From a virus: a stretch of DNA of 60,642 bases. The notes beneath the pieces are model-generated. The model was not told the DNA's origin. It saw only the letters and a list, made by a program, of their open reading frames with translations, and did no database searches. Shown here piece after piece: positions 1 to 60,642 of this stretch. The DNA lies in IMG/VR virus record IMGVR_UViG_3300031673_000043, positions 1-60,642 of that record; one strand, written 5' to 3'. Position 1 is the first letter of the stretch. Each line of letters opens with the position of its first letter. Position numbers and translations under genes: made by a program.

Positions 1-80
1 TCACGCACGGCATTGATGAGCTTTCCGAAGGACCTACCGAAGTTGACAGCATCACCTTTGACATAGTCTGCTGCACCCAT
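1..80 (-). CDS. Partial copy of small hypothetical gene, cut by window edge
   Basis: This is the first 26 codons of the gene that is complete at 60325-60579. Its ATG is read from 80 down to 78, and the frame runs off the window start. The one-base difference between the two copies changes codon 22 from Val to Ile. On the circular map the gene lies directly downstream of the amidase on the same strand. The overlapping full copy should be used for any product. Confidence 0.8.
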   Translation of the reverse strand, partial: MGAADYVKGDAVNFGRSFGKLINAVR

Positions 81-143
81 TACAGGCCTCCTACAGGTTA
101 AAGAAACGATACAACGCTGTCCTCACAGCGCTGACGTATTGAT
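1..143. repeat. Left copy of 143-bp terminal overlap
   Basis: These bases recur at 60500-60642. The only difference is position 17 (T) against 60516 (C). The match shows that the sequence is circular or terminally redundant, with the lysis genes running across the join. The repeat covers the start of an 84-residue gene and the end of the amidase gene. An overlap this short is more likely an assembly-closure overlap or a short terminal repeat than a full headful redundancy. Confidence 0.93.
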
Positions 144-684
144 CCCGCCAGTCCCTTGAGTCCCAGCTCACCTCACTGAGAAAAGCCGGTTCAAGTATAG
201 CAGCGGGAATATTGGCAGCATGGAGCTTCCTCAGGATCCTGAAGCTCTTATGCTTGAGCCCTCTGTCACTGTTCCCCAGGACCTCGAACTCATTTATCAA
301 GCACTGCCCGAGTCTCCTGGTCAATGGTCCGGGGAAGCGTCTGATGAAGACCTCATGTCCCTCAGCTGCTCCCTTCGCGCTGTTGATGTGGAACTCTACT
401 GCAGCATCTACCTTGTCTCTGATTGCCCAGGCAACTCTGATGTCAATGTTCCCCCAGCCTCCGAGGAAGGACGGAGGACTGATTTTACTCACTGTCTGGA
501 TCAGATCCCAGGGATGCTCCTTCTCGTTCACTCCTATCAGTACCGGATGCAGGATCCCGTCCCTCTCGAGCATCTGAGTGAGCTTGAGTGCATCCATGCA
601 CGCGAGAGTCCACTCATCTCGGTTCGGGATCTGAGCTCCCGTACCAGATCCGAAGTGTCCTACTAGAATCCCTACCTTTTTCAC
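91..684 (-). CDS. N-acetylmuramoyl-L-alanine amidase (endolysin)
   Basis: This is a 197-residue Amidase_3-type zinc hydrolase that would cleave the amide bond between MurNAc and the stem peptide of peptidoglycan at lysis. The zinc-site pattern is visible: VGHFG with His10, NRDEW with Glu24, FHINSA with His99, and a late LEPAFLSE segment with the catalytic Glu. The length is a single catalytic domain with no cell-wall binding module, and no signal peptide is seen, so export would need a holin. It starts at a GTG that touches the stop of the holin-like gene upstream, with a GGAGG six bases before it. The family call is strong; in vivo lysis is inferred. Confidence 0.88.
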   Translation of the reverse strand: MKKVGILVGHFGSGTGAQIPNRDEWTLACMDALKLTQMLERDGILHPVLIGVNEKEHPWDLIQTVSKISPPSFLGGWGNIDIRVAWAIRDKVDAAVEFHINSAKGAAEGHEVFIRRFPGPLTRRLGQCLINEFEVLGNSDRGLKHKSFRILRKLHAANIPAAILEPAFLSEVSWDSRDWRDQYVSAVRTALYRFFNL

Positions 685-956
685 TAGGTCCCTCCTAGAT
701 CTCCTTCTACTACATCTGACTCTCCGTTGTCAACAGAAGAGAATACGGTGCCATGTCTAGCTGAGCACGCGCTCTGAGTAGATGCTATTCGAGCCTGATG
801 TATATTGAGTCTTCTCTCGTGCCGAGCAAGTCTGGTATCCCCCGCACTCAACCGCGCCTTGATCCACTTCATGTCAACCTTCAAGGCTATAAACTGGGCA
901 ACCACTACCACCAGGTTAGTCCCTATTGCAATCATGACCGGCGCTGAGATCTCCAT
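684..956 (-). CDS. Holin-like membrane protein, one TM plus charged coiled coil
   Basis: This 90-residue protein has one strongly hydrophobic N-terminal segment (about residues 5-24, IAIGTNLVVVVAQFIAL) followed by a basic, heptad-rich stretch rich in Arg and His. Single-TM proteins with a cytoplasmic helix next to an amidase are often holins or XhlA-like lysis helpers. I chose ATG 956, which follows AAGGG at short spacing; a TTG at 974 would add six residues. Its stop overlaps the amidase start, so the two are probably translationally coupled. The role is inferred from topology and position. Confidence 0.6.
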   Translation of the reverse strand: MEISAPVMIAIGTNLVVVVAQFIALKVDMKWIKARLSAGDTRLARHERRLNIHQARIASTQSACSARHGTVFSSVDNGESDVVEGDLGGT

Positions 957-974
957 ATCACCCTTTCTATACAA

Positions 975-1349
975 TTAAATGCTGAACTTCTCGCCCGGTC
1001 CTACTCTCAGAGCAGTGGATCCGGTAATGAGATCCCGGAGAGGTATCTTGATTGTCTGATGTATTGCAGTACTCGCTGCAGCGGTCACCCCTCCCTCTGT
1101 GAGAGCAGGCATGATTGACTCTGTCCAGTCCCCTGTGGTTGCTACCCGTCTCCCGTAAGCAACAGCAGTGCTGAGCGCCAGGTTGACATAGGGGATTGCA
1201 TTGTTCGGGACTCTGCTCATCCCGTGCTTCACTGCAGCTCCGGCTGCTACATTAATCAAGGACTCAGGCTTCGCTACAGCAATGACCACAGGAGCAGCAA
1301 CCTTCGCTACTGCTGTGACGGCCTTACCTAGACTCTTGAAAAATCCCAT
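975..1349 (-). CDS. Hypothetical protein near lysis genes
   Basis: This 124-residue protein is Ala- and Val-rich with several moderately hydrophobic helices (AVAKVAAPVVIAVA near residues 12-25). It has no motif I recognise. Its ATG follows AAGGAGGAGACCG, a strong ribosome site. It lies between the tail-tip gene and the holin-like gene, so it belongs to the late transcript and could be a structural or lysis accessory protein. The amphipathic Ala-rich composition resembles membrane-active or virion-inner proteins, but that is only an impression. Confidence 0.7.
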   Translation of the reverse strand: MGFFKSLGKAVTAVAKVAAPVVIAVAKPESLINVAAGAAVKHGMSRVPNNAIPYVNLALSTAVAYGRRVATTGDWTESIMPALTEGGVTAAASTAIHQTIKIPLRDLITGSTALRVGPGEKFSI

Positions 1350-1378
1350 CGGTCTCCTCCTTTACACTGACAACCAAA

Positions 1379-4300
1379 TTAAACACTCAATGCGAACCAG
1401 TACAGAGCTACAGCCTCCATGATTGTCTTCCTGTCTGCAGCTGAGATGGTTCCCGTGAATATACAGAGCTCATGGAAGTCTCCGTCCCACTCGAGGGATC
1501 CAGTAGGTGTCTCAGCGAACCTGAGCCTGGTGTTGTTCGGGTAGGTGATGTCAGCAGGTGTCCAGGACTTCACTGAAGTCACGTCATCATTATGGTACCC
1601 CTCTCCCTGCTGGTAGTCAAGGAACCAGACGTTCTTCCCACTATTGCTCGGGTTGTTGCCGGGATCCGTTCCGATGGATCCATTGACACCGATGATCCAG
1701 CCCGTGCTGTCTGTTACCATCCCCCAGCGGAAATAAGGGGAGACATGACCAGCGTCATTGTGAGGGATGGTCATGATGTAATCGTTCCCCGTGGTCTCCT
1801 TCGGTCCGATTGCGAAGCAACAGTTCGGACGGGTGACCATGTAAGGACGGGAAGTAGATGCTACCGTATCGAACAGAGACTCCGTGCCTCCCTCGAAGTC
1901 GATGCACGGTCTCCCAGTCTCAGAGAGGGAGTGCCTGAGTCGAGGTTGTTCTGAATCGCTCTCAGGTTCCAGGTGAGCTCCGTTGCCTGACTGGTCATAG
2001 AGCACAACAACTCGAGCTTCTCCCTTCGTGTACCACCACTCGAGGTTGCCGTCTGTGTCTGCATAGAGATCTATCTCACTGTCATCATAAGTGTCCCGGA
2101 TAGTCACCAGAGGTCCAGAGTACCCGGAGTCAAGCTGTCTCAGTCCCCAGGCTCCCACTACAGTCAGCCCTGAGATGGTGTCATACTTCATTGCTGTCGT
2201 AGGACTGACCGTGTTCGCTTTGAAGGAGGCATTGTCGAAGACAGCGTCAGCTCCTCCAGCCTCGAGCTTGATCCTCAGGATGGTTGCAGTGGAGTGAATA
2301 GGTACTGGGATCTCGATCAGTCCCCACTTTCCGACATCTGCCGGAGCTTCAAGAGGAGTGGAGATGGTATCAAGCAGGGCAATCCCTGTCCTGAGTTCCA
2401 GGATGACTTGACTGGTTGATGTATCGTTCAGACCTCCTCGGTAGATCCTGAACACTCCAGCGCTTCCTCCATAGGATCCTACACTCACGTCCTGCCAGAG
2501 CCCTCCGCTTGTAGACTGAGCATGGTCAGTTCCTGGTGGGATTGGATCAAGAGGATACTCTGTAGTCTCACCACTCCAGGATCCCCCCACAGGAACCCAT
2601 CCTGAAGTACCTGACTCGAAATCTCCGTTAGTCACCAGCTCTGAGGAGAGGTTCTGATAGTATGCAAAGTTGAACTCAACGAGATCAGGAGTCCAGCTTG
2701 CTAGTCCTCCCACCTCTGCCTCGAGTTCTACACGAACAACTCCTGCTCCTTCAACTCCTGTGAACTGTATAGGAAGACTTGCATAGGTGAGCCCGGTCTT
2801 TTCCTCGAGCTCCACTCCATCAAGATAGAGTCTCGCATTGTAGGTTGTGGATCCTTCCGGTGTGTCTGAGGAGTCATTGACAAGAACAACCTGGTCAGGA
2901 GAGGTCCTGTTCCTCTGGTAGAAGTCAGTGATGTCAACCGTGTTCTGTCCTACTACCTCAATCGGACATCTGATACTCTCGATCTCCAGCATGTCAGGAG
3001 GGAGCGGTCGATCATAACGCTGATCCGTTGTGATATTGCTTGCAACTACATCATTGATGTCCTGAGCATCCTGGTCACTATAGCTGAGAAATTTATAGTA
3101 GATTATATCCTGGTCATCTCTGTAATTTCTGCTCCACCAGTCAAGGCTGCTAAGGAAGAAAATTACATCCCCGTCCACATGGTTCTCGAACTGAGTGTCC
3201 AGGAGAGCTCGGCGTACCGTCTTCAGTTCATAGACTCCGTCACCTAGACTGGTGTGAGTCTCATAAGCAAACAGCTCACCGTTTATGACACAGAGGTTCC
3301 TCCCCTCTCTGACTCCAGAAGTGTCGGTGTCCTCAAGTATATCTTCCTCTTCCCACCAGCCGAAATAATCATCAGGGCTGGGATCCGTTTCTCTGACTGT
3401 GATCTTGTCAAGGACTCCGTTAGGCTGTCCCATGTTAGTGTGAAGATCTCCGTCCAGGAGAGCAGAGTGGGTGAAGTTCGGCTGATCGAGATCCACAGCA
3501 AGGTCATCAACGAAGCTGTCATCTGATGTAACAAAGTCATAAGTCTGCATCTCCCCAGGGTTCCTAGCAAGTCCCCAGAGGAACGAACTATCTGCAGGGA
3601 TCTCAAGGTCCCTGACCTGCTGCAGGATCCAGTAGGGACACTCCATCACCTTGAAGTCCGTGATAGGGACCACAGTCCGAGGGATCTCATCCCAGAGAGT
3701 GTCCTCAGGACCCGTGTAGAGAGTATTCGATGCAGCGAACTTGTCCTGTAGAACGTCTACTACTATCTTCCCATTGAGAAGTTCCCCGAGGTTGAAGCGC
3801 TGACATCTCATCACTATATTGCTGAGACCGTAGTCATCCCAGGAGAAGACGAAAGGATCCCCAGGACGGAGCTGACTGCCCTCCCTGTTCATCTCCAGTG
3901 CAGCCTTGAACAGTGGGACACTGAGCTGAGAGAGCTCCCTAGTTGCGAGCTTGACTGCAGTGGATCCTTCCGTGCATCCGGGGAAGGACATGGTTGCACT
4001 TCTGATCCTGCCCTGCATATTGATGTTTGCCATGTCCTGAGCGAACGCGGAAGCCTTTTCATACTTCTTGTCCCTATATGTGAAAGTTGCTCTGACCTGG
4101 TTGACTGTCTCTGCCCAGCTGGTTCGGCTGAAGTCTCTTACAGCGTGCACATTGCTCTCATTGAAGACAGGAAGATCTTCGATGACGTAGTCTTCCCGGA
4201 TCAACTTGACTACTATCTTCCCTGTCTCAGGGTCCTGGTAGAGGATCCCATCTATCTGCCTGAGCACTTCCTCCACAATAGACTTCGCGTCATTAGCTGC

Positions 4301-5119
4301 ACTCACTACAAAGCTCATCCCGTTCCCCTCGGTTGCCAAAGTAGCACCGGCAGCAATCCAGGACGTTGTATCAATACTCGAAGGATCAGCTCCTACACCT
4401 CCCCAGGACTCTGTGAGTGCAGCATAGAGGACCTCCATAGGATTAAGATCATCTCCTATAAGAAGATCCCCAGGATCCAGACCGAGCTCATCAGGGTATC
4501 TCTCAAGCTCAAAGCTAAGAGGACGGAGTGATGGACTTGTTCCGATGTAGGGCCTATGGAAGACTATGTGAGCAATCCCAGCGTACCCTGGGACATCAGC
4601 GCCTATTGCACTCTCAAGGTAAGAGTTCCTTGCCTGAGAGAACTCCCCACCATAGTAGGTGCAGTATCCGGCGAAGCCTCCTCCGCGCTTACTTCCTCCG
4701 AAAATGCCGCTCTTCGATATTGAGAATCCTGTAGGAGCTGGTCCTAGTCCTACTCCAGTTTGATAGAGGAGCTTCTTCTCACACCAGATCTTCTTGAGCA
4801 CTACTCCAGGACCTAGACATAGAGCAAGATGGAACCCCACATAATACCGGTATCCTGTGGTCACCTTCTCTGAGCTGAACATCCCTGTCTTGACCTTTTT
4901 CTTCGTTGCTCTTGTTCTGAAATCTCCGTACCAGATACAATTAGGGGACCTCAATCTCACCCTGCCGAAGATAATAGGAACCGGAGATCCTTCGTCTGCA
5001 ATAGGCCAGCGTATATCACCGAGCTTGCCTGGTCTCGCGTTCTCCAGGTCAGGCTTCGGAGTGAGGAACACAGAAGCAAAGAAGCTGACTGCAAACATTA
5101 TCAAGGTGAACCAGATCAT
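1379..5119 (-). CDS. Central tail-tip / host-specificity protein (gpJ-like) with C-terminal sugar-binding-like domain
   Basis: This 1246-residue protein is the largest virion gene. Its first 20 residues are hydrophobic (MIWFTLIMFAVSFFASVFL). They lead into a phage tail-tip region (PVPIIFGRVRL, VKTGMFSSEKVTTGYRYYVG) typical of gpJ-type tail hubs. From roughly residue 980 to the end there is an arabinofuranosidase-B-like lectin fold seen on many phage tips (GAWGLRQL, then VVLYDQSGNG). It follows the BR0599-like gene with an ATGA overlap, the usual order at the distal tail. It probably contacts the host surface. The exact receptor and the glycan-binding activity are inference. Confidence 0.83.
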   Translation of the reverse strand: MIWFTLIMFAVSFFASVFLTPKPDLENARPGKLGDIRWPIADEGSPVPIIFGRVRLRSPNCIWYGDFRTRATKKKVKTGMFSSEKVTTGYRYYVGFHLALCLGPGVVLKKIWCEKKLLYQTGVGLGPAPTGFSISKSGIFGGSKRGGGFAGYCTYYGGEFSQARNSYLESAIGADVPGYAGIAHIVFHRPYIGTSPSLRPLSFELERYPDELGLDPGDLLIGDDLNPMEVLYAALTESWGGVGADPSSIDTTSWIAAGATLATEGNGMSFVVSAANDAKSIVEEVLRQIDGILYQDPETGKIVVKLIREDYVIEDLPVFNESNVHAVRDFSRTSWAETVNQVRATFTYRDKKYEKASAFAQDMANINMQGRIRSATMSFPGCTEGSTAVKLATRELSQLSVPLFKAALEMNREGSQLRPGDPFVFSWDDYGLSNIVMRCQRFNLGELLNGKIVVDVLQDKFAASNTLYTGPEDTLWDEIPRTVVPITDFKVMECPYWILQQVRDLEIPADSSFLWGLARNPGEMQTYDFVTSDDSFVDDLAVDLDQPNFTHSALLDGDLHTNMGQPNGVLDKITVRETDPSPDDYFGWWEEEDILEDTDTSGVREGRNLCVINGELFAYETHTSLGDGVYELKTVRRALLDTQFENHVDGDVIFFLSSLDWWSRNYRDDQDIIYYKFLSYSDQDAQDINDVVASNITTDQRYDRPLPPDMLEIESIRCPIEVVGQNTVDITDFYQRNRTSPDQVVLVNDSSDTPEGSTTYNARLYLDGVELEEKTGLTYASLPIQFTGVEGAGVVRVELEAEVGGLASWTPDLVEFNFAYYQNLSSELVTNGDFESGTSGWVPVGGSWSGETTEYPLDPIPPGTDHAQSTSGGLWQDVSVGSYGGSAGVFRIYRGGLNDTSTSQVILELRTGIALLDTISTPLEAPADVGKWGLIEIPVPIHSTATILRIKLEAGGADAVFDNASFKANTVSPTTAMKYDTISGLTVVGAWGLRQLDSGYSGPLVTIRDTYDDSEIDLYADTDGNLEWWYTKGEARVVVLYDQSGNGAHLEPESDSEQPRLRHSLSETGRPCIDFEGGTESLFDTVASTSRPYMVTRPNCCFAIGPKETTGNDYIMTIPHNDAGHVSPYFRWGMVTDSTGWIIGVNGSIGTDPGNNPSNSGKNVWFLDYQQGEGYHNDDVTSVKSWTPADITYPNNTRLRFAETPTGSLEWDGDFHELCIFTGTISAADRKTIMEAVALYWFALSV

Positions 5120-5928
5120 AACTCACTCTCGAATGGGTTGTCCGCTGGTACGTAAGGGAACCCACCATAGTTGATGGAATTGCTGAATTTGTCCTTGCAC
5201 GTTGAGAAGGCGTGATTGCACCCTGCGAACAGGGACACGTTGTCTCCCACTTCGGCATTGAAAAATGGGAAGTTTATGGTGATGACATCAGCGACATTGT
5301 CAATGATAAGACGGCGCTCGTTCTTCGATGTGTTGATGATCTCCCCCGCCTGAAGGTAGTTGTCATCGAAGCCGTCAGCAACTACATCCACAGTGCCTGT
5401 TCCTATTGCACTGATGGTTGTGTCTTGCTGATAGGAAGCCTTCACCAGCTTGCAGCGGTCATCATAGAGAACGTGGTTGCACATGTTCTGATAGTACACG
5501 CTCGGGACTTCTCCATTGAGGATGACGGTGAAAATACTAGGGACAAGGATCTTCACACTATGCCCCGTACTCGAGAATGAGGTGACAATGCCCTTCCACA
5601 CAATAACCCAGTCCGTTGCAGGATTGGTTCCTTCATGATACCTCAGGATCTCAACAGTGAGATCTGGAGGAGACACCTGGAAGGCATAGTCAGCAACCAG
5701 AGGGAGATCAAAGGGGACCTCAAGCTCGAGCTCTAGGTTGCTATCTTCCTGGGTTCCTGTGTTGATTGCCTGTCTGGTGATCTCAGCTGTGGTGTATACC
5801 TGTCCGCTGATAGTGACATCAAGCTCCGCGCTGGTATAGTAGTAGTTCTCGAAGGTGCCGGTGAATCTGTATGCTTCTACCGGGGAACCATCATGAGCAC
5901 TCTGTTCTGTGTCTTCATAGACTGTCAC
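5116..5928 (-). CDS. Tail-tip assembly protein, phage BR0599 / lambda gpL-like
   Basis: This 270-residue protein ends with the diagnostic segment of the BR0599 family. A Cys-containing motif (MCNHVLYDDRCK near residue 150) is followed by GCNHAFSTCKDKF and a short NYGGFPYVP tail. In lambda-like tails the equivalent protein carries an Fe-S cluster and sits between the distal tail ring and the gpJ hub. The four spaced cysteines here fit that. It begins at a GTG overlapping the upstream stop (GTGA) and ends four bases into the tail-tip gene. The family call is good; the cluster is inferred from the cysteines. Confidence 0.8.
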   Translation of the reverse strand: MTVYEDTEQSAHDGSPVEAYRFTGTFENYYYTSAELDVTISGQVYTTAEITRQAINTGTQEDSNLELELEVPFDLPLVADYAFQVSPPDLTVEILRYHEGTNPATDWVIVWKGIVTSFSSTGHSVKILVPSIFTVILNGEVPSVYYQNMCNHVLYDDRCKLVKASYQQDTTISAIGTGTVDVVADGFDDNYLQAGEIINTSKNERRLIIDNVADVITINFPFFNAEVGDNVSLFAGCNHAFSTCKDKFSNSINYGGFPYVPADNPFESEL

Positions 5929-7703
5929 TGGTCTGTTGTCCTCACTGCAATCTCGAGTATTGTATACATCTCAAAGTGACTCAGCTGGACCTCATCGGAG
6001 GCCAGTCTCACCTTGTTCAGGAAGGAGATGGTGAAATTCTCTGCCCAGTTGAAACTCAACGGGAGGGGATCATTCAAAGTGATCTGGGTGATCCCTCCAG
6101 GTAGATCAGCAACAGCATCAACCTTCCTGTATATTATCTCCCCGGAAGAGTTCCAGAACTGCAGCCTCTTGTATGTATCATGAGGCCAGTACTGACTTCC
6201 ATAGTTCGCTCCCTCGATCTGAAGCAAGTAGTCCCCAGGGTTCGGAGTCTGAGCAAGAAAGAGATCCTTCCTGAAAGTAGGAAGTAGGAAGGGCTCCCTC
6301 ATCCCCACCAGCGCTGTGAGGAAGTCCCTCCAGTAGTCCATCTCAGCCGGATCTCTTCTCCTGGGGATGGTGAATTGTCGCATACCTCCTATGAAGGCGT
6401 GCAACCAGGCTGAGCGCTGGTCATGTATACCGGATCCAGTATCGAAGATTGTGGGATTTATGTCAAACACTTCTGCAGCTGAGTTCCTTGCAAGAGGTCT
6501 CCGATCCATCACAGGAAGACTATCATACTCGGTGATGACTGCAGTACTCTCTGGTCTGTCAAAGCTCTCCCTGAACTCTGTGACAGAGGCATGGACTCGG
6601 AGTTGTCCAGAGACTGAGGTCATCTGTGGACCTGTTTGATTGTCTAATCTGCAAGAGAAGGCCGGTGCAACTATGTCACCGACATCGATGTCCACAGTGA
6701 GAGGACTTGCCAGGGTTGCACCGTCTGACTCTACCTCATCCAGTCTAAGTAGGAAGGACTCATCTGAGGAGCCTCTGTAGATCACAACAAGCTCCCCGTC
6801 CCTCATGTCTGTCCGATCCGGGTTGAAGTAGATCTTTGTGTCAGTGATGACACTGGTCTGGTTGATCTTCGTTGAGTACTGATAGAAGGGGATCACAATG
6901 GATCCAGCGAGTCTGCTATACCAGCGAGCATATTCACGCTGTCGAGCAATGTCATCCTCGAGCAGGATACTATACTCGATCCTTCTCCGAGGCTGTCTCC
7001 TCACGCTGATCCTCTGCTCTGTAGAATCCCAGCCTCCGATCACATCACTCAACCATTCCCAGGTCTCCACAACAGGTTGTTCCGGCTGGATCTTGATCCA
7101 GTCAGCAATGCTGGTCTCGAAGAGGAAGGTCCCTGTTCCATAGTCGAAGTTGAAGAGGTACGTTGCACTGATGTCCACAGGAGCGGAGTCTGTGATCTGC
7201 AGGTTGACCTCGAGCTCTTCAATGGCATCGAAGTCCCGAGGAGCGGAGAGATCCAGAGTCAGCCCAGCCTGCCCGGATCCTCCTATGGAGTTCATGGTAT
7301 TCACCGGAGGGACCGGGTAAGCGTTCCAGATGGTGAAGGGGATGTCTGTGTTGAGCTCTGGGTTCTGTGGTCTCATGAAGTTAGGCACACACCAGATCCT
7401 ATAGTACACGTCACCCAAGTAGAACCGATCCTCCCCTACCGCGTTCGAGGGGAGGGAGGGAACTGCTACATCAGGGACTGCACCGGTATCTGATCCGGTT
7501 TCGTCATCAGGGAACAGAGAAGCAGTGACATAGGTACTGGGAACTGCAGCAACCACAGCTCCGGTTGTTCCTATGAACATGTCATCCCACTCAAGTCCCA
7601 CTGAGAAGGTGATACAGGCATCGAGCGCTGTGCATCGAGCGTCAGTAGAGTGGAAGACTGCTACTCTTCTAAGGGTTGATACTTTCCAGGTTGATCCTGC
7701 CAC
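5925..7703 (-). CDS. Putative distal tail / minor tail protein
   Basis: This 592-residue protein is mostly beta-type sequence with many Trp, Tyr and Asp residues and no transmembrane segment. A segment around LVVIYRGSSDESFLLRLDEVE resembles modules found in minor tail proteins of siphoviruses. Its slot, two genes before the gpJ-like protein and immediately before the BR0599-like protein, is where the distal tail or DUF2460-type protein normally sits, though this copy is much longer than those. It starts at GTG 7703, five bases after GGGAG. The product name is inferred from position. Confidence 0.65.
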   Translation of the reverse strand: MAGSTWKVSTLRRVAVFHSTDARCTALDACITFSVGLEWDDMFIGTTGAVVAAVPSTYVTASLFPDDETGSDTGAVPDVAVPSLPSNAVGEDRFYLGDVYYRIWCVPNFMRPQNPELNTDIPFTIWNAYPVPPVNTMNSIGGSGQAGLTLDLSAPRDFDAIEELEVNLQITDSAPVDISATYLFNFDYGTGTFLFETSIADWIKIQPEQPVVETWEWLSDVIGGWDSTEQRISVRRQPRRRIEYSILLEDDIARQREYARWYSRLAGSIVIPFYQYSTKINQTSVITDTKIYFNPDRTDMRDGELVVIYRGSSDESFLLRLDEVESDGATLASPLTVDIDVGDIVAPAFSCRLDNQTGPQMTSVSGQLRVHASVTEFRESFDRPESTAVITEYDSLPVMDRRPLARNSAAEVFDINPTIFDTGSGIHDQRSAWLHAFIGGMRQFTIPRRRDPAEMDYWRDFLTALVGMREPFLLPTFRKDLFLAQTPNPGDYLLQIEGANYGSQYWPHDTYKRLQFWNSSGEIIYRKVDAVADLPGGITQITLNDPLPLSFNWAENFTISFLNKVRLASDEVQLSHFEMYTILEIAVRTTDQ

Positions 7704-7715
7704 TATCTCTCCCTA

Positions 7716-8165
7716 TTACTGCAGCTCAGGAACAGGCCATCCAGGATCCCCTACTGCCGTGAGAAGATGTACCCTCAGAGTATTATACTGAGCCTTCGTG
7801 AGACTCAGTCCGGTGAAGGTGAACCTGTACCTCTTCCATGTTCCACCAGTATCAACCTGAAATGTTCTACTTGAGTGAAACGAGGTGCCTAGATATAAGA
7901 GTATAACAAGACCAGGGATCTGAGTAATGTTTGTTGTGTTCAAATATAAATCTACATGAACGGTGTGAACAGTCACCATTGCAGCAGGACCATCAGCAGG
8001 AAAAGAGAAAGCGTCAATTTGATAGTTTACTATCTCGTGAATATAGTCAGAGGTATTACCAGGCCAGTTCTCCTCTATCTTCGTATAATGTGAAGTAGGA
8101 GAGCTGGGAGTGATGCTCCACTGAGTTGTGATGTCTCCTGTCGGTTTACTAATCTGTTCACCCAC
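7716..8165 (-). CDS. Hypothetical tail-region protein (paralogue A)
   Basis: This 149-residue protein is polar and beta-rich. Its C-terminal end (FTGLSLTKAQYNTLRVHL) matches the end of the gene at 8573-9040 (WTGLTLTKTQADSLEIKM), so the two are related and probably arose by duplication. It opens with GTG 8165, six bases after GGAGG, inside the end of the preceding gene. Placement in the tail cluster suggests a virion decoration or fibre-like role, but no function can be read directly. Confidence 0.68.
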   Translation of the reverse strand: MGEQISKPTGDITTQWSITPSSPTSHYTKIEENWPGNTSDYIHEIVNYQIDAFSFPADGPAAMVTVHTVHVDLYLNTTNITQIPGLVILLYLGTSFHSSRTFQVDTGGTWKRYRFTFTGLSLTKAQYNTLRVHLLTAVGDPGWPVPELQ

Positions 8166-8559
8166 TCACGTCCTCCCCTCCATCGATCTTATCCAGTCCC
8201 CCCAAAACTTCAGCCGTGGTCAACCCCTCTGCAAGCTCATTCTCATCAGTGACGTGTTTTATCATAAGGTGCACGTTAAACTGTGACCGAGGCTGGATGT
8301 CTCGTGTTCTCGGGTTTTCAAGGTCCCCCGGATCTGGTGGTACTTCTCCTGACTCAGTGACCATCGAGACATGCAACCATGTGTTGTCAGTGTCAGTCTC
8401 CTTGAAGTCACGAGCAGTGAGGAACTCAGTTTCAGGATCTTCCAGCATGTCTGCAATACGGCGAAGTCCTGCAGCAACCTTTGCAGCATACACGGCATTG
8501 TTGATTGGAGTGAGGGCTGTGTCCCTGGTTCCGTAGTGTACTATGTAGATCTGTCCCAC
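8158..8559 (-). CDS. Hypothetical tail-region protein
   Basis: This 133-residue soluble protein has no known motif. It contains an early helical segment with paired charged residues (AAGLRRIADMLED) and then alternating polar beta-type sequence. It sits between the two paralogues and overlaps the next gene by eight bases. The GTG start at 8559 follows GGGAGGATATA. It is part of the late minus-strand transcript, and a structural role is likely only by location. Confidence 0.65.
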   Translation of the reverse strand: MGQIYIVHYGTRDTALTPINNAVYAAKVAAGLRRIADMLEDPETEFLTARDFKETDTDNTWLHVSMVTESGEVPPDPGDLENPRTRDIQPRSQFNVHLMIKHVTDENELAEGLTTAEVLGGLDKIDGGEDVSG

Positions 8560-8572
8560 TATATCCTCCCTC

Positions 8573-9040
8573 TTATGAAGGATCTACCAAAGTCATTTTT
8601 ATTTCTAGCGAGTCCGCTTGTGTCTTCGTCAATGTGAGTCCTGTCCAGCTCTTAGTCACTTCTGCAATCACACGCTGTCCACCGAGATCGGTAGAGTTGA
8701 TTGTCTTCGGGTTCCCAGTGACAGGAGTTCCTCCTGAGTGATACAACCTCAACTCGATGTAGGAGTCTGTCTCTCCGTCATCGTCATCAACCCAGCCCCT
8801 CCAGTTCACATCTATCCTGGTGATGACTCCGCCAGTAGCAGCAGCTGAGAGGTTCCCCAGCGCAAGCTGTTCTGCATTGCCTGGTGTCTGAGTCTCCAGA
8901 GCGTCATCGTCACTTGGTGTGGACCCTCCGAGTACCGTCCCCTCATCGACTGCCATCCAGTGAATTATCGGAATGCTCGGTATAGTTGTCCACTGGAGCG
9001 GACTGCTATCAGAGACAGGAACTACAATCTCAGATCCCAT
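8573..9040 (-). CDS. Hypothetical tail-region protein (paralogue B)
   Basis: This 155-residue beta-rich protein shares its C-terminal motif (TGLTLTKTQADSL) with the gene at 7716-8165. It also shares the early PLQWTTIPSIP region, which has TTQWSITPSSP as its counterpart. I set the start at ATG 9040, about eight bases after AGGAG; a TTG three bases upstream is less likely. Two related small proteins flanking a third look like a duplicated module exposed on the tail. Function unknown. Confidence 0.67.
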   Translation of the reverse strand: MGSEIVVPVSDSSPLQWTTIPSIPIIHWMAVDEGTVLGGSTPSDDDALETQTPGNAEQLALGNLSAAATGGVITRIDVNWRGWVDDDDGETDSYIELRLYHSGGTPVTGNPKTINSTDLGGQRVIAEVTKSWTGLTLTKTQADSLEIKMTLVDPS

Positions 9041-9051
9041 CAAAACTTCTC

Positions 9052-10077
9052 CTATAAATTCTTCTCATAAGCCCATGCACAATGTGCTGTATTGCATATC
9101 TGGACCGGATCTCCACCGACCTTGAGCTGGTCCTTCAACCCCTTCCTCTTCCACGGGAAGATGGTCCATGTGTCAGATCCGAAGTCAAGCTCAGTTGCCG
9201 GAGCGAAGTCAGCAATGTTCCCTACACGGATCCCTGGGATCCTTCCGAGGTGAACATGAGAGCCTCCACTCACCGTCTCCTGGAACAACCACGGGAGCGA
9301 GTAGAGCACGTTGCCTCCGGTGGTGAGTTGGTTTCCAACAGGGAACATGAAGTCAAGGATCTTCCCAGGCTCATTAGACCAGTGATCTGCATCCTGGTCA
9401 GCCCGTGTCATCACCAGAGTCATCTGAGTCTCTGTTCTATATATCCCCGCTGCAGGGTACCCTACCGGGAGCACTCCACTAGGGACATATATTTGAGCAT
9501 AGTTCTCATCAGCGAGATGACCGAAGTCATGATAACTTGCAGAAGGATCATGACAGTAGGTGCTCGCGTCCCACCACTCATAATAACCTCCACACGCGAA
9601 CGCTACATCAGAGTGAGTCTGTCCCATTGCATCAAGGATCCCGAAGCCAAAGTGAGTATACCTCTCTCCCCCGGCTTGAACTACTACATGGATGTAGTCA
9701 GGATCAGAGACACCATTCCCTGAAAAGAACCAGACGTTCGTGAGAGATCCATATAGATCGTTGACTAGAATCCTATCAGAGTCAGTGTCCGTTGTCACAA
9801 TGGATCCAGGGTGTCCCCAGTATTGAGTAGTCCCTGGAGTCAGTGAAGTAGCAAGAGCAGCATTGATGATTGCATCGTTCTGTCCTCCTCCTTTACTGAG
9901 AGGGTTCTCACCGGAGCGGGCTCCAAGAGAGATGTGACAGTTCCCTTTGTAGATCCCTATCTGTCTGGGAGGTCCTGCTGCATTGTATGACTGAGTCCAG
10001 CCGTCCGCAACAGCGAAAGTCACCAGATCATCGAGAAGGTCATCGTAGTCAGTGCACGAGGTCTGTAGGTAGGACAT
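9052..10077 (-). CDS. Hypothetical virion protein, related to next upstream gene
   Basis: This 341-residue protein has a Gly-, Trp- and Tyr-rich, mainly beta composition. Its opening (YDDLLDDLVTFAVADGWTQ) closely parallels that of the gene at 10082-11266 (HNDLLDKLQTWLVGTAGWTQ), so the two share an N-terminal module. I placed the start at ATG 10077 because GAGGAGG lies nine bases upstream; starting at 10110 would force a 29-base overlap. A shared N-terminal module on two large tail-region proteins suggests alternative or paired peripheral tail proteins. Confidence 0.72.
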   Translation of the reverse strand: MSYLQTSCTDYDDLLDDLVTFAVADGWTQSYNAAGPPRQIGIYKGNCHISLGARSGENPLSKGGGQNDAIINAALATSLTPGTTQYWGHPGSIVTTDTDSDRILVNDLYGSLTNVWFFSGNGVSDPDYIHVVVQAGGERYTHFGFGILDAMGQTHSDVAFACGGYYEWWDASTYCHDPSASYHDFGHLADENYAQIYVPSGVLPVGYPAAGIYRTETQMTLVMTRADQDADHWSNEPGKILDFMFPVGNQLTTGGNVLYSLPWLFQETVSGGSHVHLGRIPGIRVGNIADFAPATELDFGSDTWTIFPWKRKGLKDQLKVGGDPVQICNTAHCAWAYEKNL

Positions 10078-10081
10078 ACTT

Positions 10082-11266
10082 CTATACCTCCTCAACGGCG
10101 AAGAAGTCACCGGGCTGATTGCGAAAAGCCCTCTGAAATAGTTTGAATGTTCGAGCTCCTAGAGTGAGCACCTGTTCTGTCGTTCTATTGAATCCTGTGG
10201 TGGAGAAGACTCCCTCGAGAGCTCCTACAGCAGTGAGATCATCCAGATCCACAATGTGACACTGCATCAGAACACTCTCATTGTTAGCGTTCAGCTTCAT
10301 GGTGTGGAACCCATTTGGTCCCCAGAAGTTCGGGTTGCTCGGAGTGAACGAGGTTTCAATCCTTCCTGTCTTATGAGGCCAGATGAACGGCCTCTGCCCG
10401 GAAGCAGGAGCAATGGATACAACAGAGCTGTTCTGGTTCTCAATCTGTACCCAAGTCCCTGTAGTTCTTCTCCTGTACCAGGCAGCTCCACCGGATCCAG
10501 GATCTGCAATCATGGAGTTCCTTGCATTGTTCAGATCCGGCGCTTCAATGTCAGGATAACTTGCAATGATTGCCAGAGGGAAGGGGTACTCCGTAGGAAG
10601 AGCGAACGGAAGGAAGAAGCCTGCATACATGCTCATGTAGTTCGTTGAGCACTTTGCTACAACTATCACGCGCCGGTCATTAGCATAGAACCAGTAGGTG
10701 ATGACGTTCTGCCACAGGTTGAAGTAGGTAGGTCCCCCAGCTCCGGGCATGGATCCATAAACCTCCCCGGCATCATAGCCTGTTGCACCGAAGATCTTCC
10801 ATGAGTAGAAGGCATCTCCTTCATCATGCTCTGTGTTGATATTGATATACACTCGAGCGCTCGCTCCGTTGCCTGGAGCTTGTAGGGAGAGAGTCATGTC
10901 CAGAGTGGTGATGAAGTCATAAGTCATATTGAATGTAGCACCGGATCCAGTTCCACCGGTGACACTGACCGGGTTGCTCGGAAGTGCGGAGTACTGACCA
11001 GGCTCAGTGACTTCGATCCCGTCAATGACTCCACCGGAGACCGAGGTGACTGTCAAGGTTGTCTGAGTGGTGTAGGTTCCACCGGAGACAGTGAGCACAT
11101 CATCCACAGCGTATCCGGTGCCTCCACCATTGATTGCAACAGCCGTTGCCTCCTTGTCTACTTCGGTGTACTCGAGCTGAGTCCATCCGGCAGTCCCCAC
11201 CAGCCAGGTCTGGAGCTTGTCCAGAAGGTCATTGTGGTTCGAGGCTGTTCCTGTAGTTGTTGCCAT
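10082..11266 (-). CDS. Hypothetical virion protein with Gly-rich Ig-like insert
   Basis: This 394-residue protein has the same N-terminal module as its downstream neighbour. Residues 45-115 then carry a Gly/Thr-rich insert (INGGGTGYAVDDVLTVSGG, later VTGGTGSGATF), a repeat-like domain common in phage tail and decoration proteins. The neighbour lacks the insert, so it was gained or lost since the duplication. It lies directly after the tape-measure gene on the late transcript. A peripheral tail role is probable; binding activity of the insert is unproven. Confidence 0.72.
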   Translation of the reverse strand: MATTTGTASNHNDLLDKLQTWLVGTAGWTQLEYTEVDKEATAVAINGGGTGYAVDDVLTVSGGTYTTQTTLTVTSVSGGVIDGIEVTEPGQYSALPSNPVSVTGGTGSGATFNMTYDFITTLDMTLSLQAPGNGASARVYININTEHDEGDAFYSWKIFGATGYDAGEVYGSMPGAGGPTYFNLWQNVITYWFYANDRRVIVVAKCSTNYMSMYAGFFLPFALPTEYPFPLAIIASYPDIEAPDLNNARNSMIADPGSGGAAWYRRRTTGTWVQIENQNSSVVSIAPASGQRPFIWPHKTGRIETSFTPSNPNFWGPNGFHTMKLNANNESVLMQCHIVDLDDLTAVGALEGVFSTTGFNRTTEQVLTLGARTFKLFQRAFRNQPGDFFAVEEV

Positions 11267-11277
11267 ATTGAGTCTCC

Positions 11278-14076
11278 TTACATCCTCCTGATTGAACTCA
11301 TATTTCTTCTCACCGTGTTCATGATGATTTTTTCACCCTCAGTGGATCCCAGAGCAGAAAGGGACGTGGACTGGTCCTCTACATTGACAACCTTCACGTT
11401 AACCTGGGGAGCTTCCACATTGACGTTCGGGGACTCTCCTGGACGTGAGACATCTACACGCTCACCAGGAGTAAGTCTCATTGCAACCATTTTGCTGTCC
11501 GGTCCACCGCTTCCTCCTACCTTGAAGCCTCCTCCATGCTGGAAGCCTGGGATAGGTACAGTACCACCACCGGCAGATGCTCCACCAGCTCCACCGAGTC
11601 CTGGGATCAGGCTCATGAGCAGCTTGTTCATCAGGAGCCTGGTGAGATTTGCCAGGATCCCATCAACGAAGCCCTTGAAGTTCATCTCCCCAGTAGTGAT
11701 GAAGGATGTCAGAGCGTCCTGAGCTCCGTGGAAGGCATTGACCAGAGTATTCTCTGCAAGGCCTCCTACATCGGTGATCTCGGCCTTGAGACGCTGCAGC
11801 CCTCTTTCGAGTCCAGGAGGAAGCAGCTCCCCTCCTGACAGCATAGTCTCCTGTAGCTCCTTGTACTTTAGGATGTACTCCTCAAGAGTGATCTTACCTT
11901 CATACAGTAACTGCTTCAATATCTCGGTCTGATATGTGAACTCCATCTGTGGACCCTTGATCTGCATGAGTAGGTTGTTGTAGTCAGCGAGCTGATCGTT
12001 TGTGTCTTGTATAGCTTGCCTCTCTCTGACCAGCGCTTCAACAGCAGCTGTCTGTTGAACAGTGAGATCTCCACCAGCAGCAGCTCGAGCTGACATCAGA
12101 GCTCGCGTGAGTTCTTGCTCTTCCTGGTTCATCTTGAGCAAGGTGTTCTCTTCCCTCAGTCGATCCAGATACTCATCCATAGCACTTGTCCCAGCAATCC
12201 CATAGGTATCCTGCATCTCCTGGAGCTTTGTCTTGTATTGTTCCAGAGAGATAGATCCCTTCTTGAGCAGAGAATCCAGAAGGCCTAGCTGGTGCTCATA
12301 CTGCTTCTGAGGACCTAAGATCTCATTGAGGAGAGAAGCCTCTTCCCTGAGCACCTGGTTCTGAGCCTCGATTGCTTCCTTCTGCTTCAGGAGATTGATG
12401 ATTGTCTCTCGTTCAATATCTGTGAGAGGACGCTTTGCAAGTTCAAGCGCCTTCGTGATTGCTGTCTCCTCATTGCGCTTCTCAATAGTCAACCCGAGCA
12501 GAGTGTTCTCCCTCTTCATTGCAGCGATATATTGCTCAAGGTTCTTGTTCGCCTGGACTCGAGCCTGTACTTCCCTGAGCTGAGCTCGGATCATCTTCAG
12601 TGCATTAGCGTGAGCTCGATCCTGCTGAGCCTCAGCCTCTGCCATTTTCTTGTTCATCTGATCGAACATGAAAGTGAACCCAGCGATTGCCACAGCTCCC
12701 ACTGCAAGGAGAGGGTTCGCTATGATAACAGCCCAGAGAGACTTGAGTGCTGCTCCCAGTTTCACGGCTGCTATACGGAAGGCAATCGTTGCACCTGATA
12801 CTCTTCCCATTGAGATAGACGTTGCAGCAGCCTTCGCTGACAGCGCTGTCATACTAGCTGAGAGAGTCACCAGTCCCTGAGTCAACCGTGCAACCAGAGT
12901 GATGGCCTGTCCCAGGAGCTGAGGAGCGAACGTGATTGCAAAAGCAATCCCCAGCGCCTTAGTTGTGTGGACTAAGGTGTCCATATTCCGTGCGAGGAAC
13001 CGAAGAGTGTCAGCAGTACCACGAAGGAACTGAGTGAGCCCTGTCTCTGATCCCGTCTCTCCCATTGCAATGATGACAGCCTCAAACGCTGATTTGACGG
13101 CAAAGAGAGCTCCCTTGAGATTGTCATCCATGATGTCTGAGATCCTCTTCGCTGTCCCTGCAGAGTTGTTTAGTTTCTGCTCAAGCTCTACAATCTTCGG
13201 GATGTTCTTGACCATGACCTCGAAGGCCGGACCTCCTCGATCACCGAAGAGCTCGAGTGCCTTCCCCGTATCAATCCCAGCATCCTGCAGGCGCTGGAGG
13301 GACTGGATCAGCCCTACCTGACTCACACGTACCTCTTCAGCAGATATTCCCATTGCCTTGAGCAGCTTCGTCTCATTAGATGTAGGAGCCTCAAGAGTTG
13401 ACAGCACTCTCCTGAGACCAGTGCCTGCCATACTTGCCTGAAGCCCTGCATCTGACAGAGCCCCTATTGCAGCAGAGGCCGTCTCTATCTCGATCCCCAC
13501 TCCAGCTGCCACAGGAGCAACAAAGCTCATTGCATCTCCGAGCTGTCTGACATCGGTGTTTGCTGAGTTAGCTGCAAGAGCAAGAGTGTCTACAACCCTG
13601 CCTGCTTCATCGGCCTCCAGACGGAACCCTCGGAGGACATTTGCTGAGATACTTGATGCTTCACCGAGTCCTAAGGCTCCAGCCTGGGCAAGTCGGAGAG
13701 TATCATCGATTGTCTCTGCTACCTCTGCAACAGAGAATCCTGAACGAGCGAGGAACTTCATCCCCTCTGCAGCCTGGGAAGCGCTGAACCGGGTAGTTGC
13801 TCCGAGATCCTTTGCCACTTCTCGGAGCTGGGTGAAGTCAGCAGCCGTTGCCTGAGTAATAGCACGGACCGTTGACATCTCCTGAGAGAAGTCAGCGAGT
13901 GTCTTAATAGTTACACCTACACCGGCAGCGAGACCGATTGCTCCGAAGGTCCTCATGAGCATCCCGTGCAGCTGCTTTGCTCGCTGTTCTACTCCACCGA
14001 GAGCTCCCTTGACCTGCTTCGCTCCTCGTTGAGCGCCGGAGGGATCGACCTTTACCTTCACCCAGAACTCAGCCAT
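11278..14076 (-). CDS. Tail tape measure protein (TP901 family)
   Basis: This 932-residue protein sets tail length and acts in DNA delivery. Residues 1-60 hold a coiled start and a hydrophobic helix. Residues 80-350 form the TP901 core (ATTRFSASQAAEGMKFLARS; Ala-rich helices after it). Hydrophobic segments near 370-400 and 450-470 could insert in membranes, and coiled coil covers about 480-720. Within this there are two tandem related units of about 105 residues, each with an ENTLL start and a GPQ...L(K/Y)...I(S/T)LE(Q/E)Y end. It follows the frameshifted chaperone gene, as is usual for tape measures. Confidence 0.92.
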   Translation of the reverse strand: MAEFWVKVKVDPSGAQRGAKQVKGALGGVEQRAKQLHGMLMRTFGAIGLAAGVGVTIKTLADFSQEMSTVRAITQATAADFTQLREVAKDLGATTRFSASQAAEGMKFLARSGFSVAEVAETIDDTLRLAQAGALGLGEASSISANVLRGFRLEADEAGRVVDTLALAANSANTDVRQLGDAMSFVAPVAAGVGIEIETASAAIGALSDAGLQASMAGTGLRRVLSTLEAPTSNETKLLKAMGISAEEVRVSQVGLIQSLQRLQDAGIDTGKALELFGDRGGPAFEVMVKNIPKIVELEQKLNNSAGTAKRISDIMDDNLKGALFAVKSAFEAVIIAMGETGSETGLTQFLRGTADTLRFLARNMDTLVHTTKALGIAFAITFAPQLLGQAITLVARLTQGLVTLSASMTALSAKAAATSISMGRVSGATIAFRIAAVKLGAALKSLWAVIIANPLLAVGAVAIAGFTFMFDQMNKKMAEAEAQQDRAHANALKMIRAQLREVQARVQANKNLEQYIAAMKRENTLLGLTIEKRNEETAITKALELAKRPLTDIERETIINLLKQKEAIEAQNQVLREEASLLNEILGPQKQYEHQLGLLDSLLKKGSISLEQYKTKLQEMQDTYGIAGTSAMDEYLDRLREENTLLKMNQEEQELTRALMSARAAAGGDLTVQQTAAVEALVRERQAIQDTNDQLADYNNLLMQIKGPQMEFTYQTEILKQLLYEGKITLEEYILKYKELQETMLSGGELLPPGLERGLQRLKAEITDVGGLAENTLVNAFHGAQDALTSFITTGEMNFKGFVDGILANLTRLLMNKLLMSLIPGLGGAGGASAGGGTVPIPGFQHGGGFKVGGSGGPDSKMVAMRLTPGERVDVSRPGESPNVNVEAPQVNVKVVNVEDQSTSLSALGSTEGEKIIMNTVRRNMSSIRRM

Positions 14077-14079
14077 TAT

Positions 14080-14861
14080 CTACTTCCCCTCTGAAGCAAG
14101 TCTCTTCTTCGAGTGCTCCAGATAGACCGCGTCCATTGCACGGAGAGTGAGGACAAACACCGGAAAGAGATCTTCCTCGAGCCCTGCATATTGAGCATAG
14201 AAAACAAGATCCCTCCAGGGTATAGGTCCCAGAGTCCAGCCGAAAGCTCGGCACGTACTCAACTCATAGAAGGCTGTCAGATAGAAGTTGTCTCCTGGGA
14301 GGAGGATTGGTTCATTCTGCAACCACTCCGGGATTGGTTGACCACGTTCTGCAGCTGCCTTCGCAACAAATCCCTTTTCCTCCCATTCAAGCTCCCACTT
14401 CAGCCTTCCTGCAAGTTTTTTGAGGTCGTCTCCGCGTCAGGCATATCACCGGTGACGAAGTTCCTGACAATCGTTGCAAAGTTGCGGACCTTGTCGAAGA
14501 GCCAGTCAGGGAGCGCCTCTAGGAACCCCTGACAGTTCTCTTCATTGAAGGGGACATCCTTGCCCTTGTCATCCTTCACGTTCTTCCAGCCCTTGACTAT
14601 GTACTTCGCATAGAGCACACGGTCATTGTCTCGATTGTCCTTTATCATTGAGGTATCGAAGTTCTGCTCCTGGATGTTCCTCATGTTCTTCCTGGATCTA
14701 CGGAGCAGCCCGTTGAAATATCCCTTGTTCACCTCGGTTGCAGGAGCGAGGAACAAAGTAGGGGACGTTCCGTCTGGGTTCTCAATGTCATGCAGTGTGA
14801 GCTCAGCGGTCATCTCATCGTTGAGCTCGAGTGCCTTCAGCTGATTAAACGACATTGTCAT
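14080..14861 (-). CDS. Tail assembly chaperone GT-type fusion, made by -1 frameshift
   Basis: Ribosomes reading the 153-codon gene at 14400-14861 can slip back one base at the heptamer A-AAA-AAC (plus-strand 14415-14421). They then continue in an open frame to the stop at 14080. This gives about 260 residues: 149 from the first frame, then LAGRLKWELEWEEKG and onward. The downstream frame has no ATG of its own (only a TTG), is open without a break from the slip site, and reads like protein throughout. It directly precedes the tape measure, the same arrangement as lambda G/GT. The mechanism is inferred from sequence; the efficiency is unknown. Confidence 0.85.
14400..14861 (-). CDS. Tail assembly chaperone, short (G-type) product
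   Basis: This 153-residue protein would coat the tape measure during tail assembly. It is soluble and helix-rich, and starts with MTMSFNQLKALELNDEM. It terminates at 14400, just past the slippery heptamer, with TGA following Gly153. The family is recognised mainly by position between the tail tube and the tape measure and by the frameshift to a second frame, since chaperone sequences diverge quickly. The abundant unshifted form and the rarer fusion are both expected to be needed. Confidence 0.85.
   Translation of the reverse strand: MTMSFNQLKALELNDEMTAELTLHDIENPDGTSPTLFLAPATEVNKGYFNGLLRRSRKNMRNIQEQNFDTSMIKDNRDNDRVLYAKYIVKGWKNVKDDKGKDVPFNEENCQGFLEALPDWLFDKVRNFATIVRNFVTGDMPDAETTSKNLQEG
14415..14421 (-). 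promoter_or_regulatory. Programmed -1 ribosomal frameshift heptamer
   Basis: Read on the minus strand this is A AAA AAC in the zero frame (codons TCA AAA AAC), a textbook -1 slip site. The zero-frame stop lies only four codons later, while the -1 frame stays open for about 110 codons into the tape-measure gene's upstream flank. Position and phase agree with tail chaperone frameshifts in other siphoviruses. Confidence 0.85.
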
Positions 14862-14930
14862 GTCGGTCTCCTTTGTGGTCTCCTGTGAGACTCTCTTCCG
14901 ACTAGAGCCTCATATCTATCTCACCTAGTC

Positions 14931-16436
14931 CTACGAGCTGGGCAGGTAGGGGAAGAGCGAGATACCGATTGATGTCCCGAGTGTCGGATCCTCGAACGCT
15001 TGCGCCGGTGTATTCATGAGCACCGTCTCGTTCTCCGGGAGTTCCTTGTCTCCTCCACCGAGCGTCATAGCGGGGAGATCGAAGAACAGACCACCGTCAT
15101 CATTACGCAAGCTGAAGTCCATAGTGACGGTAGTGTTTGCCCGTATCGCTGCAGGGACTGCCTTGTTCGTGAACAGGACCTGAGCCTCGATATTGACATC
15201 GAAGTTCCCCACGTTCATGAAGACTGCTCCCAGATTAGCGAGCGCCTTCTCCGGGGAGGCATTGTTGTTGAGCGTCAGAGTGAGGCTCTTGAAGTAGGTA
15301 GTGAGCCCGGTCTCATCTACCTCGGTGATCCTCAGACGTGCAATGTCAGCTGACGTATTGAACGCCGTTGTCTGCACCGGAAGCAGCGGAGTGTCCGCTC
15401 CTGTAGCACGCGAAGTGTCAGGAGGCTCCGTGTCCGTTCCCACGAAACCGAAGGAGCACGTTGCCTTGTCAGCGAGAGGGAGACTGAAGGCCAGGGTGTT
15501 GCAGTAGTTCCCCTTCGCGTACTCATAGCAATCAGTTCCCACTGCTTCGAGATCCGGCAGTGTGAGCTCGAACTGATAACTTGCTTCATCATAGTCCACG
15601 TCATCCACTGAGACGTTACGGATGAAGTGTCCGAAGTAGACGTGGATCTCTTTCGCTGCTCCGTTGTCGGTCTGGTAGGTGCTGGTCTTCTTGTCGAGAG
15701 TGAGCTCGTTCGCTGCTATTGCAGTGATCCTTGCCCAGCCTCTGTTGACACTGCTCGAGATGTCCAGAGCGAACCGGTTCAGCGTAGCAGTACCGCCGAT
15801 CCAGATCACCTGACCGACCGTGAGGTCGAGAGTGGTGAAGTCCAGGACAGTGCTGATGAGGTTACCGCTTGCATCGATCTCGAGGTCACCCGCCGCTCCC
15901 TCAAATCCACAGACCTCTATCCGTGCATTGTCTGGTGGGGATCCCTCTGTCACCAGGTCTTCCTCAACAGCAATAGCTGTTCCTGTGGAACCAGCTGCCA
16001 CAGTCTTGAGACCGTTGTTGTCAGAGTTTGTGAAACCTCGGCAGTAGATGAGCTGTCCTGCAGCGAGGTCTCCGTTCGCGCTGACATCATACTCCTCTGC
16101 CGTTCCATCAACTCCGGTGATGGTGTCTGTCTCCTGGTCCCCGTATACGTTCGGTCCGTTCGGAAGAGCGAACACGAACGCTGCAAGGAACGTGGTGACG
16201 TGTTCCATTGTGAGATCAGCCTCGAACTCGACTGCACTGTCGAGATCGGTGATGGTCCCCTTCTTTCGCTGCCGATCCTTTGAGATAGGATTTCGGGAAA
16301 CCGTGTTGATGGTTGCTCCGTAAGATCCTATACTGTTCGGTTCGAGCAGCTCCCACTTCGGACTCCCTGGGAGTACAGCGAGAGAATCCTCTCGAGCGAC
16401 TGCCAGTGAAACCGTGTTAGTTGATACCTTGCTCAT
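14931..16436 (-). CDS. Major tail tube protein
   Basis: This 501-residue acidic, beta-rich protein has no transmembrane segment. It has the composition of a long tail-tube subunit with an extra surface domain: residues 1-110 (ISKDRQRKKGTITDLDSAVE is typical of the family), a middle insertion of repeated Gly/Asp-rich strands, and a conserved C-terminal half with DFSLRNDDGG and a hydrophobic finish. It lies between the tail-completion genes and the chaperones, the standard slot. At about 500 residues it is longer than simple tube proteins, which suggests an immunoglobulin-like decoration. Confident on role, less on domain borders. Confidence 0.83.
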   Translation of the reverse strand: MSKVSTNTVSLAVAREDSLAVLPGSPKWELLEPNSIGSYGATINTVSRNPISKDRQRKKGTITDLDSAVEFEADLTMEHVTTFLAAFVFALPNGPNVYGDQETDTITGVDGTAEEYDVSANGDLAAGQLIYCRGFTNSDNNGLKTVAAGSTGTAIAVEEDLVTEGSPPDNARIEVCGFEGAAGDLEIDASGNLISTVLDFTTLDLTVGQVIWIGGTATLNRFALDISSSVNRGWARITAIAANELTLDKKTSTYQTDNGAAKEIHVYFGHFIRNVSVDDVDYDEASYQFELTLPDLEAVGTDCYEYAKGNYCNTLAFSLPLADKATCSFGFVGTDTEPPDTSRATGADTPLLPVQTTAFNTSADIARLRITEVDETGLTTYFKSLTLTLNNNASPEKALANLGAVFMNVGNFDVNIEAQVLFTNKAVPAAIRANTTVTMDFSLRNDDGGLFFDLPAMTLGGGDKELPENETVLMNTPAQAFEDPTLGTSIGISLFPYLPSS

Positions 16437-16450
16437 CGAAGCTACACCTC

Positions 16451-16873
16451 CTACTTGATCTCATCATAGGTAAAAGGTACCGTGACATTGCCTCTTCTCC
16501 AGGTCCCGTCAGACTTGTTCTCATCAGGTCTTTCACGGTATTGTCCAGCATTAAATGCTACTTGACTGATTGTCTTCCCTTCATAAAGGTCGAGGGCTGT
16601 CTTGCCCAGCGCGTCCAGCCGCAGGAGACCTCGATCAGCTTGGACAAAAATCTGAATCAAGACGAACCCTCGACTCCTGAACACTCGGTTATTAATACCA
16701 CCGAGCGTGTGCTGATCTCTACCTGCCTGATGGACAGAGAGACGGATGTACTCAGCTTTTCCCTTAGAGTCGAAGCTCTCACCATCGAAGGTGTACGGAA
16801 CAGTAGGAGACGGAGGTGACCAGTTACTCACAAGGTATTGATAAATTATCTCCCTTGCTTCGTTTATTGTCAC
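16451..16873 (-). CDS. Tail terminator / completion protein (DUF4128-like)
   Basis: This 140-residue protein has the arrangement of tail terminators: an N-terminal helix (TINEAREIIYQYLVSNW), a central strand (RGFVLIQIFVQADRG) and a second helix (LDALGKTALDLYEG). Such proteins cap the head-proximal end of the tail tube. It begins at a GTG overlapping the stop of the preceding gene and lies next to the tube gene, as expected. The call rests on fold-level resemblance and order. Confidence 0.7.
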   Translation of the reverse strand: MTINEAREIIYQYLVSNWSPPSPTVPYTFDGESFDSKGKAEYIRLSVHQAGRDQHTLGGINNRVFRSRGFVLIQIFVQADRGLLRLDALGKTALDLYEGKTISQVAFNAGQYRERPDENKSDGTWRRGNVTVPFTYDEIK

Positions 16874-17259
16874 TTCAGGATCCTCCTGTTCGACTCTTCG
16901 ACAACTCGATCAATGATCTCTTCGATGAAACCTGCCGGAGCCTGGTCTGACTTACCTGCATTAAGTGACTCGATGTATGGCACGTTGTTACTTATAAACA
17001 CAGGACCGTCACTGAGCTGGTACTGACTAGCAACCGCTGCCATTCCAACTTCTTGTTGTCCAGTATTGAAGGAGTCCCTGGTACCTATCGGACCCTCAAA
17101 TGGTGTACCTATATTGAGGATCCAGTTTGCTCTTGCCCAGCCGGTATCCACAGGAGTCTTGTCTATCAGTCCCTCGTTGATGTCGAGAGCTATGATCTTG
17201 ACTTCCTTCTGTAGAGCCCGAAAGAACTCCCCCATCACCCGGTCCGCTTCTGCTCCCAT
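16870..17259 (-). CDS. Neck / head-tail joining protein, HK97 gp10-like
   Basis: This 129-residue protein matches the gp10 pattern: a basic helical start, then KTPVDTGWARANW, and later NNVPYIESLNAGKSDQAPAGF. Both segments are hallmarks of this family (the DTG and Y-x-LE-G-S positions). These proteins act where the connector meets the tail. It is flanked by the capsid-side genes and the tail terminator, which fits. No anomalies are seen. Confidence 0.82.
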   Translation of the reverse strand: MGAEADRVMGEFFRALQKEVKIIALDINEGLIDKTPVDTGWARANWILNIGTPFEGPIGTRDSFNTGQQEVGMAAVASQYQLSDGPVFISNNVPYIESLNAGKSDQAPAGFIEEIIDRVVEESNRRILK

Positions 17260-17265
17260 CAGTTT

Positions 17266-17802
17266 CTACTCAACGATCTCTTCAGGCCTGACCTCCGTGG
17301 TCTTTTTGACCTTCTTCAGTCGTTGCGCCTCCTTTGAGGTCACCGAGAGACGGTGCTTCCCGCTCTTCGTGGTGACCTTCCATCCCCCGGATCCTACACT
17401 CACTACCTTGTGCTTCTTCGGATTGAATTTGAAGCTCTGAGGATCCTTCTTCTCAGGCTCTTCAACCTTCTCTTCAGGTTCCTTCGTCTCCTCATCCTTC
17501 TCCTCAGATACACCAGGATCCTCAGCTCCCTCTCCTGTTGTGGTCTCCTTCTCTTCCTGCTCGATCTCATCGATCACAGGAGTCTCTGGTTCCACAGGAG
17601 GAGCTTCAGGCTCTTCAGCCGGTGCAGGACCAGGGTCAATGAATCGCCCTTCATAGAGCAGCTTCAGCTTGCGTGCTGAACAGCTCAGCTGTCTCCAGGG
17701 GAACTCATCACCCGGCGCGTAGTCCCGGCCATGAAACCGGAACCCGCGCCGAGCGTGATACTCACCTGTCTGAGTGAAGGGCTGTCGGGTCTCCTTTGTC
17801 AT
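17266..17802 (-). CDS. Hypothetical protein with acidic linker between two basic domains
   Basis: This 178-residue protein has an N-terminal folded part (about 1-55, Arg/Tyr-rich, HARRGFRFHGRDYAPGDEFP), a long low-complexity Pro/Glu linker (about 58-115) and a basic C-terminal part (KHKVVSVGSGGWKVTTKSGK). I chose ATG 17802, which has GGGAG 11 bases upstream, because the longer reading overlaps the capsid gene by 157 bases. Between the major capsid and neck genes it may be a head-tail joining or head-completion protein. No family is recognised. Confidence 0.66.
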   Translation of the reverse strand: MTKETRQPFTQTGEYHARRGFRFHGRDYAPGDEFPWRQLSCSARKLKLLYEGRFIDPGPAPAEEPEAPPVEPETPVIDEIEQEEKETTTGEGAEDPGVSEEKDEETKEPEEKVEEPEKKDPQSFKFNPKKHKVVSVGSGGWKVTTKSGKHRLSVTSKEAQRLKKVKKTTEVRPEEIVE

Positions 17803-17825
17803 AATGACAACAACTCCCTTCACTG

Positions 17826-18812
17826 TTAAGCGACAGCCGAACCGAACCAGCAGCCGAGGTCTGCTGAAACGAGCTTCTGATCGAAGGCCATTTCGATCTC
17901 GACTCTGTCGGACTTGATAGGCTGCATACGGAACCTCATGATCCGCTGTCCCTGAGGAGCAGCTCCGAGGTATCCCGTCCATGAGAACGTATACCCGGCA
18001 GTCGGAGTCATGAGCGCCGGTGACGGTGTGGAGTAGCAGAGCAGCGCTGCTTTCCCACCGATGAAGGCGTGCACGTTCGATGCACCCTCATTCGCCGTGT
18101 TCTGGATTGCCTTCATCACGAACACCCTGGGGATCTTGAACAGAGCAGCGAGCTCTGGAGCATCCACCATTGCAGGACCGGGAGCCGTCTGACCGTATTT
18201 GACGCGGTCAACGATGTCCGGGTGATCGATCAGAGAATCGAACACTTCCTGACCGACAACCAGCGTATTAGGCTCGAAGCCGGTGAGCTTCAGGATGTCG
18301 GTCTTCCGGTGACGGATGTCCTCGATGGGTGTGGAAGCAGCATCGTTCCACTGCTTGAACTGGGCACCGGTCGGAGTCCCGGAGACTCCAGTGTACTCGG
18401 TGGTCCAGACACCCGTGACGAAGTACTTGCTCACCCAGAGGACCTCACGCTTGATGAGGGCCTTCTGAGTGCAGATCTCTGTTGCCTCCCTGTCAGGATC
18501 GAGGACCGCGTCCGAATTGCTCCGGCGCTGGTCATCAATGTCGTGATGGAAGGCGTACACCGGAGCGTAGTAGGTCGGTGTGTTGTCCACCGAGTAGTGC
18601 CCTCCGGCGCTCTCCGTTGCAGGAGCACGGACCTTCATCTCGTCCCGGTTGAAGTAGCCCCGATCATAGGTGTAGTACCTATCGGACTGCTTCGTCACCG
18701 GCACGTTCGGGAAGATCTGGTCCGCAACGAAGTTACTCGCTGCCTGAAGATAGGCAATCGAGATATTCGTGAGGGGAGTGTTTACGTGAACATCTCCCGG
18801 AGTCGGTTTCAT
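17826..18812 (-). CDS. Major capsid protein
   Basis: This 328-residue protein has the start and body of a phage coat protein: TPLTNISIAYLQAASNFVAD, IFPNVPVTKQSDRYYTYDRG, and a C-terminal RVEIEMAFDQKLVSADLGCW. Length, absence of membrane segments, and position after protease, scaffold and decoration genes all fit an HK97-fold capsid. No N-terminal delta domain is obvious, in line with a separate scaffold gene. It has an excellent upstream ribosome site (GAGGAGGATGAAGAG). Confidence 0.88.
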   Translation of the reverse strand: MKPTPGDVHVNTPLTNISIAYLQAASNFVADQIFPNVPVTKQSDRYYTYDRGYFNRDEMKVRAPATESAGGHYSVDNTPTYYAPVYAFHHDIDDQRRSNSDAVLDPDREATEICTQKALIKREVLWVSKYFVTGVWTTEYTGVSGTPTGAQFKQWNDAASTPIEDIRHRKTDILKLTGFEPNTLVVGQEVFDSLIDHPDIVDRVKYGQTAPGPAMVDAPELAALFKIPRVFVMKAIQNTANEGASNVHAFIGGKAALLCYSTPSPALMTPTAGYTFSWTGYLGAAPQGQRIMRFRMQPIKSDRVEIEMAFDQKLVSADLGCWFGSAVA

Positions 18813-18885
18813 CTCTTCATCCTCCTCGTGAAAGTTAGAGCATTGTTGACTTCACTCTTCCTCATCCCCGTCAGCCCTACCAGGA

Positions 18886-19266
18886 TCAGGCAGAGACGTA
18901 CATCGGAGCGGGATACATCTCTACGATGTCTCCGTCAACCCCGCCAGTCTTCAGCCGTCCCCAGACGTAGTCGCCTGTGGCAACGGCACCCATCCTCCCG
19001 GTAGTTGCCTCGGGAGTCACGAGAGCATCAGCAGCGAGAGTGGCACCGAGCTTGACCTTGACAACCGCACTGCCGTTGAGCATTGCGATTGTTGCAGCCT
19101 TCCCCGCCGTGTCCGGGTTCGTGTAAAGGATCCCGATCCCATCCTCTCCCTGAGATGCACACAGAGTCGCCACACCAGCCACTGATTTGACACAGCAGTA
19201 CTGATAAGACGAATAGTCTGCAGCAACGGGGAGAGAGATGGTGTTCACCTTCTCCTCTGTTGACAT
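18886..19266 (-). CDS. Capsid decoration / cement-like protein (DUF2190-like)
   Basis: This 126-residue Ala/Gly/Val-rich beta protein has the recurrent features of DUF2190-type head proteins: VKLGATLAADALVTPEATTG and GDYVWGRLKTGG. Such proteins bind the outside of the expanded capsid. The start at 19266 is preceded by AAAGGGA at five bases; a longer reading from 19305 has no such site. It is placed between scaffold and major capsid, the common slot for decoration proteins. Confidence 0.75.
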   Translation of the reverse strand: MSTEEKVNTISLPVAADYSSYQYCCVKSVAGVATLCASQGEDGIGILYTNPDTAGKAATIAMLNGSAVVKVKLGATLAADALVTPEATTGRMGAVATGDYVWGRLKTGGVDGDIVEMYPAPMYVSA

Positions 19267-19382
19267 GTCGTTCCCTTTCTCAAGAACCTTTGCCAGTGCC
19301 TGCATGAGCAGGCGCTAATTAATCTATAACGGACTCGGTGAGAGAGTCTGCTCGTGCAGCTTCTCTGCTCCGGTCGGTTTTC

Positions 19383-20096
19383 CTATCCCTGGTGATCGGT
19401 CTGCTGCTGAGGAAGCGTCTGCTCATAGAGCTTTTTGCCTTCCTCGGTCTTGAGAACAGCGTCATAGGCCGTAGCGTATGACATCTTGTTCTCAGCAGCG
19501 TGCTTCTTCGCCAGAGCATCGAGCTCATCGGAGGCCTTCTTGAAGCCCTCTCCACGGGATCCGATCTCCTCGAAGGCTCCCTTGTGGGACTCGTTCTGAG
19601 CCTTGAGCATCTCGTGAGCGGACTTCCTGACCTCTTCGTCTTCGATCCCGTCCACGGCCTTGAGGACAGCAACCTTGACGGCCTGGTCACCGGGGAGATG
19701 CTTGAGATCCGCGTCCGCTCTCTTCTCGAGCTCGAGTCTCTCACTCTTCTCCCTGTCAGCCTTCGCCAGCTTGCGGTCTTCGTCCCGGTCCTTCGCCATC
19801 TGGACCAGCCTGGGATCATCTGACTTCTTGTACTCGGTCCCTGCCTCATCCGTGTAGACCACAGGATCCGAAGCCTGGAGCTTCTCGAGCTCCTTGTTCC
19901 TTCCGTCAGCATCGAGCTTCAGGAAGGAAGCCTTCTCCTCATCACCGAGGGTGTTGTAGTGAGCCTTCTCCGCGTCCGTGAGAACGCTGATTGCCTTCAC
20001 TACCTCGAGCTCATCCTGGACCTTCTTGAGCTCGGTGTCCTTCTCTTCGAGACTCTTCTCGAGCTCTTCGGTGGTTTTCTTCTTGTCATCCGGCAT
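19383..20096 (-). CDS. Scaffolding protein from internal start (short form)
   Basis: An in-frame ATG at 20096 within the long form is preceded by AAGGAGG with eight bases of spacing. It would give a 237-residue product beginning MPDDKKKTTEELEKS. This is almost exactly the coiled-coil scaffold domain. The ribosome site falls in codons for Lys-Glu-Ala just after a five-lysine run, so selection for protein alone could explain part of it, but position, spacing and domain boundary coincide. Separate expression is inferred. Confidence 0.6.
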   Translation of the reverse strand: MPDDKKKTTEELEKSLEEKDTELKKVQDELEVVKAISVLTDAEKAHYNTLGDEEKASFLKLDADGRNKELEKLQASDPVVYTDEAGTEYKKSDDPRLVQMAKDRDEDRKLAKADREKSERLELEKRADADLKHLPGDQAVKVAVLKAVDGIEDEEVRKSAHEMLKAQNESHKGAFEEIGSRGEGFKKASDELDALAKKHAAENKMSYATAYDAVLKTEEGKKLYEQTLPQQQTDHQG

Positions 20097-20804
20097 TGCA
20101 CTTGCCTCCTTCTTCTTCTTCTTCTCCTTGAGAACTTTTGGCAGATCCTCCTTGCCCTTGTCTGGGTTTGCTTTCAACCAGGCAGAGCGAACACGAGCAG
20201 TGACTCCGGCTAGATCATCCGAGGGGATCTGCACCTTCTGTCCTCGGAAACCTGGACCGAGCGCTGCAACAGCAGCTCCTACGATCCTCTGGTCAGGGTC
20301 ACCACCTGGGGTTGATGTCAATCTGAGCTTCCACGTTGACGGCTTCTTCGGATCAGGCACATAGGCGTAGTCCGTGGCAGGAAATTTATTGCTGCCCTCC
20401 GTCTTCATGGGTTTCTCTTTCGAGACCTCTTCCTCCGCTCCTTCCTCGATCTCTTCTACAGCGTTCTCGATCATTGAGGACACAGCGGACGCGAACTCCT
20501 GCAAAGACTCTCGGACAGCTGACATAGTGTCCGGGTAAGTCTTTTTATCCTCCATTATCTCCCGGATGGATCTCCTGAGAGCTTCGTTGTATTGCCACAT
20601 CCCACGAGTTGCTTCATCGATGTCTTCCTGGAGCTCGAGTCCTTCGAGAGCGTCATTGAACATAATCTTTGCCAGCTCTTCAGGATCCTCGGTGTCTCTC
20701 TTCATCAACACCATTTTAGCACCGCCCTGGGCCATACCATCGACAGCGCTGATCTCCTTCATCCTGAACTTGTGCATGATCTTTTTCTTCTTGTCTGTTG
20801 GCAT
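19383..20804 (-). CDS. Capsid assembly protein with C-terminal scaffold domain (long form)
   Basis: This 473-residue protein is highly charged. Residues about 110-235 hold a DUF6582-like segment (YAYVPDPKKPSTWKLRLTST, then TARVRSAWLKANPDKG). Residues about 240-470 are a helical, Lys/Glu-rich coiled coil typical of scaffolding proteins. It sits between the XkdF-type protease and the capsid genes. The C-terminal half can also be made alone from an internal start (see 19383-20096), as in lambda C/Nu3. Scaffold assignment is by composition and position. Confidence 0.78.
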   Translation of the reverse strand: MPTDKKKKIMHKFRMKEISAVDGMAQGGAKMVLMKRDTEDPEELAKIMFNDALEGLELQEDIDEATRGMWQYNEALRRSIREIMEDKKTYPDTMSAVRESLQEFASAVSSMIENAVEEIEEGAEEEVSKEKPMKTEGSNKFPATDYAYVPDPKKPSTWKLRLTSTPGGDPDQRIVGAAVAALGPGFRGQKVQIPSDDLAGVTARVRSAWLKANPDKGKEDLPKVLKEKKKKKEASAMPDDKKKTTEELEKSLEEKDTELKKVQDELEVVKAISVLTDAEKAHYNTLGDEEKASFLKLDADGRNKELEKLQASDPVVYTDEAGTEYKKSDDPRLVQMAKDRDEDRKLAKADREKSERLELEKRADADLKHLPGDQAVKVAVLKAVDGIEDEEVRKSAHEMLKAQNESHKGAFEEIGSRGEGFKKASDELDALAKKHAAENKMSYATAYDAVLKTEEGKKLYEQTLPQQQTDHQG

Positions 20805-20805
20805 A

Positions 20806-21852
20806 TCACTCTACCTCCTCGGTGTGTTCCGGGATATAATTCCCACCGATAGAGAAGCCTTTATACTCCCCGTTGCGGAACTTCTCGAGGATCTCATCAC
20901 TGTCAGGCTTCATTGCAATCATCAGCCCTGTCTGCTTCGTCTCCAGCCCAAAGGCCTTTGCAATCTCCACAGTCATAGGCCAAGCGAAGACCACCACACC
21001 CTTCCCTATTGCTTCACCCTTTTCATTTTTCCAGTGCATCTCCCCGGCCTTCCTACTATTTAGCATGAAGTCCGTGGTTGCATCAAGCATTGAGTACTCT
21101 GGAATGTGGTCTCCTTGTTTGTCAAAGTAGGGCTCACCATTCTCACCCTTCGAGATGCTCACTCCCGTATTACAGATTATTGCCCAGCCCAGAACAATCC
21201 CGAGAGTGTCATCAACCTTGAGAACTTCAGCATCATACTCCACTCGATCCGCTGCCTTGAGGAGGTAGAGCTCCTCGAGATCCAGACCTGCAACAGTCCC
21301 AGGATCCGGGAGAGTGTAGCAGGAGACGCTAGAGGATCTTGTCCCTGCAAACTTAACTATTGAGCGAAGTCTCGATCCGCTGCTGTCTACCAGCTCGAGA
21401 TCCTCGAGTGCACACTTCTCCATAGGGAACTCAGAGAGCTCGAGCTGGTCCGGTACCGGTCTTGCATCCTTCGAGAAGAAGGCCAGAGTCCCCTCTTCCA
21501 CAGACAGGCACGAAGAGGGAACCCCAGCCTTGCTGAGAGCGGTCACCACGTCATCACAGCTCTTGTGGATCACACCAGCGAAAATCTCGGGACCGAGTTG
21601 TAGATCTATGACCTCGGGGATCTGCAGGTCTCCCGTGTTCGAGGCCTTGAGAAGACCTTCCTGTCTCAGGATCCTACGTGCCCAGCGGATCCCAGAGAGA
21701 TCTCCTTCTGTCCTGGAGAGGTGATGGTACATCCTCTGCACTTCTCCGAGCGAGAGGGGAGAGTCCTTCTGGACTTCAACCCCTACCTTGCTCCCTGAGT
21801 CCACCAGATCCAGGACATCTTGCGGAGGACGGAAAGTCTTCAACGTGCTCAT
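20806..21852 (-). CDS. XkdF-like prohead serine protease
   Basis: This 348-residue protein carries the XkdF domain in its C-terminal two thirds: LGIVLGWAIIC, then DATTDFMLNSRKAGEMHW, then GVVVFAWPMTVEIAKAFG, ending with NGEYKGFSIGG. The His and Ser positions in MHW and FSIGG are the likely catalytic region. Such proteins process scaffold and capsid during head maturation. The N-terminal 150 residues include an extra helical segment (EGLLKASN... region) of unknown role. Its stop lies two bases before the scaffold gene. Confidence 0.82.
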   Translation of the reverse strand: MSTLKTFRPPQDVLDLVDSGSKVGVEVQKDSPLSLGEVQRMYHHLSRTEGDLSGIRWARRILRQEGLLKASNTGDLQIPEVIDLQLGPEIFAGVIHKSCDDVVTALSKAGVPSSCLSVEEGTLAFFSKDARPVPDQLELSEFPMEKCALEDLELVDSSGSRLRSIVKFAGTRSSSVSCYTLPDPGTVAGLDLEELYLLKAADRVEYDAEVLKVDDTLGIVLGWAIICNTGVSISKGENGEPYFDKQGDHIPEYSMLDATTDFMLNSRKAGEMHWKNEKGEAIGKGVVVFAWPMTVEIAKAFGLETKQTGLMIAMKPDSDEILEKFRNGEYKGFSIGGNYIPEHTEEVE

Positions 21853-21857
21853 GTCGA

Positions 21858-22454
21858 TCAGGCTCCCTTTGTGATGTCCAGGTAGATCAGACGGACGGTC
21901 CCCACCACAACGATTGTCCCGTTCGCTGAGATGTCAGCGTCAGGAACACCGAAGTTGAGGTAGATCCCCTGTGTTCCTCCGGTTGCATCGATGACCACAG
22001 GAGTCCCGGACGGAGGACCAGGTCCTACAGCAACCCCCTCGCTGTCAACGAGGGGAGCATCGATCTTTCCGATGATGTCAGCAGAGGTCCCATCGATGGT
22101 GGAGTTTGCTGCCTCAGCAGCCGTTCCCACTCCGACATCGACTGCAGCTGTTGCACCGATGTTCACACCGTCCCCGGTGATTGCTATGTCGATGTGAGCT
22201 CCGATGAGCAGGATGTCTGACTCTGCCAGAGTCACAAGAGCGTGTGCTCCATAGCCTCCGTTAGCATCCCCTACATCGGTGATGTCAACAGTGGTGCTGA
22301 TCTCCAACTCTTCGGTGACAAGCAGGGAGCTCAGCTTCGTCTGGGTGACATCGGTCCCCGCTGTTCCGTGTGTCCCCACCGCGAGATCTACGTCTGCCAG
22401 GTTCAACTCCTGGACGTTAGGGAGGTAAACCCTATTCTTGATCTTGTGTGACAT
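21858..22454 (-). CDS. Hypothetical head-region protein, Gly/Asp/Val-rich
   Basis: This 198-residue acidic protein is made almost wholly of beta-type Thr/Val/Gly/Asp sequence (DITDVGDANGGYGAHAL, AVAVGPGP...). I placed the start at ATG 22454 because AAGGAG lies six bases upstream; a longer open frame overlaps the MuF-like gene by 300 bases and is not credible. It lies between the MuF-like and protease genes and is probably a virion protein, perhaps a capsid fibre. No family identified. Confidence 0.66.
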   Translation of the reverse strand: MSHKIKNRVYLPNVQELNLADVDLAVGTHGTAGTDVTQTKLSSLLVTEELEISTTVDITDVGDANGGYGAHALVTLAESDILLIGAHIDIAITGDGVNIGATAAVDVGVGTAAEAANSTIDGTSADIIGKIDAPLVDSEGVAVGPGPPSGTPVVIDATGGTQGIYLNFGVPDADISANGTIVVVGTVRLIYLDITKGA

Positions 22455-22458
22455 GGTA

Positions 22459-23436
22459 CTACTCCTTCTTGATAGTTGTGCTTGTTGCACACCTGCATTG
22501 AATCCGTTCCTTCGCTGGAGCGTTCCGGTCCCCTGGGTACATGATTTTAACCCCTGCTCCTGTTGTGAAGGGTTCACCCACTTTCCGCTCTTGTCCTGAC
22601 ATAGGCCAGTGAGTATCACGTACTCTTGCATCTCTTGCCGGATGCCATTTTCTGATGCACTTCTCTGGGTCCAGCGTGCCGCTGTCGAAGGCTTGCTGGT
22701 ACATCTCCTCCTTTCCTTCGTGCACCGCTGAGAGAGACTCAGTCCGTGCAATGACCTCACTCCTATATTTGACGTATCGTTCTTGATAACGTCCTACCAT
22801 TCTATCAATCTGTTCCGGTGAGAGAGATCTACCGTCCCTGATTGCTGAGATGACAGTCCTGTCGAACCGACCGTCCCGGAGTCTTCTATTAAGTGCTTCA
22901 GCGCTGCCCTCGGTGAGAAGTCTCCGATAGTTTGACACCGCGCTCTGCTGTCTCACAGTCAGTCCTATTGAATCCCTGAAGGCTCTTGCCTGGTCAATCG
23001 GATTAAGCCCTCTCTCGATCCCGTCCATGAGAGCGTACCTGGTTGCCAGTCTCTGTTCTGCCATGAACTCCCTCACGAACTCGAGCTTGTTGAGTCTCAT
23101 GATATTCACTGCTCTGATGTTCGTGATGTCGAAGTCAATCACAGCGAGACTGCCTAGGATCTCTGCAGTACTCTCCCCAGATGCAACAAATACGTTGTTG
23201 ATCTGACCGGCGAACCTATTCACATAGGCCTCTGCAGAGGTGACAGCTTCATTGATCCTGCCGGATATAATCAGCTGCTCGATCTCCTTGAGTACCATCT
23301 CATCCTTGATGCTGTTCACCATCACCAGGAATTGACGGTTCAATCTCACCTCATACTTGTCGATGAGATCAAAGATCCTCTTCGCCGGATCTATGAAGTC
23401 GGCCTTCATAAAATCGTATGCTAACAAACTTAACAC
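22459..23436 (-). CDS. MuF-like phage head morphogenesis protein (SPP1 gp7 family)
   Basis: This 325-residue protein is helical through residues 1-230 and ends in a MuF domain. YVKYRSEVIARTESLSAVHEG is its signature, followed by KWHPARDARVRDTHWPMSG and IQCRCA at the end. It is thought to help portal-capsid assembly or be ejected. The GTG start at 23436 directly abuts the stop of the inserted homing endonuclease, with no clear ribosome site; ATG 23409 (MKADFIDP) is an alternative. Confidence 0.85.
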   Translation of the reverse strand: MLSLLAYDFMKADFIDPAKRIFDLIDKYEVRLNRQFLVMVNSIKDEMVLKEIEQLIISGRINEAVTSAEAYVNRFAGQINNVFVASGESTAEILGSLAVIDFDITNIRAVNIMRLNKLEFVREFMAEQRLATRYALMDGIERGLNPIDQARAFRDSIGLTVRQQSAVSNYRRLLTEGSAEALNRRLRDGRFDRTVISAIRDGRSLSPEQIDRMVGRYQERYVKYRSEVIARTESLSAVHEGKEEMYQQAFDSGTLDPEKCIRKWHPARDARVRDTHWPMSGQERKVGEPFTTGAGVKIMYPGDRNAPAKERIQCRCATSTTIKKE

Positions 23437-23931
23437 CTACGCTACTCCATACAATTTCTCAGCATGTTCCCTCGCTGATATAGCCTCTTCCACAGTACTG
23501 TATTGACCAAGCCACACCCTTTTTCGGTTGATAGTAAGTGTACTCTCGTATTTGTTTTTACCTTTGTTAAGAGTAACCCCCCGCTTTCCTGTTTTATTTG
23601 TATTGTAGGGTCCTGCATTTAGCTTATTGTCCGATGGTGTGATTGCTCTAAGGTTCTCTGGCCTATTGTCCTTAGTATTTCTATTGATGTGGTCGAGCAC
23701 TCTATCTTCTGGAATTGATCCCCTATGTACCAGCCTCCATATTATTTGATGTACCAGATAATGTTTTCCCTTAAAGTAAACCCTGAGGTAACCCCTACAA
23801 TTATCATAGCCAACTTTTCCTATAGGAGCCCCGTTCGTTACTTTTATCCTATAAAGTACTCCTGTAGAACTATCTACTTCAAAGTTATCCTTCAAAGTAT
23901 TGATAGGTATCTTGTTAATTGCGTGTTCCAT
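23437..23931 (-). CDS. HNH homing endonuclease with AP2 domain
   Basis: This 164-residue free-standing endonuclease has an HNH region (about residues 65-110: VHQIIWRLVHRG, DHINRNTKDNRPENLRAIT) and a C-terminal AP2-type DNA-binding region (YESTLTINRKRVWLGQYSTVEEAI). It is distinctly AT-rich compared with flanking head genes. It sits exactly between the stop of the head-closure gene and the GTG of the MuF-like gene with no intergenic DNA. The position suggests recent insertion that kept both neighbours intact. Confidence 0.88.
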   Translation of the reverse strand: MEHAINKIPINTLKDNFEVDSSTGVLYRIKVTNGAPIGKVGYDNCRGYLRVYFKGKHYLVHQIIWRLVHRGSIPEDRVLDHINRNTKDNRPENLRAITPSDNKLNAGPYNTNKTGKRGVTLNKGKNKYESTLTINRKRVWLGQYSTVEEAISAREHAEKLYGVA

Positions 23932-24303
23932 TTACCTCACCTGGCAGATGTACGTGGCACCTGCCGGATCTCTCTTGACTCCGTCTTCTACTATGGTCCT
24001 GGTCTCCCCTTCTGCTGTGATCTTGTCACTGGGTTCTGGGACTGTTCCACTAGGAAGAGATCCACCGAGTATGACAACCTTCCTGTCACCCCGTTTTATC
24101 AGTGTTCCATCTATGTGCTTGTCCTGGTACTCATCAACGAAGCCCTTCACCGTGTGAGTGGTCTCTGCCGGATTAGTACCACCAGTCAGAGATCCTGGAG
24201 TTCTTGTCCCAGGTGCAACCTTCGTCAGGGTGATGTCGAAAACTTTCCCCTTCAGAGCATTGTGGATCTTCCCAGCTATATCTGCACCGAATATGTCAGG
24301 CAC
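23932..24303 (-). CDS. Putative head closure protein
   Basis: This 123-residue beta-type protein has the common siphovirus head-closure layout: ADIAGKIHNALKGKVFDITL, then LTGGTNPAETTHTVKGFVDEY, then KRGDRKVVILG and DPAGATYICQVR at the end. Proteins of this type attach below the connector and close the head after packaging. It is located after the connector gene. The stop is immediately followed by the ATG of the homing endonuclease. Confidence 0.75.
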   Translation of the reverse strand: MPDIFGADIAGKIHNALKGKVFDITLTKVAPGTRTPGSLTGGTNPAETTHTVKGFVDEYQDKHIDGTLIKRGDRKVVILGGSLPSGTVPEPSDKITAEGETRTIVEDGVKRDPAGATYICQVR

Positions 24304-24837
24304 TTAGTACCCTCCGCTCAGATCATGATCCGTGAGTCCTGTCTCTGCCTCACTCGCTCCGTAGTAGGGAGACGTGTATGCAGAGGCTCCAGAGAGATAG
24401 TGACCTATCAACTCATGGATGATAGTGGGGAACCTGGGACCGGACTCCCCTCTGAAGTACTGGATCTCAGCACTACCTGCCTTCAGCGCTTTGATGTTCG
24501 TGCTGGTGTCAGAGTTCGTCTGCACCGTGAGATCCTGGATCAGTGCCAGAGCGAGCTCACACGTTGCATCCAGGATAAACTGAGGAACCACATCAGATGC
24601 AACCGCGTTCCCCTCTGGATCTGTGACACCGGTCCGAGGCCAGTCAAGATCCTGAGAGTCAGAAGTCTTCGATCCCATCCACTCCTGCCGGTCCAGCATC
24701 TTCGTTGCAGTTACAAGCGCCTGGTCCTGCACCGTGGTAGTAGCGCTGATGAAGTCAGCACCGTGGATCAGATCCGTGAAGTAGGTGACCGCGTCCGCTC
24801 TCGTGATGTAACAATTCACTCCGACCTCTAGTGCCAT
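24304..24837 (-). CDS. Head-tail connector / adaptor protein (DnaT-like family)
   Basis: This 177-residue protein starts with a helix pair (YITRADAVTYFTDLIHGA, ALVTATKMLDRQEWMG) and has the LDWPRTGV motif, all typical of portal-adjacent connectors often labelled DnaT-like or gp6-like. It docks under the portal ring. It lies directly after the portal gene. The C-terminal tail is Ser/Tyr/Gly-rich and probably flexible. Confidence 0.75.
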   Translation of the reverse strand: MALEVGVNCYITRADAVTYFTDLIHGADFISATTTVQDQALVTATKMLDRQEWMGSKTSDSQDLDWPRTGVTDPEGNAVASDVVPQFILDATCELALALIQDLTVQTNSDTSTNIKALKAGSAEIQYFRGESGPRFPTIIHELIGHYLSGASAYTSPYYGASEAETGLTDHDLSGGY

Positions 24838-24839
24838 GT

Positions 24840-26231
24840 CTACTCCTCCTCCTCTTCAGGCATATCTTCCGGGTCAGGTTTCCGATCCTTCGGAGTCACC
24901 ATTGCATCCTCTTCAATAGCTGCAAGGTCTCTCCTGGAAAGTCCCACCATCTCCCTGACCTCATCGATTGCCGGATCATCTGGATCCAGGACAGCACCGG
25001 CCTGAGCGAGATCTCGAAGAGCTCCAGTGACCAGCTCGACATCACTGAACTTTGTAGGTTCAGGAGTGAGAGAGGGTTTCAGCTTCGGATCCAGTCCGTT
25101 GAGTTTCCATATAGGATCAACCAGATCCTGATCGAATGACTCACCGAGCTCCCGGAGAGTAGAGTCCACAATGAGGAAGAAGTTGTTCGTCTTGTCCCGT
25201 GCGAGAGCATAGGATCCCTTGCTGTCACTGCCCAGAAGCAGATGCTCTACTCCGAGCAAGATTGCAATCATCCTGATGCTCCGATCTATTGCCTTGCTCA
25301 GCTCCGGGAGTGAGGAGATGGTTCCCTTGAGGAGCTCCACGTCCCACTGCTTCTCCGAACTGGGTGTTCCCTTCTCATCCTCTGTCCTGTATGGGATCGA
25401 ATCGAGCAGGAGTCCTGACTCCGGTGCTCTGATATGATTATCTATGAAGTCCTTGAGGACCTGGACCATCTCGTTCTTCTTAGCCTCCGAGATCTTATTC
25501 TCATCAACGAGCTTCTGCAAGAGAGCGAGCGGAGCTCTCAGGATAGGGATCCCCCGAAGATCCGTTTCCACTCCATATCCTTCAAGCTGGATATACCGTT
25601 GAAGACGCTCTGCATCAGGAGCAATGTGACGGAAGATCCCGAGACCTTCTGGGCTGTCACTGAGACTGTCATCAACCACATAGACAACCTTGTTCCTGGG
25701 GAGGAATATCTCCTGACCAGTCTGAGGGTTCCTCTGGTAGACACCGATGATCTCCCCGTGTTCGTCTTCCTTCTCCCAGCGCTCAATGGTAGATTGAGGA
25801 CGCGGAGATATATCGAACATACCGATCTTCCCGTCCTCTCTACTTTTCGCTGTCCACTCCTGGATGCTGAACCCGTAGAACTTATACATTGCAGCACGGC
25901 GAACAACCCGAGTCCAGGGACTCTTCATGTCATAGAGAATCCCGTCCATGAACTCCGCTGCCTCCGCTGCTGCCGGAGTCTCATCTGCAGGAGTGACGGT
26001 CCAGCCGGCCTTAGCAATCAGGTTGAGGAAGTATCTGACTCCAGCTCCTACGATTGCAATATTGACCAGGTTCTGAGAGAAGGTGATATACTTCTTGCTC
26101 CCCTGGAGGTCCGCGTTCTTCTCTATGGTCTGAACATAGCCTCCGTAGATTGCAGTACCACCGACACCCACTGTCTGAGTAGGTTTCACCGGTGGTGCTT
26201 TTTTCCTGAACATATTGAGTGGATTATCCAT
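24840..26231 (-). CDS. Portal protein (DUF935-like)
   Basis: This 463-residue protein forms the dodecameric DNA entry/exit ring at one capsid vertex. Signature regions include VGAGVRYFLNLIAKAGWTV, MYKFYGFSIQEW, NKVVYVVDDSLSDSPEGLG and LLGVEHLLLGSDSKGSYAL; the last is characteristic of Mu gp29-type portals. The C-terminus is acidic (EDMPEEEEE). Its ATG is eight bases inside the terminase gene, which is the usual tight coupling. Confidence 0.9.
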   Translation of the reverse strand: MDNPLNMFRKKAPPVKPTQTVGVGGTAIYGGYVQTIEKNADLQGSKKYITFSQNLVNIAIVGAGVRYFLNLIAKAGWTVTPADETPAAAEAAEFMDGILYDMKSPWTRVVRRAAMYKFYGFSIQEWTAKSREDGKIGMFDISPRPQSTIERWEKEDEHGEIIGVYQRNPQTGQEIFLPRNKVVYVVDDSLSDSPEGLGIFRHIAPDAERLQRYIQLEGYGVETDLRGIPILRAPLALLQKLVDENKISEAKKNEMVQVLKDFIDNHIRAPESGLLLDSIPYRTEDEKGTPSSEKQWDVELLKGTISSLPELSKAIDRSIRMIAILLGVEHLLLGSDSKGSYALARDKTNNFFLIVDSTLRELGESFDQDLVDPIWKLNGLDPKLKPSLTPEPTKFSDVELVTGALRDLAQAGAVLDPDDPAIDEVREMVGLSRRDLAAIEEDAMVTPKDRKPDPEDMPEEEEE

Positions 26232-27714
26232 GAGAAGTCACTACCTCCGGGCTCTGTGGAATTTGTTCGTCACTCTTCTTCGGGATCAGTGCAGAGAACG
26301 CTCTGCTTGAAGCGTCCACTTGATCCTTGAAGTCACTGAAGGGGAACAGACAGAGCTCATCGAGATATTCATCATTCCATAAGCCTCGAACGAGCTTGAC
26401 GTTTCCAGCCTCGGCCTGAGCGCTGTAGGGCTCTGCTCTGGTCTCCTTGCTCCCTGTTTCAGTGGAGCATCTTACATTGTACCCTGCTAACAGTCTAACA
26501 AAATATTTGACCTGAGACTTCCCGGCCTGTCCAGGATCCTGAGGGAGATCTACTCTCACCATGTATCCGTCCTGTGACGTTGTGTTTTTGAGCGCCTGGT
26601 CAACTTTCCCTGGGGACCCTCTGAAGCGTATAACGTCCTCAACGTAGAAGATCCCCTCTGATGTTCTCCTCATCCTCACACCAGAAGTGAAGGCTGCAGA
26701 GATGGTCTCTGATGCAGCTAGATCCCAGCCTCTGACAACAGTCCCGGAGGCAGGAGCAGCATCTACAATCTCGAACCAGTCCCTCTTGAACATACCACCA
26801 CCGCGAGGAGTAGGACGCTGCTGGAACTGAGATGCTACAGCATAGGTTCCCATGTTCTTCTTGTCTCGCTCTACAACCTCCTCGGACATCCGAGCAGGCC
26901 AGAGGAGCTCGTTCTCCTTCTTCCGTGGATCTCTGAAGAAGTAAGTCTTGCACCTGGACTCAGGCTCGAACTCCATAGGGAGACAGAGATGAGTGTATCC
27001 CAGCTCCCTTGATATGATGTCTCCTGATACATCCTTGTCATGGACGCGCTGCATAATTACAACAATAGCGGAGGTCTCTGGATCATTGACTCGAGTAGTG
27101 ACTGACTCGTTGAACCACAGGAGCACTGCTCTTCTTTTCGCGTCACTCTCTCCTTCAATCACATTGTGAGGATCATCAATGATGAACCGATCCCCGCGCT
27201 CACCTGTACCGAGACCACCGACTGAGGTTGCTATCTTGAAACCATAGTGATCGGTGTCATAGCGGACCTTCGCGTTCTGGTCTCCTACAAGTTGAAACCG
27301 ATGTCCCCAGAGTCTCTGATACCAGTCAGACCTGAGGAGGTTCCTGCATCTTCGATTGTCTCTGATAGTGAGTGCTTCAGAGTAGGACGCGCTGACATAA
27401 CGGAGGCCGGGTTGATTGCGAGGTCCCCACTCCCAGGCAGGCCAGAAGACATCTGTGGTCAGAGACTTCATACAACCGGGAGGGATGTTTATGAGAAGAC
27501 GGATGATCTCTCCGTCACTTACTGCTTCGAGGTGTTCACAGATTGCTTCAATGTGCCAGCCGGGGACAAATTTTCTCTTCGGTTCCAGGACGTGCCAGCC
27601 GAGCTTAATGAAACTTAGGAGACTCTCAGCCGAGTCAACACGGTCGAGATCATCGAGGATCCTCTGAGCGTCTCCTGGTTCGAGTTGCTCTATTAAGGAG
27701 CTGTCTGAGATCAT
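26224..27714 (-). CDS. terL: Terminase large subunit
   Basis: This 496-residue packaging motor ATPase and nuclease has Walker A PPGCMKS, a Walker B segment DRFIIDDPH followed by N, and the C-terminal RNase-H-like nuclease beginning VVRGWDLAAS. Later acidic residues near YMVRVDLPQDPG complete the fold. I set the start at ATG 27714, six bases after AGGGG; an ATG five codons upstream lacks such a site. It overlaps the small subunit gene by 65 bases. Confidence 0.93.
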   Translation of the reverse strand: MISDSSLIEQLEPGDAQRILDDLDRVDSAESLLSFIKLGWHVLEPKRKFVPGWHIEAICEHLEAVSDGEIIRLLINIPPGCMKSLTTDVFWPAWEWGPRNQPGLRYVSASYSEALTIRDNRRCRNLLRSDWYQRLWGHRFQLVGDQNAKVRYDTDHYGFKIATSVGGLGTGERGDRFIIDDPHNVIEGESDAKRRAVLLWFNESVTTRVNDPETSAIVVIMQRVHDKDVSGDIISRELGYTHLCLPMEFEPESRCKTYFFRDPRKKENELLWPARMSEEVVERDKKNMGTYAVASQFQQRPTPRGGGMFKRDWFEIVDAAPASGTVVRGWDLAASETISAAFTSGVRMRRTSEGIFYVEDVIRFRGSPGKVDQALKNTTSQDGYMVRVDLPQDPGQAGKSQVKYFVRLLAGYNVRCSTETGSKETRAEPYSAQAEAGNVKLVRGLWNDEYLDELCLFPFSDFKDQVDASSRAFSALIPKKSDEQIPQSPEVVTSHG

Positions 27715-28063
27715 TCCTATCCCCTGCATCCAGTTTACTCACATCGATGTCAATAGGACCTCCGTCTTCGCCTGTGAGTTGAGTAGTAGACACATCTCTC
27801 TGTCCCAGTAAGTTCTTCCCGAGGAAGATTGCCATTTGAGCATTGACACCCGCTAGTCTCATCTGTTTCCTTCGGAGACTCAGGAGGCCTAGACTCTTCC
27901 CGCGCTCCCAGGCCTGACGGATCCGCTTGTCCTTCTTGAGTAGAGTATCGAACGTAGTGACACGGATCCCCAGGAACGCTGCAGCTTCCCGTTTAGTGCA
28001 CTGCAACCTCCCCAGCTTCTCGACATCAGCCGTCTTCACTATAGGTCTGTTGCTTTTTGACAT
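27650..28063 (-). CDS. terS: Terminase small subunit (putative)
   Basis: This 137-residue basic DNA-binding protein has a helix-turn-helix-like segment (CTKREAAAFLGIRVTTFDTL, about residues 22-41) followed by a basic helical region and a variable tail. It overlaps the large subunit gene and begins the late minus-strand transcript, the position of small terminases. ATG 28063 has no ribosome-binding sequence upstream. A good -35 at 28103 places the RNA start only a few bases before it, so translation may be leaderless. Function is by position and HTH. Confidence 0.75.
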   Translation of the reverse strand: MSKSNRPIVKTADVEKLGRLQCTKREAAAFLGIRVTTFDTLLKKDKRIRQAWERGKSLGLLSLRRKQMRLAGVNAQMAIFLGKNLLGQRDVSTTQLTGEDGGPIDIDVSKLDAGDRNDLRQLLNRATRTRRRSEDPR

Positions 28064-28073
28064 ATCTGATTGC

Positions 28074-28103
28074 AAAATAGACACAGCCCAGGAGATCTGT
28101 CAA
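28074..28103 (-). promoter_or_regulatory. Sigma-70-like promoter for the late virion transcript
   Basis: On the minus strand, TTGACA (28103-28098) is followed after 18 bases by TATTTT (28079-28074). The -35 is a perfect match and the -10 matches four of six. The predicted RNA start is about 28067, four or five bases before the small terminase ATG. This is the first plausible promoter for the 28-kb minus-strand block. Confidence 0.45.
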
Positions 28104-28142
28104 TACTTAATTAATAATAACTCGTTGACTTATTTGATATTA

Positions 28143-28151
28143 TATAATCGA
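28143..28151 (+). promoter_or_regulatory. TATAATCGA box (possible plus-strand -10)
   Basis: TATAATCGA here recurs in the strong promoters at 31475 and 40726. A TTGACT lies at 28125-28130, only 12 bases away, too close for a standard -35, so activity is uncertain. It would transcribe the small leader gene at 28212. The surrounding 100 bases are AT-rich and hold no other gene. Confidence 0.3.
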
Positions 28152-28211
28152 GAGCGGACTGGAACAGATCCTGCAAAGATCCCTGTCGAGATATTCAACA
28201 AGGAGTAGGTC

Positions 28212-28280
28212 ATGATAGCTAGACTACTGAGAGACCTGGTCCATCGGATCCTAGAGGGATCTGGACGTTGCACCTGGTAG
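28212..28280 (+). CDS. Possible 22-residue leader peptide
   Basis: This short reading frame (MIARLLRDLVHRILEGSGRC, then two residues) begins at an ATG with AAGGAG eight bases upstream. It forms an Arg-rich amphipathic helix by eye. It lies between the TATAATCGA box and the first sigma-54-type promoter, in an otherwise noncoding 370-base stretch. The rest of that stretch (28281-28402) shows no gene that I can support. It may be a true micropeptide or chance. Confidence 0.3.
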   Translation: MIARLLRDLVHRILEGSGRCTW

Positions 28281-28402
28281 ACAATGCAAAGTGAAGAGAA
28301 AGTCTGCAATATGCAGCACGGGACACCCGGATCTCTTTGGGCTCCCCTCGGACGTAGCAGGTAAGTCATTGCCACACAACACTCTTCCTCCTGGTGTTTT
28401 TC

Positions 28403-28419
28403 TGGCACGGTCCCTGCTA
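28403..28419 (+). promoter_or_regulatory. Sigma-54-type promoter 1
   Basis: TGGCACGGTCCCTGCTA has the invariant GG (28404-28405) and GC (28416-28417) separated by ten bases, the RpoN -24/-12 signature. It is followed by a leader containing TAGAACGCAAACA and GGAGG, shared by the other copies. The start codon of the next gene lies 53 bases from the first T. Confidence 0.8.
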
Positions 28420-28455
28420 CGTCCTATAGTTAGAACGCAAACAAGGAGGACCGAG

Positions 28456-28752
28456 ATGACAAAGTGGAACGCGATAGAAGAAGGAACGAAGGCTGAAGTA
28501 GGATCCTACATCTGGCCTGACGGATGGGACGGATACGGATCGAGACTCGGTGACTGTGACTGGTGGGACAAGGCAGACTTCTTCGTCACCGGCAGACACA
28601 ACACCACAGCTGCTGTCAATATTACAGTTACGGGACGGACCTTCCAGAGGCCCTGGGGATTCAACGGTCCGAAGGCCGTCAGAGTGAGGATCGAGTTTGT
28701 CGGTGATGGTGAACCCTCGAGCTTCTCAGGAGCCTGGATGAAGATAGAATAG
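28456..28752 (+). CDS. Hypothetical protein, Trp/Gly-rich
   Basis: This 98-residue soluble protein has a high aromatic content (WPDGWDGYGSRLGDCDWWDK near residues 20-39) and a beta-type C-terminal half. I recognise no family. Its start follows AGGAGGACCGAG in the leader of sigma-54-type promoter 1. It is followed by a strongly structured noncoding segment and a second promoter of the same kind, so it is probably a single-gene transcript. It is likely an early or host-takeover protein by location only. Confidence 0.72.
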   Translation: MTKWNAIEEGTKAEVGSYIWPDGWDGYGSRLGDCDWWDKADFFVTGRHNTTAAVNITVTGRTFQRPWGFNGPKAVRVRIEFVGDGEPSSFSGAWMKIE

Positions 28753-28841
28753 ATCCTCGAAGAAGACCTCCTTCACCCTGGGCAGGCTGCAGATTGCACC
28801 TGCCCTTCCCATATCTGCACTACTCGAGGATCTGAAGGAGG
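28751..28841 (+). ncRNA. Structured noncoding segment with crossing inverted repeats
   Basis: Three perfect pairings exist in 91 bases: 28751-28760 with 28824-28833 (10 bp), 28767-28775 with 28833-28841 (9 bp) and 28780-28786 with 28799-28805 (7 bp). The first two cross, so they would form a pseudoknot or be alternative structures. There is no U-tract after either, so this is not a standard terminator. It lies between two sigma-54-driven genes and could end or regulate transcription. Confidence 0.45.
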
Positions 28842-28896
28842 GAACAACGAGGAACCACAGGGAACGCTCTGGAGCCCTGGGATCCTCGGGGACATT

Positions 28897-28912
28897 TGGC
28901 ACGGTGCTTGCT
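28897..28912 (+). promoter_or_regulatory. Sigma-54-type promoter 2
   Basis: TGGCACGGTGCTTGCT is a perfect TGGCAC-N5-TTGCT element. GG is at 28898-28899 and GC at 28910-28911. The leader downstream contains TATAGGTAGAACGCAACA. Distance to the next ATG is 67 bases, the longest of the set. Confidence 0.82.
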
Positions 28913-28963
28913 GATGTATATAGGTAGAACGCAACAAGAAGGCACCGAACAGGAGGAAAAGAG

Positions 28964-29131
28964 ATGTTCACAATAACGAAAAAAGAAAAAAAGGAAGAGA
29001 CGAAGAAGATGACTTACTGCACGGACTGCAGCTCGATCATCGAAGTGGACGCGGAGATGGGTGACTGGGTGAAGTGCCCTCACTGTGGTCTTCAGTTCAG
29101 GTTCACAAAGAGAGTCATCAGGAAGCGCTAG
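28964..29131 (+). CDS. Small zinc-ribbon protein
   Basis: This 55-residue protein has a Lys/Glu-rich start and two Cys pairs (YCTDC and KCPHC) about 17 residues apart, a rubredoxin-like zinc knuckle. It ends in a basic tail (RFTKRVIRKR) suited to nucleic-acid or protein contact. ATG 28964 follows AGGAGGAAAAGAG. It is the first gene of the promoter 2 transcript, which continues through three more genes. A regulatory or adaptor role is a guess. Confidence 0.7.
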   Translation: MFTITKKEKKEETKKMTYCTDCSSIIEVDAEMGDWVKCPHCGLQFRFTKRVIRKR

Positions 29132-29170
29132 TCACAGGAAACAGAGAGAACATCAGCAGGAGGAGAAGAG

Positions 29171-29395
29171 ATGAAGAAGGAACAGTTGAAGGTTGAGATC
29201 TGGATCGGAGAAGGCACTCACACAATCGAGATCTACACGGACATCGAGATCTCGGAGATGCCGGTCCACCAGGAAGAGGTCACCGGGACTGTCAAGGGAG
29301 CGGTTGCGAGAGCGAAGTTCCTTGTCAGAGTGTACGGAGCCTCCGGTCTCGAGATCCATCACCCTGACGGTCAGAACACCGTTGTAGTGATGTAG
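29171..29395 (+). CDS. Hypothetical small acidic protein
   Basis: This 74-residue soluble protein has a beta-type pattern (KVEIWIGEGTHTIEIYTDIE) and a mid-length helix. No cysteine cluster and no membrane segment are present. It starts after AGGAGGAGAAGAG and lies 40 bases after the zinc-ribbon gene, so it is in the same operon. I do not recognise it. Confidence 0.7.
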   Translation: MKKEQLKVEIWIGEGTHTIEIYTDIEISEMPVHQEEVTGTVKGAVARAKFLVRVYGASGLEIHHPDGQNTVVVM

Positions 29396-29403
29396 GAGAT
29401 CAC

Positions 29404-29646
29404 ATGAGAGACAAGAAGCAGAGGATCAAGAAGGCAAGAGCGAACGGAGATGTCAGGAAGTTCGTGACAGCGCTCCGGCGCTCGAGAGGGAAGGGACTCG
29501 TTCTGAGACAGCTCAGGAACAGAGGGATCAAGGACAGCCCTGCTGCATACTATGGAGCACTCGAGGACGGGTTCCCAGTATACACCGAGAACGACAGGGA
29601 CCTGAATGGGAAGGCAGTCATCAGGTTCCTGATCGGAGCTGAATGA
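29404..29646 (+). CDS. Hypothetical small basic protein
   Basis: This 80-residue protein is strongly basic at its N-terminal half (MRDKKQRIKKARANGDVRK, then RRSRGKG) with a helix-loop-helix feel (VLRQLRNRGIKDSPAAYYGALEDG). The basic charge suggests nucleic-acid binding. It starts eight bases after the preceding gene and its stop overlaps the next ATG (ATGA), so expression is coupled. No family known to me. Confidence 0.7.
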   Translation: MRDKKQRIKKARANGDVRKFVTALRRSRGKGLVLRQLRNRGIKDSPAAYYGALEDGFPVYTENDRDLNGKAVIRFLIGAE

Positions 29647-30101
29647 GGAAGGGGAAGATCATGAACGTCAAGAGACCACGGATCCAGCGGACCATGCAGA
29701 TCGGAGGGGAGAAGGTGAAGTTCATAGTCACCGCTCGCTCCTGGTACGGCAACCCGGCAGGATTCAAAGTGCAATGCTTCCGTGCACACCGAGAGCCTGT
29801 GGACTGGTTTTTCAACTGTCTGCAGAACACTGAAGCAGTGATGCTCGGGAAGAAGAAGCTCGAGGAGATCCAGAAGGAAGAGCTCGAGGAGAAGCAGCCC
29901 TCCAGGATGTTTCAAATCATGGGACGCTCCGGGATGACGCTGGGCACGGAGAGCGCTCGGACAGCCCAGGGAGCGCTCGACCTGTTCGCTCAGAAGAGAC
30001 ACTATGAGTCCTGGGAGGACATGAACAGGCAACTCGGGATGATCTCGAAGTACACCGTGCAGGACGGGTTCAGGATCATGCTCGATCAGAGCAGAGCCTG
30101 A
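29643..30101 (+). CDS. Hypothetical protein
   Basis: This 152-residue protein has an N-terminal beta-rich half (GEKVKFIVTARSWYGNPAGF) and a central Lys/Glu helix (LGKKKLEEIQKEELEEKQ). The ATG at 29643 overlaps the upstream stop; an ATG at 29661 with GGGGA five bases upstream is an equally good start and would remove six residues. It is the last gene before the third sigma-54-type promoter, which begins three bases after its stop. No function is visible. Confidence 0.7.
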   Translation: MRKGKIMNVKRPRIQRTMQIGGEKVKFIVTARSWYGNPAGFKVQCFRAHREPVDWFFNCLQNTEAVMLGKKKLEEIQKEELEEKQPSRMFQIMGRSGMTLGTESARTAQGALDLFAQKRHYESWEDMNRQLGMISKYTVQDGFRIMLDQSRA

Positions 30102-30103
30102 CC

Positions 30104-30119
30104 TGGCACGCGCCTTGCA
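30104..30119 (+). promoter_or_regulatory. Sigma-54-type promoter 3
   Basis: TGGCACGCGCCTTGCA has GG at 30105-30106 and GC at 30117-30118. It lies three bases after the previous stop, and the next ATG is 52 bases from the first T. The leader diverges from the AACGCAAACA form seen in the other copies. Confidence 0.75.
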
Positions 30120-30155
30120 GGTCCTCGAGAGTGGACTTGAAAAAAGGAGAGACCG

Positions 30156-30386
30156 ATGAACAGACACTACGTTCTATATGACGAAGACATCCAGGCAGGC
30201 TGCAACGTGGACTACATGTCCGAAGAGTGTGCAGCTGCTGAGAACGAGAGACTCGAGCAGGAAGGAGCGTCAGTGAGATGGATTCTCTACGAGGATTATA
30301 TCAAGAGAGCAGAGCAGAGGAGCAGGTCACTCCGAGAGTTGCACTCCTCTGTAATCAAGAGACTCACTTCACAGTTCTCGAAGTGA
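30156..30386 (+). CDS. Hypothetical small protein
   Basis: This 76-residue helical protein is rich in Glu, Arg and Tyr (DYMSEECAAAENERLEQEG, then YEDYIKRAEQRSRSLREL). The pattern suggests a coiled-coil interaction partner rather than an enzyme. It begins after AAAAAAGGAGAGACCG in the promoter 3 leader. Its stop overlaps the start of the next small frame (GTGA). No family recognised. Confidence 0.68.
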   Translation: MNRHYVLYDEDIQAGCNVDYMSEECAAAENERLEQEGASVRWILYEDYIKRAEQRSRSLRELHSSVIKRLTSQFSK

Positions 30387-30532
30387 GGAGACCCTCCTGG
30401 GTTGTTGAAGTAGATCTCCCTGGTGGGCGGACTGGTCTAGGACCACTCATCTACACGAAGAAGAAGGAAGCAACAGAGGACGCGGATCTGATCGGAGGGA
30501 CCGTTGTCCCAGTCGAAGGAGTAGAGATATGA
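30383..30532 (+). CDS. Hypothetical 49-residue protein, GTG start
   Basis: This frame opens with a GTG overlapping the upstream stop and closes overlapping the next ATG (ATGA). It encodes a protein-like sequence (PSWVVEVDLPGGRTGLGPLI, then Lys-rich and Val-rich stretches). The double overlap fits the local operon style and supports reality despite the absence of a good ribosome site. It has no recognised function. Confidence 0.5.
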   Translation: MRRPSWVVEVDLPGGRTGLGPLIYTKKKEATEDADLIGGTVVPVEGVEI

Positions 30533-30789
30533 GTAGAAGACAGGAACTGATTGAGAGCACGCTCGAGGACATCAGGATCCAGCACCGGAACCTGGACCAC
30601 AGATCAAAGGTCATCGGACGGCAGATCAAGAACAAGGTCATGATGGAAGGCAAAGCTCTTGCAGCTCTAGCGCTCCAGGGATCGATCAACCAGCTCAACA
30701 CCTGCAGCCCTGAGCAGTTCACTGACAAGGCTGCTCTCGCTATTGCAACCGGGATCCTCGAAGAGATGCAGGAGCAGATTGCACTCTAG
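30529..30789 (+). CDS. Hypothetical small helical protein
   Basis: This 86-residue, nearly all-helical protein has charged and Gln-rich heptads (RRQELIESTLEDIRIQHRNL) and a C-terminal Ala-rich helix (DKAALAIATGILEEMQEQ). It has no cysteine motif and no membrane segment. It is the last gene of the promoter 3 transcript; about 90 noncoding bases separate it from promoter 4. Unknown function. Confidence 0.68.
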   Translation: MSRRQELIESTLEDIRIQHRNLDHRSKVIGRQIKNKVMMEGKALAALALQGSINQLNTCSPEQFTDKAALAIATGILEEMQEQIAL

Positions 30790-30881
30790 TTCTCGGACTT
30801 TGCAACACAGTGAGATATGGATCGAGGAACGATAAGGAACCACAGGAAGTGATAGGTAGTGACTGGACACGTCAGGGAATA

Positions 30882-30897
30882 TGGCACAGGAGTTGCT
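30882..30897 (+). promoter_or_regulatory. Sigma-54-type promoter 4
   Basis: TGGCACAGGAGTTGCT has GG at 30883-30884 and GC at 30895-30896. The next ATG is 52 bases from the first T. The leader keeps GTAGAACTTCAACA, a variant of the shared box. Confidence 0.75.
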
Positions 30898-30933
30898 GCT
30901 CTCCAGGGTAGAACTTCAACAGGAGGTCCCAGG

Positions 30934-31398
30934 ATGGCAAATAGATTTAGTACTTTCTTTAGGAGTGCAAAGCTCTGGGTACATAGGAGAAGCGAGAGCA
31001 GAGAAGTGGTCAGCAACGGGGAGTGCCTGTTCATCCTCCCTTTGGATCAGATACCACAAAAATTTCACCTCCCTATCAGGGGTTACGGGTGCTGGGAAGA
31101 GGGCATAGACACCCCCTTCCCTATTCCCCTTCGACGTGCTTTGTCTAGGTACCTCAGGGATGAGAGCTGTGTCTCTCTCACAGTGGAAAAGAGAGCAATA
31201 AGGCACGGGGACTATATTGTGCGCCTTTTAGTTGATTCCACTGGGGTGTTACAGATACCCGTACAGAGAAAGTATCTTCAGTATACTGCGTTCTTTTTTG
31301 GAAAAGGCCTAACATTCAAAACAACGAGTCAATGGGCCCCAGTTGCACTATACCAGGGGAAGAGGTACGTAGGATGCATCATGCCTATAAGGGTATAA
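30934..31398 (+). CDS. Hypothetical protein of atypical composition
   Basis: This 154-residue protein starts at ATG 30934, seven bases after AGGAGG. Its third-base and codon use (many AGA, AGG, TTT, ATA, GTA codons) differ from the CTC/GAG-rich neighbours, and it lacks the CTCGAG hexamers that stud nearby genes. The sequence is mixed alpha/beta with no recognised motif (LPIRGYGCWEEGIDTPFPIP, HGDYIVRLLVDSTGV). It is probably a recent arrival placed under a resident promoter. Function unknown. Confidence 0.7.
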   Translation: MANRFSTFFRSAKLWVHRRSESREVVSNGECLFILPLDQIPQKFHLPIRGYGCWEEGIDTPFPIPLRRALSRYLRDESCVSLTVEKRAIRHGDYIVRLLVDSTGVLQIPVQRKYLQYTAFFFGKGLTFKTTSQWAPVALYQGKRYVGCIMPIRV

Positions 31399-31411
31399 CC
31401 CAGCCGACCGG

Positions 31412-31450
31412 AGGGAGTGCCGGGGATCTTCGGGTCCTCGGCACTTCCCT
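31412..31450 (+). terminator. Strong hairpin between unknown gene and sliding clamp
   Basis: AGTGCCG (31416-31422) pairs with CGGCACT (31439-31445). The stem is extended on both sides (GGG with CCC outside; GGA with TCC inside) around a short loop. No long U-run follows, only CTCTTG. It lies 14 bases after the preceding stop and just before the clamp promoter, the right place for a terminator. Confidence 0.5.
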
Positions 31451-31451
31451 C

Positions 31452-31480
31452 TTGAACTCTAACACTCGATTTGATATAAT
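31452..31480 (+). promoter_or_regulatory. Sigma-70-type promoter of the sliding clamp gene
   Basis: TTGAAC (31452-31457), 17-base spacer, TATAAT (31475-31480) with an upstream TGA giving an extended -10, then CGA. Its start is close to 31487, leaving a short leader with CAGGAGG before ATG 31510. This contrasts with the sigma-54-type promoters around it. Confidence 0.78.
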
Positions 31481-31509
31481 CGAAGGACACACTCAACCAG
31501 GAGGCCGCA

Positions 31510-32634
31510 ATGAAGATCACAGTCAGCAAGAAGGAACTGCTCCTGTCCCTGAAGAAGGTCTGCTCAGTGACACCAGGGAAGACAACCCTCCCGATCCTGC
31601 AGTACGCTCTGATCGAGACGGACAAGCTCGGGACCGGGATCTCCTCCACCGATCTCGACCAGTGGGTCACCGTCAGGATCCACGGGAAGATCGAGAAGGC
31701 AGGCAAGGGGATCTTGCCAGTCAGGAAGATGGACAAGGCGCTGAAAGCCCTCCCTGGCAGCTCCGTCACCATCACCCTCGAGGGGAACAAGGTCTTCATG
31801 AAGTGCGGGAAGACAACCCTCGAGATGGAGACCAGGCCGCTCGAGGACTTCCCTCAGATTCCGAAGGTCAACTCCGAGTTCGGCCTCGAGATCGATCCCT
31901 TCCTCATGACCGAGATCCTGAAGAAGTCCCTGTATGCCGTCTCCACAGACCTCACCAGACCCGCGCTCACCGGGGTCCTGTTCCGTCTCAGCAAAGGCAG
32001 GCTCACTGTGGTCTCCACAGACGGGCACCGGCTCTGCAAGATCGAGACTGGAGCGGTCAAGATCCATGACACCAGGAAACCCCAAGACATCATCATCCCG
32101 TCAAAGAGCCTGAAGATCCTCCAGGACCACGCGGAGAAGGACGGCACACTCTGGGCTTACATCGGCCCGGATTGGATGCAGTTCTCAACCTATGACAATG
32201 AAGGCAAGGGAGTCATGCAACTCCGCTCCAGGCTCATCGAGGGACCTTTTCCGAAGTTCGAGAACGTCATCCCTCAGCACACAGACAAGACCTGCACGTT
32301 CTCGCGTGAGGATCTCCTCGCGTCCGTCAAGAGACTCTCGGTGTTCTCGAACAAGCCGACTAATCAGATCAAGTTCGAGGTCCAGCCGAAGAAGATCTCT
32401 CTGAGCGCTGAGAATGAGGAGCTCGGCAAGGCCTCCGAAGATCTCGAGTGTACAGCGAACAGCACGGTCACAGTCGGATACAATGCCCTCTACCTGCAGC
32501 AGGCCCTGAGCACCCTCGAGAGCGAGGAGCTCACGCTCAACCTGGAGAGACCGGACACTGCCGCACTTATCCAGGAGGAGCTCGAGGAGATCAAGCACAT
32601 GGTGATTGTCATGCCGCTGAGACTGGAGGGATGA
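31510..32634 (+). CDS. dnaN: DNA polymerase III beta subunit (sliding clamp)
   Basis: This 374-residue protein has bacterial beta-clamp length and layout. The three domains each begin with an MKI/LLxAL-type strand-helix (MKITVSKKELLLSLKKVCSV; DPFLMTEILKKSLYAVSTDL; SREDLLASVKRLSVFSNK), with LPILQYALIE and VVSTDGHRLCK as recognisable core motifs. The C-terminus ends in VIVMPLRL, which matches the VMPMRL ending of cellular clamps. It would encircle DNA and tether a polymerase. The phage polymerase here is family A, so the partner is not obvious. It has its own sigma-70-type promoter. Confidence 0.95.
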   Translation: MKITVSKKELLLSLKKVCSVTPGKTTLPILQYALIETDKLGTGISSTDLDQWVTVRIHGKIEKAGKGILPVRKMDKALKALPGSSVTITLEGNKVFMKCGKTTLEMETRPLEDFPQIPKVNSEFGLEIDPFLMTEILKKSLYAVSTDLTRPALTGVLFRLSKGRLTVVSTDGHRLCKIETGAVKIHDTRKPQDIIIPSKSLKILQDHAEKDGTLWAYIGPDWMQFSTYDNEGKGVMQLRSRLIEGPFPKFENVIPQHTDKTCTFSREDLLASVKRLSVFSNKPTNQIKFEVQPKKISLSAENEELGKASEDLECTANSTVTVGYNALYLQQALSTLESEELTLNLERPDTAALIQEELEEIKHMVIVMPLRLEG

Positions 32635-32635
32635 C

Positions 32636-32845
32636 ATGAGGAAGTGCACCACCTGTGGGAAGAGGAACCGCTCGGAGCGCTTCAAACAGTGCAAGCACTG
32701 CAGGGAAGTCGGAGCAGCGAGATCGAAGAGACGCTACGGCAGGCACAAGAGGAACGAGCGCTGTGTGAGGTGTGGAACGAAGAGGAAGAGCAAGTCCAGG
32801 TCCTACTGCAAGAAGTGCCTGGCATACCTGAGCAACTACTGGTAA
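32636..32845 (+). CDS. Small Cys-rich, strongly basic zinc-binding protein
   Basis: This 69-residue protein has four CxxC-type pairs (CTTC, CKHC, CVRC, CKKC) separated by Arg/Lys-rich linkers. It would bind two zinc ions and contact nucleic acid. It lies two bases after the clamp stop and ten bases before the TOPRIM protein, so the three genes form one operon. Its role in replication or topoisomerase function is inferred from location. Confidence 0.75.
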   Translation: MRKCTTCGKRNRSERFKQCKHCREVGAARSKRRYGRHKRNERCVRCGTKRKSKSRSYCKKCLAYLSNYW

Positions 32846-32854
32846 GGAGACATC

Positions 32855-33721
32855 ATGGCCCGCGAATACTTCAGAGACTGGAACCCGAACGACAGCACCA
32901 GGGCCCTCGTTGCCCAGTGTGCTCAGATCCTCGAGGAGCTCAGCGCTTACAGGCTCACCCTCCGGCAGCTCTACTACCAGCTGGTCTCGAGGAACATCAT
33001 CACGAACGAGGAGAGATCCTACAAGAACCTCAGCCGGGCAGTCACCCGCGCCAGGCTCGCCGGGATCCTGGACTGGGATGCAATCGAGGACCGTGTTCGA
33101 CAGCCGGACTTCCCTCCTGAGTTCAACAACCTCAAGGACCTGGTGGAGGCCGCGCTGAGATCCTACAGACTCCCGCGCTGGGACGGTCAGGAGTACTATG
33201 CCGAGCTCTGGGTCGAGAAGGATGCTCTGGCCTCCGTGCTCCGTCCCCTGGCCCGGAAGTACCACGTGGTCCTGATGGTCAACAGAGGGTACTCGAGCGC
33301 CTCGGCAATGTATGACGCGGCGAAGCGCTTCCTCGACCACAGGGACCAGGACTGCACGCTCTTCTACCTGGGGGATCTCGACCCCTCCGGTGAGGACATG
33401 GTCAGGGACATCTCGGACCGGCTCGCTGAGTTCAATGCTGATGTCCAGGTCGAGAAGATAGCGCTCACAATGGAGCAGGTCCAGGAGCACCAGCCTCCCC
33501 CGAACCCCGCGAAGATCACGGACCCTCGAGCAGCTGACTTCATTGCCCGGTATGGTCACGAGTCCTGGGAGGTCGATGCTCTCCCTCCTGCAGTACTCGA
33601 GCAGCTCATCTCCGAGAAGATCGAGAGCGTCCTGGATCTCACGCTCTACAGCGGAGTGATCCAGAAGGAGGAGCGAGACAAGCGGCTCCTGAAGAAGACC
33701 GTTGCCGGGCTCGAGGGATAG
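32855..33721 (+). CDS. Spo11 / TopoVI-A-like protein with TOPRIM domain
   Basis: This 288-residue protein has an N-terminal winged-helix-like region with the tandem tyrosine motif LTLRQLYYQL (Tyr40/Tyr41), matching the catalytic R-x-[IL]-Y-Y of type IIB topoisomerase A subunits. The TOPRIM domain that follows shows the acidic residue in WVEKDAL (Glu121) and DLD in LGDLDPSG (Asp174, Asp176). No B subunit (GHKL ATPase) is seen in the genome. The family is strongly suggested; whether it cuts, relaxes or nicks DNA is unknown. Confidence 0.78.
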   Translation: MAREYFRDWNPNDSTRALVAQCAQILEELSAYRLTLRQLYYQLVSRNIITNEERSYKNLSRAVTRARLAGILDWDAIEDRVRQPDFPPEFNNLKDLVEAALRSYRLPRWDGQEYYAELWVEKDALASVLRPLARKYHVVLMVNRGYSSASAMYDAAKRFLDHRDQDCTLFYLGDLDPSGEDMVRDISDRLAEFNADVQVEKIALTMEQVQEHQPPPNPAKITDPRAADFIARYGHESWEVDALPPAVLEQLISEKIESVLDLTLYSGVIQKEERDKRLLKKTVAGLEG

Positions 33722-33797
33722 TGCAAAGATCCTCCTGTTGATTGCGTTCTGCACGTCCGCTTGACACCTCCTGAGCGGATCCCTCCGAGGCCCTGAG

Positions 33798-33849
33798 AGA
33801 CCCTCCACCGTAGAGAGCTGGCACTCAATAACTTACGGGGAGGGTCTTT
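33798..33849 (+). terminator. Intrinsic terminator-like hairpin
   Basis: AGACCCTCC (33798-33806) pairs perfectly with GGAGGGTCT (33839-33847). CCGTA (33808-33812) pairs with TACGG (33834-33838) inside it. TTTCC follows. It lies 77 bases after the Spo11-like gene and just before the next promoter. Confidence 0.6.
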
Positions 33850-33871
33850 CCATGTCTGGATCTCCTGAAAT

Positions 33872-33888
33872 TGGCACGGTCCCTGCTA
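33872..33888 (+). promoter_or_regulatory. Sigma-54-type promoter 5
   Basis: TGGCACGGTCCCTGCTA is identical to promoter 1. GG is at 33873-33874 and GC at 33885-33886. The leader CTATAGTTAGGAACGCAAACA follows, and the next ATG is 56 bases from the first T. Confidence 0.8.
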
Positions 33889-33927
33889 TAGCCTATAGTT
33901 AGGAACGCAAACAACAGGAGGCTTGAG

Positions 33928-34407
33928 ATGGAAAACTTCACCAGAGATAAGATACACGCCGAGATGGTCAAGGTCCTTCACCAGTATGTCTGTGCCTGGG
34001 GAGAGCATCACGAGGAGCTCACCGATCAGGGTCACATGGACGTAGTCACCAGGTGTGACGGGTTCGGTAGGATGAGCGCTGAGCAGCTCCAGGAGCTCGG
34101 GATCGAGTGGGACTGGTCACACGTCAGGGACAGCAGTGATGAGGCCATAGAGGAGGCCTATCAGGTTCTGATGACTATCCTCGAGGAGGTCAAGGCTCCG
34201 AGCTCGAAGAGATGCAGCAGCTACTCGGCTCAGGAGATCACCAGGGAGATCAAGGCTCTCCTGAAGAAGGCCTCCGAGACCTACGGCAAGAAGGTCAAGA
34301 AGATCGACCACATGATCGAGATCTTCGGCAACCCCACCGAGTCCGTCCGTCTGACCGTGGTGTTCGAGGTCGAGGGACGGCAGGTCAGGACCTCCTGTGC
34401 ACTCTGA
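33928..34407 (+). CDS. Hypothetical protein
   Basis: This 159-residue protein is Glu/Lys-rich and mostly helical through residue 125 (AEQLQELGIEWDWSHVRD; TREIKALLKKASETYGKK), ending in a short beta-type tail (VRLTVVFEVEGRQVRTS). It is expressed alone between a sigma-54-type promoter and a strong terminator. There are no cysteine pairs, no membrane segment and no recognised family. The tight one-gene unit suggests dosage-sensitive expression. Confidence 0.7.
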   Translation: MENFTRDKIHAEMVKVLHQYVCAWGEHHEELTDQGHMDVVTRCDGFGRMSAEQLQELGIEWDWSHVRDSSDEAIEEAYQVLMTILEEVKAPSSKRCSSYSAQEITREIKALLKKASETYGKKVKKIDHMIEIFGNPTESVRLTVVFEVEGRQVRTSCAL

Positions 34408-34434
34408 GATCTCAACCAGGGTGCCGCGTTCGGG

Positions 34435-34468
34435 GAGCTCGGGTCCACAGGATCCGGGCTCTCTTTTT
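34435..34468 (+). terminator. Intrinsic terminator
   Basis: A 12-bp stem (34435-34446 with 34450-34461, two G-U pairs) with a three-base loop is followed by TCTTTTT. This is the best-formed intrinsic terminator in the window. It begins 28 bases after the preceding stop codon. Confidence 0.85.
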
Positions 34469-34520
34469 GCAGTAAATCTCTGCACTTTGCACTCTGCAGC
34501 TGCAGGATCCGGGGCCCCCG

Positions 34521-34600
34521 TTCTCCTCGAGGCGAAAAGACCCCCCGTATAACCCTATGTAATAACAGCTTATTACAGCCCGATTTTCTCCTCGAGGCGA
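34521..34600 (+). promoter_or_regulatory. Paired direct repeats and palindrome upstream of promoter 6
   Basis: TTCTCCTCGAGGCGA occurs at 34521-34535 and again at 34586-34600. Between them a perfect palindrome GTAATAA-CAGC-TTATTAC covers 34559-34576. The set ends 13 bases before the -24 element. Paired sites in this range could bind an enhancer-binding activator or a repressor. The other six promoters do not show the same sites, so this may be specific. Confidence 0.4.
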
Positions 34601-34612
34601 GCCGGGAGGGAC

Positions 34613-34629
34613 TGGCACAGGCCTTGCTA
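34613..34629 (+). promoter_or_regulatory. Sigma-54-type promoter 6
   Basis: TGGCACAGGCCTTGCTA has GG at 34614-34615 and GC at 34626-34627. The leader TAGGAACGCAAACAGGAGG follows, and the next ATG is 53 bases from the first T. Confidence 0.82.
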
Positions 34630-34665
34630 TGGTATAGGGTAGGAACGCAAACAGGAGGTCAAGAG

Positions 34666-35508
34666 ATGAACGGAACCAGCAAGAGAACAGATCCCCACCG
34701 AGTCGGAGCAATCAACCCCGAGGATTATGAGTACCACATGAGCTTCAGCGGGGCCTCGACTGTGGACGGTTGGCCTATCCCCCCGATGTATGTGGACGTG
34801 GTCATCGAGATGAAGAAGGCCGGGGAGCTCGTGAACATTCACAACTCGATCTTCCAGTGTGACGTGTGCGGCGCTCACTACGTGCACGGTGAGGTCTGGT
34901 ACCACATCCCGAGCGGGAAGTACACCACCATCGGTCACGAGTGCGCGGCGAAGTACAACCTGGTCACTGACTACAGTCACTATGACAGTGTCTACCAGGC
35001 TCACATCACGAAGGCCGTCAGGAGAGCTCGCAGGATCCAGGCCTGGAGATCGATGAGGAACATCATGAGCAACTACCCGGATCTCAGGGAGGCCTTCAAG
35101 GTTGACAACGAAGTCACCCGCGACATCCGGTCCAGGTTCATCCAGTTCGGGACCATCAGCATGAAGCAGATCGAGCTCCTCAGGACCCTCAAGAAGAGAG
35201 CCGATGAGCAGGCCGCTGAGACCTGGATCGATGCCCCTGAGGGACGCTTCGAGATCATCGGCACCGTGCTCAGCGCCAGGGTCGATGAGGGCCCCTACGG
35301 GATGACCTACAAGATGCTGGTCAAGGTCGATACTGAGGCCGGATCCTGGAAGACCTGGGGGACCGTCCCGAAGAGCATCACGGACGCGCCCTACTTCAGC
35401 CTGCAGGATCTCAAGGGCTGCACTGTCCGCTTCACCGGTACGGTCAAAAGAGCTGATGACCAGGGGTTCAGCTTCTTCTCGAGACCGGTCAAGGGTGAGG
35501 TCCTCTAA
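34666..35508 (+). CDS. Zinc-binding protein with C-terminal OB-like domain
   Basis: This 280-residue protein has a zinc-type cluster at about residues 65-95 (CDVCGAHYVHGEVWYH, later IGHECAAKY), a helical middle, and a C-terminal beta domain (about 190-280: RFEIIGTVLSARVDEGPYG, VRFTGTVKRADDQGFSFFS). That domain resembles an OB fold used for single-stranded nucleic acid. ATG 34666 follows AGGAGGTCAAGAG. It is probably a nucleic-acid binding protein of the early block; the name is structural inference, not a family match. Confidence 0.68.
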   Translation: MNGTSKRTDPHRVGAINPEDYEYHMSFSGASTVDGWPIPPMYVDVVIEMKKAGELVNIHNSIFQCDVCGAHYVHGEVWYHIPSGKYTTIGHECAAKYNLVTDYSHYDSVYQAHITKAVRRARRIQAWRSMRNIMSNYPDLREAFKVDNEVTRDIRSRFIQFGTISMKQIELLRTLKKRADEQAAETWIDAPEGRFEIIGTVLSARVDEGPYGMTYKMLVKVDTEAGSWKTWGTVPKSITDAPYFSLQDLKGCTVRFTGTVKRADDQGFSFFSRPVKGEVL

Positions 35509-35521
35509 GAGATCCACAGGA

Positions 35522-35551
35522 GGGGAGCTCGAGATCTCGAACGGGCTCCCC
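35522..35551 (+). terminator. Terminator-like hairpin
   Basis: GGGGAGCTCG (35522-35531) pairs with CGGGCTCCCC (35542-35551) with one G-U pair. It is followed by TGGTAGTTTACTTT. A second perfect 10-bp inverted repeat starts at once (35551-35560 with 35580-35589, 19-base loop). The pair begins 14 bases after the stop codon. Confidence 0.65.
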
Positions 35552-35667
35552 TGGTAGTTTACTTTCCCATTGCAAAACAAAACTACCAGAGTGCAACCTG
35601 CACGGGATCTCGACCGGTACCGGGGATCCCCGCTCCTGTAACTTGTTATATATCAACACCCGCTGAC

Positions 35668-35684
35668 TGGCACGGCGCTTGCTA
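35668..35684 (+). promoter_or_regulatory. Sigma-54-type promoter 7
   Basis: TGGCACGGCGCTTGCTA has GG at 35669-35670 and GC at 35681-35682. The leader TATAGGTAGAACGCAAACA follows, and the next ATG is 54 bases from the first T. Confidence 0.82.
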
Positions 35685-35721
35685 TGACTATAGGTAGAAC
35701 GCAAACAAGAAGGAGATCGAG

Positions 35722-35883
35722 ATGACGAACGAGAAGAAGATAGACAGCAAGACCGACACCAGGAGCCTCTGGGAGATCGAGATGCCGGTTGCAGATCTGA
35801 GACCTGGGAAGATCGAGACCGTTGAGAGTCTACATGACAGAGTCCGTCACGCTCGAGAGATGAGCTTCAGCAACTACCGTTAA
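35722..35883 (+). CDS. Hypothetical 53-residue protein
   Basis: This small soluble protein (MTNEKKIDSKTDTRSLWEIE at the start, RVRHAREMSFSNYR at the end) begins after AAGGAGATCGAG. It has no cysteine and no hydrophobic segment. The start, ribosome site and promoter make it likely to be real, though it is very short. It is followed by a gene of different composition at 35922. Function unknown. Confidence 0.62.
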   Translation: MTNEKKIDSKTDTRSLWEIEMPVADLRPGKIETVESLHDRVRHAREMSFSNYR

Positions 35884-35921
35884 TGGACACTAACCGGAAG
35901 TAACTGACACGGAGGTGCATG

Positions 35922-36233
35922 ATGAAAAGATGTGAACAGTGTGGGGGGAATCGTTTCTACCTCCTACTTGGCCTCAATGCAGAGGGACGCTTTGACGATG
36001 AGGGGACAATGGTGGTTTCCGGTATAGAGGCATCCCTCGACCATACGATAGAGTCAATGGAGTGCGCGGAGTGCGGCGCAGTGCACGAGGAACCAGTAGG
36101 GCGCGTCTTCGATCGTTTCTCCACTGAACCTGTAAAAGTACGGGTCGAGAGGGGAGTAGCAGAGGTGGAAAGGAACCCCCACCCGGCTATTGAAGTAGAG
36201 ATAGAGGACCTTGACCTAGACGTGAGGATGTGA
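35922..36233 (+). CDS. Small zinc-ribbon protein of atypical codon use
   Basis: This 103-residue protein has two Cys pairs (RCEQCGGNRF and ECAECGAVHEE) about 45 residues apart and a long acidic tail. I used the second ATG of the ATGATG pair because GGAGG is then at normal spacing. Codon choice and base composition differ from flanking genes, as in the gene at 30934. It is probably co-transcribed from promoter 7. It ends 21 bases before the bidirectional terminator. Confidence 0.7.
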   Translation: MKRCEQCGGNRFYLLLGLNAEGRFDDEGTMVVSGIEASLDHTIESMECAECGAVHEEPVGRVFDRFSTEPVKVRVERGVAEVERNPHPAIEVEIEDLDLDVRM

Positions 36234-36254
36234 ACCTCTGGTCCAGACACAGAG

Positions 36255-36284
36255 AGAGCTCCCGTCCGTGAGGATAGGAGCTCT
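36255..36284. terminator. Bidirectional terminator between converging blocks
   Basis: AGAGCTCC (36255-36262) pairs with GGAGCTCT (36277-36284), and outer ACAGA/TCTGT bases extend the stem. TCTTCT follows on the plus side and CTGTGTC on the minus side. It separates the plus-strand early block from the minus-strand island, both of which end here. Confidence 0.7.
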
Positions 36285-36308
36285 TCTTCTGTCCGCTAGG
36301 CTCCCCTG

Positions 36309-36728
36309 CTACTCATACCAGTAGTCCAGGATGCAGTATGCAGCTGTCCCGGTGAACACCTCGACCGAGTCGATCTCAGGACCGTAGAACATCATGTCAT
36401 AGGTCTGAGTGATGACCACTCCCCCAGGGTAGGTGAGCGTCCTCCAGGTCCCTGATCCTACATCCTTGATCTTCACCTGGACCGAGTCCACCGCGTTCGA
36501 TCCTACCTTGACAGTGAGTCTCCAGAACCTACTCGAGTGATCGAGCGCTTCAGGAACCCCGTCAGTCCCTGGTCTCCATAGTGCTGTCCCGAAGTAAGGG
36601 TATCCGGGAGGACGGTCAATCCTCGCGTGTGCGTCATCCGGTGGAGGAGGGACATCGAACATCAAGAGCAATGCCGTTGCCACTACCACCAGGACTGCAG
36701 CGAGTAAGATCTTGAACTTCTTGTTCAT
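36309..36728 (-). CDS. Membrane-anchored or secreted hypothetical protein
   Basis: This 139-residue protein starts with a classical signal or anchor segment (NKKFKILLAAVLVVVATALL, residues 2-21) followed by a Pro-rich linker (PPPPDDAHA). The remaining 110 residues are beta-type and would lie outside the cytoplasmic membrane. It starts after GGAGGTGCATC. It is the last gene of the minus-strand island, where four of nine genes encode exported proteins. Exclusion or envelope modification is plausible but unproven. Confidence 0.72.
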   Translation of the reverse strand: MNKKFKILLAAVLVVVATALLLMFDVPPPPDDAHARIDRPPGYPYFGTALWRPGTDGVPEALDHSSRFWRLTVKVGSNAVDSVQVKIKDVGSGTWRTLTYPGGVVITQTYDMMFYGPEIDSVEVFTGTAAYCILDYWYE

Positions 36729-36778
36729 GATGCACCTCCTCCTGGGAGCCTAATGCTAGAGCTCTATAGTGTCAAGTC

Positions 36779-37144
36779 CTACTTGCACGCTCCCCGGAGG
36801 AAGGTATCGACCTGCTCAACCAGGCGCTGAGCTTCGGTGTTCGAGGGCACGGTTCCGATCTTGCTCCTCCAAACAACAGCGGACCTGACCACAGGGAGCA
36901 CCTGGAGCAGCGTACCTGCAATGACAGGTATCTCGGTCCGCGCCTTGATCCCGAGTTCGTCATCCCTCATCGGTTCCTTCAGCGTGCTCAGGAATGTAGC
37001 ACACCGGGTTGTCATGCTAGGATCGATACAGGGGACTGACATGATCCCGTGCTCCACCAGGACGGCCTGCAGATCTGGAGTGAGTTCCCCACCATAGAGG
37101 AGCTTCTGGAACGCGCTCTTCAGTTCGTCATACTTCTCCGGCAT
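36779..37144 (-). CDS. Hypothetical protein
   Basis: This 121-residue helical protein opens with MPEKYDELKSAFQKLLYGG and contains a moderately hydrophobic segment (EIPVIAGTLLQVLPVVRSAVV) too polar for a confident membrane span. ATG 37144 sits about nine bases after GAGGAGA and overlaps the region of the upstream stop; a longer frame to 37282 is less likely. There is no recognised family. It is part of the exported-protein island by operon position. Confidence 0.64.
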   Translation of the reverse strand: MPEKYDELKSAFQKLLYGGELTPDLQAVLVEHGIMSVPCIDPSMTTRCATFLSTLKEPMRDDELGIKARTEIPVIAGTLLQVLPVVRSAVVWRSKIGTVPSNTEAQRLVEQVDTFLRGACK

Positions 37145-37145
37145 A

Positions 37146-37367
37146 TCAGTCACTCTCCTCTCTCGGCATCTCCGGCGCTTCACTCTCGAAGATGACTGTG
37201 AGGACGTTCGTGTCCTTGTCCTTGAGGTACCCGAGGAGCTCCTCGAGTGTGGTGTTGATCTCGAAGACTTGAGTGAGATCAACCTGCTTCGTTGCAGGAC
37301 CGGCCTGAGTCATCACTGGTCTCACGGTCTTAGTGATGACAACCGCTCTCTTCTTTCCTTGAGGCAT
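37146..37367 (-). CDS. Hypothetical small protein
   Basis: This 73-residue soluble protein has a basic N-terminal half and an acidic C-terminal half (TTLEELLGYLKDKDTNVLTV; ESEAPEMPREESD). It is close-coupled to the gene below (TGATATG) and starts after CAGGAGACCAC. No motif recognised. It lies just below a 171-base gap that separates it from the HNH gene. Confidence 0.63.
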   Translation of the reverse strand: MPQGKKRAVVITKTVRPVMTQAGPATKQVDLTQVFEINTTLEELLGYLKDKDTNVLTVIFESEAPEMPREESD

Positions 37368-37391
37368 GTGGTCTCCTGTTCTGTCTGTGGT

Positions 37392-37514
37392 CTAGTCGAA
37401 CGGGTTCCACCACTTCCCGTCCTTCTCGACCTGTAGGGTGTCTACCTTGACAACGGTGTCCGGTGGTTCGTGTTCACCGGTCTCTCCTTCCTGGTATCCT
37501 GGTACTCGAGCGAG
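37392..37514 (-). pseudogene. Protein-like open stretch without a start codon
   Basis: On the minus strand a 40-codon frame bounded by stops reads LARVPGYQEGETGEHEPPDT and ends VEKDGKWWNPFD. The terminal segment looks like real coding sequence, but no ATG, GTG or TTG exists in the frame. A frameshift would be needed to join it to the ATG at about 37518 (in another frame). It lies in the gap next to an HNH gene, so it may be a damaged gene end. Confidence 0.3.
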
Positions 37515-37538
37515 TCATACCACAGGAGAGCACGCGAG

Positions 37539-37949
37539 TCAACCGAAGAACTCAGCGTCATACTCCTCGGTGTAGCGTCTCGAGATCAGGGGACCATAGA
37601 AGCGCTTCTTGTCCCGCTCGTTCTCGCTCCTGGATCCATAGCGCAAGTTGTCAGCGTGATTGTTCGAGGGATCCCCGTCCAGGTGCCTGACGTGAGCTTC
37701 CTCTCCGTCATACAGTGGAGGATCCCCGTGGAAGGCCTTGCAGATGAGACGGTGCAACCAGTAGGTGTGACGGATCCCCGCGTGCATGATCCTGATCTTC
37801 CGGTGTCCGTACTGGTTGCCCTGGTGGGAGCGGACCTCTCCCTGCTTCGGTCCCTTTACCCTGAAGACCCTACCGTCTCGATGGATCTCATGGTTCGGGA
37901 GCTCCTCGAGGATGACTACCTGGAGGATCTCTTCTGCTGGATCCGTCAC
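37539..37949 (-). CDS. HNH endonuclease
   Basis: This 136-residue protein has an HNH core in its second half: YWLHRLICKAFHGDPP, then AHVRHLDGDPSNNHADNLRY, matching free-standing phage HNH genes with the ARHLDGN-type motif. The N-terminal half is a small beta region. Base composition is similar to that of its neighbours, unlike the AT-rich HNH genes elsewhere, so it may be older. Its ATG overlaps the upstream stop (ATGA). Confidence 0.85.
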   Translation of the reverse strand: MTDPAEEILQVVILEELPNHEIHRDGRVFRVKGPKQGEVRSHQGNQYGHRKIRIMHAGIRHTYWLHRLICKAFHGDPPLYDGEEAHVRHLDGDPSNNHADNLRYGSRSENERDKKRFYGPLISRRYTEEYDAEFFG

Positions 37950-38266
37950 TTCAACTGATCCCCTGGGATCTCGACCTCGGACTGGATGACCTGGTCACCT
38001 ATAGTGAGCTCAAGCGTCAGCACCGCCTTCAGGACCCTGGCCTTGAGTGGGAGGGTGATCTCTCGAGGGACAGGGACCTTCCCGCTCTTCTTGCCGTGGG
38101 ATCTCTTCTTGCCCTTCTTCGTCTCGGGCGCTATGTAGACCTGACACGTACAACCGTCCTGGGTGCAAGAACACGGGACACTCTTCTCCTTCCCGTGCAC
38201 CATCTTCCTCATCCGGTGAAGGTTGTAGTCATGACCGCACTCTGCACATGGTTTTCTCACAGGCAT
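37946..38266 (-). CDS. Cys-rich hypothetical protein with beta C-terminus
   Basis: This 106-residue protein has a cysteine-dense N-terminal half (KPCAECGHDY; VPCSCTQDGCTCQVY), which suggests zinc binding, a Lys-rich linker, and a beta-type C-terminal domain (VLTLELTIGDQVIQSEVEIP). ATG 38266 lies eight bases after GAGGAGC. It is between an exported-protein gene and the HNH gene. No family recognised. Confidence 0.66.
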   Translation of the reverse strand: MPVRKPCAECGHDYNLHRMRKMVHGKEKSVPCSCTQDGCTCQVYIAPETKKGKKRSHGKKSGKVPVPREITLPLKARVLKAVLTLELTIGDQVIQSEVEIPGDQLK

Positions 38267-38268
38267 AA

Positions 38269-38781
38269 TCAAGGGCTCCTCGGTGTGATCGAGATCGGAG
38301 GCACGGTCCCGGTGAACGGTGCACACTTGACCGCTATGAGATCAGGATCCAGGTACCTGAATTGCCAGAGGAGCTCACAGTCCTCGAGTGGAGTGAACAC
38401 AATCAGCATGTTCCGTTGCTCCATTCCAGGCCAGTGCTCGAACTCATAGAAGGGATAGGATCCGGCGCTCATGTCCTCCCAGCGTGCACGGGACCAGACA
38501 CTCAGGTCTGACATTGCGAGATCCCGGACCGCTGCAATCTTGTAGTAGTAGGGAGTGCTCTTGACCGTGGTGCTGTCATAGTACATGTACTCGACTGTCC
38601 CCTCGAGTGGTGTGACGAAGTCGAGCATCAGGTACCCGGTGTCAGGGTGAGCGCTCCTGTAGAGGATGAAGTAGTCAGCCGGTGGATCATTCTCATCAGT
38701 CCAGCCCAGAGCGAACTGAGCGAACGCGCTCCCGGTCACCGTCAGGACCAGGAGCAGGCAGAGCAGCAGTGCTCTCTTCAT
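38269..38781 (-). CDS. Secreted protein with fibronectin-III-like body
   Basis: This 170-residue protein has a clear signal peptide (MKRALLLCLLLVLTVTGSAF) with an AFA-QF cleavage site near residue 21. The body resembles a single fibronectin type III fold (DYFILYRSAHPDTGY; STPYYYKIAAVRD). ATG 38781 follows GGAGACCGCA; a frame to 38850 would add a non-signal extension. It would act in the periplasm or outside the cell. Role unknown. Confidence 0.75.
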   Translation of the reverse strand: MKRALLLCLLLVLTVTGSAFAQFALGWTDENDPPADYFILYRSAHPDTGYLMLDFVTPLEGTVEYMYYDSTTVKSTPYYYKIAAVRDLAMSDLSVWSRARWEDMSAGSYPFYEFEHWPGMEQRNMLIVFTPLEDCELLWQFRYLDPDLIAVKCAPFTGTVPPISITPRSP

Positions 38782-38874
38782 TGCGGTCTCCTTCCGTTGT
38801 GTGAATAGAAGAAGGTGCAGGGGACTGAGTATGAGCTCAACCTCCTGCACCTCTTGCCACCAGATCAGGCGCTG

Positions 38875-39147
38875 TTAGCCTGCTCTCGGGATCTCGGTGA
38901 AAGTCAAGTTCATACAGTAGTGGAACTCGACCTCCTCCAGGATCACGTTGCCGGATCCGTAGTCATCAGCGTCTCCGTCACCCCAGTCCAGGGGATCCCA
39001 GCAATCCATCATGATCTCCCAGAAGCAGATCACAGCGTACCCTGGATTATAGGCTGCATACTTGCAATAGATACTGGCCTGCAGTGGTATTGCTACCATC
39101 ACAAAGACCAGCGCTGCAAGCAGCAAGGTGATGAGGATGTTCCTCAT
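38875..39147 (-). CDS. Small secreted protein
   Basis: This 90-residue protein starts with a signal peptide (MRNILITLLLAALVFVMVAI) and a likely cleavage after LQAS near residue 25. The mature part is about 65 residues, acidic, with four cysteines (YCKYAAYNPGYAVICFWEIM, DCWDPLDWGDGDADDYG, HYC) suited to disulphides. It starts after GGAGGTGACCTC. Periplasmic or extracellular; function unknown. Confidence 0.75.
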   Translation of the reverse strand: MRNILITLLLAALVFVMVAIPLQASIYCKYAAYNPGYAVICFWEIMMDCWDPLDWGDGDADDYGSGNVILEEVEFHYCMNLTFTEIPRAG

Positions 39148-39159
39148 GAGGTCACCTCC

Positions 39160-39717
39160 TTAGTGTGAGAGAGTATTGATTGCTTCACAGTATAGGACCG
39201 CGTCCGGCTGTGAAGTCAAGGGAAACTTTGCGAACAGGACCTGCTGCCCTCTCGGTGTGTCGAAGATGTCATCCTGCCCTGTAGGGATCTGGAGCATCCT
39301 CTCATCCGAGCACACCGGTTGCAGATCACACTTCTGAATGATGAAGAGTTCATCACTCTCGATCTGCAGGGTGTCCCCTCGCTCTATGTAAGTCATCAGG
39401 ATCGAGCTCCGATCAGACCAGAACGAGGTCCCACCGGTCGATGTGATGACGAAGCCGAAGTACTTGAAAGCTCCATCTCGTTCCATCTGTCTGAACACTT
39501 CACCGAAGTTGTCAGGGAGCTGGGCACGCGCTGCCTCAGGCATTGCTGACAGAGGCCTGGTGTAATAGTAGTAGACAATCACGTCACCAGGTTGAGCGGT
39601 CCAGATGCTCCAGCCCTCTCCGTTGTAGAGTGGTTTGTTCAGGATCTCGACCTTGCCGTCCTTGCATCCACAGGACACGAAGCAGAGGACTAGGGTGAGC
39701 AGGATGAGTGTCTTCAT
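39160..39717 (-). CDS. Putative lipoprotein
   Basis: This 185-residue protein starts with a short signal ending in a lipobox-like FVSC (residues 13-16) followed by Gly-Cys-Lys-Asp. It would be lipidated and held at the inner or outer membrane. The mature part is mixed alpha/beta with no recognised motif (EGWSIWTAQPGDVIVYYYYT). In phages, membrane lipoproteins of this size often block superinfection, but that is not shown here. Confidence 0.75.
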   Translation of the reverse strand: MKTLILLTLVLCFVSCGCKDGKVEILNKPLYNGEGWSIWTAQPGDVIVYYYYTRPLSAMPEAARAQLPDNFGEVFRQMERDGAFKYFGFVITSTGGTSFWSDRSSILMTYIERGDTLQIESDELFIIQKCDLQPVCSDERMLQIPTGQDDIFDTPRGQQVLFAKFPLTSQPDAVLYCEAINTLSH

Positions 39718-39787
39718 AGTGAGTCTCCTTGTAGTTGTGGGAGCTGAGTGCTGAGGGGACTACACCCAGCTCCCGGACCAGGCACGT

Positions 39788-40042
39788 CTACCGTGAGCTC
39801 ATCTCTATCGGTAGGGATCTTGCTGCATCTACGGCCTGGGTTCTCTTGTGACGTTCAACGAGAGCCTGGAGCTCCCGGTATCTCTTGAGATCTCGAGCCT
39901 CAATCTTGAGACGCTGGTAGATTGCCCGTGCACTGCTCTTCGGGTAGACTCGAGATCCCATACCGTTCCAGGTGAGCTTGCTCTTCTTGTCCGCAAGGAT
40001 CGAGGCTGCTCTCCTGAGGATCTTTGACTTCGTTCTGTTCAT
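39788..40042 (-). CDS. Small basic protein
   Basis: This 84-residue protein is Arg/Lys-rich and helical (MNRTKSKILRRAASILADKK; LKIEARDLKRYRELQALVER). It has no cysteine and no membrane segment. Strong positive charge suggests nucleic-acid binding. It is the first gene of the minus-strand island, about 85 bases downstream of a plausible promoter. It might regulate the island or act at the adjacent origin-like region. Confidence 0.66.
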   Translation of the reverse strand: MNRTKSKILRRAASILADKKSKLTWNGMGSRVYPKSSARAIYQRLKIEARDLKRYRELQALVERHKRTQAVDAARSLPIEMSSR

Positions 40043-40126
40043 GAAGGTCCCCTCAGTTCAATGGTGGACTGCCCGGTGCTCTTAACAATGGGACCACCGA
40101 GCAGCCCTCTTCAGATGTTCCCTTCA

Positions 40127-40156
40127 ATACTACCTGAGTGCTCGGATCCATGTCAA
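40127..40156 (-). promoter_or_regulatory. Promoter of the secreted-protein island
   Basis: On the minus strand TTGACA (40156-40151), an 18-base spacer, then TAGTAT (40132-40127). The -35 is perfect and the -10 matches four of six. It faces the 84-residue basic gene about 85 bases away. Confidence 0.5.
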
Positions 40157-40419
40157 GCACAATTTGACATAATCGAAAACCGGGGACAGGGATCTTGATC
40201 GAACGGATCCACAGGAGCGCATCTCGAGCACCGGATCCAGTAGGTGACTAGGTGCACGGAACGAGCGAGGGAGTGCAGGATCCAGGAGGGGAGGTGCAAG
40301 TTCGGGAGGGAGGTGCTTGTCTAGAGGTCTCAGGCCTGCCCTCAGGCCTCATCTGCTCACTTCTCACCCCTGTCTGAACTCGGGTGTCTCAACTCAGCAG
40401 TGCAACACACTCACTCAAC

Positions 40420-40646
40420 GTCCACTTATGTATATATTATTATTATATAAGTGTTTATGTCTATATGTATAGGGTCCACTTATGGTCCACTTATGGACAT
40501 GCGTCCACTTATGTATAAGTGCATAGGGGACAGTGGGTTGCAAGGTTGTCTCCATAATTTCCCATAATTGGACGTTGAAAAGTGTCTATTTGAGTGAGCT
40601 AAGTTGTTGTCAATGTCAATATTACTCATAAGTGGCATAAGTGGAC
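40420..40646. repeat. Iteron cluster and AT-rich stretch; candidate replication origin
   Basis: GTCCACTTATG occurs at 40420-40430, 40474-40484, 40485-40495 (adjacent) and 40503-40513. Inverted copies lie at 40627-40635 (partial) and 40636-40646. CACTTAT-GT-ATAAGTG at 40506-40521 is a perfect inverted repeat. An AT-rich stretch (40430-40471) could be a DNA unwinding element. These sit in the longest noncoding region (40043-40773). The rest of that region (40157-40419) holds only a TTTGACATAATCGA box at 40163-40176 and no gene. Iterons plus AT-rich DNA are typical of origins or partition sites. Confidence 0.55.
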
Positions 40647-40701
40647 GTGTGTGAACAATGCCGATAGTTAGGAAGATCAGCGCTCGGGCTCATTTTAGGT
40701 G

Positions 40702-40731
40702 TTGACAGTCAAGCGCTCAATATTATATAAT
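40702..40731 (+). promoter_or_regulatory. Strong sigma-70-type promoter of the small-gene operon
   Basis: TTGACA (40702-40707), 18-base spacer, TATAAT (40726-40731), then CGA. Both hexamers are perfect. It lies 43 bases upstream of ATG 40774 and is well placed to drive the operon that runs to 49027. Confidence 0.85.
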
Positions 40732-40773
40732 CGAAAAATACATTTTACTCTGAACAGATTGAGGAGGGACCAC

Positions 40774-40914
40774 ATGTCAGATAAACAGACTTCACTTGCT
40801 CAGAGATTGCATGAGACCGCTGCTGCAGTCGAGGCTGGGAAGTACGGCACGGGTGATGGTGTAGATCTGGACGCGGTCAATGATGATCTTGATGAGATCT
40901 TCGATGAACTATAG
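40774..40914 (+). CDS. Hypothetical 46-residue acidic protein
   Basis: This short protein (MSDKQTSLAQRLHETAAAVE, then an Asp-rich end) starts at ATG 40774 with GAGGAGGG upstream. The longer frame from 40699 would span the promoter and is rejected. It is the first gene of the operon, soluble, with no motif. It could be a translational leader or a small regulator. Confidence 0.62.
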   Translation: MSDKQTSLAQRLHETAAAVEAGKYGTGDGVDLDAVNDDLDEIFDEL

Positions 40915-40925
40915 GGGGGACCACG

Positions 40926-41171
40926 GTGAAAATACATCTGAGAAAACACAAGCATGGAGAGGAAGCGTCACCACTGGGCAGTGTCCATGCTGTGAGGATT
41001 GAGACTCAGAGTGGTGTTGTCTGGATCCAGGAAGGGAATGTCAATGGGATCAGGATCACTGCTCAAGAAGGGAAGCTCTGTTGCATACCAGTAGATCTTA
41101 ACATGGTTGAGCTGGTTGTTCTCGGTGAGGGGTATGAGATCATGCACGAGTCGGAGAGTGATGGAGGATAG
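40926..41171 (+). CDS. Hypothetical small protein
   Basis: This 81-residue protein begins at GTG 40926 after a G-rich ribosome site (GGGGGGACCACG). The sequence is beta-type with one Cys pair (KLCCIPVDLNMVELVVLG) and an acidic end (HESESDGG). It lies 11 bases after the previous gene. No family recognised. Confidence 0.65.
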   Translation: MKIHLRKHKHGEEASPLGSVHAVRIETQSGVVWIQEGNVNGIRITAQEGKLCCIPVDLNMVELVVLGEGYEIMHESESDGG

Positions 41172-41223
41172 AATGGGACAGTTCAACTGGACGGGGAAGA
41201 CTTCATAAGGGAAGGACATCACG

Positions 41224-41376
41224 GTGCTCTTTGACTACCAGGGTGTCTTCTCCGGTGCAGTGAAGATCCACATCGAGGAGCAGGGATCTCCTACCAGACG
41301 GGTTGTGATACCTGCAGCAGCGCTGGGAAAATTTATTGTTCATGTACTTGAGGAGAGTGACTCTAATGAGAGATGA
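41224..41376 (+). CDS. Hypothetical 50-residue protein, GTG start
   Basis: A GTG at 41224, with AAGG eight bases upstream, opens a 50-codon frame (LFDYQGVFSGAVKIHIEEQG, then TRRVVIPAAALGKFIVHVLE) that overlaps the next gene by 11 bases. Composition is protein-like with alternating beta pattern, and the overlap style fits the operon. The reading is real only by these signs; no function is visible. Confidence 0.5.
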   Translation: MLFDYQGVFSGAVKIHIEEQGSPTRRVVIPAAALGKFIVHVLEESDSNER

Positions 41377-41824
41377 CTACCGATGGATTCTACAGCAGGC
41401 AGGGGAGCATCCTAGGTTCACTGACAATGCAGAGGACTATCTCAGAGGGATCCTACTTGAAGCAGAGGGACGTGCTGAGGACATACCTACAGAGATGAAG
41501 GTCAGAGAGGTCTTGTTGCCGTCTCCTCTGGATGAGCTTCCTGGGGATCAGCGTGAAGTGATCCGAGCTATTGTCAGGGAACGTCTCGAGAAGGAGCGTC
41601 AGAGATATGAACGGGCAATGCTTGCAGTGCTCGGTGGGAAACTCGAGAAGGCAATCAATATCCTGGTGAAGTATGAGGGTCCTGAGTGCAAGTTCATTGA
41701 GCTCGAGGATGACTCCGGTGCAGGCCTCTCTATGGGACAACACACCCAGGATCCAAAACACCCAGAGCTCACGCGGATCCGTATCACTGCAGCGAACATC
41801 ATAAACATGGAGAACATGTCATGA
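41366..41824 (+). CDS. Hypothetical protein (tandem paralogue 1)
   Basis: This 152-residue protein opens MRDDYRWILQQAGEHPRFTD and ends IRITAANIINMENMS, both closely matched by the next gene (MRADYTQILELVRGHPGIPD; LRITALDIVNLESTS). It is a helical protein with a charged middle. The two are tandem duplicates. ATG 41366 has GAGGAG ten bases upstream. Paralogous pairs in phage operons often mean an adaptive role against host proteins, but nothing direct shows it. Confidence 0.7.
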   Translation: MRDDYRWILQQAGEHPRFTDNAEDYLRGILLEAEGRAEDIPTEMKVREVLLPSPLDELPGDQREVIRAIVRERLEKERQRYERAMLAVLGGKLEKAINILVKYEGPECKFIELEDDSGAGLSMGQHTQDPKHPELTRIRITAANIINMENMS

Positions 41825-42222
41825 GAGCAGACTACACTCAGATCCTCGAGCTAGTACGGGGACACCCAGGGATCCCTGACAAGTACACCAGGCACGTTGA
41901 GAAGATCCTCCTCGACACGGAGCAGCAGTTCCCCGAGGTAGTGCTCAGTGAGACCGAGCCTGGTGGAGTGGAGGGCCTAGTCAATCTTGTTCTGGGGAGA
42001 GTGATCCGGGACGCTATGCTCAAGGCGCTCACTGAGAGCCTCAACAATGCAATCAATATCGTTCTCTTCAAGGCAGGATTTGAGACACACTTCGAGGAGA
42101 TCGAGAACGACAAGGGAGAGGGGATCAAGATTGGTGAGCGGATCGAGGATCCAGCCTACAAGGGAGTGGTGAAGCTCAGGATCACTGCACTGGACATTGT
42201 CAATCTGGAGAGCACGTCATGA
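41821..42222 (+). CDS. Hypothetical protein (tandem paralogue 2)
   Basis: This 133-residue protein is related to the preceding gene across most of its length, with shared N- and C-terminal motifs and a similar middle (ALTESLNNAINIVLFKAGFE against GGKLEKAINILVKYEGPECK). It overlaps the first paralogue by four bases (ATGA). The middle is shorter here by about 20 residues. No enzyme motif is seen in either copy. Confidence 0.7.
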   Translation: MRADYTQILELVRGHPGIPDKYTRHVEKILLDTEQQFPEVVLSETEPGGVEGLVNLVLGRVIRDAMLKALTESLNNAINIVLFKAGFETHFEEIENDKGEGIKIGERIEDPAYKGVVKLRITALDIVNLESTS

Positions 42223-42356
42223 CCATCGATCTCACCACTCGAGAGATATTACTGCTCTGGATCCTCTACACTGTCCTGGTACCATTCACTCGAGGGTTCC
42301 TGGTTCCCCTATTCATGGATGTATACTCAGCGCTCAAGAGGAAGGGGACAGGATGA
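42219..42356 (+). CDS. Small single-TM membrane protein
   Basis: This 45-residue protein (MTIDLTTREILLLWILYTVL and a second hydrophobic half FTRGFLVPLFMDVYSAL) starts and ends within four-base overlaps (ATGA) on both sides, so it is almost certainly translated. It has about one long or two short membrane helices. A small membrane protein in this position could be an antiholin, a toxin or a membrane tether. Confidence 0.62.
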   Translation: MTIDLTTREILLLWILYTVLVPFTRGFLVPLFMDVYSALKRKGTG

Positions 42357-42835
42357 CCACAGCGATGAATCACAATGAGATTGCAGCTATATGTAGAGAG
42401 CTCCTCGAGGAAGAAGGGTTCACGGATCTCAGTAGGTGGGACGGTGAGATCTATCGCTTCGCTGCTGAGTTCGCTGGGAGGGCTCTGGCACGTAAGGCTG
42501 TGAGAGAAGAGTTCCGAAGGATCTACCTCGGAGTCATCGAGAGGACCATACCGATCATAGCAAGGGAGTTCGTCAACGACACCAGGCTGATGACAGCTGA
42601 GGGGAAGTGGACTCCTGAGTCCGTGCTCCTCTGGGCTCTGATGAAGCGCCTTGCAGAGGTGACACCACACCCGGAAGGGATGGTGATCCTCAGCTCCGAG
42701 ACACGTCAACTCGAGCTGGATGTCCCTCACATACCGGAGAACGCTGCTCTCATAATACAGGTTATAGGAGAGAACAGGGTCCGCGTCACAGCAGCGGATC
42801 CTATAGTGATAGAGGAAGAGGAGAAGGAAGGATGA
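42353..42835 (+). CDS. Hypothetical acidic protein
   Basis: This 160-residue protein has a helical N-terminal two thirds (ICRELLEEEGFTDLSRWDGE; EFRRIYLGVIERTIPIIARE) and a beta C-terminus ending in a Glu run (VIEEEEKEG). It is coupled at both ends. The late RVRVTAADPI segment echoes the paralogues' RITAANI end, which hints at distant relation. No family recognised. Confidence 0.67.
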   Translation: MTTAMNHNEIAAICRELLEEEGFTDLSRWDGEIYRFAAEFAGRALARKAVREEFRRIYLGVIERTIPIIAREFVNDTRLMTAEGKWTPESVLLWALMKRLAEVTPHPEGMVILSSETRQLELDVPHIPENAALIIQVIGENRVRVTAADPIVIEEEEKEG

Positions 42836-43047
42836 CCGTCTACAGTAAGTCAGCTACAGCCGAACAGTCCCAGCTCATGAAGGAGTTCGAGGAGCTCACG
42901 GGGTTCGAGTTCCTGCACCAGACCGCTCTCGACTTAGGTGAGATGACGTTCGATGATACCTGGAGACTCAATCTGCAGTGGTATCGAGACCACATCCAGG
43001 AAGTCACTAGGTCAGTAGAGGATCTTTATACACCGGAGGAGGCATGA
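42832..43047 (+). CDS. Hypothetical small acidic protein
   Basis: This 71-residue helical soluble protein (AEQSQLMKEFEELTGFEFLH; YRDHIQEVTRSVEDLYTP) overlaps both neighbours by four bases. It has no cysteine and no membrane segment. Unknown function. Confidence 0.65.
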   Translation: MTVYSKSATAEQSQLMKEFEELTGFEFLHQTALDLGEMTFDDTWRLNLQWYRDHIQEVTRSVEDLYTPEEA

Positions 43048-43268
43048 GCAGAGGAGCTCTACATCCATCAACTCACTGGTTGACCTGCAGGCACCAGATC
43101 TGCCGGAACGGGTTCGACTATCAGATGCCATGTGACGTGCTGAAGGAGATGCCGGGAGGAAGGGTCAAGGTCCGCGTCTATGGCAACAGGTACTGGGGAG
43201 GATCTCGCTCGAGGATCCGCTATGTCTCGAAGTACAGAGTCAAGGAGAGGAAGAGCCTGCTTGAATAA
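43044..43268 (+). CDS. Hypothetical small basic protein
   Basis: This 74-residue protein is Arg/Tyr/Gly-rich (RVKVRVYGNRYWGGSRSRIR) with three cysteines (TCRHQICRNGF, MPC) that might bind metal. Strong positive charge suggests nucleic-acid contact. It overlaps the previous stop by four bases. I do not recognise it. Confidence 0.64.
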   Translation: MSRGALHPSTHWLTCRHQICRNGFDYQMPCDVLKEMPGGRVKVRVYGNRYWGGSRSRIRYVSKYRVKERKSLLE

Positions 43269-43277
43269 GGAGACCAC

Positions 43278-43601
43278 ATGAACAAAGGAGTCCGATACCC
43301 GGAACACGAGAAGATTGCAAGGCTGGACGGAACGAACAACCGGATCGGTGAGTTCCTCGAATGGTTGAGGGACGTGCATCACGTTCAACTACCGAAGTCG
43401 ATCTCAGATCTACTCGCTGACTACTATGAGATCGACCTCGACAAGCTCGATGAGGAGAAGCAGCACCTGCTCAAGGTGCAGCGCCGTCTCCCTGTGTTCG
43501 ATGACATCGAGAAGGACATTGTTACTGTCCGAGGTGTAGGAGAGGCAGACGCTCCTGACCGTTCACGGTTCGGAGGTGAGCAGGATGAGCAGCACTCCTG
43601 A
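43278..43601 (+). CDS. Hypothetical protein
   Basis: This 107-residue protein opens with a loop region and a helix (NRIGEFLEWLRDVHHVQLPK), followed by a helical segment with a YEIDLDKLDEEKQHLLK motif that recurs in many phage genomes as a conserved hypothetical. It starts after AAGGAGACCAC. The last 15 residues overlap the next gene. No activity can be assigned. Confidence 0.68.
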   Translation: MNKGVRYPEHEKIARLDGTNNRIGEFLEWLRDVHHVQLPKSISDLLADYYEIDLDKLDEEKQHLLKVQRRLPVFDDIEKDIVTVRGVGEADAPDRSRFGGEQDEQHS

Positions 43602-43779
43602 GAGCATGGTATGTGCAGCAGCGTCCATCACGGTCGATGGTGTCACTACTACCTTCACCTCTACGATAGGGTGCAAACCAGGCCGAGAGAGTCTCATGCT
43701 CGACATAGCCTGGAGGAAGACCATGATCCAGTTCAACGAGGATCTGGACGGAGCGAAGGAGACGGAGGAGAAGACATGA
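43585..43779 (+). CDS. Hypothetical small protein
   Basis: This 64-residue protein begins at ATG 43585 with GGAGG eight bases upstream; a GTG at 43576 is an alternative. It is beta-type at first (SITVDGVTTTFTSTIG), then helical and acidic. It overlaps both neighbours, by 17 and four bases. No recognised family. Confidence 0.58.
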   Translation: MSSTPESMVCAAASITVDGVTTTFTSTIGCKPGRESLMLDIAWRKTMIQFNEDLDGAKETEEKT

Positions 43780-44042
43780 GATGGTGGAGAGAGCTCAGAG
43801 ATCCCGCGCTGAAGTGCAAGCGCTTAGGACATAAATACAGAGAAGGATCCAGGAGGATCCGGCGTGAGACACATGAGTTTCGCTCCGTCTGCATAGACTA
43901 TGAGCAGCGCTTCAAGGAGTGCTCCCGTTGCGGACACTGGCAACTGCTCGAGGAGCGAGAGCTCGACAGGTACACCGGAGTCTCCATGCCGTCCTCCTGG
44001 TGGGATGAGATGAGGGAGAACGGGTTCATCGTAGTCAGATAG
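43776..44042 (+). CDS. Small zinc-binding-like protein
   Basis: This 88-residue protein is Arg/Trp-rich (MRWWRELRDPALKCKRLGHK) and has a Cys-x2-Cys knuckle (KECSRCGHWQL) with other Cys and His nearby (KCKRLGHKY). A single zinc site is likely. It may bind nucleic acid. Coupled to the previous gene (ATGA) and nine bases before the exonuclease gene. Confidence 0.66.
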   Translation: MRWWRELRDPALKCKRLGHKYREGSRRIRRETHEFRSVCIDYEQRFKECSRCGHWQLLEERELDRYTGVSMPSSWWDEMRENGFIVVR

Positions 44043-44050
44043 GAGACACA

Positions 44051-44632
44051 ATGAAGCACGTCATGCTAGACATCGAGACAATGAGCAGGAGACCGAACGC
44101 TGCAATCGTATCAATCGGCGCTGTACCATTCAACTCTGCCGGTCAGATTGCAGCACCGGTCTCCCTCTTCTACCATACCATCCACTTGAAGAGCTGTGAG
44201 CAGGCTGGTCTCCACATAGGAGCAGAGACGGTGGACTGGTGGATGCACCAGGACACGAAGGCACGTCTTGAGCTCCACATGAACTGTCAGGAGATCGGAC
44301 TGGTCCTCGACCGCTTTACGCTCTTCCTAGAGGACATCAAGAAGAAGGAGAGCTGTGAGCCCTTCATCTGGGGACGCGGACCAGGCTTCGACAACGTCAT
44401 CCTCCGTGAGGCTTACCGTACTATGGGAAAGCCCTGTCCCTGGAACTTCAGGAAGGATCGGTGCATGAGGACACTCGAGCTGATCTATGCAGCCCAGGGA
44501 CATAGTGTCTCTGACGTGCACCGCGAGCTCGAGAACATGGAGGACAGGGTAGAGCACCACGCTCTGCATGACGCTATGTTCCAGGCCGGTGTCACTTCAC
44601 TCATGCTGAAGGATCTGGAGGTCAGTATATGA
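44051..44632 (+). CDS. DEDDh 3'-5' exonuclease (RNase T / DnaQ type)
   Basis: This 193-residue enzyme shows all three Exo motifs. Exo I is VMLDIETMS (Asp and Glu), Exo II is GPGFDNVILREAY (Asp), and Exo III is HHALHDAMFQ (His and Asp). The SIGAVPF segment after motif I is also typical. The nuclease acts on 3' ends of DNA or RNA; the short single-domain form resembles phage exoribonuclease-like proteins. It is the only clear enzyme in the small-gene operon. Substrate unproven. Confidence 0.87.
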   Translation: MKHVMLDIETMSRRPNAAIVSIGAVPFNSAGQIAAPVSLFYHTIHLKSCEQAGLHIGAETVDWWMHQDTKARLELHMNCQEIGLVLDRFTLFLEDIKKKESCEPFIWGRGPGFDNVILREAYRTMGKPCPWNFRKDRCMRTLELIYAAQGHSVSDVHRELENMEDRVEHHALHDAMFQAGVTSLMLKDLEVSI

Positions 44633-44745
44633 ACGAGCCTATCTACTGGGATCCACACAAGGAGCGCTATGTCACCGGCAAGTGTTATGGTGAAGGATCC
44701 TTCAACAACCGTCCGCGTGATTGTGTCGAGGAAGACGAAGAGTGA
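44629..44745 (+). CDS. Hypothetical 38-residue protein
   Basis: This short frame (NEPIYWDPHKERYVTGKCYG, then acidic tail) is coupled by ATGA to the exonuclease stop and by GTGA to the next start. Double coupling and protein-like sequence support translation. Two cysteines could bind metal or partner. Unknown function. Confidence 0.5.
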   Translation: MNEPIYWDPHKERYVTGKCYGEGSFNNRPRDCVEEDEE

Positions 44746-44972
44746 AGTGCACGGACGGACAAGGCCGGAAGTGTGAGCGGACTGCAGAGTACATGCTCCA
44801 TGATGGGAACGTGAAGATCCCCGGAGGAGGTATGTGTGAGGAGCACGCGCTCGAGTGCCTGCAGGAGTACGCTGACAAACTAGATCTACACTGGCAGGGG
44901 ATCCCTATCGATGAGTACGGGAAGAGAGCCCGAGGGAAGAGGATCCTCAGAGCAACAAGGAAGACCGGATGA
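44742..44972 (+). CDS. Hypothetical small protein, GTG start
   Basis: This 76-residue protein starts at GTG 44742 overlapping the upstream stop. It has a Cys/His set (VKCTDGQGRKC; MCEEHALECLQE) suitable for one zinc site, and a basic C-terminus. It is coupled to the next gene by ATGA. No family recognised. Confidence 0.6.
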   Translation: MKCTDGQGRKCERTAEYMLHDGNVKIPGGGMCEEHALECLQEYADKLDLHWQGIPIDEYGKRARGKRILRATRKTG

Positions 44973-45121
44973 CTGTATTGACACACTTGGGAGCCTTCGT
45001 CCTGGGGCTGTTCGTTGCAAGGTACGTCCTGCTCCGGCGCTGGGCGAAGATCGAGAGCGACATCGAGGATCTCAGAGACAGGATCTACCTTGCAACCGAG
45101 CGACTGCTCGAGGAGGAGTGA
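44969..45121 (+). CDS. Small single-TM membrane protein
   Basis: This 50-residue protein has an N-terminal membrane helix (LTHLGAFVLGLFVARYVLL) followed by a charged amphipathic helix (KIESDIEDLRDRIYLATERL). It starts with ATGA overlap and ends TGATG into the next gene, so it is almost certainly real. The topology resembles small holin partners or membrane tethers. Unknown function. Confidence 0.63.
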   Translation: MTVLTHLGAFVLGLFVARYVLLRRWAKIESDIEDLRDRIYLATERLLEEE

Positions 45122-45354
45122 TGCCGAAGCAGGAAGTCTACACGTGTGACATCTGCAAGAAGAGCGCTCCGATCTCTCATGCCGATGCAGCGGACTACAT
45201 GGTCCTCCACGGAACGAAGGTCAAGAAGACCTGGAGGAAAACGAAGCCGAAGGATGAGGGAGCTGACTTCCATAGGACTCTCTGCCCGAGGTGCATGGAC
45301 ACCACAGAGCAGATCCTCGAAGCGCTGACGAAGAACATGGAAGGGAGCGAGTGA
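45121..45354 (+). CDS. Small zinc-ribbon protein
   Basis: This 77-residue protein has two Cys pairs (TCDICKKSA and LCPRCMDTT) separated by about 45 residues, including a Lys-rich loop. The pattern is a treble-clef or zinc-ribbon adaptor. It overlaps the previous stop by one base (TGATG). Several genes in this operon have this kind of cluster. Confidence 0.7.
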   Translation: MPKQEVYTCDICKKSAPISHADAADYMVLHGTKVKKTWRKTKPKDEGADFHRTLCPRCMDTTEQILEALTKNMEGSE

Positions 45355-45407
45355 CCGGCGTATTGCCAACACGTGAGGACGCTCGCTCCCGAACAAAGGA
45401 GACACCG

Positions 45408-46010
45408 ATGGAAGAGAAGATGCAACCGAAGACCAGCAGAGAAGGGGTGACCGAGGAGGATGTCAACCGAGTCTATGATACCTTCTGGAAGCCTATCCTC
45501 GAGACAAACCCGGATGAGGGACAACGAGTGCAGCGGGGAGTCACCGACTTCAGCATCACCCAGGCGAAGAAGGAACTCTATGACTTCTGGGTTCTGATGC
45601 AGAACGTCCCTCAGGTCTACAGCGCTGTCACCGGAGGCAGAGTCAGCAAACACATGACCTGCCCGTCCGCTGTGATCTCAGAGTTTGAGGACTACACCAG
45701 CGAAGTGACCAGGGAAGAGGTGAAGGAGCAGACCGAGGAGATCACCGCCGAGAAGAACCAGGCGCTCAAGGACCTCGAGCATCTCAAGAAGAACCTGGCC
45801 TCAGCTGAGCGGATTCGGGGGCAGAACACCCGGCTCCGGCGTGCAGTAAGGCAGGCACTCGCTGAGATGCCATTCCCAGTGGGGACCATGAAAATCAAGA
45901 AGGCATTGACAGACGCGCTCCACTTCAAGGTACAATCTGAGGAGAAACCTCAGGAGGAGAGCAGTGAACGAAGAGATCCACATGCCGGTGACACTCAAGG
46001 AAGCCCGTGA
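45408..46010 (+). CDS. Hypothetical coiled-coil protein
   Basis: This 200-residue protein has a globular N-terminal half (VNRVYDTFWKPILETNPDEG; ELYDFWVLMQNVPQVYSAVT) and a long charged coiled coil (about 118-160, VKEQTEEITAEKNQALKDLE). I chose ATG 45408 because AAAGGAGA precedes it; a GTG at 45351 could add 19 residues. The globular half has the look of conserved phage hypotheticals. The last 47 bases overlap the next gene. Confidence 0.67.
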   Translation: MEEKMQPKTSREGVTEEDVNRVYDTFWKPILETNPDEGQRVQRGVTDFSITQAKKELYDFWVLMQNVPQVYSAVTGGRVSKHMTCPSAVISEFEDYTSEVTREEVKEQTEEITAEKNQALKDLEHLKKNLASAERIRGQNTRLRRAVRQALAEMPFPVGTMKIKKALTDALHFKVQSEEKPQEESSERRDPHAGDTQGSP

Positions 46011-46272
46011 GCTTGAGAAGCTAGATGCAGTCTGGGACTCGATCACCACCGTTGTCGGACTGTATCACTACTTCAGGATCCTGGGAGAATCGAGGACCAG
46101 ACAGATCCTGCAGGAGCTCACAGAGAAGAAGCAGGTCCACATGCACGTCATCAAGGTGATGGAGTGCGGACGTTGTGGGATCCGGGAGACTATCGCTCCG
46201 ATCTCAGAGGGTGAAAAGTTCGCTCTCGGTATAGATAAACGGTATAGATGCTTCGCGTGCAGAACACTCTAG
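45964..46272 (+). CDS. Hypothetical protein with C-terminal zinc ribbon
   Basis: This 102-residue protein begins at GTG 45964, six bases after AGGAGG. The first 65 residues are helical, then ECGRCGIRETI and RCFACRTL form a zinc ribbon. It could be a nucleic-acid or ubiquitin-like adaptor. It ends 11 bases before the next start. Confidence 0.66.
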   Translation: MNEEIHMPVTLKEARELEKLDAVWDSITTVVGLYHYFRILGESRTRQILQELTEKKQVHMHVIKVMECGRCGIRETIAPISEGEKFALGIDKRYRCFACRTL

Positions 46273-46283
46273 GAGGCCGGATT

Positions 46284-46619
46284 GTGACAGATAAGAAGGA
46301 AGAGTACAAACTACCAGAGGACATATATGAGATCCTCTTCGATCAATACCCGAGCATGACAGAACTGCTCGAGCGTCAGATGAACTCGTTCCACAGAGGG
46401 AGGAACGCTTACTTCTCAGCACGTCAGCTCCTTCTACTGCTCAAGAAGCTCCGTGAGTCAGGGCTGCTATGGAGGCCGTGGTTCATGAAGAAGCTCCACG
46501 AGATCCAGCAGGAGAACGGGAAGGAAGGACTGATTGAGAAGTATGTCCGTGAGATTGAGAAGGAGAACGAAGAACTCAAGAAGAAACTAGCAAAGCAGGA
46601 GACCAGTGATGAGCAATAA
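46284..46619 (+). CDS. Hypothetical helical protein
   Basis: This 111-residue protein starts at GTG 46284, seven bases after GGAGG. It is helical and charged (SARQLLLLLKKLRESGLLWR; EKYVREIEKENEELKKKLAK), ending in a short coiled coil that suggests self-association. No recognised family. It overlaps the next gene by 11 bases. Confidence 0.66.
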   Translation: MTDKKEEYKLPEDIYEILFDQYPSMTELLERQMNSFHRGRNAYFSARQLLLLLKKLRESGLLWRPWFMKKLHEIQQENGKEGLIEKYVREIEKENEELKKKLAKQETSDEQ

Positions 46620-46869
46620 AAAAGATCTACATATCCGGGTAGAGCTCACTGGGGAGGACCAGCACACGCTCATTCTTGACAGCAGGGAACACTTCCAAAA
46701 ACACCCAGACCTCACTCTCGATGAAGTTAGGCAACACATAGATACTGAGCTCGACTCCTGGAGACAGAGAGGTCGAGATGAAAAAAGAACCAGAGACGGC
46801 GAACCAGATCCGTCACAGAATACTACAACACTGGAGGATAACACACGGCAGGATGAAGAAGGATCCTGA
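46609..46869 (+). CDS. Hypothetical small acidic protein
   Basis: This 86-residue protein starts at ATG 46609 after AGGAGACCAGTG. It has a beta start (KKDLHIRVELTGEDQHTLIL), a short helix, and a disordered acidic tail. The tail overlaps the next small gene in another frame by 92 bases, so codon constraint here may be shared between the two. Unknown function. Confidence 0.6.
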   Translation: MSNKKDLHIRVELTGEDQHTLILDSREHFQKHPDLTLDEVRQHIDTELDSWRQRGRDEKRTRDGEPDPSQNTTTLEDNTRQDEEGS

Positions 46870-46933
46870 GTGTGCATCCTGTAGAGCACTCGAGGCAGAA
46901 CTCGAGAAGGCAAGGGAGAGGGAGCGGACATGA
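46778..46933 (+). CDS. Hypothetical 51-residue protein overlapping its neighbour
   Basis: This frame (KKEPETANQIRHRILQHWRI, then CASC and a Lys/Glu helix) starts after GAGAGGTCGAG and closes with ATGA overlap into the next gene. It overlaps the previous gene for 92 bases in a different frame. The terminal coupling and Cys pair argue for reality, while the overlap length argues for caution. Confidence 0.45.
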   Translation: MKKEPETANQIRHRILQHWRITHGRMKKDPECASCRALEAELEKARERERT

Positions 46934-47541
46934 TCTGTGGACTATGCAACTGGAAGGGAACCAGACCGAACAAGCAAGGACTCTGGTGCAACTGTGATCT
47001 CTCCGGCAGGAAGCAGATCCGAGCAACCGACTCCGCGTGTGACTGCTTCGATGAAGATCCGAAGGCGCTGGAGTTACTACAGTACGGTCAACACTTGGAG
47101 CTTGAGAACATGAGACTATGGCAGCTGGTGCTCAACCAGTGCTCCGCGCTCACCTCAGCTGAGAGGCTTGTCCTCTTCCACATGAGGATCTCCCAGAACA
47201 TCAAGAGACTCCTGGACCTGATGGACAAGTGCCAGGTCTTAGAGGGTACATCCCTCCTGACAGGACCAGTCCCTCAGCTCCAGGATGCACACAGAGCACT
47301 AAGACAAAAGCTCAAGGAGACCAGCATGAAGTATCCGACACCCGAGGAGGTTGAGGGAGCTGACCGCGTCCAGCTCGCTCGATGGAGCAGGTACCTCAAC
47401 TCACCAGGCGCTGCAGCAATAGGGACTCTAGAGTTCAACGAGCGTCTGGAGGAAGAGGGGAAGATCCTCGAAAGGATCCTCGAGAGGTTCGAGGAGGCCG
47501 GAGGTATGACACCGGAGATCAGCAAGGAGATCGGATGGTAG
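46930..47541 (+). CDS. Conserved phage hypothetical with N-terminal zinc cluster
   Basis: This 203-residue protein has a dense Cys cluster in its first 45 residues (ICGLCNWKG, WCNCDLSG, ACDCFDED). The C-terminus (YPTPEEVEGADRVQLARWSR; ERLEEEGKILERILERFEEA) belongs to a conserved hypothetical type found in many phages. The C-terminal LARWSRYL-PG motif is the recognisable part. Function unknown. Confidence 0.7.
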   Translation: MICGLCNWKGTRPNKQGLWCNCDLSGRKQIRATDSACDCFDEDPKALELLQYGQHLELENMRLWQLVLNQCSALTSAERLVLFHMRISQNIKRLLDLMDKCQVLEGTSLLTGPVPQLQDAHRALRQKLKETSMKYPTPEEVEGADRVQLARWSRYLNSPGAAAIGTLEFNERLEEEGKILERILERFEEAGGMTPEISKEIGW

Positions 47542-47789
47542 ACGAAGAGAAGAAGCACCGGATCATAGTCAAGTACAAGCTCTATGGTGAGCACGTGAGG
47601 ACACGGATCTTCATAGGACCTCTCAACGAGGAGAAGCCCTCGAACGCGGGGAGTCTGTTGTTCCGTCTCGATGAGTTCGAGGCTCTCCGTGAGATCCTGC
47701 AGAAGGGTCTGAAGGAATACAGGAACGCGGAGCTCGAGTTCCGTGAGGTCGATCACATCGGAGGCAAGGATGAAGTTTGCTCCTCCTAG
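47535..47789 (+). CDS. Hypothetical small protein
   Basis: This 84-residue mixed alpha/beta protein (HRIIVKYKLYGEHVRTRIFI; RLDEFEALREILQKGLKEYR) starts after AAGGAGATCGG inside the end of the preceding gene. Its pattern suggests a small beta-hairpin plus helix. No recognised family. It overlaps the next gene by 20 bases. Confidence 0.64.
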   Translation: MVDEEKKHRIIVKYKLYGEHVRTRIFIGPLNEEKPSNAGSLLFRLDEFEALREILQKGLKEYRNAELEFREVDHIGGKDEVCSS

Positions 47790-48078
47790 ATGGACATGGA
47801 GGTTCCTGCCGAAGGAAACACAGAGAGCTCTCACAATTGCGAGTGTCAGAGAGAACATGCTCTTCTTCGGGTATGATCTCAGTGATGTCACCGATGAGGA
47901 GCTCGAGGATAACGCTGTCAGGGCTGCTCGGATGATTGCTCGAGCAATGCCAACAGTGCAGGAAGCAGCAGAGGCAATGAAGACCTTAGCTCGAGCAGCT
48001 GGTCAGGTAGGATTGAAACGAGCAGACATATTGCCAGGACCTGGTGGTGGTCCACAGTCAGATGAGCCGCTTGCCTAG
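47770..48078 (+). CDS. Hypothetical protein
   Basis: This 102-residue protein starts at ATG 47770, five bases after GGAGG. It has a basic start, a helical Ala-rich middle (AVRAARMIARAMPTVQEAAE) and a Gly/Pro-rich tail. The gap that follows (48079-48152) holds nothing I can identify. Unknown function. Confidence 0.64.
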   Translation: MKFAPPRWTWRFLPKETQRALTIASVRENMLFFGYDLSDVTDEELEDNAVRAARMIARAMPTVQEAAEAMKTLARAAGQVGLKRADILPGPGGGPQSDEPLA

Positions 48079-48152
48079 TTCCCCTAGCTAGGCTGTCCCT
48101 TGAAACCCCATTGACTCCACCACCAGGATCCCGGCAGAAGGAGACCACTGAG

Positions 48153-48491
48153 ATGGTATTCAAGAAGAGGAAGGAATACGATCATAGAGAAGCTGTCCAC
48201 GATCTAGTAGATAATCTCCTAGATAAGGAGAAGAGAGTGAAGAGGGGAGGTTCGCGCCCTCGCTGGTTTCCCCGGATGCTCACTATTCCTCGTTTCCTGG
48301 ACCACCAGGGGAGATATAGGGGAGAGGACAGGGAGTTCGTTATAGGAGAACCGTATGGGATGGACAGTGATCTAGTAAAGGATCTAATTAGATTTTGCGA
48401 CAAGCACGGATTCGACTTTGATATTGAGGCCGGTTCTACTTATTATCCTGGAGCTACTGTGCTTGTTAGAATATTCAGGAAGAACACATGA
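48153..48491 (+). CDS. Hypothetical protein, basic N-terminus
   Basis: This 112-residue protein has a Lys/Arg-rich first half (KKRKEYDHREAVHDLVDNLL; RGGSRPRWFPRM) and a beta C-terminal half. Its bases become AT-rich after about position 48360, unlike its neighbours. ATG 48153 follows AAGGAGACCACTGAG. It is coupled to the next gene by ATGA. No family recognised. Confidence 0.63.
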   Translation: MVFKKRKEYDHREAVHDLVDNLLDKEKRVKRGGSRPRWFPRMLTIPRFLDHQGRYRGEDREFVIGEPYGMDSDLVKDLIRFCDKHGFDFDIEAGSTYYPGATVLVRIFRKNT

Positions 48492-49027
48492 AGGGCTTCG
48501 TCATAAATAAGATCCTGACTGAGATAGAGCCCGAGGAACCTATAGGTCAGTGGATCCTCGAGATCCTCTTCCGTGTGCCTCAACCGGTCATCAACATACT
48601 CACTGACTACAAGGCTGAGAACCTTCCTACCCAGGTCTACAGATACTATGCTCACCTGCAGCCTATAGGTCACGAATACCTGGACAGGTTCCACTCTGCT
48701 CGAGCGGATCTCATAGCGTCTCTTCTCGATCCCCCCGAGGAGATCCCTGGGAAGGTAGAGTTCGAGCTCGAACCTCCTGGGGATCCCTCACACTGGTTGT
48801 GCAATCATATCCTCGGGTTCACTAACTATGAGCTCTCTGTCCTCTGCAGGATCCCGGAGCCTCAGCTCTCGAAGCCTCAGCGGTTCCTGCTTCCGGTGTT
48901 GATGGTTGCTCTTGATACGTTACGGGGACTGAAGGCTCACGAGGATCTGTTGACACACTACCACAGGACCAGGTATAGACTCATCAAGTTCTACATGGAT
49001 GCTTACTATCACGCGCTGGACAAGTGA
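48488..49027 (+). CDS. Hypothetical protein
   Basis: This 179-residue helical protein (IGQWILEILFRVPQPVINIL; HEYLDRFHSARADLIASLLD) has a Pro-rich linker and a C-terminal helix pair ending YHALDK. It is the last gene of the operon; its stop touches the stop of the oppositely oriented primase-helicase gene. No motif recognised. Confidence 0.68.
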   Translation: MKGFVINKILTEIEPEEPIGQWILEILFRVPQPVINILTDYKAENLPTQVYRYYAHLQPIGHEYLDRFHSARADLIASLLDPPEEIPGKVEFELEPPGDPSHWLCNHILGFTNYELSVLCRIPEPQLSKPQRFLLPVLMVALDTLRGLKAHEDLLTHYHRTRYRLIKFYMDAYYHALDK

Positions 49028-50878
49028 CTAGGTGCTCCCCTTCGGGAGTGCCCAGGTTGCAACCCTCTTCTTCCCGAAGCCTGTGGTCTCTCTGACTATG
49101 CCGATGTCCTTCCCTACAGATCTGACAATCTTCATATTGATCCCTCTAGCTTCTGCTGCTCGCTCGAGATCACTGAGCTTCATCGGTCCATCAGTCAGAA
49201 CATCACGAAGGAACTCTTCAACCTCGGTCCTCCGCTCCTTCTTGCTGGAGGTGACTGATATGATCTCATCACTGTCGAGATCTACAAAGTCACCCCAGAC
49301 GAACTTAGATCGATCCTGGTATTGCAACTTGTCTGGAAGGGATTCTATTGTGAAGGTGAGCGCAAGAGGTTTCCTGGTGATGTTCAACTTCGTGACTGCC
49401 ATGACTCGAGTGTCTGGATCATCAGGATGTACTCCTATTGTGAGGACCACTCGAGCAAGACCGGCGAAGGCTATACTCCCCTGACCACGGTAGAGAGCTC
49501 GATCCTTCGTTGACTTCGTGAGATGCCGAACAACCAGGACAGAACAGTTGAAGCGCTTTGCAATCTCGGAGAAGTAGGAGAGAGCCTGCTGTGTCTCACT
49601 GGCCTTGTGGGTGTCTGCTCTTCCTATGTAGGTGTTTATGGTATCGAAGACAACCAGGTCTGGCTTCAGAGCTTCAAGTCCTTCATAGACTTCATCGAGA
49701 GCATCCTCTTCATCAACCATGAAGAACTGCTCCTCCTGGAAATAGTTCTTCATGTTCCTGCAGCCGTTGTCAACGAGTCTCCTCTTTGTCACAGTACCTG
49801 CAGAGTTCTCGGTGTCGAAGTATGCAACTTTCCCCTTCACTGCTTTGTGAGCTCTAACAGTGGGGAGTCTCTTCCCATCTACAATGTGCATCCCTATCAT
49901 CTCAGCAAGGTATGACTTACCGAGACCAGGATCTCCCTCGAGGATAGTGAGCTCTCCGCGTGCAAGGTATGGATACCAGATCCACTCAACAGCCTCTTCC
50001 TCTACATCCTCTATAGGTGTGAACAGGAAGCGCTCACTGTCCGCGTCTTCATGTGCTGTGATCGGTGCAGTCTCTAGCTTCTGACTGACTACCTTGTTGA
50101 GCTCGCGCCGGAGCTGCTTGTCTCCATTCCTTCGACCGGCAAACTTATTCCAGGGTGAGACACGAAGTAGAGTGAAGGCCTCATCTGTGGTCATCCCTGC
50201 TTCAATGCAATCATTGTTGAGTCTCCATAGTACCTCACTCCTCTTGCCCGTCTTAGGTTTCCCGTTGAGGATCTCCCTCCGAGCGAACGGAGTCAGCTTC
50301 TTCTCATATCTCTTGAAGACTTTGATTGCTTCACCGAAGCTGGGCTCAGGCTCCTGGTCCTTTGGCAGCAGCTTCTCGATCTCACTAATATTGTAAGAGG
50401 GACCATCACTCCAGAGGACATTGACCTTCGGTGTGTGTTTATACTTATAGTTTGTTGTGTTAGGAACGCGAAGGACCTGGGTGAGATCCCAGCCTCCGAG
50501 ATCTGCTTCGAGCATGTAGGTCAAGCGCCTATTGAGCTCTTCAGTGATCTCTTTGTCTGTGATCCACAGTCCTACATACCTCCCAGGGGAAGACTGCCAT
50601 GCAATAGAAGGCATTGGTTTGATCTCTGATGGATCTACTTCATCAAGATCTGCCCAGAGGAGCTTAGGTAGAACTGCATATTCCTTTAAGCGCCGAGGCT
50701 TTGAGAAGCCGTGGGGACACCAGTACATATCCTTGTCTAGGTTGTCTTGCACGTACTGACGAACCGTCTTGAATTGAGAGCGGGTGAAGAACTTGTCATC
50801 CCACTTCCCTCTTCGACTCTTTGAGGAGATGCAGAAGTATCTACCGGGTTGCTCCTTCCACACCCTTGTCACGAGCAT
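49028..50878 (-). CDS. Primase-helicase (AEP-like primase plus RepA-type helicase)
   Basis: This 616-residue replication protein has an N-terminal primase-polymerase-like region (about 1-170: LLWADLDE with Asp77/Asp79, then GGWDLTQVLRVPNTTNYKYK). The C-terminal AAA/RecA-type helicase begins near residue 305, with Walker A GDPGLGKS (315-322), VAYFDTENS after it and VVFDTINTYIG as the likely Walker B. Such fusions unwind DNA and lay primers at phage forks. It starts after GAGGAGAGCAG. It is transcribed with the small HTH gene upstream. Confidence 0.85.
   Translation of the reverse strand: MLVTRVWKEQPGRYFCISSKSRRGKWDDKFFTRSQFKTVRQYVQDNLDKDMYWCPHGFSKPRRLKEYAVLPKLLWADLDEVDPSEIKPMPSIAWQSSPGRYVGLWITDKEITEELNRRLTYMLEADLGGWDLTQVLRVPNTTNYKYKHTPKVNVLWSDGPSYNISEIEKLLPKDQEPEPSFGEAIKVFKRYEKKLTPFARREILNGKPKTGKRSEVLWRLNNDCIEAGMTTDEAFTLLRVSPWNKFAGRRNGDKQLRRELNKVVSQKLETAPITAHEDADSERFLFTPIEDVEEEAVEWIWYPYLARGELTILEGDPGLGKSYLAEMIGMHIVDGKRLPTVRAHKAVKGKVAYFDTENSAGTVTKRRLVDNGCRNMKNYFQEEQFFMVDEEDALDEVYEGLEALKPDLVVFDTINTYIGRADTHKASETQQALSYFSEIAKRFNCSVLVVRHLTKSTKDRALYRGQGSIAFAGLARVVLTIGVHPDDPDTRVMAVTKLNITRKPLALTFTIESLPDKLQYQDRSKFVWGDFVDLDSDEIISVTSSKKERRTEVEEFLRDVLTDGPMKLSDLERAAEARGINMKIVRSVGKDIGIVRETTGFGKKRVATWALPKGST
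49031..49052. terminator. Hairpin at converging gene ends
   Basis: GGTGCTCCC (49031-49039) pairs with GGGAGTGCC (49044-49052), two G-U pairs, tetraloop CTTC. It lies in the last codons of the minus-strand primase-helicase, right where two converging transcripts meet. No U-run follows on either side, so it may be weak or factor-dependent. Confidence 0.45.
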
Positions 50879-51077
50879 CTGCTCTCCTCTTCTGTTCGAG
50901 CTTCTTCAATCGTTGAACTTCACCCTTCGGGATAAATATCGCCCAGCCCACCTTCTTGAATTTGACTTTTCCGTTATACATCCGGGATGTGAGGAGAGAA
51001 TAGGTGATTCCTATCTCTTCAGCAGCCTTCTTCGCTGGTACGTAGTTCCTTAGATCCACAGGTTCCTCCTCTCTCAT
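50841..51077 (-). CDS. Small helix-turn-helix DNA-binding protein (excisionase/MerR-like)
   Basis: This 78-residue protein has an HTH of the excisionase or MerR type (YVPAKKAAEEIGITYSLLTS, then a wing KFKKVGWAIFIPKGE) and a very basic C-terminal helix. No integrase is present, so a transcription-regulator role fits better than excision. ATG 51077 is chosen because its own promoter lies just upstream. It overlaps the primase-helicase gene by 38 bases. It may regulate the divergent polymerase promoter. Confidence 0.75.
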   Translation of the reverse strand: MREEEPVDLRNYVPAKKAAEEIGITYSLLTSRMYNGKVKFKKVGWAIFIPKGEVQRLKKLEQKRRADARDKGVEGATR

Positions 51078-51085
51078 AATAGGGG

Positions 51086-51112
51086 TTGACAGATATTTTG
51101 ATTTGATATAAT
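51086..51112 (+). promoter_or_regulatory. Promoter toward DNA polymerase
   Basis: TTGACA (51086-51091) is followed after 15 bases by TATAAT (51107-51112); a second TATAAT at 51112-51117 gives 20. TTTGATATAAT also forms an extended -10. It drives the polymerase gene from a start near 51119. Its -10 overlaps the reverse promoter's -10. Confidence 0.6.
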
Positions 51113-51136
51113 ATAATAGAATATTATTTACGTCAA
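51108..51136 (-). promoter_or_regulatory. Promoter toward HTH gene and primase-helicase
   Basis: On the minus strand TTGACG (51136-51131), 17-base spacer, TATTAT (51113-51108). It is the best match for a reverse promoter here and faces the HTH gene 24 bases from the predicted start. It shares its -10 bases with the forward promoter. Confidence 0.6.
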
Positions 51137-51235
51137 CAAGAAAAAGGTATATGATAGCAGAAACTTGACACAATGCAATCTCAATAAATAGTCAGCCCTA
51201 AGACCCTATGGACACTGATACTTACAGGAGACCTG

Positions 51236-54200
51236 GTGCCTTCAGGATTAACAAAACGAGACCCTCGTTGCTCTCGCTGTCCCTTACATAAGACTGCAGA
51301 CTACGTGTGCCTCCTCGGGGATGAGAGATCTCGAAAGCAGATCCTTCTGGTGGGTGAAGCTCCTGGAGTACAGGAGGAAAAGGCAGGCAGGCTCTTCATA
51401 GGCCGTGCTGGTCGATTGCTCCGGCAGACACTCACTCGCTCTGACTTCTCCGAGGAGGATTATAGTATCATCAACTCAGTGTGTTGCAGGCCTCCGGGGA
51501 ACAGAACACCGAAGGCCTCTGAGATCAAGGCGTGCAGGCACTGGGTTCAAAAAGTGTTCGAGGATGTCCGTCCGAAGTATGTCCTTTTGATGGGAAACCC
51601 GGCGCTCAAGTCAGTACTCAATCTCACCGGTATCACGAAGCATCGAGGAAGACCTCAGGAGAAGTCAGGGATCACTTTCCTTCCTACCTTTAACCCTTCA
51701 GCAGTCCTCCGGGATCCGAACAAGACAACAGCGTTCGAGGCAGATCTCAATCTCTTTGCTGAGATAGTAGACAACGGAGGAGTGCCCAGGGAAGAAGGAC
51801 TCAACCCTGTGGTAGTATCGAACAATAAGCTCGTTGCTGAGATGCTCGAGGATCTCAACGGAGGTGTCTCCTTCGACATCGAGACCACATGTCTCTATCC
51901 CTGGGACAAGGGAGCTCAGGTCACCTCTATAGGATTTGGAACAAGGAGAACTCAGTGGATCATTCCGGTCCCTCACTTCCGTCCTGAGTCAAAAATATGG
52001 ACACCTAAGCAGCTCGATGGGATCCTCAATAAGATCACCAGGGAGCTTGAGGACTGTGTGGTCATTGCTCACAATGGAAAATTTGACAGTCTATGGATGA
52101 AGGTACACCACGGAGTAGAGTGGAAGATCGACTTTGACACCATGCTTGCTCACTATCTCTTGAACGAGAACTCGAGGCACGCGCTGAAGTATCTCGCTCA
52201 GATCTACCTCGGTGCCGTTGACTATGATCTGGATCCTCGGACTGCTCCCTGGGACAAGTTCGTTGAGTATCACGCGAAGGATCTCTACTACACCAGGAGG
52301 CTCAAGTACCTGTTTGCAAAGAGGCTCTTCAAGGAGGGGAGCCTGAAGACTATCTTCGATGAGATCCTCATGCCGTGCTCCACTCTATTCACAGAAGCAG
52401 AGCTCAACGGGTTCTATGTTAATGTCCCAGAGATGGGAAGAGTAGAACAGGATCTCACCCAGCAGATCGAGCAGCTCGGGAAGAAGCTCAAGAAGTACGG
52501 AGACATCAACTACAACTCGACACAACAGCTCGCTGAGCTCCTCTTCAAGAAGCTGAAGTTGAAACCTACAAAGTTCACCGGAACAGGAGCAGCCTCCACA
52601 GACAAGAGTGTGCTCAAGCGTCTGAACCATCCTATCACGAAGGCACTGCTGGACCACCGCTCAGCAACTAAGCTCCTCGGGACATACATCAACGGCTGGA
52701 AGCCCTTCCTGGTGGGACGTGTTATTCACCCCAGTTTCCTGCTCCACGGGACGGTGACAGGCCGGACCAGCTGTCTCTCCGCAGATACTCGAGTAACAAT
52801 GCCAGGTGGGTTAAAAGCTATCCAGAACATTAAGAAAGGAGATTTGGTTTATTGTTACGATAATGATGAGTGTTTAACTTTGGATAGGGTAAGTAAGGTC
52901 TGGTGTACTGGTCTAAAGCCTGTGTACTTAATAAAGTGGTACAGTGGACGTAGGAAAGGTTCTCTGGTAGCTACGGGGGACCATCTTGTGAGAACCCCAG
53001 AGAATACGTACAAGCAAGTCCAGTCCCTCCAAAAAGGCGACTCTGTTGTTGCTCTGAGTAGGCACACATATCAAAATTCCCCGAAAGAGTACCCTGAATT
53101 AGGTATATATAAAGATACCTCCCCACGAAGGGATGAGCATCGAGTTTTGTTTGAGATTACTCATGGTTACCCGGCTGAATCTGTACACCATAAAAACGGT
53201 TTGATAAAAGACAATCGCTTATCTAATCTAGTGGGCTTGTCTCGCTCCGATCATACGAAAATGCACCAGACCTCCAAAGAAGCATCAAGGAGAGGCTTTT
53301 TGTCTCATAGCAAATACGGAAGTAAAATTGTAAAAGCGACAATAGTAGCTAGGAGAAAGTGGTCGGAGAAGTTTCTACCCGCTAAAGTTGCCTATAGTGT
53401 ATTTAGGAAATACCAGGGGACTGTGGGGGCAGCAGAAAAAGCCGCTAAAGAACTAGGAGTTAGTCGAAAAACTCTTACTTCTCGTTTAGCTGATCTAGGA
53501 GTGGGGGGTTATAAAAAAAGGAATAACCATACTATCCTGTCTATAGAACGACTCCCAGGACTTCACCAGGTATATGATATGGAAACTGAAACACATCATA
53601 ATTTTATAGCTGAGGAAGTATGTGTTCATAACTGTGAGCATCCGAATTTGCAGCAGGTGCCCAGGGACTCCTCAATCAGAGCACTCATCACAGCTCCCCG
53701 AGGCTGGGAGTTTGTTGAAGCAGATCTCTCCCAGATCGAGCTCCGTATTGCAGCAGAGCTCGCTGGTGAGAAGAACATGCTTGAGACCTTCTACAACGGA
53801 CAGGACATCCACTGGAGGACAGCAGTCAGGGAGATCTCACGCGCCGGAGGAGAGGCTGAGCTGGTACTGAAGACAGCGAAGAGGTACCTCAAGCACAAGG
53901 TAGAGTATGATGAAGCAGTCCGGTTGATCTATGACATGGGTGTGAAGGCTGCAGCGAAGATAGATGACCGCTGGAACGATCTCCGCTTCAAGGCTAAGGC
54001 TGTGAACTTCGGGTTCCTCTATGGTATGTGGCACAAGTCCTTCAGACAGTACGCTGAGGATGAGTATGGGATCAAGCTCTCCGAGCTCCAGGCGAAGGCA
54101 AGCAGGGAAGCATACTTCGACATGTACCCTGGACTCGAGGAGTGGCATGAGAGACAACGGCGCTATGCAAGGCGCTGGGGATATGTGACCTCACTGAGTG

Positions 54201-54580
54201 GAAGGAAGCGCCGTCTCCCTCTCGCTCAACTCGGTAGAGACTGCCCGGAGAGAAGGGATGCAGAACGTCAGGCAATCAATACTCCGGTGCAGAGTTTCGC
54301 AAACGAGCTCAATTTAATGGCAGCACTCCAGATCCGGGAAGAGTTCGGAACAGGGACCTCGGACAAGATCAAGATTGCAGGGACCGTCCATGACTCCATT
54401 CACTTCTGGATCCGTAGGAAGCACGTGGAGAAGATAGTCCCGAGGATCCTGGAGATCATGAGACACCCCGCGCTGCTCGACAAGATGAACATCAAGCTCC
54501 GTGTACCTATCGAGGCAGAGGCTAAGATCGGACCGTGGAGTGCCGGAGTGGAGTTAGAGCAGTGGGTAGAAAAGAGTTAA
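51236..54580 (+). CDS. UDG / 3'-5' exonuclease / family-A DNA polymerase fusion, intein-containing
   Basis: This 1114-residue precursor has three parts. Residues 1-185 resemble family-4 uracil-DNA glycosylase: Cys12 and Cys15, VGEAPGVQEEKAG, RLFIGRAG, then CRPPGNRTP and FNPSAV, with two later cysteines for an Fe-S cluster. Residues 205-395 form a 3'-5' exonuclease (FDIETTCL with Asp214/Glu216; VIAHNGKFDSLW). The rest is a PolI-type polymerase: TGRTS...CEHPNLQQVP, motif A DLSQIELRIAAE, motif B KAKAVNFGFLYG, motif C VHDSIHFW. An intein splits TGRTS from CEHPNL; removal leaves 827 residues. GTG start after AGGAGACCTG. Confidence 0.92.
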   Translation: MPSGLTKRDPRCSRCPLHKTADYVCLLGDERSRKQILLVGEAPGVQEEKAGRLFIGRAGRLLRQTLTRSDFSEEDYSIINSVCCRPPGNRTPKASEIKACRHWVQKVFEDVRPKYVLLMGNPALKSVLNLTGITKHRGRPQEKSGITFLPTFNPSAVLRDPNKTTAFEADLNLFAEIVDNGGVPREEGLNPVVVSNNKLVAEMLEDLNGGVSFDIETTCLYPWDKGAQVTSIGFGTRRTQWIIPVPHFRPESKIWTPKQLDGILNKITRELEDCVVIAHNGKFDSLWMKVHHGVEWKIDFDTMLAHYLLNENSRHALKYLAQIYLGAVDYDLDPRTAPWDKFVEYHAKDLYYTRRLKYLFAKRLFKEGSLKTIFDEILMPCSTLFTEAELNGFYVNVPEMGRVEQDLTQQIEQLGKKLKKYGDINYNSTQQLAELLFKKLKLKPTKFTGTGAASTDKSVLKRLNHPITKALLDHRSATKLLGTYINGWKPFLVGRVIHPSFLLHGTVTGRTSCLSADTRVTMPGGLKAIQNIKKGDLVYCYDNDECLTLDRVSKVWCTGLKPVYLIKWYSGRRKGSLVATGDHLVRTPENTYKQVQSLQKGDSVVALSRHTYQNSPKEYPELGIYKDTSPRRDEHRVLFEITHGYPAESVHHKNGLIKDNRLSNLVGLSRSDHTKMHQTSKEASRRGFLSHSKYGSKIVKATIVARRKWSEKFLPAKVAYSVFRKYQGTVGAAEKAAKELGVSRKTLTSRLADLGVGGYKKRNNHTILSIERLPGLHQVYDMETETHHNFIAEEVCVHNCEHPNLQQVPRDSSIRALITAPRGWEFVEADLSQIELRIAAELAGEKNMLETFYNGQDIHWRTAVREISRAGGEAELVLKTAKRYLKHKVEYDEAVRLIYDMGVKAAAKIDDRWNDLRFKAKAVNFGFLYGMWHKSFRQYAEDEYGIKLSELQAKASREAYFDMYPGLEEWHERQRRYARRWGYVTSLSGRKRRLPLAQLGRDCPERRDAERQAINTPVQSFANELNLMAALQIREEFGTGTSDKIKIAGTVHDSIHFWIRRKHVEKIVPRILEIMRHPALLDKMNIKLRVPIEAEAKIGPWSAGVELEQWVEKS
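52772..53632 (+). mobile_element. Intein with HNH-type endonuclease in the polymerase gene
   Basis: This 287-residue element begins at Cys513 (CLSADTRVTMPGG, block A) and ends with the block F/G signature FIAEEVCVHN before Cys+1. Block B is visible as LVATGDHLVRT. In the middle are an HNH-like segment (HHKNGLIKDNRLSNLVGLSR) and a helix-turn-helix (AAKELGVSRKTLTSRLADLG), giving homing and binding functions. It is markedly AT-rich relative to the extein. It sits inside TGR-S-CxHPNLQ, a conserved polymerase motif, so splicing is probably required for activity. Confidence 0.93.
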
Positions 54581-55073
54581 TAATAAACAAGGTAAGCAAG
54601 ACTGTCTTAACTTCTTACTTTTGTATTAAACGCGGGCGTTTAGAGAGAACTATAAAACATCGTAGTTATAGTTTTAAGGGGCCTGAGATAACTGGCTTAT
54701 TTGTCTCAATTAAAAATAGACTTTATAAGGTTAGTCATGTTTTATTTCGATTGAGTCACAGCTATAAAAAGATTCCTGTTGGTTGTGAAGTAGATCATAT
54801 TAATAGGGACTATATGGACAATAGGGTATGTAATTTGAGACTGGCAACCTGGTCCCAAAGTCAAGCAAACAGGGGGATTAAATCGGGTATATCTGGTCTC
54901 CGGGGAGTCTATCCTAGCGGTAGTAAGTCGAACCCCTGGAGGGCTAGAGGATTCGTTGTGACGGGCGCAGGATTGAGTTGGGGCTGTTCAAAGATAAGAA
55001 AAGCGCTGCTGAGGCTTACAATGAGTATGCGCATAAGATATTCGGTAAATTTGCTGTACTTAATAAGGTTTAA
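54562..55073 (+). pseudogene. Frameshifted HNH/AP2 homing endonuclease
   Basis: The frame from GTG 54562 encodes an HNH start (SHSYKKIPVGCEVDHINRDY, NRVCNLRLATWSQSQANRG) and the first part of an AP2 domain (NPWRARGF). Near 54950 the continuation switches to another frame, which reads CDGRRIELGLFKDKK, then AAEAYNEYAHKIFGKFAVLN, the normal AP2 end, to TAA at 55073. One base appears lost. Strongly AT-rich. It overlaps the polymerase stop by about 19 bases and ends just before the nuclease gene. A sequencing error or programmed shift is possible. Confidence 0.8.
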
Positions 55074-55090
55074 GGGAAGGAGCTGGAACA

Positions 55091-56086
55091 ATGGCAGACC
55101 TCTTCAAGGTAAGTCAGACAAAGGTCAGGACGTTCAGGACCTGCAGGAGAGCGTATCATCTCAGGTATGTGGACGGCTGGAAGAGAATAGTCAAGGCACG
55201 TCCTCTCACCTTCGGGATAATCATCCACGAGATGCTCGAGGCCTTCGCTGAGGGGAAGGATCCGTTCGCTGTTCTCAACAAGACAGCGAAGGTGAACAAG
55301 AAGCTCTTCGCTGATGAGCGTGAGATGTATGGGAATATCATTGAGGACATCCGTGTCATCATGCAGAACTACTTCAGGATCTACACGAAGAAGTCCCTCA
55401 GGTTCATCAAGCACCAGGGGAAGGCTGCAGAGCACGCGCTCGAGGTTGAGATCGGTGACGGGTTCCTCTTCGTGTTCAGGGTCGATCACTTTGGACGGAC
55501 TGAGAACGGCCTCCGCTGGTTGGTTGAGAACAAGACCTTCTCAAAGAAGCCGAGTGAGGACCAGCGCTGGAGAGATCTTCAGACTTGCATGTATATTAGA
55601 GCCTGTGAGATGCTGGGGATCAAGCACTTGAATGGAGTCCTCTGGAACTATATCAAATCGAAAGCTCCCACCAGACCGGAAGTTCTCCAGGACGGAGTGC
55701 ATCTGAGCAAGCGCAAGATAGATACCCTCCCGGAGACAGTGATGTCAGTCATCAATGAGCACGGTCTGAAGGAGAAGGACTGCAAGGAACAGCTCCAGCA
55801 CGCGAAGAGCAATGTCAGCTCCTACTTCGATAGAGTCATCACTCCTGTAGTCCCTCAGGTTGTGGACATTCTCTTCAACGAGTTCCTCGAGACGTGCATT
55901 GACATCAGGGACCAGCACGGGGAGATCATAGATAGAAACATAGGACAACACTGTGGATGGTGTGAGTTCGAGACTCTTTGCCGGACTGAGTTGACCGGTG
56001 GGGATCTCGACTATGTAAAGGAGCATGAGTATGAGCGAAAAGAAGAGTTCAAGGACCAGGACCTCGAGAACAAGGACGCGGAGTAG
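55091..56086 (+). CDS. RecB/Cas4-like PD-(D/E)XK nuclease
   Basis: This 331-residue protein has a PD-(D/E)XK nuclease fold: helix motif SQTKVRTFRTCRRAYHLRYV, FGIIIHEMLEAF, VFRVDHFGR with Asp, LVENKTFSKKP with the E-x-K pair, and a QTCMYIRAC helix. Cys17 plus the late CGWCEFETLC could hold a 4Fe-4S cluster as in AddB/Cas4. Such proteins process DNA ends with recombinases. It precedes the Sak4-like ATPase, forming a recombination cassette. It overlaps the next gene in another frame by 56 bases. Confidence 0.84.
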   Translation: MADLFKVSQTKVRTFRTCRRAYHLRYVDGWKRIVKARPLTFGIIIHEMLEAFAEGKDPFAVLNKTAKVNKKLFADEREMYGNIIEDIRVIMQNYFRIYTKKSLRFIKHQGKAAEHALEVEIGDGFLFVFRVDHFGRTENGLRWLVENKTFSKKPSEDQRWRDLQTCMYIRACEMLGIKHLNGVLWNYIKSKAPTRPEVLQDGVHLSKRKIDTLPETVMSVINEHGLKEKDCKEQLQHAKSNVSSYFDRVITPVVPQVVDILFNEFLETCIDIRDQHGEIIDRNIGQHCGWCEFETLCRTELTGGDLDYVKEHEYERKEEFKDQDLENKDAE

Positions 56087-56879
56087 TAAGAAGACAGAGC
56101 TCCCCGTGAGGCCTGTCAGTGAGGTAGAGCAGCACCGGAGCATGGTGGTCTATGGACGGAGCGGATCCGGGAAGACCACGTTCGCTGCTACCTTCCCGAA
56201 GCCTATGCTCCTGGTTGATGTGAGTGACAAAGGGACAGACAGCATCTCCGATGTAGAGGGGATTGATGTCATGGAGGCTGAGTCCTGGCAAGACTTCGAG
56301 CTCGCTTACTGGTACCTGAAAGAGAACCCTGATGACTACAATACTGTAGTGATCGATACCATGAGTCAGCTGCAGGAGCTCGCTATCAAGAAGATCCTCC
56401 TAGAGAAGTACAACGAGGATGAAGCTCAGAGTGAGTGGGGATCCCTATCTCAGAGAGAGTGGGGTGAAGTGACTTCGGTGTTGAAGACATGGATCACTCA
56501 CTATCGGAACCTTCCGATGGAAGTGGTCTTCATTGCTCAGGACAGGGTGTTTGAAGTGGATGAGGATCTGGATCCTGAAACAATGCTCGATCCTGAGGTA
56601 GGTCCCCGTCTCGCTCCGAGTGTGACAAAACATCTCAATGCTTCAGTACACGCTATAGGGAACACCTTCATCCGAAGAAGGATACGACACAAGGAGGTGA
56701 AGAGAAAAGGGAGCAGAAAGACGAAGACGAAGGAGATCCCTGAGACTCAGTATTGTCTCAGGATCGGTCCAGATCCCGTCTATGCTACAAAGATCAGGAA
56801 GCCGAAGGGGATCAAGGTCCCCTCCGTTATTGTGGATCCTCACTATGAGGACATACTTGAGTTGATCCAGGGAGGTTAA
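56031..56879 (+). CDS. Sak4-like RecA-fold ATPase (single-strand annealing type)
   Basis: This 282-residue protein has a basic disordered start (RTRTSRTRTRSSKK), Walker A YGRSGSGKTTFA, a Walker B-like NTVVIDTMSQLQ and a C-terminal region seen in phage nucleotide-binding recombinases. It would load on single-stranded DNA to assist annealing. I chose ATG 56031 because AAGGAG lies seven bases before; ATG 56025 is also possible. Flanked by the nuclease and the SSB-like gene, matching Sak4 cassettes. Confidence 0.8.
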   Translation: MSEKKSSRTRTSRTRTRSSKKTELPVRPVSEVEQHRSMVVYGRSGSGKTTFAATFPKPMLLVDVSDKGTDSISDVEGIDVMEAESWQDFELAYWYLKENPDDYNTVVIDTMSQLQELAIKKILLEKYNEDEAQSEWGSLSQREWGEVTSVLKTWITHYRNLPMEVVFIAQDRVFEVDEDLDPETMLDPEVGPRLAPSVTKHLNASVHAIGNTFIRRRIRHKEVKRKGSRKTKTKEIPETQYCLRIGPDPVYATKIRKPKGIKVPSVIVDPHYEDILELIQGG

Positions 56880-56885
56880 ATAGTT

Positions 56886-57617
56886 ATGGCAGGAAGAACA
56901 AGAGCGAAAGCAACAGACAAGAAGAAGACCACAGGGAGAGGAGGGTCATCAAGGTCAAGGTCCAGCTCCAGTGGCAAGAGCTCAACCAGGAGCAGAGCCT
57001 CTTCGAGAGGCAAGAAGAAGGACGGTGTGAAGGTAGACTTCACCGATGTCGAGTCTCGCGTACTTCTCCCTGAGGGAGAGTACGAGGTCAAAGTAGACTC
57101 CATCAGCATCAAGACCTCGAAGGAATCCGGGGAAGACTATCTCGAGTGGTTGTTCAGGACTCAGAACGTAGAAGAGGACCGCTATGACAAGCAGCCTCTC
57201 TACTTCAACACGTCCCTCCAGCCTCAGGCGCTCTGGAACCTGAGGAGCCTGCTCGAGACTCTCGATGTAGATGTCCCGAGCGGTCCGACGGATCTGCAGT
57301 TCGAGGACATCCTCGGACTCGAGATGATTGCAGTTGTCGGTCATGAGATGTGGGACCAGAAACCGCGTGCCCGTCTCGTTGACTTCCTTCCCATCGATGC
57401 CGGGACCGGAGAGCATCCCCGTGTAGATGACGGAGGAGATCCCGAAGAGCTCGAGAAGCTCACCGAGGGTGAGGTCAACGACATGCCCGAGGATGAGCTC
57501 GAGGACGTTGTCGAGAAGTATGATCTCGATGTAGATCTCTCGAAGATCACCCGGATGAGGAAGAAGCAGGGAGCAGTCTGTGACGCTCTCGATAACAAGG
57601 GATACCTGGAGGACTAG
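56886..57617 (+). CDS. SSB-like protein (DUF669-type) with acidic C-terminal domain
   Basis: This 243-residue protein starts with a Ser/Arg/Lys-rich disordered stretch (GRGGSSRSRSSSSGKSSTRS), then a beta-barrel-like region (LLPEGEYEVKVDSISIKT; YLEWLFRTQNVEEDRYDKQ) typical of DUF669 phage SSB proteins. An Asp/Glu-rich segment and a small helical end (about 185-243, LTEGEVNDMPEDELEDVVEK) follow. It lies just after Sak4, the usual partner. ssDNA binding is inferred from family and order. Confidence 0.76.
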   Translation: MAGRTRAKATDKKKTTGRGGSSRSRSSSSGKSSTRSRASSRGKKKDGVKVDFTDVESRVLLPEGEYEVKVDSISIKTSKESGEDYLEWLFRTQNVEEDRYDKQPLYFNTSLQPQALWNLRSLLETLDVDVPSGPTDLQFEDILGLEMIAVVGHEMWDQKPRARLVDFLPIDAGTGEHPRVDDGGDPEELEKLTEGEVNDMPEDELEDVVEKYDLDVDLSKITRMRKKQGAVCDALDNKGYLED

Positions 57618-57822
57618 GTCCCTCCCTTTTGATGTAGGAAGCAGCTTGCAGAGAAGTGCTGTATACCCGGACTAGCTGTGAGCACTGCCCTGTTTGTCTA
57701 CGCACGGCAGGAGGAAAACCGGGTTGACTTGTTGTGGACTACATCTCTCACTGGAGCGGGTAGTACCAGTCCTAGTCCCTAAGTACCTCACGTTGAGAGG
57801 TCACCTCCGGTGAGATTTTATT
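57618..57822 (+). other. 205-base noncoding gap with weak secondary structure
   Basis: This is the longest gene-free stretch in the replication block. It has no supported reading frame, no T-loop or tRNA pattern, and no strong promoter. A short stem (TCACC-TCC-GGTGA, 57801-57813) just upstream of the next ATG covers the best ribosome-binding sequence. It lies beside a gene that carries a fused homing endonuclease, so it could be a remnant or a structured RNA. Confidence 0.4.
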
Positions 57823-58566
57823 ATGAGTGAGAAGCCTGAATCAAGACTGCAGAGGAAGATCCAGAAGGCGCTGAAGAAAGCGTTCCCGAGATCCTACTGG
57901 AGGAAGATCCACGGGGGGCAGTTCCAGAGGAAAGGGATCCCGGATCTTCTCGGGTGTGTAGGTGGGTTCTATGTTGCTATTGAAGTTAAGATTGGAACAA
58001 GCAAACCCAATCCTTTACAACAAGCAGTAATTAAAAGCATCAAAAGTGCTGGTGGGATTGCTTTTATCTCTACTGAGGTAGACCATTCTATCAGGGTACT
58101 GACTAAACATCTTAACGGTAAGTTTGCTAGGACTCGCTTATACAACTCCTGGCATAGTATGATGGGGAGATGTTATAGGGATTCACATATCAGTTACCCT
58201 TACTATGGAGCTAAGGGTATCACAGTATGTCCTGAATGGCAAAAGGGGGTCTTTTTTCTTTGGAGAGACATGGGGTTTCCGCCCGATACTGAAGAAGAAC
58301 GGTTCCTTTTGGACAGGATAGATCGTCATAAAGGGTACAGTCCAGGTAACTGCCGCTGGGTCACTGTAGCAGAATCAAACTGTAATAAAGGGGATACCCG
58401 TAATCTAACCTACAACGGTATGACTAAGCCTTTGGCTCAGTGGGCGGATACGTATAACATGAGCAAACAATTACTAAGGTACCGTTTAGATAAGATGGGA
58501 TTACCCCTGTCAATCGCATTAACTAGACCGGTGAAATCGAATGGCCTTAAAATACGAACTCTATGA
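57823..58566 (+). CDS. VRR-NUC nuclease fused to an HNH-type homing endonuclease
   Basis: This 247-residue protein has two parts. Residues 1-90 are a VRR-NUC domain (SRLQRKIQKALKKAFPRSYW, GIPDLLGCVGGFYVAIEVK, with the D...E-x-K nuclease core). Residues about 95-247 are an HNH-type endonuclease (NSWHSMMGRCYRDSHISYPY, LLDRIDRHKGYSPGNCRWV) with a C-terminal helix-turn-helix-like segment (WADTYNMSKQLLRYRLDKMG). Composition turns AT-rich near 57970, inside the VRR-NUC part. In related phages a stand-alone VRR-NUC precedes the SNF2 helicase. It overlaps the helicase gene by 26 bases. Confidence 0.8.
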   Translation: MSEKPESRLQRKIQKALKKAFPRSYWRKIHGGQFQRKGIPDLLGCVGGFYVAIEVKIGTSKPNPLQQAVIKSIKSAGGIAFISTEVDHSIRVLTKHLNGKFARTRLYNSWHSMMGRCYRDSHISYPYYGAKGITVCPEWQKGVFFLWRDMGFPPDTEEERFLLDRIDRHKGYSPGNCRWVTVAESNCNKGDTRNLTYNGMTKPLAQWADTYNMSKQLLRYRLDKMGLPLSIALTRPVKSNGLKIRTL

Positions 58567-59890
58567 TCGACATCTCCCTCACATAGATCTGATCCTCGAG
58601 GTCAAGACCGTTGCCTTCTTCGGTGAGCAAGGCACGGGGAAGACCTGGGTCACTGGAGGTGTGATAGAGCGTCTGCTCAGTGACACCTTCGAGGCTCTTG
58701 TTGTGGTTCCTCTCAGTAACATTGAGACCACATGGGTCGAGATCCTCAGCAAGATCGACATCACCATCTGCAGAGACTGGGAGGAGTACAAGAAAGCACC
58801 ATGTCCGAAGCTCTTCCTGCTCCACTATGAGATGCTCAGGAAGCTCGACCGAAAGATCACCCGGAGATCCTGGACCTTCGTTGCCTTCGATGAGTCTCAC
58901 CGGCTGAAGGATCGGAACACCTGGCAGTCAAGGATTGCCGGGAGGATCCATGACGCGGAGTACAAAGTGCTCTTGACAGGGACTCCCTTCGATGATCTTG
59001 AGAAGGATCCTCAGCAGCTCTGGGCTCAGTTCAGGTTCTGCCGTCCTTCCATCTTCGGCACACGCTGGGGAGACTTTGACCAGAAGTACCTGGTCCCGTG
59101 CGGATATATGGGAAAGCAGAGGAAGTTCAGGAAGACCAGGCTCCCTCGGTTCCTCCGTCTGATCGAACCCTACACCATCAGAGTCACCCAGGATGAGGTG
59201 CTCAACCTGAAGCCGATCAAGTACCACTGGATCCCCGTGCAGCTCCTCGGCAGGCAGCGGAGACTCTATGAGGATCTCGAGCTGAAGGAGATCATTGAGG
59301 AAGAGGATCTCACCATCACAGCGGATCTGAGAATAGTCAAGGACGGGAAACTGCATCAGATGTGTGGAGGGTTCGTCTTCGATGACGAAGGAGATCTCCA
59401 TCACGTAGGGAGAGCGAAGCTCCGAGGGATCAGTAAACTCCTCCAGAAGCTCGAGCGTCCTGTGGTGATCTTCTGCCGGTACCTTGCAGAGATCGAAGCG
59501 CTCGAGAAGATGCTCTCTGACTTCCGGGTGAAGACCATCACGGGGAAGAACAGGAAGGAACGTCCACAGATCAATAGGATGTTCCAGGCCGGAGAGCTTG
59601 ACTACCTCGTTGCCCAGGTAAGGACCGGAGGAGTCGGTGTGGATCTGTTCCGATCCTTCAACGGAGTCTTCTACTCCACCAGTTTCAGCTTCATCGACTT
59701 TGACCAGGCGCTGAAGAGGGTACAGCGAGACGGACAGAAGAACCAGGTCCACATCTGGATGATTTATGCAAAGGATACTATTGACAGAGTGGTCTATGAT
59801 GCAGCACTATCGAAGCAGGACGCACACAAAATGATCCTGGAGTACTTCAGGAAGAAGAACGAGCGGAGAAGCCACCGCTCACCCCGGTAG
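58541..59890 (+). CDS. SNF2-type DEAD/DEAH helicase
   Basis: This 449-residue superfamily 2 translocase has motif I GEQGTGKTW, Ia VVVPLSNIETTW, II FDESHRLKD, III LLTGTPFDDL and, after the gap region, the C-terminal motifs VIFCRY, LVAQVRTGGVGVDL and QALKRVQRDGQ. It would remodel DNA or strip proteins ahead of replication or recombination. It follows VRR-NUC as in many phages. ATG 58541 is inside the previous gene and lacks a strong ribosome site, so coupling is likely. Confidence 0.9.
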   Translation: MALKYELYDRHLPHIDLILEVKTVAFFGEQGTGKTWVTGGVIERLLSDTFEALVVVPLSNIETTWVEILSKIDITICRDWEEYKKAPCPKLFLLHYEMLRKLDRKITRRSWTFVAFDESHRLKDRNTWQSRIAGRIHDAEYKVLLTGTPFDDLEKDPQQLWAQFRFCRPSIFGTRWGDFDQKYLVPCGYMGKQRKFRKTRLPRFLRLIEPYTIRVTQDEVLNLKPIKYHWIPVQLLGRQRRLYEDLELKEIIEEEDLTITADLRIVKDGKLHQMCGGFVFDDEGDLHHVGRAKLRGISKLLQKLERPVVIFCRYLAEIEALEKMLSDFRVKTITGKNRKERPQINRMFQAGELDYLVAQVRTGGVGVDLFRSFNGVFYSTSFSFIDFDQALKRVQRDGQKNQVHIWMIYAKDTIDRVVYDAALSKQDAHKMILEYFRKKNERRSHRSPR

Positions 59891-59919
59891 GAAGCTCCTT
59901 CGGCCTGGGAGCTTCCTAC
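59887..59919 (+). terminator. Terminator after the replication block
   Basis: GTAGGAAGCTCC (59887-59898) pairs perfectly with GGAGCTTCCTAC (59908-59919), nine-base loop, followed by TTCTGT. The stem begins in the last codon of the helicase gene. The following 160 bases to 60078 hold no gene that I can support. Confidence 0.7.
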
Positions 59920-60078
59920 TTCTGTATGGTGAATTAAATGAACAATACCTCAAATAAGATGTTACACGTGAAACGGACACCCCTCTTTTCCCCTCAGTAG
60001 GCAACCACAGGAGACGCTCAGCAGCTTCGGAGGGCCTTCCTAGTGGTTCAGGACGGGTGAGTCCGTTAGGAGGCATAT

Positions 60079-60273
60079 ATGACGCTCCTCGAGAAGATCT
60101 CAATGTACCTGGTGATCGGGTGTCTGCTCGGTCTAGCAGGCTGGACTCAGAGGAAGAAGATCACCTACCCGTTCAACTTCTGGTCCTTCCTCATGATTGT
60201 CATCGGCTGGCCTGGTGTTCTGGGCTGGGTGTGTGCTCGGACCATCTTCCCCGGACGCAACAAGAGCGAGTGA
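60079..60273 (+). CDS. Small two-TM membrane protein (holin-like)
   Basis: This 64-residue protein has two membrane helices (about 8-24, SMYLVIGCLLGLAGW, and 34-54, WSFLMIVIGWPGVLGWVC) with a basic loop and tail. It starts after AGGAGGCATAT. On the circular map it lies close to the amidase, though on the other strand. It could be a holin or antiholin partner of the lysis system, or an unrelated membrane protein. Confidence 0.66.
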   Translation: MTLLEKISMYLVIGCLLGLAGWTQRKKITYPFNFWSFLMIVIGWPGVLGWVCARTIFPGRNKSE

Positions 60274-60292
60274 TCGGTTGACCACTCGCTCT
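60263..60292. terminator. Bidirectional hairpin between converging ends
   Basis: AGAGCGAGTG (60263-60272) pairs perfectly with CACTCGCTCT (60283-60292), ten-base loop, with CAACA/TGTTG extending outward. It lies between the plus-strand membrane protein stop and the end of the minus-strand late transcript. No long U-run is present on either side. Confidence 0.6.
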
Positions 60293-60324
60293 CATCTATT
60301 GTTGTCCGAGTCAGCGGATCTCCG

Positions 60325-60579
60325 CTAGACCTCTTCTGCAGCAATAGCCTCCTCGAGGAACTTGTCCCCTATGACCTCACTCGCTCCGCTGAGGGCGTGA
60401 GTACCGAACGCTGCAGGCACGTCCTTTGCCTCGTTCGCGGCCTGGGCTCCGGCTGTCAGTGTTCCGATGAGTGCTGTCACATCATCGGCGCTGACACCGT
60501 CACGCACGGCATTGACGAGCTTTCCGAAGGACCTACCGAAGTTGACAGCATCACCTTTGACATAGTCTGCTGCACCCAT
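60325..60579 (-). CDS. Hypothetical small protein, last gene of the late transcript
   Basis: This 84-residue soluble Ala/Val/Gly-rich helical protein (SADDVTALIGTLTAGAQAAN; GASEVIGDKFLEEAIAAEEV) starts at ATG 60579, after AGGAGGCCTGTA, 11 bases downstream of the amidase on the circular map. It has no membrane segment and no motif I know. Its position suggests a lysis or virion accessory role. The copy at the window start differs by one base (Val22 to Ile). Confidence 0.7.
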   Translation of the reverse strand: MGAADYVKGDAVNFGRSFGKLVNAVRDGVSADDVTALIGTLTAGAQAANEAKDVPAAFGTHALSGASEVIGDKFLEEAIAAEEV

Positions 60580-60642
60580 TACAGGCCTCCTACAGGTTAA
60601 AGAAACGATACAACGCTGTCCTCACAGCGCTGACGTATTGAT
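60500..60642. repeat. Right copy of 143-bp terminal overlap
   Basis: Matches 1-143 in 142 of 143 bases; the exception is C at 60516 where the left copy has T at 17. The difference falls in codon 22 of the 84-residue gene. It could be population variation or a sequencing error at a contig end. Confidence 0.93.

Follow-up and report, generated by a model that had tools for sequence, protein, structure and literature searches.

A phage family-A DNA polymerase predicted to carry an intein and a uracil-DNA glycosylase domain without the leaving-group histidine

What can a uracil-DNA glycosylase (UDG) do inside a replicative DNA polymerase? The question is raised by one gene of an IMG/VR virus record of 60,642 bases (IMGVR_UViG_3300031673_000043), the whole of which was analysed and is called the window hereafter. 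Its terminal 143 bases are a direct repeat found at both ends (142 identities), so that the genome is probably complete. The best explanation, to which we give an even chance, is that the gene encodes an intein-interrupted replicase precursor whose UDG domain would be a tethered uracil- or template-binding module with little glycosylase activity.

Gene architecture and intein

The gene is a single open frame with a GTG start and an AGGAG immediately upstream, and its features are as follows:

51086..51192, no strand assigned: intergenic region; promoter-like sites, consensus matches only, on both strands
51236..54580, + strand: whole gene, UDG, 3'-5' exonuclease and family-A DNA polymerase plus intein; precursor of 1114 residues, ~827 if spliced
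51236..51781, + strand: UDG domain of family-4 type, ~residues 1-182; four cysteines kept, last motif NPS, not HPS
51692..51694, + strand: Asn153 (AAC), equivalent to His155 of Thermus UDGa (alignment, codon reading)
51809..52309, + strand: 3'-5' proofreading exonuclease, residues 192-358; D214, E216, N280, D284, Y345 and D349 present
52310..52771, + strand: N-terminal part of the polymerase, ending in TGRTS (residue 512)
52772..53632, + strand: intein, residues 513-799 (287 residues), with Cys1, TGDH and terminal His-Asn; HNH_3 at ~635-677
53633..54580, + strand: C-terminal part of the polymerase, with Cys+1, motif A DLSQIELR, motif B RFKAKAVNFGFLYG and motif C HDS; stop codon included

Pfam recognised the UDG domain at residues 34-167 (2.9e-26; 92.7 bits against a cut-off of 24.3), DNA_pol_A_exo1 at residues 192-358 (2.8e-17) and, matched in pieces, DNA_pol_A (5.3e-72). 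UDG, exonuclease and polymerase follow one another in one reading frame, as in the SPO1-type fusion, and this architecture is near certain. The first-pass annotation, which had proposed a UDG fused in frame to a proofreading polymerase, was right about the fusion but overlooked both the 287-residue intein and the non-intact state of the UDG pocket. Downstream of the gene lie those of a Cas4-kind exonuclease, a Sak4-like recombinase, a single-strand-binding-like protein, a nuclease and a helicase; upstream, a primase/helicase-like protein is encoded on the opposite strand, and the divergent intergenic region contains 5 promoter-like sites, all of them consensus matches only, against 0.5 expected from shuffles.

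The exonuclease has the Klenow-type motifs DIE (D214/E216), NGKFD (N280/D284) and YHAKD (Y345/D349), and in an AlphaFold2 model of residues 1-381, which covers UDG and exonuclease (pLDDT 92, pTM 0.87), this domain matched Klenow with Z ~20. All three family-A polymerase motifs are present, with Ser in place of the Klenow Glu in motif C. Residues 185-830 in the full-length model of an intein-free relative, L021 (pLDDT 88.8, pTM 0.82), superposed on Klenow with Z 35.6 and 2.8 Å over 530 residues, which places the UDG, in the model, N-terminal to a Klenow-like body. In the mature enzyme it occupies the slot held by the 5'-nuclease in cellular Pol I. A fixed placement of the UDG relative to the polymerase was also considered and dropped, the comparison of the phage phiLo polymerase with the two-domain model giving an rmsd of 22 Å; phiLo was absent among the matches listed for the L021 full-length model.

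The polymerase is interrupted by sequences matching Intein_splicing (residues 530-799, 2.9e-12) and HNH_3 (residues 635-674, 2.8e-6). The residues needed for splicing are all present, namely C513, T580-H583, H798-N799 and, as the nucleophile after the intein, C800. The boundary is confirmed by the empty site of intein-free relatives (TGRLS/CEHPNLQQ, the slash marking the insertion point), which read TGRLSCEHPNLQQVPR there. Among the 101 best hits, the flanking motifs were separated by 3 residues in 69 and by 290 in the window only, and the other 31 fell outside the search pattern. No relatives of the window intein were found in viral contigs. An intein occupies the identical place (TGRSA/C...HN/SDNPNGQ) in the cultured Rhodobacter phage RcKickapoo, likewise in a polymerase with a UDG-like N-terminus; there, the UDG part seems by eye to be devoid of the motif residues, the intein is 27% identical to that of the window, and Ser rather than Cys follows it. 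In another relative, L086, motif B contains a different insert, whose ends are intein-like. Together, these two cases mark the insertion site, as judged from sequence comparison, as a recurrent target.

Because the insert lies between TGRxS and the remainder of the polymerase active site, the unspliced protein should not polymerise, and splicing is very likely a prerequisite for activity. The gene product would be the replicative family-A DNA polymerase of the phage, made as an inactive precursor in which the HNH intein, lying beside TGRxS, would have to splice itself out before the polymerase works.

The glycosylase pocket

Residues 3-182 of the two-domain model superposed on the Thermus UDG (1ui0/1ui1) with Z 26.6 and 1.8 Å over 179 residues, a predicted likeness of fold far beyond chance. 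In alignments with the stand-alone family-4 enzymes of Thermus (UDGa, 1ui0) and Thermotoga (TM0511), four cysteines (C12, C15, C84 and C100) and motif 1 (GEAPGVQEE) are in register, and the pocket residues E41, E47, F54, N80 and N89 are retained, the residue numbering being nearly in step with that of Thermus UDGa. Two differences separate the window domain from these enzymes: it is fused to a replicase, and the equivalent of H155 is Asn153 (AAC), so that the leaving-group His is absent and the motif reads NPS. The family-4 motifs and Fe-S cysteines announced by the first-pass annotation are therefore present as regards the four cysteines and motif 1 but not HPS, and the loss of uracil-pocket residues, which it had named as an argument against its own proposal, has partly occurred, with His replaced by Asn153 and the remaining scored pocket residues kept. 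The NCBIfam UDG_fam4 score was 122.0 bits, just under the curated cut-off of 125.3. The signature of UdgX, defined by an R-loop with a cross-linking His and by a GEQPG motif (PMC10359453), is not found in the alignment, where the window has GEAPG and no insertion at the R-loop position.

The pocket of Thermus UDGa comprises E41, G42, E47, F54, N80 and H155, the last being the position where mutation is most damaging (PMC5387724). In the H155S mutant, k2 falls from 0.23 to 7.2e-5 per s, a ~3000-fold drop, and Km is about unchanged (9.7e-7 against 7.6e-7 M) (PMC5387724). Since Km was kept and k2 lowered, binding should survive in the window domain and chemistry should not, with the proviso that these kinetics are those of H155S, not H155N, and Asn is not Ser. 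This makes base excision doubtful, and with it the 'repair enzyme' of the initial description; its suggestion that the domain scans uracil is plausible, the binding residues being kept, and the data support a proofreading replicase equipped with a uracil-recognising module.

Following this reasoning, the UDG has most probably kept a fold built around a 4Fe-4S cluster, its pocket, with the binding residues present, could admit a flipped-out uracil, and Asn in place of the leaving-group His would make excision very slow, as in Thermus H155S. The domain would then be a uracil-reading or template-gripping module tethered to the replicase, not a repair glycosylase. That it binds rather than cuts in the window virus, a proposal built on one residue and on the kinetics of a distant relative, seems to us about evenly poised. 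The AAC codon of Asn153 differs by a single base from the His codon CAC in one metagenomic assembly and may reflect a sequencing error or strain variation.

Archaeal family-B polymerases possess a uracil read-ahead pocket. A family-A counterpart can be envisaged in which the UDG, silenced by one residue but with its uracil pocket and Fe-S frame retained, acts as a built-in uracil sensor, its binding to template uracil making the intein-spliced polymerase pause or hand over; we regard this more specific proposal as speculative and unlikely.

Catalytic state across the fused family

UDG-polymerase fusions are already known, in SPO1, PaBG and phiLo (PDB 9qhs). In agreement with the initial remark that they occur in some phages, relatives of the UDG part occurred in 84 phage records; of the 60 listed, many are annotated as DNA polymerase, and the structure of the phiLo polymerase has been solved. 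In SPO1 gp31 and its kin, too, a single protein comprises a UDG-like domain, an exonuclease and a family-A polymerase. A mobile element has likewise entered the gene; unlike the intein of the window, it is annotated as an intron, together with a putative homing endonuclease. In the SPO1 domain, the Fe-S cysteines, which the window keeps, are lost and motif 1 is largely gone (QENPFDYEY), whereas HP is retained. It is because of this fusion that stand-alone UDGs are named 'Phage SPO1 DNA polymerase-related protein' in databases. The polymerase of Thermus phage phiLo (longer, with 1142 residues in the PDB chain, and distant, with 23% identity in the fold match), whose entry is entitled 'phiLo family-A DNA polymerase with modified template', also has an N-terminal UDG, with the catalytic His and all other features that we scored. 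The same fusion in gp205 of Pseudomonas phage PaBG and in Lupandier jumbo phages has been published, its authors proposing a role in accurate replication (PMC7412058). In the open-licence literature searched, this was the only description of the fusion, and the passages covered contained no catalytic-residue analysis of the fused UDG; neither PMC11348598 nor PMC6302109 mentioned uracil, UDG, glycosylase or intein. That literature yielded no description of the spread of catalytic states across the fusions or of a fused UDG lacking the catalytic His alone.

A scan of viral sequences with the window sequence alone retrieved 1 relative and an alignment query 445, the top 80 of which were taken forward; together with phage isolates, these provided 93 readable fused UDG domains. 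Seven features were scored (the four Cys, E41, G44, E47, F54, N80 and the His). All were intact in 27 of the 93 domains, in 40 at least one cysteine was lost, and only the window kept everything but the His. In a tree of 94 tips built on the exonuclease and the N-terminal part of the polymerase, the window paired with L090 (0.91) and next with L021 and L031 (0.92), supports ranging from 0.91 to 0.94. These nearest kin all have HPA with four Cys, L021 being 51% identical to the window over UDG and exonuclease; the change from His to Asn would therefore belong to the window's own branch, separate from a clade with NNPG and lost cysteines. A search for a closer relative with the C-terminal polymerase part gave three loci, 31-40% identical. 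By parsimony, the tree requires 10 changes between His and non-His and 7 between Cys and non-Cys, a pattern in which the UDG domain appears to persist across the family while its catalytic state changes repeatedly, this persistence being partly a selection effect as the search alignment included the UDG part. No cellular source of the fusion emerged from the best 80 matches listed in cellular genomes, which span mostly the exonuclease part only.

With 27 of 93 domains looking fully intact, part of the family may normally function in uracil excision. In the window itself, Asn153 might act as in Mug, perhaps with a shifted base preference, and an active glycosylase would then remove uracil arising from deamination or dUTP at the fork. 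E. coli Mug has NPS in the same motif, Asn being the residue that Mug-type enzymes employ at this point. The four cysteines and every other pocket residue are retained in the window, and the nearest relatives are among those with the complete family-4 set. However, this role would require catalysis despite a change at the most damaging position of Thermus UDGa (PMC5387724), and template excision ahead of the polymerase would create abasic sites, whereas no AP endonuclease was seen with family libraries among the scanned ORFs, which were part of those in the window. We consider an active enzyme possible but rather unlikely.

A non-catalytic role can be gauged from the relatives that have lost the cysteines. 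We compared 29 non-redundant Cys-less domains with 29 intact ones, the former being slightly less diverse (mean pairwise identity 0.41 against 0.36). Mean conservation of the pocket positions was 0.52 in the Cys-less set and 0.98 in the intact one (p 0.0004). At eight backbone-contact positions, mapped by alignment from the contacts of UdgX (PMC10359453), it was 0.65 and 0.58, respectively, an excess that is not significant (p 0.13). This pattern fits, without proving it, a domain that still touches DNA after catalysis has been lost. In addition, P154, G138, G120, D170 and I133 are nearly invariant in the Cys-less relatives, where they may serve the fold alone.

That catalytic residues and cysteines have been lost repeatedly across the family also suggests another reading, in which the UDG is a decaying, functionless relic retained only to give the polymerase the folded N-terminal domain that it requires. 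The window pocket is nevertheless conserved save for one residue, and the near-invariant positions of the Cys-less relatives speak against a relic unless they act in folding only, so we hold this reading to be improbable. Slightly less credible still is a mainly architectural or processivity role, of the kind known for vaccinia D4, which is both a UDG and the processivity factor of its polymerase (PMC10253040); the backbone-contact face retained in catalytically decayed relatives would suit it, but the genome encodes a DnaN-type sliding clamp of its own (31510-32634), which could supply processivity.

Phage replicases whose UDGs range from intact to fully decayed constitute a natural series for asking what a polymerase-tied repair domain does. 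The window is an informative point in it, with the binding residues retained, a single catalytic residue altered and His-bearing relatives ~50% identical over UDG and exonuclease; a comparison with these relatives would tell the binding of uracil apart from its removal at a replication fork.

Thymidylate genes and the modified-genome proposal

The first-pass annotation had further suggested that the UDG protects a modified genome, and many relatives do have genes of the thymidylate synthase (TS) family and dCMP deaminase adjoining the UDG-polymerase gene. SPO1, the example of a genome with hydroxymethyluracil, encodes near gp31 a gp29 annotated as dUMP hydroxymethylase, which the window lacks. 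A TS-family gene occurred in 44 of the 50 UDG-polymerase records searched and in 32 of the 34 with at least 40 kb, the exceptions among the latter being the window and the record of L092. A specific link of TS and dCMP deaminase with the fusion was suggested by the 6-kb flanks, which in UDG-less polymerase relatives looked near-empty of TS. We dropped it, since whole-record searches found the family, hydroxymethylase or not, in 20 of 27 UDG-less records, further away from the polymerase; TS is thus not specific to the fusion.

Searches of the 60,642-base record found neither the thymidylate synthase/hydroxymethylase family nor ThyX, dCMP deaminase or either dUTPase family, that for dUTPase_2 being a weak test, positive in 1 of 14 control genomes only. 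Given a probably complete genome devoid of these genes, the proposal that the UDG protects or polices DNA with thymine replaced by a modified uracil is not supported by the gene content of the window virus, and we consider it very improbable. As to the small neighbours of the TS/dCMP-deaminase cassette in the relatives, most were left unnamed by Pfam, and two correspond to thymidylate kinase according to PHROGs.

Motif C and inserts in the polymerase family

Motif C of the window polymerase lies at window 54389–54397, and in this enzyme and its relatives it reads HDS or HDA. The relatives of the window polymerase that carry an N-terminal uracil-DNA glycosylase domain (the UDG-polymerase family), like the window polymerase itself, differ from Klenow, whose motif C is HDE.

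The UDG-polymerase of the viral relative L086 (positions 3214–6507) holds within its motif B an insert with intein-like ends, with Cys at its start and HN|C at its end (KAINFGF|C...HN|CYGMG). Motif B of L086 is a second insertion site within the family, besides that of the window polymerase's own intein. The polymerases of two other viral relatives, L034 and L100, have ~100 additional residues between motifs A and B compared with their relatives.

HNH frames near the replication genes

HNH frames in the window, besides the HNH endonuclease within the polymerase intein:
54535–55251, + strand, HNH homing-endonuclease frame directly 3′ of the polymerase gene
57823–58566, + strand, in-frame fusion of a nuclease (phrog_93) and an HNH endonuclease (phrog_3377)

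The first looks broken by a frameshift, because its expected C-terminal part was found in a different reading frame. In the fusion product, residues 4–103 correspond to the nuclease and residues 102–239 to the HNH endonuclease, apparently a further HNH invasion close to the replication genes.

Genome ends and other genes

The first 143 bases of the window (1–143) recur in the same orientation as its last 143 (60500–60642), differing at a single position, and this direct terminal repeat suggests that the genome is complete. Other genes in the window:
31510–32634, + strand, DnaN-type sliding clamp, distant from the polymerase gene
20806–21852, − strand, DNA-methyltransferase-like gene (phrog_1530), surrounded by head and tail genes
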